From a virus: a stretch of DNA of 25,376 nt. The notes beneath the pieces are model-generated. The model saw nothing but the letters and a program-made list of their open reading frames with translations, did not search any database and had not been told where the DNA came from. Below, piece after piece: positions 1 through 25,376 of the stretch. Position 1 is the first letter of the stretch; every line of letters begins with the position of its first letter. The stretch is from positions 1-25,376 of the IMG/VR virus record IMGVR_UViG_3300025411_000075. One strand, 5' to 3'. Made by a program: the position numbers and the translations under genes.

Positions 1-93
1 CCAGCCAGTAAACTAGCTGCAGCTGCAAAGAAACCCGGTACGATGGGTAAGCGGGCTAGACTGGCGGAAACCTTAAAAGGTTTAAAAAAGTGA
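1..93 (+). CDS. C-terminal end of a lysine-rich phage protein (5' partial)
   Basis: The first frame is open from the window edge to a TGA stop and encodes the last 30 residues of a protein. The tail is basic and alanine-rich (ends GKRARLAETLKGLKK). The next gene starts with GTG inside the stop codon (GTGA overlap), which is the junction style of the whole operon and supports this being a real gene end. The short basic tail resembles small lysine-rich proteins near head genes of aquatic phages, but no function can be read from it. The start lies outside the window. Confidence 0.7.
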   Translation, partial: PASKLAAAAKKPGTMGKRARLAETLKGLKK

Positions 94-329
94 TTAAGCG
101 CATACAAAACTTTATTAAGTGGGCGATTAGTAGATTTGGTCCTGCTACTGACAAGGAAATAGATTTTTGGCCATTTCCTGCAGAACCACGTCCATCTCAA
201 GTTCAAATTACTCCACCGTTTGAGCCTAAGCCACGTCCACAAGTAAAGAAAGCAACCACTCGTAAGCCAAAAGCTCCAGTAAAAACTGTTGCCAAAAAGA
301 AAACTAAAGTTGTTAAAAAGGCTAAGTAA
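90..329 (+). CDS. Small Lys/Pro-rich protein, unknown function
   Basis: A 79-residue protein with a GTG start overlapping the preceding stop by four bases. Residues 1-20 could form an amphipathic helix (IQNFIKWAISRF). The middle (28-52) is proline-rich, and the last 30 residues are a lysine, alanine and threonine tail with repeated K-x-x-K spacing. Such tails bind nucleic acid non-specifically, so a role in head DNA packing or connector assembly is possible, but this is inference from composition. I do not recognise the family. The stop overlaps the next start (TAATG), so it is translationally linked to the connector gene. Confidence 0.75.
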   Translation: MIKRIQNFIKWAISRFGPATDKEIDFWPFPAEPRPSQVQITPPFEPKPRPQVKKATTRKPKAPVKTVAKKKTKVVKKAK

Positions 330-1282
330 TGGCTACATCCGGAACCGCATCGTTTAATTTAGACATGGGCGATCTCATTGAGGAAGCCTTTGAGCGTTGC
401 GGTACGCAATCCCGTTCTGGTTACGACTTTAGAACGGCTGCTCGTAGCGTTAATATGCTTACTATTGAGTGGGCTAACCGTGGAATCAACTTATGGACTA
501 TTGAGCAAGGTCAGATTCCTATCAACATTAACGGCGGGCAGATTAGCTATCCAATTCCTGTAGATACGATTGACCTATACGACCACGTTATTCGTCAGGG
601 TACTGGTCAAAACCAAGTGGATATCAATATTACCCGCATCTCTGCTGATGATTACTTAGATCTTCCTACTAAGAACGCTCAAGGACGTCCTATTCAAGTG
701 TGGATTGATCGTCAATCTGGAAACGTTGACGCATCTCCAGTAACAACTTTGGCTAGCGGATACCCTATTGGCGCTACAGATACCACTATCTATGTAACCT
801 CTACAGCTAATATGCGTAGTCAAGGCTACATCAATATTGACGGTGAAACCATTCTGTACCAAAACCTAGGAACCGCAGCAGCCGGTAATGCTAACCAGTT
901 GCTTAACTGCTACCGTGGCATGAATAACACAACTGCTGCATCGCATACAGCAGGATCTTTGGTATACAACAATTACTTGCCTAATATCAATATCTGGCCT
1001 ACTGGCGTATCTGGCACTCAATACACGTTCATTTACTACCGTATGCGCCGTATACAGGACTCAGGAACCGGTATCAATACCGAGGATATCCCATTCCGGT
1101 TTATCCCTGCTATGGCCTCTGGATTGGCTTATTACCTATCCATGAAGTTACCTAATATTGATATGAATCGAGTACCAATGTTAAAGGCTGATTATGAGCA
1201 ACAGTTCCAATTAGCTGCTGATGAAGACCGTGAAAAGGCATCCCTACGGTTTGTGCCCCGTAATTTGTTCTATTCTAGGTAA
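329..1282 (+). CDS. Head-tail connector / tail accessory protein, P22 gp4-like
   Basis: A 317-residue protein. The N-terminus (residues 10-60, with DLIEEAFERCG, AARSVNMLTIEWANRGINLWT) is helical and matches the style of the gp4-like adaptor family that sits below the portal in short-tailed phages and seals packaged DNA. The C-terminus (about 240-317) carries the other conserved helical part (FRFIPAMASGLAYYLSMKLP). Residues about 140-215 form a beta-rich inserted domain with a G-Y-I-N-I-D-G-E motif that breaks the helical fold and resembles decoration domains found in unrelated phage proteins. The TAATG start is coupled to the upstream gene. Coding status is near certain; the gp4-like role is family recollection plus context. 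Confidence 0.8.
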   Translation: MATSGTASFNLDMGDLIEEAFERCGTQSRSGYDFRTAARSVNMLTIEWANRGINLWTIEQGQIPININGGQISYPIPVDTIDLYDHVIRQGTGQNQVDINITRISADDYLDLPTKNAQGRPIQVWIDRQSGNVDASPVTTLASGYPIGATDTTIYVTSTANMRSQGYINIDGETILYQNLGTAAAGNANQLLNCYRGMNNTTAASHTAGSLVYNNYLPNINIWPTGVSGTQYTFIYYRMRRIQDSGTGINTEDIPFRFIPAMASGLAYYLSMKLPNIDMNRVPMLKADYEQQFQLAADEDREKASLRFVPRNLFYSR

Positions 1283-1284
1283 TT

Positions 1285-1716
1285 ATGACCGCATCTAAGT
1301 ATGCTTCTGGTAAGCACTCGATAGCCGAATGTGACCGGTGCGGACAGCGGTATAAGTTGCATCAGTTAAAAATTGAGATTATTAAGACAAAACCTTTTAA
1401 TATTAGGGTTTGTCCAACTTGCTGGGATCCAGATCAGCCACAGTTACAACTAGGTTTGTATCCTGTTAATGACCCGCAAGGAGTTAGGGATCCAAGGCCG
1501 GATGTCAGCTATTATTCATCTGGAAGCACGGGATTGTATGTCAATCCTAATGCTAGCAATAGTGTAAATAATGCCGGATATCCTAGTGACGGTAGCAGAC
1601 AGACTCAATGGGGCTGGAATCCAGTGGGTGGTCCAAGAAGTTTTGCGGATGCATTTAGTCCCAATGATTTGAATTTAGCGATTAAAATAGGCACAGTAAC
1701 TGTAGTAACAACATAA
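1285..1716 (+). CDS. Zinc-ribbon-like conserved phage protein
   Basis: A 143-residue protein. Two Cys pairs, C16-x-x-C19 and C43-x-x-C46, are spaced as a zinc ribbon. They are followed by a conserved-looking WDPDQPQLQLGLYPVNDPQG stretch and then a low-complexity Ser/Asn/Gly-rich C-terminus (about 75-143). Similar small proteins lie between connector genes in aquatic phage genomes. Their function is unknown; a structural or assembly role fits the position better than catalysis. The start lies two bases after the previous stop, with an AGGT just upstream. Metal binding is inferred only from the Cys pattern. Confidence 0.8.
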   Translation: MTASKYASGKHSIAECDRCGQRYKLHQLKIEIIKTKPFNIRVCPTCWDPDQPQLQLGLYPVNDPQGVRDPRPDVSYYSSGSTGLYVNPNASNSVNNAGYPSDGSRQTQWGWNPVGGPRSFADAFSPNDLNLAIKIGTVTVVTT

Positions 1717-1720
1717 GGAG
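1715..1720 (+). promoter_or_regulatory. Strong ribosome binding site (AAGGAG)
   Basis: A consensus Shine-Dalgarno overlapping the stop of the zinc-ribbon gene and seven bases before the ATG at 1728. It is one of the strongest in the window and fits high expression of the small basic protein that follows. Confidence 0.75.
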
Positions 1721-1727
1721 CAGTAAA

Positions 1728-1943
1728 ATGGCAAAAATGGAAAGCATGAAAGAAGATATCAAGCAAGATAAAGCTATTGTTAAAAAAGCTTTTAAAATGC
1801 ATGATGCTCAAGAACACAAGGGCGGCAAAGGCACTAACCTTTCCAAGCTCAAAAAAGGCGGCGTAACTGGTAAAGAAATGAAAGCTGTGGGTCGTAATAT
1901 GGCTCGTGCTATGAACCAGAAGTCTAGCTCAAGAGGTCGTTAA
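1728..1943 (+). CDS. Small basic protein, unknown function
   Basis: A 71-residue lysine-rich protein. The N-terminal half is a charged helix (MESMKEDIKQDKAIVKKAF). It is followed by a Gly/Lys hinge and a conserved-looking block, KGGVTGKEMKAVGRNMARAM, with a Ser/Arg tail. It has a strong ribosome binding site. The family recurs next to connector genes in aquatic phages, but no function is established to my knowledge. Size and charge fit a minor virion or DNA-associated protein. An Arg/Lys-rich end makes nucleic acid contact plausible, but that is inference. Confidence 0.8.
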   Translation: MAKMESMKEDIKQDKAIVKKAFKMHDAQEHKGGKGTNLSKLKKGGVTGKEMKAVGRNMARAMNQKSSSRGR

Positions 1944-1944
1944 T

Positions 1945-2265
1945 ATGGCAACCCAAATTAAACCTACAAAAAAGAACAGCTCGCCTATGCGTACTGGTCA
2001 TGCAAAAGATAATAAATCCGCTGAAGATTACGCTAAACCACACAAAATGTCTGGAAAAGCTATTGGAACATCAGATGTTGATTTAGGTGTTGGCTATGCA
2101 ACTGACCCAAATACCATGAAAGCAAATGAAGTAACTCCGGGCGGTATGCCAGCTATGCGTGTATCTATTGGTAACAATACTCGTGGTCCTAAGACTGATG
2201 GTATTGAAATGCGTGGTGCTGGGGCTGCAACTAAAGGTCGTATGTCTAGAGGTCCAATGGCATAA
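1945..2265 (+). CDS. Small Gly/Met/Lys-rich conserved protein
   Basis: A 106-residue protein that is polar and probably poorly ordered. It has a basic N-terminus, a central VGYATDPNTMKANEVTPGGM segment, and a C-terminus with GIEMRGAGAATKGRMSRGPMA. That final Arg/Gly/Met motif is a signature of a small family seen in the same place in related phage genomes; its function is unknown. The start is one base after the preceding stop, and the stop shares an A with the ATG of the next connector gene. A pair of small basic proteins between two connectors suggests an assembly or internal head role. Confidence 0.78.
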   Translation: MATQIKPTKKNSSPMRTGHAKDNKSAEDYAKPHKMSGKAIGTSDVDLGVGYATDPNTMKANEVTPGGMPAMRVSIGNNTRGPKTDGIEMRGAGAATKGRMSRGPMA

Positions 2266-3224
2266 TGAATTACGAAACGTTATATAACACGATTCAAGCT
2301 TACGCCGAGAACACTGAACAGCTGTTCGTGGCTAATATCCCCACGTTTGTTGAGGAAGCTGAAACTCGTATATATAACTCCGTAAACGTACCGTCATTAC
2401 GTAAAAATGTAACCGGTACTATGACCGCAGGAAACCAATACATTTCTTTGCCTATGGACTGGTTGGCTAACTATTCTGTGGCTGTGATTGACCCAACTAC
2501 AGGCATGTATAACTATCTTATTAACAAAGATGTTAACTTCTTGCGTCAGGCTTATCCTTTTGCTACTAGTAACGGAACCACCTATCAAGGTACTCCGGGC
2601 GGCACTCCTAAGTACTATGCGCTATTTGGTTCGCAATACAGCAATATTAACGAAATGACGTTGATGGTAGCTCCTACGCCAGACCAATCCTATCCAGTAG
2701 AGATGCACTATTACTACTACCCACCTACCATTGTGCAAGGTCAAATTAGTGGTTCATCTATTTCTAATGCAGGATCGCTATATACCAACGGTGTATACCA
2801 AAACGTTCCATTAACAGGAGGCTCAGGAGCCAATGCTACAGCAGATATCGTTATTACTGGTGGCGCAATTACTTCTTGTAATATTACTTTCGGTGGGAAT
2901 TTCTATGTTGTAGGAGACATTTTGTCTTGCTCTTCTTTAGGACCTACCGGTTCTGGATTTACAGTTACTGTATCTACGGTATCTAATGCATCTGGCACAA
3001 GCTGGCTTGGCGATAACTACGACCCCGTTCTTTTCTATGGCGCTATGCGTGAAGCTATGCTGTTTATGAAGCAAGAGCAGGACTTAGTGGCATACTACGA
3101 GCAAAAATATAATGAGGCTTTGTTAGAGTTTAGACGCTTCTGTGACGGTCTTGATCGTGGTGATGCTTACAGGGACGGTCAGACCAAGCTTAATATTAAT
3201 CTTAAAGGTAATGTGGTCTCATGA
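2265..3224 (+). CDS. Second head-tail connector / tail-tube-like structural protein
   Basis: A 319-residue protein. The N-terminus (MNYETLYNTIQAYAENTE, FVEEAETRIYNSVNVPSLRK) is the hallmark of a widespread aquatic-phage structural family that acts as an adaptor or gatekeeper-type component beneath the portal. The last 70 residues (YDPVLFYGAMREAMLFMKQE, YYEQKYNEALLEFRRF) are helical and belong to the same core. Residues about 157-246 are a Gly/Ser/Thr-rich beta insertion (NVPLTGGSGANAT, YVVGDILS) that separates the two conserved halves. Such insertions probably decorate the particle surface. The start is a TAATG junction, and the end overlaps the next gene by four bases. Confidence 0.8.
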   Translation: MNYETLYNTIQAYAENTEQLFVANIPTFVEEAETRIYNSVNVPSLRKNVTGTMTAGNQYISLPMDWLANYSVAVIDPTTGMYNYLINKDVNFLRQAYPFATSNGTTYQGTPGGTPKYYALFGSQYSNINEMTLMVAPTPDQSYPVEMHYYYYPPTIVQGQISGSSISNAGSLYTNGVYQNVPLTGGSGANATADIVITGGAITSCNITFGGNFYVVGDILSCSSLGPTGSGFTVTVSTVSNASGTSWLGDNYDPVLFYGAMREAMLFMKQEQDLVAYYEQKYNEALLEFRRFCDGLDRGDAYRDGQTKLNINLKGNVVS

Positions 3225-3676
3225 TTACCCAGACTTCCTGCACAATTTTTCAGCAGAATTTGCTAAACGGTAATGAAAACTTTACCACCGGGACTTATAA
3301 AATAGCCCTGTACAATGCGTTGGCAAACCTAGGGCAGCAGACTACGGCTTACACAACCACTAATGAAGTAGTAGGAACCGGCTATACAGCTGGGGGCAAA
3401 GTATTGACTATCTCCGTACCACCTACCCAAAATAACCAGTACAACGTCACTTACGTGTCTTTCCAAAACGCAGTTTGGAACCCAGCGTCCTTTACCGCTA
3501 GGGGGGCATTAGTATACAATGCTACTACTGGAGCAGCATGTTTTGTATTAAATTTTGGGTCGGACAAGACCTGTACTACTAGCTTTACCGTGCAATTTCC
3601 AACGGCGAGTTATTCGTCCGCAATTTTAACCCTTGGTACTACCACTAGTAGTATTAACTATAGCAGTCCAGATTAG
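3221..3676 (+). CDS. Conserved beta-rich virion protein
   Basis: A 151-residue protein with no signal peptide. The pattern TTGTYKIALYNALANLG, TTAYTTTNEVVGTGYTAGG, ARGALVYNA and LNFGSDKTCTTSFTVQFP matches a family found beside tail or head genes in many phages. It is predicted all-beta and annotated only as a structural protein. The start overlaps the upstream connector stop (ATGA). The role is uncertain: head decoration, tail-tip or fibre-base protein are all possible. Confidence 0.78.
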   Translation: MITQTSCTIFQQNLLNGNENFTTGTYKIALYNALANLGQQTTAYTTTNEVVGTGYTAGGKVLTISVPPTQNNQYNVTYVSFQNAVWNPASFTARGALVYNATTGAACFVLNFGSDKTCTTSFTVQFPTASYSSAILTLGTTTSSINYSSPD

Positions 3677-3679
3677 GAG
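3675..3679 (+). promoter_or_regulatory. Ribosome binding site (AGGAG)
   Basis: AGGAG overlaps the TAG stop of the preceding gene and sits five bases before the ATG at 3685. It supports that start for the 197-residue structural protein. Confidence 0.65.
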
Positions 3680-3684
3680 TATTT

Positions 3685-4278
3685 ATGAGTGATGAGATTA
3701 CAAAAATTGGTGACAGCGTTGGAGCTAGTGCTGCTTTTGGCGGTGCTTCAGCTGATAATTTTGGTTTAGAAGGTGTCTACACATTTACTTGTTTTGATGC
3801 TAACGGCGTTGAGAAGTGGTCTGACACTATTGAAAACTTGACTACTAACGTAGGTCGCCAAAGTTTATTAAACTCTTATTTTGCTAATACAGGCGGTGGT
3901 ACTGTTGTTATGGGTTTAGGTGGCGCTAACGGTTCTGCTACGTTTACTCCAGCTTATTCAGATACTCAGTCTTCACATCCGGGCTGGTATGAAGTTGGTA
4001 ACGCTAATGCCCCTACTTATTCTGGCACTCGTAAGACTCCATCATTTTCTTCAGCGACATCTGCTAACCCATCTGTATTGACTACATCCGCAGCTGTTAC
4101 TTTTTCAATGACTAGCTCTGGTACTGTTTATGGTGCTTTTATTAATATCGGCGGCTCTACTGCAATTGACAATACCACAGGTGTTTTGTTTAGTATTGGT
4201 GCATTTACTGCTGGCTCCAAAACAGTAACTTCTGGCGATACCATTAACGTAACCTACACACTCAGCGCAGCTGGCTAA
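3685..4278 (+). CDS. Conserved beta-rich virion protein, second family
   Basis: A 197-residue protein. A short acidic/Ala-rich lead-in is followed by GVYTFTCFDANGVEKW and DTIENLTTNVGRQSLLNSYF, then Ser/Thr/Gly-rich beta strands with HPGWYEVG, APTYSGTRKT and VYGAFINIGG. These blocks mark a recurrent phage structural family that commonly travels with the preceding gene. No enzymatic motif is seen. A tail-proximal or decoration role is inferred from composition and position. It ends in a TAA-TAG double stop before the first fibre gene. Confidence 0.78.
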   Translation: MSDEITKIGDSVGASAAFGGASADNFGLEGVYTFTCFDANGVEKWSDTIENLTTNVGRQSLLNSYFANTGGGTVVMGLGGANGSATFTPAYSDTQSSHPGWYEVGNANAPTYSGTRKTPSFSSATSANPSVLTTSAAVTFSMTSSGTVYGAFINIGGSTAIDNTTGVLFSIGAFTAGSKTVTSGDTINVTYTLSAAG

Positions 4279-4290
4279 TAGGGGGCTAAC

Positions 4291-5100
4291 ATGGCGTTAG
4301 TCTTAGCAGATCGTGTACAAGAAACTACGACCACTACTGGTACGGGTTCTGTTACGCTGGGTGGAGCGGTCACTGGGTATCAAAGTTTTGCCGTCATCGG
4401 AAACGGTAACACAACCTTCTACACCATCGCAGACCAAGGCGGTGCAAATTGGGAGGTTGGTATTGGCACGTACTCAACTACCGGTTCTACTCTTGCTCGT
4501 ACTACTGTACTCGCTTCTTCTAATAGCGGTAGTTTGGTTTCTTTTACTACAGGTTCCAAAACTGTCTTTGTTACTTACCCAGCTGAAAAGTCTATAAACT
4601 ATGATGCCAATGGTGTAGCAACTATTGGTTCTGCAATTAACTATACAGATACAGGCATCATTGCTTCGTTTGCTAATGCAACGGCTGGCTATAACCAAGT
4701 CATTCTACAAAACACCAGCTCTGCAACTAACGCTTCAACCAACTTTAACGTATCAAATAACAACGGCACGGCAAACACTAACTTTGGTGAGTTTGGTATT
4801 AACTCTGGCGGCTTTACTGGTACTGGAGCTTTTAGCGCTGCTGGAAACGTTTACTTAGCCGCTGCTTCTACAGATTTAGCAATCGGTACTTACGGTTCTA
4901 ATGCTATACACCTTGTTACTAACTCACAGACTACAGATGCAGTTACAATCAATAACAACAACGCTGTAGCATTTAATGGTTTATATGGTAGTGCTGGTCA
5001 AATATTAACTTCTAGCGGCTCTACCGCAGCTCCTATATGGGCAACAAATTCAGCAGCTTCTGTAGACCAAGCGTACTTCTTATCCTTTATGATGGGCTAA
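4291..5100 (+). CDS. Tail fibre protein with conserved N-terminal attachment module
   Basis: A 269-residue protein. Residues 1-100 form a conserved fibre module (RVQETTTTTGTGSVTLGGAV, NGNTTFYTIADQGGANWEVG, LARTTVLASSNSG, TVFVTYPAEKS). It occurs at the start of many phage fibres and probably docks to the tail. The middle is Asn/Ser/Thr/Gly-rich, as in trimeric beta-helical shafts. The end carries a GQILTSSGSTAAPIWAT motif that also occurs in variant form in the fibre starting at 5430. A G-rich AGGGGG lies just upstream of the start. It probably contributes to host attachment. First gene of the fibre array. Confidence 0.82.
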   Translation: MALVLADRVQETTTTTGTGSVTLGGAVTGYQSFAVIGNGNTTFYTIADQGGANWEVGIGTYSTTGSTLARTTVLASSNSGSLVSFTTGSKTVFVTYPAEKSINYDANGVATIGSAINYTDTGIIASFANATAGYNQVILQNTSSATNASTNFNVSNNNGTANTNFGEFGINSGGFTGTGAFSAAGNVYLAAASTDLAIGTYGSNAIHLVTNSQTTDAVTINNNNAVAFNGLYGSAGQILTSSGSTAAPIWATNSAASVDQAYFLSFMMG

Positions 5101-5101
5101 C

Positions 5102-5428
5102 ATGGCAACTTATTCAAACACTTCGTATGCGTATAAAAACGTACCAACTACTGGTTCAGCAGTCATTACTACTATTGCTTCAGGAACTGTAGCCGTATCT
5201 AGTTTAATTTTGTCTAACACCAGCGCAGCGCCAATTACAGTTAGCGCCTACATTACCCGTAGTTCAGTGAACTACTATTTGGTTTATCAAGCTACTGTAC
5301 CTGTTGGGGGCTCTTTGGAAGTCATACAAGGCAATAGGGTTGTACTGATAACGGGCGATTCGCTTTATGTTTTAGCCAGTGCAGCCACATCCTGTGATTG
5401 TTGGGTTTCAGCTCTAACGGCGGTCTAA
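5102..5428 (+). CDS. Small beta-sandwich tail-associated protein
   Basis: A 108-residue protein with alternating hydrophobic strands (VAVSSLILSNTSAAPITVSA, YYLVYQATVPVGGSLEVI, NRVVLITGDSLYVLASAA). This is a recognisable small all-beta phage family in which a strand-rich domain ends in a GDxLxVxA motif. Function is not established; the position between two fibre genes suggests a fibre-base or tail-tip component. It starts one base after the preceding stop and ends one base before the next start. Low complexity is limited, so coding is secure. Confidence 0.78.
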   Translation: MATYSNTSYAYKNVPTTGSAVITTIASGTVAVSSLILSNTSAAPITVSAYITRSSVNYYLVYQATVPVGGSLEVIQGNRVVLITGDSLYVLASAATSCDCWVSALTAV

Positions 5429-5429
5429 T

Positions 5430-6473
5430 ATGGCATTTATTGGTAATACAGTCCAGACCCAAGGTTTTACCCCCGCTATTGATTACTTTAGCGGTAATGG
5501 CTCAACTGTAACTTTTACTTTATCTCGCCCAGTAGCTTCTGTTACGCAGATGATTGTTGCCGTTGATAACGTCATCCAAAACCCAAGTACGGCCTATTCA
5601 GTTAGTGGATCATCAATTACTTTTACATCTGCCCCACTAGCTGGCTCAAACAATATCTGGGTTGAGTACACAAGTTTAATTACTACTTACGCAGCTCTGT
5701 CTCAAAGCCCATCTGTTGTTGGTGATATTACAGCTTCTGGCGGTTACTTAGCCGTTGGTTCTTTTGGTGCTTCATTTGTTGACGGAACTATTGTTGATTA
5801 TGTAACAGGCAATGGGCGTATTACTGCTGGTGCAGCAGATGGCATTACACTTTATAACGGCGGTACTTCTGCTCGTACAAGTCTTTTAGCTTTAAATGCA
5901 AACGGTGCTTTAGGTGTAGGTACAAGTCCTTCTTATGGTACTTCTGGGCAAGTTCTTCAATCTACTGGTACAAGCACACCTCCAACATGGGTAACCCCTT
6001 CCAGTGGCGCAGTAGTTCAAGTTAAATCAACAACGCTTACTACTTTATTTTCAACAACGTCAACTTCTTATACAGCAATTACTGGTTTGTCTGTTTCTAT
6101 TACGCCAACTTCCGCATCTAATAAAATATGGGTAACTGCTAATATTGTTTGTGGAAATTCTGTTGCTACTGTTTTTCAGCCTGTTGCTTTATATAGAAAT
6201 GGTTCAATTTTGACTGGTGCAGTTGGTACTGCGTCAGGTTCTAGAACTCAAGCAACCACAGGTGCTGGTCGTGTAAACGATGTAAGCGATACTTATAATC
6301 TTGTAATAAATTATTTAGATAGCCCAGCAACTACTAGTGCAACTACCTATCAACCATATATTTCCAATAATAACGGTTCAACTGCTAACGTAAACGCAAA
6401 CGGTTTAAATGCAAACAACGCTGCAACTGGAACTTATATTTCTACCATCACAGTTATGGAAGTTACACCATGA
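5430..6473 (+). CDS. Tail fibre: T7-fibre-like N-module plus jelly-roll-like tip
   Basis: A 347-residue protein. Residues about 18-85 form a module common at fibre N-termini (YFSGNGSTVTFTLSRPV, IVAVDNVIQNPSTAYSV, ITFTSAPLAG). Residues about 100-190 are a shaft with GRITAGAADGITLYNGG and a GQVLQSTGTSTPPTWVT motif. Residues about 194-347 form a beta-rich tip (TSTSYTAITGLSVSITPTSA, YLDSPATTSATTYQPYI, ending ISTITVMEV). The same tip design is in the gene at 6733, and the N-module recurs in the gene at 7291. The likely role is receptor binding. The stop overlaps the next start (ATGA). Confidence 0.82.
   Translation: MAFIGNTVQTQGFTPAIDYFSGNGSTVTFTLSRPVASVTQMIVAVDNVIQNPSTAYSVSGSSITFTSAPLAGSNNIWVEYTSLITTYAALSQSPSVVGDITASGGYLAVGSFGASFVDGTIVDYVTGNGRITAGAADGITLYNGGTSARTSLLALNANGALGVGTSPSYGTSGQVLQSTGTSTPPTWVTPSSGAVVQVKSTTLTTLFSTTSTSYTAITGLSVSITPTSASNKIWVTANIVCGNSVATVFQPVALYRNGSILTGAVGTASGSRTQATTGAGRVNDVSDTYNLVINYLDSPATTSATTYQPYISNNNGSTANVNANGLNANNAATGTYISTITVMEVTP
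6312..6334 (+). repeat. 23-base identity shared by two fibre tip domains (copy 1)
   Basis: An identical 23-base string occurs again at 7162-7184. In both genes it encodes the YLDSPATT part of the tip domain. The flanking DNA has diverged, so this is the best conserved core of a duplicated domain. Confidence 0.8.
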
Positions 6474-6730
6474 GCCATAAAGCAATTTATGCACTTTATC
6501 CACAAGTTGTTACTATCTCAGATGAAGCTGGTGCTTTTGACAAAGATGGTAATTTAGTAGAAATTGACTTAGATGCTGTACAAGCATGGAGTGACCCAGA
6601 AGCTTATAAGTACCAACGCCATGTAGAATATCCATCTATTAAAGACCAGCTTGATACCCTTTACCATGAAGGCTATGATGGTTGGAAAGCACAAATTAAA
6701 GCAGTAAAAGATAAGTATCCAAAGGCATAA
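6470..6730 (+). CDS. Small fibre-associated protein, XkdW/tail-assembly-like
   Basis: An 86-residue soluble, acidic protein. The C-terminal half has a very recognisable pattern, EYPSIKDQLDTLYHEGYDGW followed by KAQIKAVKDKYPKA. This recurs in small phage proteins encoded next to fibres (similar in style to the XkdW-type family). Such genes are thought to be fibre-assembly helpers or accessory tail proteins. The four-base overlap with the upstream fibre stop implies coupled translation with that fibre. The chaperone role is inferred from neighbourhood; coding is secure. Confidence 0.78.
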   Translation: MSHKAIYALYPQVVTISDEAGAFDKDGNLVEIDLDAVQAWSDPEAYKYQRHVEYPSIKDQLDTLYHEGYDGWKAQIKAVKDKYPKA

Positions 6731-6732
6731 TA

Positions 6733-7290
6733 ATGGCTATCTCCACGATAAACCAAAATGGCTTAAACGCTCCGTTGACGCTGACTGCACCTAATTTAGG
6801 TACACCATCAGCTATTAACTTAACGAATGCTACGGCTTTACCAGCTAGTGCTATGCCCGCTGGAAGTATTATTCAGCTTGTTTATGGTACTGGTAATACG
6901 TCTACTACTTACTCTTCTACATCTTACGCAACTACAGGTATAGCTGCAACAATTACACCTCAATTTTCCAACAGCAAAATATATATAACAACTTCTATAC
7001 CTCTAGCTGTAAGTGGATCGGGAGCATATGGAGCAGGGCTAGCAATTTATCGTGGTGGTTCGGCTATTTTTACAGATACAAATGCTTACGATGAAGGCTA
7101 TTCTTCTACAAACCCGTCCACTTCCAATAACGTATTTAGATGGGGCAGGTCACATTTACAATATTTAGATAGCCCAGCAACTACAGGAAGCACTACATAT
7201 ACTATTTATTGTGCAGCGTATACAAATACTATTGTTACTTGTATTGGTGGAGCAGTTGGAATGATTACTTTAATGGAAGTAAAACAATAA
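6733..7290 (+). CDS. Short tail fibre with jelly-roll-like tip domain
   Basis: A 185-residue protein. Residues 1-40 are a short fibre lead (ISTINQNGLNAPLTLTAPNL, with LGTPSAINLTNATALPA typical of shafts). The rest is a tip domain (GSIIQLVYG, STSYATTGIAATITPQFSNS, YLDSPATTGSTTYTIYC, GMITLMEVKQ). The tip parallels that of the 5430 fibre but the N-terminus differs, so one tip sits on two stems. The shortness suggests it attaches to, or alternates with, another fibre. Receptor binding is inferred. It starts two bases after the partner gene. Confidence 0.8.
   Translation: MAISTINQNGLNAPLTLTAPNLGTPSAINLTNATALPASAMPAGSIIQLVYGTGNTSTTYSSTSYATTGIAATITPQFSNSKIYITTSIPLAVSGSGAYGAGLAIYRGGSAIFTDTNAYDEGYSSTNPSTSNNVFRWGRSHLQYLDSPATTGSTTYTIYCAAYTNTIVTCIGGAVGMITLMEVKQ
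7162..7184 (+). repeat. 23-base identity shared by two fibre tip domains (copy 2)
   Basis: Second copy of the string at 6312-6334, in the same reading frame of a homologous tip domain, 850 bases downstream. Confidence 0.8.
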
Positions 7291-8856
7291 ATGCCATACA
7301 TCGGAAACCCCATATACCAATCGGCTTTTGTTACCGACCAATTTAGCGGTAACGGCTCTACTACGGCTTTCACAATGTCGGTGGCTCCTGCTGGCACATC
7401 TAACGTGCTGGTTGTGGTTTCTGGTGTAGTTCAAGATCCATCTACTTATGGTGTAGTTGGTAACACGCTTAACTTCACAACTGCCCCTCCATCTGGTACA
7501 GGCAACATCTCATGCCGTTATCTTGGCGTTCCAGTAACAGGCGTAACAACTACAGCTTATAGAACTAAAACCGAATTTACGGCGACCGCTGGACAGACTA
7601 CATTCACACCGCCTTCTTATACAGTGGGGTATATAGATGTTTTCCGTAACGGAGTTTTGCTGGGTTCTGCCGATTACACTGCATCAAACGGCACAACCGT
7701 GGTCCTTGCTACTGGCGCTACCGCTGGCGACCTTATTACTACGGAAAGCTTCTACGTCTCAAGCGTATTAAATGCTATTCCTAATAGTCCAGCTTCTGTT
7801 GGCACATCCAACATCCAGTCAAGCGTAACCCTAACAACGCCGACTATAGACAAGATTAATACTTCGGTAGCAAATACAAGCCTTGGTGCTGGTAATGCTT
7901 CTATTATGAAGAACCGCATTATTAATGGTGCGATGACAATTTTTCAGCGTGGTGCAAGTGTAACTTCTAGTGGATATAGCGTTGATAGATGGTCTTATAC
8001 TGCATCACAATCATCAAAAGGAACCGCCAATCAATCATCTACTGCACCAGCAGGATTTGTTAATTCATTAAGTTTTACTTCTTCTTCTGCATATTCTGTA
8101 GGAAGTGGTGATTACTTTTTGTTTTATCAAGGAATTGAAGGATTAAATATTGCAGATTTAGGGTGGGGAACTGCTAATGCAAAAACAGTTACTTTGTCAT
8201 TTTGGGTGCAATCTTCATTAACAGGAATTTTTGGTGGTGCATTAAATAATGGTCAAGGTTCTTCTTATGCATATCCCTTCACTTACACCATTTCTTCAGC
8301 AAACACTTGGACGCAAATTTCAATAACTATTGCTGGCCCAACAAGCGGAACATGGGTAACAAATAATGGCACAGGAGTTCAAGTAGCGTTTGGTTTAGGG
8401 TGTGGTTCTTCATTTAGCGGAACTGCTGGTAGTTGGTCGGCAAATAACTATTTTTCAGCCACAGGTGCTACATCCGTAGTAGGAACAAGCGGTGCAACCT
8501 TCTACATTACTGGTGTTCAACTAGAAGTAGGAAGTAGTGCTACTGGATATGAGTATCGCCAATATGGTCAAGAATTAGCTTTATGCCAGCGTTATGCACA
8601 AGTTATTGAAGCAAATGGTTTTGGAATTTATTTATCATCAGCAAATTGCGGAACTACTTGGGCTTGGTGGCCTTTAAAAGCAACATTTAGGTCAGCACCT
8701 TCTTTAACGCTTCAAAATAGTGGCGCATGGAGTGGCACAACACCAACAATTTATGCACAACCTGATCAAGTTGGATTTTATGGTGGAACTACCAATTTTT
8801 ATCTTGGTGGCGGTAGCTCTGGTAATGTTGTAGCGGTTCTTTCTGCGGAGTTATAA
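7291..8856 (+). CDS. Large tail fibre with carbohydrate-binding-type C-terminal half
   Basis: A 521-residue protein, the longest fibre here. Residues about 12-82 repeat the N-module of the 5430 fibre (FSGNGSTTAFTMSVAPAG, VVVSGVVQDPSTYGV). Residues about 88-152 carry a second module with GQTTFTPPSYTVGYIDVFRN and SADYTASNGTTVVLATGA. From about 206 comes the widespread NRIINGAMTIFQRG module with SVDRWSY and, near 415, YITGVQLEVGSSATGYEYRQ followed by LALCQRYAQ. This module is typical of phage fibre ends and resembles carbohydrate-binding domains. It probably binds host surface glycan. The ATG directly follows the upstream stop. Confidence 0.83.
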   Translation: MPYIGNPIYQSAFVTDQFSGNGSTTAFTMSVAPAGTSNVLVVVSGVVQDPSTYGVVGNTLNFTTAPPSGTGNISCRYLGVPVTGVTTTAYRTKTEFTATAGQTTFTPPSYTVGYIDVFRNGVLLGSADYTASNGTTVVLATGATAGDLITTESFYVSSVLNAIPNSPASVGTSNIQSSVTLTTPTIDKINTSVANTSLGAGNASIMKNRIINGAMTIFQRGASVTSSGYSVDRWSYTASQSSKGTANQSSTAPAGFVNSLSFTSSSAYSVGSGDYFLFYQGIEGLNIADLGWGTANAKTVTLSFWVQSSLTGIFGGALNNGQGSSYAYPFTYTISSANTWTQISITIAGPTSGTWVTNNGTGVQVAFGLGCGSSFSGTAGSWSANNYFSATGATSVVGTSGATFYITGVQLEVGSSATGYEYRQYGQELALCQRYAQVIEANGFGIYLSSANCGTTWAWWPLKATFRSAPSLTLQNSGAWSGTTPTIYAQPDQVGFYGGTTNFYLGGGSSGNVVAVLSAEL

Positions 8857-8857
8857 A

Positions 8858-9013
8858 ATGTATAAATTACAACAAAACGCACCTGACGGAAAAGCATATA
8901 GCGTAATTCGTTTAACAGACGGAGCTTTAATTCCATTTGACCCATCCAACACAGACTACCAAGCCTACTTAAAATGGGTAGCTGAAGGCAATACACCGGA
9001 GGCAGCAGAATGA
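8858..9013 (+). CDS. Very small fibre-partner protein (51 residues)
   Basis: A 51-residue frame starting one base after the large fibre's stop and ending in a four-base ATGA overlap with the next fibre. The protein reads MYKLQQNAPDGKAYSVIRL then a core of DGALIPFDPSNTDYQAYLKW and ends VAEGNTPEAAE. The VIRL-x-D-G-x-x-I-P-x-D-P and YLxWxAEGNTPE blocks define a small family that follows fibre genes in many aquatic phages and also appears fused to fibre-assembly proteins. Function is probably assembly or capping of the fibre; this is inference. It is shorter than usual gene-calling cut-offs and easily missed. Confidence 0.8.
   Translation: MYKLQQNAPDGKAYSVIRLTDGALIPFDPSNTDYQAYLKWVAEGNTPEAAE
8998..9002 (+). 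promoter_or_regulatory. Ribosome binding site (GGAGG) inside the upstream gene
   Basis: GGAGG lies seven bases before the ATG at 9010, within the last codons of the 51-residue gene. It supports independent as well as coupled initiation of the glycine-rich fibre. Confidence 0.7.
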
Positions 9014-10011
9014 CACAAGCAGCTAACTTAGCAGCACTCGGTTCTAACGGTTCACTTCAAATGCCAACATGGACTACGGCTACTCGCCCTACGGGTGTCG
9101 CTGGATTAACTGGATATAATTCAAGTTATGGTGGCTTAGAATATTACAACGGTACTAGCTGGACAACAGTTTCAACTCCACCTATTTATACAGGAACATA
9201 TTTACTTGTAGCTGGTGGTGCTGGTGGTGCTCCATCTGGTGGAAGCGGTGCTGGCGGTTTGTTAACAGGAACCTATTCATTATCTATTGGCACAACATAT
9301 ACTTTTGTTGTTGGAGCTGGAGCAGCGGGTGGCGCCAAAGCAAACGGGTCAAACTCTACTGCTTTTGGATTAACCGCTCTTGGTGGTGGTTATGGCGCTG
9401 ACGGTGGTGGCGGTTCAGGAGCACCTTCAAGCGGGGGTTCAGGTGGAGGTGGTGGTTCAGGTTCCTATACCACAGGTGCATCAGGAACTTCAGGTCAAGG
9501 CTATGCTGGCGGTAACTCTGCTGGAGCATCAGGAAACTATGGATCTGGCGGTGGTGGCGGTGCTGGTGGAATTGGCGGTAATGGCGGAACAAATGCTGGT
9601 GCAGGTGGTGTTGGTGCTGTAACTACTATTATTACCACAGCTCAAGCAACATCCGCTTCAGTTGGTCAAGTTGTAAGTTCTTCGGTTTATTTTGCTGGTG
9701 GTGGTTCTGGTTCTGTTTATAACTCGGGAACGATTGCTGCTGGTGGTTATGGTGGTGGTGGAACTGGTGCGTTAGGTAATGGTGGTGGTGGAACAGTAAC
9801 AAATCCAACCAACGGCTCTGCAAATTCAGGTGGAGGTTCAGGTGGATATGGTTTATCTGGTGGAACTTCTCCATCAGGTGGTTCAGGTGTATTTATTCTT
9901 TCTGTTCCAACTGGGACATATTCTGGTACTACAACTGGAAGTCCAACAGTAGTTACTAATGGTTCAAATACAGTAATGATTTTTAAATCTTCGGGGACAT
10001 ATACGGCATGA
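9010..10011 (+). CDS. Glycine-rich tail adhesin/fibre
   Basis: A 333-residue protein. Residues 1-58 form a small stem ending in YNSSYGGLEYYNGTSWTTV, a motif used at fibre joints. From about 64 it is dominated by glycine runs (GGGGSG, SGGGGGSG, GGGGGAGGIGG) broken by short hydrophobic strands (YLLVAGG, TYTFVVGAG, GVFILSVPTG). This resembles glycine-rich phage adhesins, in which polyglycine II helices form a lattice and the loops between them bind receptor. The bias to GGT codons produces spurious frames on both strands. It overlaps the next gene by four bases. Adhesin function is inferred from architecture. Confidence 0.82.
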   Translation: MTQAANLAALGSNGSLQMPTWTTATRPTGVAGLTGYNSSYGGLEYYNGTSWTTVSTPPIYTGTYLLVAGGAGGAPSGGSGAGGLLTGTYSLSIGTTYTFVVGAGAAGGAKANGSNSTAFGLTALGGGYGADGGGGSGAPSSGGSGGGGGSGSYTTGASGTSGQGYAGGNSAGASGNYGSGGGGGAGGIGGNGGTNAGAGGVGAVTTIITTAQATSASVGQVVSSSVYFAGGGSGSVYNSGTIAAGGYGGGGTGALGNGGGGTVTNPTNGSANSGGGSGGYGLSGGTSPSGGSGVFILSVPTGTYSGTTTGSPTVVTNGSNTVMIFKSSGTYTA

Positions 10012-10313
10012 GTCATTTCGCTAAAGTTCACAACGGAATTGTTGAGCAAGTTATTGTTGCAGAACAAGACTTTTTTGATACATTTGTAGATACAAGTCCC
10101 GGTGAGTGGATTCAAACATCCTACAATACCCAAGGAAACAAACATCTTTTAGGTGGCACTCCGCTTCGTGGTAATTTTGCTGGAATTGGTTTTACATACG
10201 ACAGAGAAAATGATGTATTTATTCCACCAAAACCATCTGAAAATGCAACATTAAACACAACAACATGGCTGTGGGAAGTACCAGCTAAAGGATTACCAAA
10301 TGGCTCTAACTAA
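10008..10313 (+). CDS. Conserved small tail-fibre-associated protein
   Basis: A 101-residue protein with a striking conserved pattern: MSHFAKVHNGIVEQVIVAEQ, WIQTSYNTQGNKH, LRGNFAGIGFTYDRENDVF, IPPKP and TWLWEVP. This family is very common in aquatic tailed phages, including cyanophages, next to fibre genes; its role is unknown but tail-associated. The start overlaps the glycine-rich fibre stop by four bases and its end overlaps the next fibre by 14 bases, so all three are translationally linked. It may help assemble or terminate glycine-rich fibres. No catalytic motif is seen. Confidence 0.82.
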   Translation: MSHFAKVHNGIVEQVIVAEQDFFDTFVDTSPGEWIQTSYNTQGNKHLLGGTPLRGNFAGIGFTYDRENDVFIPPKPSENATLNTTTWLWEVPAKGLPNGSN

Positions 10314-10938
10314 AGTCCAAGGGGCAATGATGTCCTCTAGTCCAGCCGTAACTGTTTATACGTCTGGATCTGGTACCTATACAACTCCAGCTAATTGCTC
10401 TTATCTTACTGTTCGTATGGCTGGTGGCGGTGCTGGTGGATCAGGAAACGGAACAAGCCCAGGAAATGGCACAAGTGGTGGCAACACAACTTTTGGTAGC
10501 GCATTTTTAACTTGTAATGGTGGTTCAGGATCGCCAAATTATTTTACTGGTGGTTCTGGTGGTACCGCTAGTGGTGGTGATATTAATATTACAGGTCAAA
10601 ACGGTATGGGCGTTTCTAACAACGCTCAAAGTACTAATGCTGGCGCTGGAGGTAGCAATTTATTAGGTTTAGGAGGATCCACTCCAAATACAGGTGTAAA
10701 TGGATATGCTGCAACTGGATATGGCGCAGGTGGTGCTGGTGCTGGTAATATTCCCGCTGGTCAAAATGCAGCTTGTGGTGGCGGTGCTGGCGGTTATTTG
10801 GAAAAATTAATTACGTCTCCGTCTGCTACTTATGCGTATTCAGTTGGTTCTGCTGGATCTGGAGGCGCTGCTGGTACATCTGGTTGGGCTGGCGGAAATG
10901 GTTCTGGTGGCATTATTATTATTACAGCATATTTCTAA
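10300..10938 (+). CDS. Second glycine-rich tail adhesin/fibre
   Basis: A 212-residue protein. The MALTKVQGAMM start is a conserved fibre N-terminus, which fixes the start inside the preceding gene. Residues about 24-45 give a beta hairpin (YTTPANCSYLTVRMAGGGAG). The rest is glycine-rich with a C-terminal block (GGGAGGYLEKLITSP, YAYSVGSAGSGGAAGTSG, GNGSGGIIIITAYF) typical of phage glycine-rich domains. It shares its composition with the gene at 9010 but not its N-terminus. Receptor binding is inferred. The stop and the next ATG share a base (TAATG). Confidence 0.82.
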   Translation: MALTKVQGAMMSSSPAVTVYTSGSGTYTTPANCSYLTVRMAGGGAGGSGNGTSPGNGTSGGNTTFGSAFLTCNGGSGSPNYFTGGSGGTASGGDINITGQNGMGVSNNAQSTNAGAGGSNLLGLGGSTPNTGVNGYAATGYGAGGAGAGNIPAGQNAACGGGAGGYLEKLITSPSATYAYSVGSAGSGGAAGTSGWAGGNGSGGIIIITAYF

Positions 10939-11660
10939 TGTTTGGAATCTCAGCCTTTGCACAGTCACCGTTTGCCTCTTTAGGGGGAACGTCTTATCCT
11001 GTCTCGGTTTCTGAAAGCTTTACTCTATCCGATTCTTATGCTGGACCTGCTGCCTTTAATGTAACGGATTCTGAATCTTTTACTAGTACGGACGGGGATA
11101 GCCCAAGTTTTGATTTCCGTCCTTTTGTCAATGAATCTTTTACTTTATCGGATGCCTATACTGGAAACTGGACTGGAACGCTGACAGTTTCAGAAACAAC
11201 TACTTTAACTACAACCCAAGCGGCTCAGGCGGCATTTGCCCCTACCGATGCGGAAACGTTTACACTTACAGCCGTTCAAACCGGTTCTTTAAATGCCAAC
11301 GTAACGGATACAGATACGGTTACATTCTCAGATGTTTGGGCAGCAAATGCTAACTTTGTAGGCGCTATTTCAGAAAACCCTTCATTTTCAGATGCTTACA
11401 CGGGTAACGCTGGGTTTGCTACGACAGTGCTAGAGTCGTTCAATCTAACAGATGTTTGGGCAGCGCAGGCTAATTTTAAACCTTCAATAGCCGAGTTAAT
11501 CACATTTATTGATACCCAAATTGCCTATGGATGGTTTAGAATTGATGATGACCAGACCGTAACTTGGCAGGCTGTAAACAATAACCAAAGTATTACTTGG
11601 ACAAATACAGGGGACGATCAAAACCCTAACTGGCAACAAATTAATAATACACAGTATTAA
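10938..11660 (+). CDS. Two-period repeat protein (20-residue and 11-residue repeats), tail-associated
   Basis: A 240-residue protein. I chose the ATG that shares a base with the preceding stop. The same frame is open further upstream, but there it runs antagonistically through the glycine-rich gene and gives Trp/Cys-rich nonsense. After a 25-residue lead, residues 26-205 are nine consecutive 20-residue units, each opening with E-x-F-T-L-S/T-D or a variant (ESFTLSDAYTG, DTVTFSDVWAA, ESFNLTDVWAA), with no length change between units. Residues 199-232 then place Trp every 11 residues (W199, W210, W221, W232) with Gln four residues before each of the last three. Serine/threonine-rich repeats of this kind occur in aquatic phage virion proteins; function is unknown. 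A fibrous spacer or surface-binding role is plausible. Confidence 0.85.
   Translation: MFGISAFAQSPFASLGGTSYPVSVSESFTLSDSYAGPAAFNVTDSESFTSTDGDSPSFDFRPFVNESFTLSDAYTGNWTGTLTVSETTTLTTTQAAQAAFAPTDAETFTLTAVQTGSLNANVTDTDTVTFSDVWAANANFVGAISENPSFSDAYTGNAGFATTVLESFNLTDVWAAQANFKPSIAELITFIDTQIAYGWFRIDDDQTVTWQAVNNNQSITWTNTGDDQNPNWQQINNTQY
11013..11552 (+). repeat. Nine in-frame 60-base units encoding 20-residue repeats
   Basis: Aligned from the Glu/Asp that opens each unit, nine units follow at exactly 60-base spacing. The protein pattern is conserved more than the DNA, so the array is old or codon-diversified. The clearest units are 1, 3, 6, 7 and 8. Units 4, 5 and 9 are more diverged but keep the register. 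Confidence 0.85.
11532..11633 (+). repeat. Trp-anchored 33-base (11-residue) repeats
   Basis: Four TGG codons are spaced exactly 33 bases apart. Between them the residues follow x-x-I/V-D/N-x-x-Q-x-x-x-W. The array overlaps the last 20-residue unit and runs almost to the C-terminus. Confidence 0.8.
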
Positions 11661-11664
11661 AGGA
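11659..11664 (+). promoter_or_regulatory. Ribosome binding site (AAAGGA)
   Basis: AAAGGA overlaps the upstream stop and lies five bases before the ATG at 11670. It supports the chosen start of the collar gene. Confidence 0.65.
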
Positions 11665-11669
11665 CAAAT

Positions 11670-12815
11670 ATGGCATCAACGTATACAACTAGTCTAAAAA
11701 TCCAAGAAATTGGTACTGGTGACCAATCTGGTACATGGGGTAATACTACCAATACTAACTGGACTTTGATTGAACAGGCTGTCGCTGGGGTAGTAAATAT
11801 CCCTATGACAAATGCTAACTATACGATGACCAACCTAAACGGTGTTTCAGATGAAGCCCGTAATATGGTATTAAACGTTACCGGAACCAATTCGGGTATA
11901 TACCAAGTCGTTGCGCCTTTAGTGCCTAAATTCTATATTGTCTCAAATAATACTACTGGCGGATACGCTATCCAGATTGGTGCTTCTACGGGTTCTATTA
12001 TTACTATTCCTAACGGAGTCACAGCTCAAGTTTATTGTGATGGGTCTACTGGATTTTTTTCAGCCCAAACAGGTTCTGCCGGTAACTTTATTGTAAATGG
12101 TACTTTAACTGCAACTGGCGTAACCGATACAGGCGTTTTAACTGCTAGCTCTGTAACCGCTGGATCTTTAACAATTTCTGGAACGGCTGCATTTACAAAC
12201 ACTACGGCGTCTTCTGTATTCTCTGCAAGCCCTTTAATGCCTACTCCAAGCAGTTCTGATAACTCCACTAAAGGCGCTACTACTGCTTTTGTACAAACCG
12301 CTCTTTCAGGCGCTACTATTACCGGTCAGATTTCTATGTGGCCTACAACTAGCGCACCTAGTGGGTATTTATTATGTGATGGCTCTGCTGTTTCTCGTAC
12401 AACCTACTCTGCTCTTTATGGGGTTGTCGGAACAACTTTTGGTTCTGGTGACGGATCTACAACATTTAACCTACCAAACTACACAGATAGAATGCCTATT
12501 GGTAAAGGTACTATTGCGGCTACGATTGGCGCTACTGGCGGTTCTTCTACTACAACTTTAAGTACATCTAATTTGCCAGCACACAGCCATAGCGCATCTG
12601 TTACAGATCCCGGTCACTACCACCATGCTTTATATAACGGCGCATACAATGGCGGCGGAGCGGGTGCGGCAATGGGTTCTTCTGGTAACTCTGGTGGCGG
12701 TAACGTTTCCGTTGAGGTTACTAATATTTCTGTATCTATTGGTAATACTGGTTCTGGTACTGCAGCAACTACCATTTCTCCATACCTTGGTATTAGCTTT
12801 ATTATTAAAACATAA
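11670..12815 (+). CDS. Tail collar domain protein (receptor-binding candidate)
   Basis: A 381-residue protein. Residues 1-60 (YTTSLKIQEIGTGDQSGTWG, NTNWTLIEQAVAGV) are a known fibre-base module. The middle is a shaft with FIVNGTLTATGVTDTG repeats. Residues about 219-279 match the phage tail collar domain (IPxGYLLCDG type: SAPSGYLLCDGSAVSRTTYS then FGSGDGSTTFNLPN and DRMPIGKG). The C-terminus is His/Gly-rich (PAHSHSASVTDPGHYHHALY), as in T4 gp12-like fibres where His residues coordinate metal, and ends ISPYLGISFIIKT. Distal receptor binding or fibre attachment is likely. It closes the fibre array just before the lysis genes. Confidence 0.88.
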   Translation: MASTYTTSLKIQEIGTGDQSGTWGNTTNTNWTLIEQAVAGVVNIPMTNANYTMTNLNGVSDEARNMVLNVTGTNSGIYQVVAPLVPKFYIVSNNTTGGYAIQIGASTGSIITIPNGVTAQVYCDGSTGFFSAQTGSAGNFIVNGTLTATGVTDTGVLTASSVTAGSLTISGTAAFTNTTASSVFSASPLMPTPSSSDNSTKGATTAFVQTALSGATITGQISMWPTTSAPSGYLLCDGSAVSRTTYSALYGVVGTTFGSGDGSTTFNLPNYTDRMPIGKGTIAATIGATGGSSTTTLSTSNLPAHSHSASVTDPGHYHHALYNGAYNGGGAGAAMGSSGNSGGGNVSVEVTNISVSIGNTGSGTAATTISPYLGISFIIKT

Positions 12816-12832
12816 GGTGAAAAAAGTGTGTT

Positions 12833-13288
12833 ATGCCAGACCCATTAGGACTCTCGGAAGGAGTAAAGGGGCTTAATGCAAGCTTAGATTCTGCTCGTGA
12901 AGCAAGTAAATCAGTTTCTAAGCAGATTGAAAATATACAAAAAGATGGTTTAGAAGTAGCGCAGCGTCAGGCACAAGAACGCATCCGTGCCAGACGGGAA
13001 GCAGAAGTAAAGAAAGAAAGGGCGCTGATTAAAGCGCTTGAAGAGTGGAAGCGTAAGAAACAAATCTCCGATGAGGAGGCAAAATTGAAAATTGATTTTG
13101 TAAAGAAGTACGGTGCAAAAGAGTGGGAAGCAGTATTAAAAATTAAGCTGGATATTGAAAACCTTCAAAGAAAAGATAACGAAGAGTTCCAGCATGATTT
13201 AAAAGAAGTAAGGCGGGTGCAGTTTTATTGTTTTGTAGCTGCTTTGATTGTGACTTTATGGCTTAAATTTGTATTGGGAGTAATTTAA
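12833..13288 (+). CDS. Coiled-coil protein with C-terminal membrane anchor
   Basis: A 151-residue protein. Residues about 15-125 are highly charged and helical with heptad-like patterning (SKSVSKQIENIQKDGLEVAQ, RRAxEVKKER-type runs, KIKLDIENLQRKD). Residues about 129-151 form a single hydrophobic segment (FYCFVAALIVTLWLKFVLGV) at the very end, giving a tail-anchored topology with the coil in the cytoplasm. It lies directly before the holin candidate with a TAATG junction, so it belongs to the lysis operon by context. Whether it regulates holin timing, is itself a holin-like protein, or is a tail protein is unknown. An AAGGTG lies about 12 bases before the ATG. Confidence 0.75.
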   Translation: MPDPLGLSEGVKGLNASLDSAREASKSVSKQIENIQKDGLEVAQRQAQERIRARREAEVKKERALIKALEEWKRKKQISDEEAKLKIDFVKKYGAKEWEAVLKIKLDIENLQRKDNEEFQHDLKEVRRVQFYCFVAALIVTLWLKFVLGVI

Positions 13289-13524
13289 TGAACGACATAC
13301 TAAAACATATTCTAACTGGTAAAGACAACGAGACACACGATATTGCTAAATGGGCATGGATGCTAGGTTTTTTCCTTGTTGGTTGTTCCGCAATTTATTT
13401 AATTTATACCGGCAAAGATATTAGTTTGACCGAATTAGCTGGTGCATTAGGTATTGTTTCTGGTTCCGGTGCTGCTTCTGTTGCTGGTAAACAAATGGCT
13501 GGTGCTGAACCGGACGCACAATAA
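13288..13524 (+). CDS. Putative holin
   Basis: A 78-residue protein with one strong transmembrane helix (about residues 22-42, WAWMLGFFLVGCSAIYLIYT) and a second, weaker Gly/Ala-rich hydrophobic segment (about 47-69, LTELAGALGIVSGSGAASVA). The tail is short and charged. Size, topology and position immediately upstream of spanins and endolysin fit a small holin that forms the inner-membrane lesion and starts lysis. No family-specific motif is decisive, so the call rests on context. Both ends share a base with neighbouring genes (TAATG). Confidence 0.65.
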   Translation: MNDILKHILTGKDNETHDIAKWAWMLGFFLVGCSAIYLIYTGKDISLTELAGALGIVSGSGAASVAGKQMAGAEPDAQ

Positions 13525-13967
13525 TGTGGAAAAATTTATTTAGTTTAGCTACCAGTTTTATAGGTGGGTCTAGTGTCCAAATTTATATATATTTGGCTTT
13601 GGCTGTTGGCGGTTTTGGAGCTGGCTTTTATGTGGAGCATTTGCGTTTTGTTCAATTCAAAGATGAAGTTGCTATTACTGCACAAAAACAAGCGGACCAA
13701 ACAGCGGCAATCCAAAAACAACATGAATTAGTAACTAAAGGAATATCTGATGAATACGATGCGAAGCTTAATACTCTGCGTAATTATTACAAGTCTACAA
13801 GCGTGTGGAGCAACAATGGTGGCGGCTCCGTGTCCGGCATTTCCGCAGCCCCCAAGTCAGCTGATGTTGTCTCCTCCTACAATGAACTTGCTGCAAACTG
13901 CGCCCAAACAACCTTAATGTTGGTTGAGTTACAAAAGTGGATAAATGAACAGGTAGGCATTAAATGA
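13524..13967 (+). CDS. Rz: i-spanin (Rz-like inner-membrane lysis protein)
   Basis: A 147-residue protein with an N-terminal membrane anchor (about 18-37, YIYLALAVGGFGAGFYV), then a helical coiled region (about 45-95, rich in Gln/Ala/Lys) reaching into the periplasm. The C-terminal helix SYNELAANCAQTTLMLVELQ then KWINEQVG is typical of Rz-type spanins. With an outer-membrane partner it bridges the envelope and drives membrane fusion in the last lysis step of Gram-negative hosts. An o-spanin gene is nested in its +1 frame, as in lambda-like arrangements. The ATGA overlap with the endolysin joins the cassette. Confidence 0.82.
   Translation: MWKNLFSLATSFIGGSSVQIYIYLALAVGGFGAGFYVEHLRFVQFKDEVAITAQKQADQTAAIQKQHELVTKGISDEYDAKLNTLRNYYKSTSVWSNNGGGSVSGISAAPKSADVVSSYNELAANCAQTTLMLVELQKWINEQVGIK
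13737..13742 (+). promoter_or_regulatory. Internal ribosome binding site (AAAGGA) for the nested o-spanin
   Basis: AAAGGA lies inside the i-spanin gene with a seven-base spacer to the +1-frame ATG at 13750. A good Shine-Dalgarno correctly placed within a gene is unlikely to be needed by the host frame and supports the embedded start. Confidence 0.75.
13750..13917 (+). CDS. Rz1: Nested o-spanin lipoprotein (Rz1-like)
   Basis: A 55-residue frame lying wholly inside the i-spanin gene in the +1 frame. It begins MNTMRSLILCVIITSLQACG: two basic-side residues, a hydrophobic core, and a lipobox L-Q-A-C with the lipidated Cys at position 19. The mature part is 37 residues with nine prolines (CPAFPQPPSQLMLSPPTMN), the Pro-rich composition of Rz1 proteins. 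Mature Rz1 is lipid-anchored in the outer membrane and binds the Rz C-terminus. A second in-frame ATG at 13759 would still leave a usable signal. The internal AAAGGA supports the first ATG. The call rests on signal, lipobox, composition and nesting together. Confidence 0.88.
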   Translation: MNTMRSLILCVIITSLQACGATMVAAPCPAFPQPPSQLMLSPPTMNLLQTAPKQP

Positions 13968-14557
13968 CTGAACAACAATTAACCCAGCTAGGAATTGATA
14001 CAAAATGGTATCAACCATTGATGGATACTTTTATTAAGTACAACATCAGCACCACCCAACGTCAGGCCTCTTTCTTAGGTCAATGCATGCATGAATCTAA
14101 TAACTTTAAAACATTAGAAGAGAACTTACACTACAAAGCTGAGTCTTTGATGAAGGTGTGGCCATCTCGCTTTACTACATTAGAATATGCTATTCAATAC
14201 GCTAATAACCCAGAAAAGATCGCTAATAAGGTATATGCGGGTCGTATGGGCAATGGTGACGAGGAGTCTGGTGATGGCTGGAAATACCACGGCAGAGGCT
14301 TAATTCAGCTTACTGGCAAAGAGAACTATGAGCGATGCGGATCTGGTTTGGGTGTGGATTTTGTTGGGAACCCTAATTGGTTGCTTGATCCTAAATATGC
14401 GTCTTTGAGCGCAGGCTGGTTTTGGAATAAAGCTGGTCTTAATGACCTAGCAGATGCTCAAGAGTACGGTCAGATGACCAAAAGAATTAACGGCGGGACC
14501 TTGGGTTTAGATGACAGAATTGCTAAAATAACTAAAGCAAAACAAATACTAGGGTAA
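13964..14557 (+). CDS. Endolysin, glycoside hydrolase family 19
   Basis: A 197-residue protein without signal peptide, so it needs the holin. The fold pattern is that of GH19 phage lysozymes: RQASFLGQCMHESNNFKTLE with H43-E44 (E44 the expected catalytic acid) and E52/E53 nine residues on. Then come a YANNPEKIANKVYAGRMGN block and the conserved GDGWKYHGRGLIQLTGKENY motif (about 103-122), followed by WFWNKAGLNDLAD and TKRINGG. The enzyme would cleave the peptidoglycan glycan strand. Length is typical of single-domain GH19 endolysins. It overlaps the i-spanin stop by four bases. Confidence 0.92.
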   Translation: MTEQQLTQLGIDTKWYQPLMDTFIKYNISTTQRQASFLGQCMHESNNFKTLEENLHYKAESLMKVWPSRFTTLEYAIQYANNPEKIANKVYAGRMGNGDEESGDGWKYHGRGLIQLTGKENYERCGSGLGVDFVGNPNWLLDPKYASLSAGWFWNKAGLNDLADAQEYGQMTKRINGGTLGLDDRIAKITKAKQILG

Positions 14558-14563
14558 ACCCGC

Positions 14564-14992
14564 ATGTTTAACAAACAAGAATGGAAAAAAGAAAGAAGAA
14601 AAGATCCCGCTTATAGAGCTAGGGAGAATAAACTTCAAACCATTCGCCGTGCAAATAAAGGCACTTCTTTAGAAGATCCAGAAAAAGTGCGAGCTAGAAC
14701 TAAAGCTTGGAAACAAGCAAACCCCGGTAGAGTAATAGCAAATACTACTAGGCGTAAAAAACATATTAGACTTAGAACTCCAAATTGGTTAACTCCTATT
14801 GATTTTGAGCGCATACAAACTCAGTATCAATTAGCGGCTTTATTGACTAAAATAACTGGTAACCCTTGGGAAGTGGACCATGATATTCCTTTGTTAGGAA
14901 AAAATGTATCAGGCTTACATGTGCCATCTAACTTAAAAGTAATCTCAAGGCAAGACAATTTAACAAAATCTAACCGGTTTGAGGTGGTTTAA
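14564..14992 (+). CDS. HNH endonuclease
   Basis: A 142-residue protein. The N-terminal 75 residues are strongly basic with KAWKQANPGR-type motifs seen in phage homing HNH enzymes. The nuclease core is at the C-terminus: WEVDHDIPL (D105-H106), GLHVPSNLKVIS (H119, N123), then N132-x-x-K135. This is the HNH/HNN pattern in which H106 is the expected catalytic base and metal ligands follow. Such genes are often free-standing mobile endonucleases, though some act in DNA packaging. It lies between the endolysin and a tail gene, six bases after the endolysin stop and sharing a base with the next start. Confidence 0.87.
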   Translation: MFNKQEWKKERRKDPAYRARENKLQTIRRANKGTSLEDPEKVRARTKAWKQANPGRVIANTTRRKKHIRLRTPNWLTPIDFERIQTQYQLAALLTKITGNPWEVDHDIPLLGKNVSGLHVPSNLKVISRQDNLTKSNRFEVV

Positions 14993-17103
14993 TGCCGTTA
15001 CAAAAATTACAATTTAGGCCGGGTGTTTATAGAGAAGGCACTATTTACAGTAACGAAGGTGGTTGGTACGACTGTGATAAAATACGCTTTCGTTCTGGTT
15101 TACCTGAAAAAATTGGAGGCTGGACACAGCTATCTCCTAATCAATTTCTTGGAGTTGCCCGTTCTATTTGGGTATGGTTAGATGGAGATGCTGGTGTTGG
15201 TACTCAGTATATTGGCGTTGGCACAAATAACCACTATTACATTTATACCGGTGGTGTCTATAACGATGTTACCCCAATCATACAAACAGATATGTTAACT
15301 AACCCTTTTACAACAGCATCAGCTTCATCAATCGTAACTGTATCTGACGCTTCCTATAATCCGGGTATTGGGGATTTTGTTAATTTTTCTGGTGCAACGG
15401 CGGTTGGCGGTTTAATTATTAGTGGACAGTATCAAGTCTTAACTGTACCAAGTTCAACTACATACACAATTAATGCTGGGTCTAATGCAACAAGTACAGC
15501 AACTGGTGGTGGCACAGTAACTGCGGCCTATAACTATCCTAGCGGTCTAAACGTTTATACCATTGGCACAGGATGGGGTGCTGGTCCTTGGGGTCGAGGA
15601 ACGTGGGGTTCTGCGTATTCTTCGGGTGTTGGACAACAGTTACGCCTTTGGTCTAACGATAATTTTGGTGCTGACCTTGTATTAGCTCCTCGTGGTGGTC
15701 CAGTATTTTATTGGCAAGATAGCGGAACAGTATCAACCCGCGCTCAATATTTAAGCAACTTAGCTAATTCTACAACTGCAGTTACCGATGCTTCTACATT
15801 TACTGCCAGCGCTACAACCATAACGGTTAGCACAGCTAATGCGCCGTATATTTTTCCTTACATGGAAATTACTGGTACTCACATTACTGCGGGAACTCAA
15901 GTGGCTTCAAGCTACATAACCGGATCTACATCTGTACCGATTACTTCACCTACAACTGGTGTTAATGCGGGCAACTATAACTTTTCTTATGCTGGTGCGT
16001 TTGTGCCAACTCAAACCTATCAAGTTATTTCATCAGAGGTTCAAGAATTTATTATCTGTTTTGGGGCAAACCAATATAGTCCAAATAATGCCAATACCGC
16101 ATTTAATCCTATGACTGTGCGCTGGTCTGATCAAGCTAACCAATATCAATGGATTCCACAACTTACCAACCAGTCGGGTGAATATACTTTAACAAACGGC
16201 TCATACATTATGTGTGCCCGTGCAACTCGCCAAGAGATTTTGGTTTGGACAGATTCAGCAATATATTCCATGCAATATATTGGTGCGCCATATGTTTGGG
16301 GTTTCCAGATTTTGATGGACAACATATCTGTTATGGGTCCAAACGCTACGATTACCGTAAACAATATTACCTATTGGATGGGTCGTGACCGTTTCTATAT
16401 GTATGACGGTACAGTAAAAACTTTACCTTGCTCGTTAAAACAATATTTATTTGAAGATATTAACCAAGATCAAAGCTACCAAGTATTTGCTGGCGCTAAT
16501 GAAGGCTTTAACGAAGTCTGGTGGTTTTATGTTAGTAACTCCAGTTTAAATACATCTGTAGATAAATACATCGTTTATAACTATTTAGACCAATGTTGGT
16601 ATTACGGCACAATGGCTCGCAGTGCTTGGCTACAAACTGGAACCCAACCTTACCCAATTGCAGCTGACTATAACGGTAGATTGCTTTACCACGAAAACGG
16701 CAACGACGATCAGTCTACTTCCAGCACCCAACCTATAGATGCTTATATTCAGTCTTCAGACTTTGATATTGGTGACGGGCAGAGCTTTGGTTTTGTTTGG
16801 AGAATGTTGCCTGACGTAAACTTTAATAGTTCTACAACTAACCAGCCGTCGGTAACTATCCAGCTACAACCACGCCAAAACTCTGGTTCAGCCTACAATA
16901 CTAACGTAGATAATCCACAGGTTTTAAGTAGTCAAGACTTTTCTGTTTCTGTGCCAGCTTATACGGTTAATCAGTTTACTGGGCAGGTATATACCCGTGT
17001 TCGAGGCCGTCAAATGGCATTTAGATTAGAGTCTACTGGACAGGGTGTAGCTTGGCAATTAGGCGCTCCACGTATTGATATTAGACCTGATGGACGCCGT
17101 TAA
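14992..17103 (+). CDS. Large tail / DNA-stabilisation structural protein (P22 gp10-like candidate)
   Basis: A 703-residue protein. The N-terminus LQFRPGVYREGTIYSNEGGW, then YDCDKIRFRSGLPEKIGGW, is the signature of a large aquatic-phage structural family placed with tail or stabilisation proteins. WG- and Trp-rich strands (WGAGPWGRGTWGSAYSSG, VWWFYVSNSS, CWYYGTMARSAW) fit a beta-propeller-like hub. Two Ser/Thr/Gly-rich insertions (about residues 104-180 and 263-333) look like decoration domains interrupting the core. The C-terminus has GQVYTRVRGRQMAFRLES, also conserved in tail-hub proteins. The P22 gp10 parallel comes from context, not a clear motif. Coding is certain. Confidence 0.78.
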   Translation: MPLQKLQFRPGVYREGTIYSNEGGWYDCDKIRFRSGLPEKIGGWTQLSPNQFLGVARSIWVWLDGDAGVGTQYIGVGTNNHYYIYTGGVYNDVTPIIQTDMLTNPFTTASASSIVTVSDASYNPGIGDFVNFSGATAVGGLIISGQYQVLTVPSSTTYTINAGSNATSTATGGGTVTAAYNYPSGLNVYTIGTGWGAGPWGRGTWGSAYSSGVGQQLRLWSNDNFGADLVLAPRGGPVFYWQDSGTVSTRAQYLSNLANSTTAVTDASTFTASATTITVSTANAPYIFPYMEITGTHITAGTQVASSYITGSTSVPITSPTTGVNAGNYNFSYAGAFVPTQTYQVISSEVQEFIICFGANQYSPNNANTAFNPMTVRWSDQANQYQWIPQLTNQSGEYTLTNGSYIMCARATRQEILVWTDSAIYSMQYIGAPYVWGFQILMDNISVMGPNATITVNNITYWMGRDRFYMYDGTVKTLPCSLKQYLFEDINQDQSYQVFAGANEGFNEVWWFYVSNSSLNTSVDKYIVYNYLDQCWYYGTMARSAWLQTGTQPYPIAADYNGRLLYHENGNDDQSTSSTQPIDAYIQSSDFDIGDGQSFGFVWRMLPDVNFNSSTTNQPSVTIQLQPRQNSGSAYNTNVDNPQVLSSQDFSVSVPAYTVNQFTGQVYTRVRGRQMAFRLESTGQGVAWQLGAPRIDIRPDGRR

Positions 17104-17408
17104 TGACTATTCCAACTTATAACAACTATAACGGTACTCCGTTAAACCCAACGCCGCCAAACTTACCGGTAGCTGCTCCTCAAACCTATGATACCCAGTT
17201 TGAGAACCAGATGCTCAATACGATGCGTCTGTATTTTAACCAGCTCAATAACTATACTCAGGCCACCCAAGTACCAAGTTCTGGCACTACAAATAATAGA
17301 CCCACAACAGGGCGCCAAACAGGGCAGGTTTACTTTGATACCACTCTAGGCTATCCAATATGGTGGAATGGAACAAAATGGGTAAATGCTTCCGGATCGG
17401 CAGTTTAA
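17103..17408 (+). CDS. Small structural protein next to tail hub
   Basis: A 101-residue protein with a Pro/Asn-rich N-terminus (LNPTPPNLPVAAP), a helix (FENQMLNTMRLYFNQLNNYT) that recurs in small aquatic-phage tail proteins, and a C-terminal GQVYFDTTLGYPIWWNGTKW motif like those at fibre and neck joints. The TAATG start ties it to the preceding 703-residue gene. It probably contributes to the tail tip or neck; the exact role is unknown. Confidence 0.78.
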   Translation: MTIPTYNNYNGTPLNPTPPNLPVAAPQTYDTQFENQMLNTMRLYFNQLNNYTQATQVPSSGTTNNRPTTGRQTGQVYFDTTLGYPIWWNGTKWVNASGSAV

Positions 17409-17450
17409 ATGATAAAATCCAATAAAATTGAGGTAAAGGACCTATTATGA
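17409..17450 (+). CDS. Possible 13-codon minigene in the largest gap
   Basis: The 38-base gap holds an ATG directly after the upstream TAA. It opens a 13-codon frame (MIKSNKIEVKDLL) whose stop overlaps the next start as ATGA. The junctions copy those of real genes here, so it may couple translation across the gap. It has no visible ribosome binding site of its own, and the gap is AT-rich, so chance is quite possible. Confidence 0.25.
   Translation: MIKSNKIEVKDLL
17435..17440 (+). promoter_or_regulatory. Ribosome binding site (AAAGGA)
   Basis: AAAGGA with a six-base spacer to the ATG at 17447. It fixes the start of the first candidate ejected-protein gene after the only gap of more than 20 bases in the window. 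Confidence 0.7.
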
Positions 17451-18895
17451 GCGGTGGCGGCGGCAATGCAATACTCCCAGCAGTGGGAGCTGGACTAGGA
17501 ATAGCATCCCTGATTGCTACAGGAGGCGCAGACGCCCCTCTTGTTGGCGCTGAATTAATGGGTCCAACCGATGCTGAGTTAGGCTATGAGGGCATGAGCT
17601 CTATTCTTCCAAGCCTAAGCCAAGCGGCAACTGGGGCTAGTGTAGCAAACAACTTAAATAACGTTAATAACGCATTAAGCCCTCAAGAATTACAAGCTTG
17701 GAACCAAGGTCAAATGGATTCTTTTGTACAGAATCCTAACCAATATGCTCCAGTAGCATCTAATGACCAAACTCCATTAGTTCCTGTAAATCAGGACGTA
17801 GTATCTAATGTTCCTGCTGCGCCACAGATTCCTGATCGTTCGCTGACTTACCAAGGACAAAACGTTGTATTGCCGGGAGAGGGTGGAGATATTTCCGCTT
17901 GGCAACCAAACCAACCCGGTATGCAACCATTTTTGCAATCTGGTCCAGACGCTACAAGTTATGGTTTTCCAAAAATTCCAACGGATCAGTTGCCACAAAC
18001 CAACATAGAAACCCCTACTCCAGATCAATTAAAGCAATTACAAGTAGGTGGCCCTCAAGCTGCAGGCACTCCTTGGTATGAGCAGTATTGGAAAAACCTT
18101 ACAGATACTTCTGGAAAAGGTCTTAACTGGACTCAAAAAGGCACTTTAGGCGCTGCTGGTATTGCAACCCTATTAGCATTGCAAAAGTCTAATGCAATGA
18201 AGCCTAACTATTTGCCCGGCTATACACCGCCTTCTGCTGCTTCCTATGGCCTAGGCAGAACACTAGCGCCTAACTATCAACCATTACGTGCATCAGCATA
18301 TGGTTATGCTACAGGTGGAAACGTTTCCAGCGCTCCTACTCCAATGCCCGGATCTGTACCAAGCCAAGGCATAGCACCTGCAGATTTAATGCAAAAAAGC
18401 ACTGCATTACCACAGCAATTACAAGACCTTATGTCACAATATGGGATTACCTCACAGCAGGCATCTCAAGGTATTCAGTCTTTAATGGGCAACCAACCTA
18501 CTCCTAGGGCTGGCGCATCATTCAGTACGGGTGGAGTTCCTCATTTAAAAGAAGGTTCTTTTGTAGTTCCTGCTGACGTAGTAAGCCATTTTGGTAACGG
18601 CTCTACGGATGCTGGTTTAAAAGCATTGCAAAGACATCTAGGTGCTAGTCCTATTATGGGACACGGCGATGGCATGAGTGATGACATCCATACCAGCATT
18701 GAAGGCAAACAGCCTGCTCGTGTAGCCAATGGTGAAGCTATCGTAGCTCCAGAGAAAGTCAGAGAATTAGGCAAAGGTTCTACCGATGCTGGTGCTAAAA
18801 AGTTATATGCAATGATGAATAAAGTTCGTAAAGCCCGTACTGGGACTACGAAACAAGGTAAACAGATTACAGCTGATAAGTACATGCCAGCATGA
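17447..18895 (+). CDS. Candidate internal/ejected virion protein with tape-measure-like C-terminal motifs
   Basis: A 482-residue protein. The N-terminus is Gly/Ala hydrophobic (AILPAVGAGLGIASLIATGG). The middle is Gln/Pro/Asn-rich and probably disordered, with a second Gly/Ala stretch (GTLGAAGIATLLAL, near 235-250). The C-terminus holds a doubled unit: GGVPHLKEGSFVVPADVV then GNGSTDAGLKAL (about 362-395), and GDGMSDDIHTSIEGKQPARV followed by ANGEAIVAPEKV and GKGSTDAGAKKL (about 405-455). It ends in a basic tail (KVRKARTGTTKQGKQI). This C-terminal family is widespread in aquatic phages. SD-x-I-x-PAR-x-x-x-GE-x-V-type motifs also occur in tape-measure ends. A role in ejection is inferred from context. 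Confidence 0.8.
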   Translation: MSGGGGNAILPAVGAGLGIASLIATGGADAPLVGAELMGPTDAELGYEGMSSILPSLSQAATGASVANNLNNVNNALSPQELQAWNQGQMDSFVQNPNQYAPVASNDQTPLVPVNQDVVSNVPAAPQIPDRSLTYQGQNVVLPGEGGDISAWQPNQPGMQPFLQSGPDATSYGFPKIPTDQLPQTNIETPTPDQLKQLQVGGPQAAGTPWYEQYWKNLTDTSGKGLNWTQKGTLGAAGIATLLALQKSNAMKPNYLPGYTPPSAASYGLGRTLAPNYQPLRASAYGYATGGNVSSAPTPMPGSVPSQGIAPADLMQKSTALPQQLQDLMSQYGITSQQASQGIQSLMGNQPTPRAGASFSTGGVPHLKEGSFVVPADVVSHFGNGSTDAGLKALQRHLGASPIMGHGDGMSDDIHTSIEGKQPARVANGEAIVAPEKVRELGKGSTDAGAKKLYAMMNKVRKARTGTTKQGKQITADKYMPA

Positions 18896-19299
18896 TTGTT
18901 AAGCACGTAAACGTTAATTATTGCGCTCAAGTATGGCCAGATGTTGAAAAACATATAGCAGAAGCGCAAAAATACGGTGGTGATGATTACACGCTAGAGC
19001 AAGTAAAATCATACGTTTGTACTGGGCAGTGGTTGTTATTGGTAGCAGTAGATGAGCAGGGAGCAATACACGGTGCGGCAACGGTAACATTTTTAAATAT
19101 GCCAAATGACCGGATTGCTTTTATTACGTTTATTGGCGGTAGATTAATATCTAACAAAGATACGTATGCTCAGATGGCAAGTATATTTAAGCAACTTGGA
19201 GCAACAAAAATACAAGGTGCTGCTAGAGAGTCTATAGCCCGTTTGTGGAGTAGATATGGTTTTGAAGAACGCTACAGAATTGTAGAGGCAAAGATATGA
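18892..19299 (+). CDS. GNAT-like acetyltransferase-fold protein
   Basis: A 135-residue protein. The beta strand pair WLLLVAVDEQGAIHGAATVT, the NMPNDRIAFITFIGGRLIS core and the C-terminal GATKIQGAARESIARLWSRY then GFEERYRIV are the features of a GNAT-like family frequent in aquatic phages. The closing Y-GF-E block is where GNAT proteins complete the acyl-CoA fold. A strict Q/R-x-x-G-x-G/A loop is not obvious, so acetyltransferase activity is unproven. It overlaps both neighbours by four bases and sits between two candidate ejected proteins, so it may be a virion component or modify one. Confidence 0.72.
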   Translation: MIVKHVNVNYCAQVWPDVEKHIAEAQKYGGDDYTLEQVKSYVCTGQWLLLVAVDEQGAIHGAATVTFLNMPNDRIAFITFIGGRLISNKDTYAQMASIFKQLGATKIQGAARESIARLWSRYGFEERYRIVEAKI

Positions 19300-20534
19300 G
19301 AAGTTACTCAAGAAGAGAATTGTACGCATTAGGTGAAACCCTAGGCGAATCCGTTACCCAGAAAAAGGTAGGCGGAGGTCGTATATATGGTGGTGGTGGC
19401 GGTGGACCATCTGCTGCTCCAGCTCAAACCACTCAGCAGTCTAACCAATACTCTAGCCTTTCTCCATACATTGCTCCGTACATTACTTCTGTTTTGGGCG
19501 CTGCTCAACAACAAGTATTTAACGTAGATCCTTCATCTGGAAACATTACCGGCATTAATCCATATACCGCTTATGGATATCAAGGTGCTGGTATGTCTCC
19601 TGCATCACAGCAAGCTGCTCAATCATCTGTAGCAGGATTTACTGGTTTACAAAACCAAGCATTCCAAGGTGCCGGTCAATTACAGACTCCTGCACAATAT
19701 GGTGCTGCTACAGGCGCTGCTGCTGGCGCTACCGGCAATATGTTTAATTTAGCTAACACAGCTAATCCATATGACTTCCAACAAAATGTTGGTGGTTACA
19801 TGAACCCTTATATTCAGAATGCTCTTAGTCCAGCATTGCAATTAGCTAATCAACAATACGGCATTGCAGGAGCTCAACAGGCTGGTCAAGCGACAGGCGC
19901 TGGTGCATTTGGCGGAACTCGTAGTGCATTACAGCAGGGTTTGAATCAACAGAACCAGATGCTGGCACAGAATCAATTAATTGGTAATGCCTATAACCAA
20001 GCGTTTAATGCTGCACAAAATCAATATAACCAATCTGGTCAGTTTGCTTTGAATGCAAATCAAGCTGCATTACAAGGTGCTGGACAGTTGGCAAATATTG
20101 GCGGTCAACAATTAGCCGCTCAACAAGGCATCCTTGGTTTACAGAACCAGTATGGTACACAGCAACAACAGCAACAACAGAACATCATCAACCAAGCAAT
20201 GCAGAACTATCAGACTGCACAGCAATACCCAATGCAGCAGCTCACACAGTTGAAGTCTTTGGCACAAGGCTTGCCAATTACCGATGTCACCACAACTCAA
20301 CAAGCCGCTCCTCCTTCAGCGTTTGGTCAGCTTGCTGGTATTGGCTTAACTGGTATTGGTGCTTATGGTGCATTGAACTCAGGAAACTCTCCTACGATTA
20401 ACGTTAATACTCCACCGCCAGTTGCCGCACAAACTTCTAAAGAAGGCGGTATTACTAAGCTCAAGGGTAAGACTTACGCAAGTGGAGGTCTGGTTGATTT
20501 AAGCCTATACAACACATTGAAAGGCGCAGCATGA
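19296..20534 (+). CDS. Gln/Ala-rich candidate internal virion protein
   Basis: A 412-residue protein of low complexity but clear family features. After a basic, Gly-rich N-terminus it has SLSPYIAPYITSVLGAAQQQ, a conserved NPYTAYGYQG stretch, and GGYMNPYIQNALSPALQLAN followed by AQQAGQATGAGAFGGTRSAL. It continues with long helical Gln/Asn/Ala segments (ANQAALQGAGQLANIGG, and a seven-Gln run near 288). The Y-M-x-P-Y-x-Q and GAFGG-(S/T)-R blocks mark a family widespread in aquatic short-tailed phages, taken to be internal or ejected proteins. It closes with EGGITKLKGKTYASGGLVDL, a motif shared with its neighbours. Both ends are four-base overlaps. Confidence 0.8.
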   Translation: MRSYSRRELYALGETLGESVTQKKVGGGRIYGGGGGGPSAAPAQTTQQSNQYSSLSPYIAPYITSVLGAAQQQVFNVDPSSGNITGINPYTAYGYQGAGMSPASQQAAQSSVAGFTGLQNQAFQGAGQLQTPAQYGAATGAAAGATGNMFNLANTANPYDFQQNVGGYMNPYIQNALSPALQLANQQYGIAGAQQAGQATGAGAFGGTRSALQQGLNQQNQMLAQNQLIGNAYNQAFNAAQNQYNQSGQFALNANQAALQGAGQLANIGGQQLAAQQGILGLQNQYGTQQQQQQQNIINQAMQNYQTAQQYPMQQLTQLKSLAQGLPITDVTTTQQAAPPSAFGQLAGIGLTGIGAYGALNSGNSPTINVNTPPPVAAQTSKEGGITKLKGKTYASGGLVDLSLYNTLKGAA

Positions 20535-22651
20535 TTAATAGCCTAATGAGCCGTATGGGTGCAGCAGAAAAGTTAACTGTTGCGCAATTACAACAAGCAG
20601 TTAAAGACGGTACATTACCTGCATATGTTGGCATTCCTCTTATTCAAGATAAGATGAAACAGCAGCAGGAAGCACAAGCTGGCAAACCAGTGCCACCACA
20701 GCCACCAGTCGCTGAACAGGTTTTAATGGCGGCAGATCAACGCCGTGGTATTGATGAGGCTTCATCTAACCTACCAGAGATGAGTGCTGCTGAAGGCGGC
20801 ATTATGTCTTATGCAGCCGGTGGTGATGTAGATGCAGAAGACTACGAAGATTACTTACAGCAAGCCCAAGATGAGCAAGACTTAGAGTTTGCTAACATGG
20901 CTGCAGAAAACCAAGGTATTGCTGCTGTAGCAAAAGAACCTGCGTATGTAAACAAAACTCCTAATGTAGAGCAGGGTATTAAACAAGCACCGGTACAATC
21001 TACAGCGGGTTCTGTTAATCAAGATCAAGCTCGTAAATATAACGTAGGAAACTTACGTCCTTCGGGCTTTACTTACCCCGGACAAATTGGTTTAAGCAAG
21101 GGTAAATTTGCATTGTTTGATAGCCCAGAGGCTGGATTAAATGCTTTAAATCACGATATTGATGTTAAGTTAAATCGCGGCTTAAATACTCCTGAAAAGT
21201 TTTTAAATGTTTATGCGCCTAAAAGCGATAAGAATGATACAGAAGCCTACATCCGCAACGTATCTAAAGCTCTTGGCATTAAACCAAACCAAGAAATTCC
21301 TAATACACCAGAAGCAAAACAAGTATTAGCGAATGCTATTATTAAGCAAGAAGGAGCCATGTATGCAACGGCTAACTTTGCTGATGGTGGTATTGCTTCT
21401 ATTCCTAGCTATGCTGGTAATTCAAAAACATTTGGTAGCTTGGTTCAGGACGTTCCTGAAGCTGGTGAAGGCAATGAAATGCTTGCTAATTATTTAGCAA
21501 ATTTAGATTACAGCAAACCTGATTATTCACAAATGATTGCTCAAGAAAATGCTAGATTATTGGGTAGAACACCTAATACTGGCTTTTCTCCGACCAGCGC
21601 TTTAGGGATTACACAGGTTCCTCAAGCCGCACTTGGTAGCCAATTATTGTCTGGATATACACCAGAACCTGTGCCTGCTGCGCCTACAGAAGTAGCTGCT
21701 CCAAGAGTATTGCCAAGGTCACAAGCTCGTGCATTCGAAGGCATTAAAGAGTTGATGACTCCTGCTCCAAGTCAGCGCACTCTTGCCGCAAGAAGAGCAT
21801 ATACAGATAGCGCAACACCTGCAGCTACATTAGCCTCACAACCAACAGAAGTTGCTCCAATGGATACTTCTGAAAGAGATAGAGAACGTGCTAGGTCGGC
21901 AGCTACTGCTGGCGTAAATCAAAGAGATATTGCTGCAGGAAACCTACAAAGCTCACCTAACGTTATTGATATGCTCAATAGCAAGTTTACTGGCGATCAA
22001 TTCCAAGTGCCTACAGCTGCAGCCAAAGCCCCCAAAGAAGAATCTATGTGGGATAAGTATCTTGCTGGACTTAATATGTCTCGTGAAGACCTTAAAGCAC
22101 AAAAAGAAGAAGATAAGTATCTTGCCATCCTTGCTGCTGGTTTAGGAACTCTTAAGGCCGCTGGCACTATTGAGCCCGGCAAAGTACATACTACGCTTGG
22201 TGATGTTTCTACTGGCGGACTGGAGGGCCTTGGTTATGCTGCAAATGCCGCTAAGTCTCGTGCCGCACAAGAAATTGCATTAAACAAAGAAATAGGTACT
22301 GGTCTATACAGACAAGAACTTATCAAATCTACCGGTGGAAATAGAGCTGCTCAATTAGATATCAGCAGAGCCGCATTAGAAGAAAAGAAACGTGAGTTTG
22401 CTGGTAAACAACTTGAAGGCAAAGACAAGCAGATTCGTGACCAAGTATTGGCTTACTATAAGTTAGATCCAACCAAAGCGCTTTCAGATCCAGATGTTGC
22501 CGCATCTATTGAAAGACAGATTGCTCTAGCAAAACAGAAAGATCCAACTTATAATGTATTACACAAAAATTACTATGGGTTTGATTATGCAACCCCAGTC
22601 GCTAGTGGCGATAATGTAATGCGTTTTGACAAGACCGGTAAACAAGTTTAA
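20531..22651 (+). CDS. Candidate ejected virion protein with lysozyme-like 'NxGNLRP' domain
   Basis: A 706-residue protein. Residues 15-60 (LTVAQLQQAVKDGTLPAYVG then IPLIQDKMKQQQ) are a conserved N-terminal module. Two Gly-Gly motifs follow (AAEGGIMSYAAGGDV; NFADGGIASIPSYAG). Between them, about 165-280, lies a compact domain, RKYNVGNLRPSGFTYPGQIG, FALFDSPEAGLNALNHDI, NVYAPKSDKNDTEAYIRNVS and ANAIIKQEG. It resembles virion-associated lysozyme-type or structural P5-like domains in other phages. A local wall-cleaving role at entry is possible but no catalytic residue can be named. The rest is Ala/Pro linker and charged helix (about 600-650), ending NVMRFDKTGKQV. Coupled to the previous gene by ATGA. 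Confidence 0.78.
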   Translation: MINSLMSRMGAAEKLTVAQLQQAVKDGTLPAYVGIPLIQDKMKQQQEAQAGKPVPPQPPVAEQVLMAADQRRGIDEASSNLPEMSAAEGGIMSYAAGGDVDAEDYEDYLQQAQDEQDLEFANMAAENQGIAAVAKEPAYVNKTPNVEQGIKQAPVQSTAGSVNQDQARKYNVGNLRPSGFTYPGQIGLSKGKFALFDSPEAGLNALNHDIDVKLNRGLNTPEKFLNVYAPKSDKNDTEAYIRNVSKALGIKPNQEIPNTPEAKQVLANAIIKQEGAMYATANFADGGIASIPSYAGNSKTFGSLVQDVPEAGEGNEMLANYLANLDYSKPDYSQMIAQENARLLGRTPNTGFSPTSALGITQVPQAALGSQLLSGYTPEPVPAAPTEVAAPRVLPRSQARAFEGIKELMTPAPSQRTLAARRAYTDSATPAATLASQPTEVAPMDTSERDRERARSAATAGVNQRDIAAGNLQSSPNVIDMLNSKFTGDQFQVPTAAAKAPKEESMWDKYLAGLNMSREDLKAQKEEDKYLAILAAGLGTLKAAGTIEPGKVHTTLGDVSTGGLEGLGYAANAAKSRAAQEIALNKEIGTGLYRQELIKSTGGNRAAQLDISRAALEEKKREFAGKQLEGKDKQIRDQVLAYYKLDPTKALSDPDVAASIERQIALAKQKDPTYNVLHKNYYGFDYATPVASGDNVMRFDKTGKQV

Positions 22652-22660
22652 GGGTAGTAC

Positions 22661-25376
22661 ATGCCAATTACAGCGGAGTTATTTGACGGTACTCGATTAG
22701 AGTTCCCAGACGGAACAGATCCATCTGTTATTCAAGAAACTGCACAACGATTAACTTTTGAGCGAGCTCCGCAACAATCTAATTTAAAAGCTGCTTTTGA
22801 AAGTGGCGTAGAAAGCTACCTATCTCCAACACAAACAGCTTTAGAATCTTTAACAGGTAGCCCTGAAGAGGCTGCTAAACGTGGTTTAAAACGCCAAGAG
22901 GCAGCTCAACAAAAATACGAAGGTCCTAGCCTAGAGGGTATTCAAAAAGAGTATCAAGAAAAAGGGTTATTAGCAGCCACTAAAAAAGCCATAGGACAGA
23001 TTCCAGAAGCTGTTGCTGCACAAGTACCGCAAATCGGTGCAATGGGCGTAGGAGCAACTTTAGGCGGTATTGGTGGTGGTGCTCTAGGATCTGCGGTTGG
23101 TCCCGCAGGAACCGTGGCAGGAGCCGCTGCTGGTGCTAAATTTGGTCAGATGGTAGGTCAAGCACTTGCTGAGTTCCCACAATTTTTTGGTTCTGATATT
23201 GAACGCCAAGCCCAAGAACAAATAGCTCAGGGTAAACCCGTAGATATTAACCGCATGAAAGCTGCTGGCGCTGCCGCAGGACAAACTGCATTAGATATCT
23301 TTGAAACTCAAATGTTATTTGGTAGCTCTACTGTTGGTAAATTATTAGGGTTTACTCCTAAACAGTTAGCAAACACCAGTGCTGAAGCCGTAGAAAAAAT
23401 GGCAAAACGGTCTATTCTTGAGACGGCAGTGAGAGGTACTGCAAAGGGTGCTATTGCTGAGATTCCTAACGAAATTGCACAGCAAATGCTGGAAAGAGCG
23501 CAGGCTGGATTATCGTTAACCACTCCTGACGCTTTGCATGAATATGGTCAAACAGCTTATCAAGTTGGCTTATTGGCTCCATTAGGTATGGTTGGAAGCT
23601 TTGGAGAACGTGGCGCTGCAAGAAAAGAAATTGCTGCACGTGGCATTTCTCCAACAGAAGAGCCTCCAAAACAGCCTCCAGCGACTCCAATCGTTCAGCC
23701 TAACCTACCTACTAACCAGCCCGTAACGCAAGCTGGTGTAGCCCCTATAGCCCCTGTAATCCCTAAGATTCCAGAGATACAGACTACCCCTACTGGAATG
23801 GCGGTTCCTGCACCACCAGCTCCTGCTGCTCCTGTGGTTCCTGCTGCCGTAGCTCCAGTTCAACAGCCTAAACCTCCAGCTACTCCAGTTGGTATCAGCG
23901 CAGGCAATACATCAGATCAGAACCGTGACCGTTCATCCCCAGCTTCCGTAGCGCAGATGCAAGGTATTGCAGCAAGACCTATGTATGCGTTTGTTGGTCC
24001 TTCCAATACCATTTCTGGTTCTGGAGCTCCAATCGTTACCGGTCCAACAGAAATTCCTGAATCACAAAGAGGATTCCGTGTTGAGACTAAATCTGAAGAC
24101 GGCACAAATATTCCCGTTCAATATGCTGTAGTAGAGGCTAAAGACTTATTGCCATCTCATAATGCAGACGGTAGCGCTAATAAAAACTATGGTAAAGATC
24201 ATAGCGGCTTACGTGCCGTAGTTGGTAACGGTCGTACTGCTGGCCTACAAGAAGCGTATAACAAGGGCACTGCAGAAGATTACAGAGCGGCCATGATTAA
24301 AGATGTAGGGCATGGTATTGATCCTAAAGTAATCGAAGGAATGAAAGAGCCGGTATTGGTTCGTTTTGCTGATCCTGCCGCTATACCATCTAATATTGGT
24401 GACCTTTCCAATACATCAGGCACTCTTAATCTATCTGCACTAGAGCAAGCACAAAATGATGCTGGCAGAGTAGATCTTGCAGGACTTGGATTTGATGACA
24501 ACGGCAACATAACGCCTAACACTATCCGTCAATTTATTGCTGCAATGCCTACATCAGAGCAAGCTAATCTGATTGACAAAGATGGATCACCTACTCGTCA
24601 GGCGCATGACCGACTTAATGCCGCTATTTTCCATAAGGCATACGGCAATAATGACTTAACAACGCTGGCACACCAATCAGAAGATCCTGAAGCCCGCAAC
24701 ATCCTCAGAGCTCTTTCTGAAGCAGCTCCACAGATGGCACAGATTGATGGTGCTGGAGCATACGATATCCGTGAAAACGTGGCACAGGCTACCCAGTTAG
24801 CGGTTAATGCTCGTAGAAATGGTATTAAGTTAGAAGACTTGGTAAAGCAAGCAGACATGACAGTTTCGCCTAGAACAATGCAGTTCTTAGGTTTGTTTGC
24901 TGATAATCCACGTTCACCAAAGAATATTTCAGAAGCATTAAAGAATTTAGCAACCAACATTGCGAATGAAGTTAATAGGCCAACAGAAGGATTGTTTGGT
25001 GCAGAACCTAAGAAATCTATTGAGCAGTTGGTTTATGAAGCAACTAAGCCCAAAAAGCCTGAAGCAGATTTGTTTACTGCTCCTCCTGCTGCTGAAGAGC
25101 CTAATAGCGGTCCAAAATCTGGAACTACCGTTAATGAAGACTTAGACAAGGTTTATGAACTGGCGGGCAAAAGCAAACAAGCTATCCATAATGAACTGTT
25201 GAAAATTAAAAATGTTCCACAGCTTGCAGAATGGGCTGTTAAGAATGCGCCTAATCCAGTTGCAAAAATTATTGCTCAAAAAGTAAACCAGCGTATCCAA
25301 GAATTTGTTAAAGAAAATGTACGCATGGACTTTAAGATTCTTGATGGGTCTGCAAGAGCAAAGAATAAGTGGTCTG
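22661..25376 (+). CDS. Polyvalent-type giant virion protein with DdrB/ParB-like domain (3' partial)
   Basis: At least 905 residues, open to the window edge with no stop. The N-terminus (LFDGTRLEFPDGTDPSVIQE) is a short module found at the start of many ejected phage proteins. Residues about 125-168 form a glycine-zipper hydrophobic stretch (VGATLGGIGGGALGSAVG), followed by DIERQAQEQIAQGKPVDINR and a second hydrophobic segment. This suits membrane crossing. Residues about 331-415 are a Pro/Ala linker. About 485-780 match the DdrB-type ParB-like domain of polyvalent proteins (VVEAKDLLPSHNADG, GLRAVVGNGRTAGLQEAY with GNGR at 522-525). Such proteins enter the host with phage DNA and counter defence or process DNA. 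Further domains probably lie beyond the edge. Confidence 0.85.
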   Translation, partial: MPITAELFDGTRLEFPDGTDPSVIQETAQRLTFERAPQQSNLKAAFESGVESYLSPTQTALESLTGSPEEAAKRGLKRQEAAQQKYEGPSLEGIQKEYQEKGLLAATKKAIGQIPEAVAAQVPQIGAMGVGATLGGIGGGALGSAVGPAGTVAGAAAGAKFGQMVGQALAEFPQFFGSDIERQAQEQIAQGKPVDINRMKAAGAAAGQTALDIFETQMLFGSSTVGKLLGFTPKQLANTSAEAVEKMAKRSILETAVRGTAKGAIAEIPNEIAQQMLERAQAGLSLTTPDALHEYGQTAYQVGLLAPLGMVGSFGERGAARKEIAARGISPTEEPPKQPPATPIVQPNLPTNQPVTQAGVAPIAPVIPKIPEIQTTPTGMAVPAPPAPAAPVVPAAVAPVQQPKPPATPVGISAGNTSDQNRDRSSPASVAQMQGIAARPMYAFVGPSNTISGSGAPIVTGPTEIPESQRGFRVETKSEDGTNIPVQYAVVEAKDLLPSHNADGSANKNYGKDHSGLRAVVGNGRTAGLQEAYNKGTAEDYRAAMIKDVGHGIDPKVIEGMKEPVLVRFADPAAIPSNIGDLSNTSGTLNLSALEQAQNDAGRVDLAGLGFDDNGNITPNTIRQFIAAMPTSEQANLIDKDGSPTRQAHDRLNAAIFHKAYGNNDLTTLAHQSEDPEARNILRALSEAAPQMAQIDGAGAYDIRENVAQATQLAVNARRNGIKLEDLVKQADMTVSPRTMQFLGLFADNPRSPKNISEALKNLATNIANEVNRPTEGLFGAEPKKSIEQLVYEATKPKKPEADLFTAPPAAEEPNSGPKSGTTVNEDLDKVYELAGKSKQAIHNELLKIKNVPQLAEWAVKNAPNPVAKIIAQKVNQRIQEFVKENVRMDFKILDGSARAKNKWS

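Follow-up and report, generated by a model that had tools for sequence, protein, structure and literature searches.

The window analysed here is the whole of virus record IMGVR_UViG_3300025411_000075, a linear fragment of 25,376 bases. Its last open reading frame (ORF) starts with an ATG at position 22661 of the + strand and reads through 905 codons without a stop codon up to the last base of the record (22661..25375, 905 aa), and the virus fragment terminates within a large multi-domain protein. Upstream, the + strand carries a series of virion genes. Specifically, the gene at 14992..17103 encodes a virion structural or stabilization protein that serves as syntenic anchor (phrog_3287, E 4.8e-67; 36% to the DSL-LC04 stabilization protein), and the gene at 17447..18895 encodes a candidate internal virion protein of 482 aa that is conserved beside the relatives with swapped segments described below (BLAST matches in 25 ORFs, including the window's own). 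Consistent with an earlier note on this DNA, which had placed the giant protein next to candidate ejected proteins, the 412-aa product of 19296..20534 is DNA ejection protein-like (phrog_4287, E 1.1e-5) and conserved upstream of the swapped relatives, while the 706-aa product of 20531..22651 resembles endolysins and tail-injection transglycosylases (phrog_873, E 3.6e-17; phrog_2276, E 1.4e-16; phrog_7182, E 1.3e-7) and is itself a candidate ejected protein. Piluca (Alcaligenes), TPWB-05 and MD-2021a (Acinetobacter), Pseudoalteromonas Y3 and two Manatee Spring podoviruses have the same gene order, with a ddrB-ParB giant as its last member. The virus is probably a short-tailed phage, and the ORF at the end of the record would code for the N-terminal portion of a polyvalent virion protein.

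Several minor features accompany this cluster. The small gene at 18892-19299 occupies the position of an acetyltransferase gene in relatives; its assignment as a GNAT was dropped, as Pfam finds no acetyltransferase in it and it does not resemble the Comamonas GNAT. Between the GH19 lysozyme and stabilization genes lies an endonuclease VII/HNH-like gene (14564-14992; phrog_1035, E 1.2e-10) that may have entered the virion cluster as a mobile insert. Additionally, matches to the SU10 adaptor family occur in the genes at 2265-3224 (strong, E 1e-19) and 329-1282 (slightly under the curated cutoff). Two very glycine-rich, repeat-like frames of tail-fibre type lie at 9010-10938, and the long opposite-strand frames overlapping them are probably not genes. 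Scans of the window for tRNAs and Rfam families found none.

In the N-terminal region of the giant, residues 122-166 (23024..23158, + strand) form a glycine zipper with nine overlapping GxxxG motifs, a number that none of 1000 shuffles reaches (shuffle maximum 6). The glycine zipper that had been proposed ahead of the ParB domain is therefore present, with modest hydrophobicity: the best 19-aa Kyte-Doolittle mean is 1.25, which is ordinary relative to shuffles, and the Pfam Gly-zipper_Omp match (E 0.0068) stays below its cutoff. A Pro/Ala-rich linker at about residues 330-410 separates the zipper from the ParB domain. The sole PADLOC match on the window, a weak LeoBC, falls on a glycine-rich stretch.

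Order of the conserved blocks in the ddrB-ParB domain

The profile match to ParB-like domains on which the earlier proposal of a giant polyvalent-type protein with a DdrB/ParB-like domain had been made to depend is strong: Pfam ddrB-ParB (PF18763) matches the ORF with E 5.9e-19 and 68.8 bits (cutoff 27.6), aligning residues 521-568 to profile positions 73-118. The relatives that share this domain are multi-domain polyvalent proteins. In addition, four large PHROGs without assigned function cover residues 406-794 (best E 6.7e-58). The range of residues 485-780 originally given for the domain holds in that the domain lies there, but its N-terminal limit is too short; the real start is residue 420 (QNRDR), and a block at 420-462 had been overlooked.

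In P1 DdrB and its relatives, the domain runs in a canonical order from a strand pair (block A, ..DASALLVSNTLDGKINPDYP) through a helix plus strand (block B, QPRDR..S..Q...IA..L.P..L..S....GAPII) to the GNGR helix (block C, VESGNGRT..AY). The window protein departs from this A-B-C order of the DdrB-ParB family. Its block B (QNRDRSS..SVAQMQGIA....GAPIV; residues 420-462, 23918..24046, + strand) comes first, and its block A (VQYAVVEAKDLLPSHNADG; residues 465-516, 24053..24208, + strand), a strand pair with QYAVVEAKDLLPSHNADG, comes second. These are followed by the block C core with GNGR (522-525) and the PVLVR strand (residues 519-569, 24215..24367, + strand), which contains the Pfam-matched segment, and by an all-helical extension at about residues 579-771 (24395..24973, + strand) that is seen in the AlphaFold model and in the profile alignment and is conserved in both order classes. 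An [LM]FG motif (SLFG, GLFG, DMFG) is conserved at the end of the helical extension in both classes, near residue 785 in the window, and bears only a loose resemblance to sliding-clamp-binding motifs.

Relatives were gathered from IMG/VR and GTDB genomes, and the swapped query gave 108 confirmed IMG/VR matches and 8 from genomes, including Burkholderia, Paraburkholderia and Parasutterella. Block HMMs assign 123 distinct domains to A-B-C and 87 to B-A-C (the window and 86 others), where distinct means non-identical and the counts mirror the queries chosen rather than abundance. The gap between blocks B and C is 1-4 residues in the 123 canonical proteins versus 55-69 in the 87 swapped ones. HMMs trained on canonical proteins only detect both blocks at E<0.01 in 72 of the 87 swapped proteins, in reversed order in 72/72; the window is among them, with E 4.3e-5 for block B and E 2.6e-7 for block A at residues 480-510. 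In separate profile-profile comparisons, swapped and canonical blocks align with their own counterparts (A-A 98.9%, E 3.3e-17; B-B 98.8%, E 5.5e-17), against 0.2% and 1.4% in crossed controls. When the whole domain together with the helical extension is aligned, the swapped profile is homologous to the canonical one, including P1 DdrB (PF18763; Iyer et al. 2017, PMC5512222), with 100% and E 1.9e-57, and block A is left unaligned on both sides, as expected from a swap.

These alignments bear on whether the protein is an ordinary DdrB-ParB polyvalent protein that has lost its true block A and carries an unrelated insertion between B and C. Both Pfam and hhalign align B and C around an insertion of 50-70 residues, just as such an event would produce; however, the inserted block is itself homologous to canonical A (A-A 98.9%, E 3e-17; B-B E 5e-17; crossed controls <2%) and is detected by the canonical-trained models in the 72 swapped proteins. 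We therefore rejected the insertion, which is refuted at the sequence level and which we regard as highly improbable. As read from the aligned blocks, the window ParB domain is a segment-swapped DdrB-ParB in which strand pair A has moved between B and C. The swap accounts for the failure of sequence profiles to detect block A in the swapped group, since Pfam takes it as an insertion. A scan with a DNA pattern for the ParB-domain motif gave 0 matches.

In an unrooted tree built from block C only, the order changes on one branch, with support of 94/98, compared with about 26 changes under shuffled labels. A-B-C is probably the ancestral order, since solved ParB proteins align colinearly with canonical DdrB. 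A search of the 210 distinct proteins for A-B-A-C duplication intermediates found none, and no protein has A on both sides.

When the window protein was searched by tblastn against 50,697 deposited phage records, 34 matched, only from residue 468 on, so that block B is covered by none of these 34; with the swapped query, none of the deposited records exceeded 60% identity. Assignment to a DarB/Bcep22 type was dropped, as no Bcep22-like phage is among the 34 records and a DdrB homologue goes unmentioned in the JC1 paper. The Piluca gp47 and TPWB-05 giants, which are epsilon15 gp16-like, share its position behind genes for an acetyltransferase, an internal virion protein and a transglycosylase-like protein and are 31-32% identical to the window over residues 516-785, but they have the canonical A-B-C order and about 950 aa, and Piluca has a separate pilot protein gene next. 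Closer in sequence are the Burkholderiales polyvalent proteins of L018, L020, L021, pBVIE05 and the Comamonas CSUSB4 plasmid, with 45-50% identity over the domain and other surrounding domains than the window (LPD5, LPD1 and LPD38 in L018). L018, L020 and L021, which are prophage or phage-plasmid proteins, have the B-A-C order of the window; for pBVIE05 and the Comamonas plasmid, block order is read from colinear tblastn matches only. Swapped segment order has no mention in the main text of PMC5512222, and no description of a permuted ParB or DdrB was found in the openly licensed literature. The ddrB-ParB polyvalent protein as such is of a known kind.

Conserved residues and predicted fold

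The Arg of GNGR is invariant in 61/61 swapped and 27/27 canonical rows of the alignments, and the Tyr in the helix after GNGR is invariant in 61/61 swapped rows; the window domain keeps both, as does P1 DdrB. The extra helix with a conserved Tyr that sits after the final helix and before the final strand of DdrB-ParB domains is present in the model of the swapped domain (helix 122-130, invariant Tyr124, ahead of strand 147-152). On the other hand, the DN before VESGNGR, conserved in >90% of canonical rows, is absent from the conserved columns of the swapped rows, and its equivalence to the published Asp/Asn at the end of strand 2 is unsure. The invariant residues over 61 swapped domains, the GNGR Arg and helix Tyr among them, argue for a retained site. 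Because the swap lies on one side of a single tree branch and GNGR, the Tyr and the residues of blocks A and B are kept, the same ParB-like site has probably been rebuilt with different connections.

The predicted structures agree with the order of the blocks. The AlphaFold2 model of the swapped domain, computed from 61 window and locus sequences (pLDDT 92.5), runs through helix 10-21, strand 41-43, strands 53-60 and 66-75, strand 100-104 and helix 106-118, an order that matches the B-A-C prediction and thus counts for the swap. The model of P1 DdrB (27 sequences) instead runs through strands 7-11 and 17-26, helix 55-67, strand 92-95 and helix 97-109. In VIA-align comparisons, the N-terminal CTPase domains of ParB, Noc and KorB take ranks 1-7 for the swapped model (Z 4.4-5.2) and 1-10 for the canonical one (Z 6.2-7.7). 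The P1 DdrB matches of 84-99 residues have an rmsd of 2.2-3.4 Å and start near ParB residues 20-50, whereas the compact matches of the swapped model cover 82 residues (Z 4.4-4.9, rmsd 3.0-3.2 Å) from ParB residue 40-50 on, which fits a block A that is out of order. The ParB CTPase structures, which follow A-B-C, are thus colinear with canonical DdrB and only partly with the swapped form. With neither model did Foldseek find a PDB match below E 0.001, and when the two profiles were searched against PDB chain sequences, only helical look-alikes came up. ParB CTPases would therefore be the closest solved folds for both models at a moderate level (Z <8), and the fold assignment leans on sequence too.

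This resemblance raises the possibility that the domain is a CTP-dependent DNA clamp like chromosomal ParB rather than a nuclease. The closest solved folds are indeed ParB CTPases with CDP or CTP analogues (6sdk, 7bnk, 7bm8), but the ParB motifs GERR and ENxxR are degenerate in DdrB-type domains and only partly kept here (GNGR; SNxS), no helix-turn-helix has been demonstrated, and the helical extension is without a clear structural match. We consider the clamp unlikely. Iyer et al. predicted the DdrB-ParB domain to be an NTP-regulated DNase (PMC5512222), and no assay of NTP binding or DNase activity of a DdrB-type domain was found reported in the literature searched.

Only tentatively, we propose that one natural segment swap within the ParB fold of phage polyvalent proteins may have given rise to a lineage that is widespread among viruses, several with links to Betaproteobacteria, and whose nucleotide-binding core has new loop connections and whose response to NTP or DNA could differ from that of canonical DdrB. 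With its conserved residues unchanged, the swapped lineage amounts to a natural experiment on which connections the domain can lose.

Missing C-terminus and predicted delivery

At the end of the record, the last 66 residues of the window protein (840-905; 25178..25375, + strand) align with the beginning of a domain found in at least 18 relatives. Against a profile of 18 relatives built without the window, this tail scores 62.5 bits, compared with 9.2 for the best of 1000 shuffles, and each of the 18/18 relatives checked has exactly one HExxH, about 85-120 residues past the start of the match. The tail is thus the start of a probable zincin-like peptidase domain, and the peptidase probably continues just past the record end, with HExxH itself outside the window. 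Scanning of four syntenic relatives showed lengths of 1.9-2.3 kaa and a C-terminal LPD38, so the missing part is most likely a zincin-like peptidase followed by LPD38. The unseen C-terminus had been guessed to hold protease, methylase or helicase domains. The peptidase part of this guess agrees with the tail match, but neither a methylase nor a helicase was detected in the four syntenic relatives; methylase appears only in more distant swapped relatives such as L013, together with Zeta-toxin, InPase, ART, RadC and PBECR1 domains in that group, and a helicase (SNF2) only in a neighbouring gene of the Burkholderia plasmid.

At least two disparate domains in one polypeptide, the mark of a polyvalent protein, are found directly in the relatives, whose complete members of 1.9-4 kaa have additional InPase, ART, RadC, methylase, PBECR1 and LPD domains. 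The window ORF carries the ParB domain and the start of the probable HExxH domain in one chain, in a virus record and beside virion genes, as expected of a mobile-element protein encoded near such genes. DdrB-ParB is among the most connected domains in injected phage proteins (PMC5512222). P1 DdrB is a head protein, detected by 39 peptides with 59.5% coverage (PMC9024508), and Dar proteins are co-ejected and enter the host with the DNA (PMC12810830). Like P1 DdrB, the window protein is predicted to be packaged and has a probable metallopeptidase domain downstream, which in the published prediction processes the chain (PMC5512222); it differs from P1 DdrB in block order, in its preceding glycine zipper and in its podovirus-type ejection cluster.

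We weighed whether the protein is packaged at all. It might act as a late intracellular factor, and our literature search found no virion proteomics for the swapped group; yet the gene sits among virion genes and P1 DdrB is detected in heads, which makes this reading quite improbable. In another reading, the main role of the protein is structural: it would be a channel-forming component of the ejectosome, comparable to T7 gp16 or epsilon15 gp16/gp17, with the ParB domain as a DNA grip or a non-catalytic relic. The slot after internal virion proteins, the glycine zipper and the epsilon15 gp16-like annotation of the Piluca homologue all fit such a part. The relatives, however, have numerous enzymatic domains, the invariance of the GNGR Arg and helix Tyr is unlike that of a relic, and P1 DdrB is non-essential (PMC10695390); a mainly structural role is accordingly not what we expect.

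Instead, our preferred reading, to which we give roughly two chances in three as a whole, is that of a packed, ejected and HExxH-cut polyvalent protein with a segment-swapped ParB domain that acts on nucleotide and DNA. The protein would be made late, be packed in the head beside the neighbouring ejection proteins and, judging from its position, its relatives and P1 DdrB, pass into the host with the DNA. In the host or during assembly, the downstream HExxH domain past the sequenced end may then cut the chain. The freed ParB-fold domain would bind nucleotide and, as an NTP-regulated nuclease or DNA-binding switch, act on incoming DNA or that of the host; this role is suggested by its fold family and the conserved GNGR Arg. 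For the window protein, we infer packaging, cutting and activity from homology and position; over 80 relatives, of which some belong to cultured strains, form a set suited to testing the packaging and biochemistry of the polyvalent class as a whole.

Two further observations concern the relatives. In the 88-kb plasmid pBVIE05 of Burkholderia vietnamiensis G4, which looks like a phage-plasmid, a shorter ddrB-ParB protein that is a close relative of the swapped group is directly followed by a giant SNF2-related protein (L306, 13776-23007). Additionally, residues 40-340 of L141 and 816-1057 of L147 match an N4-type virion RNA polymerase PHROG with E about 1e-17, which hints at shared delivery or peptidase parts.
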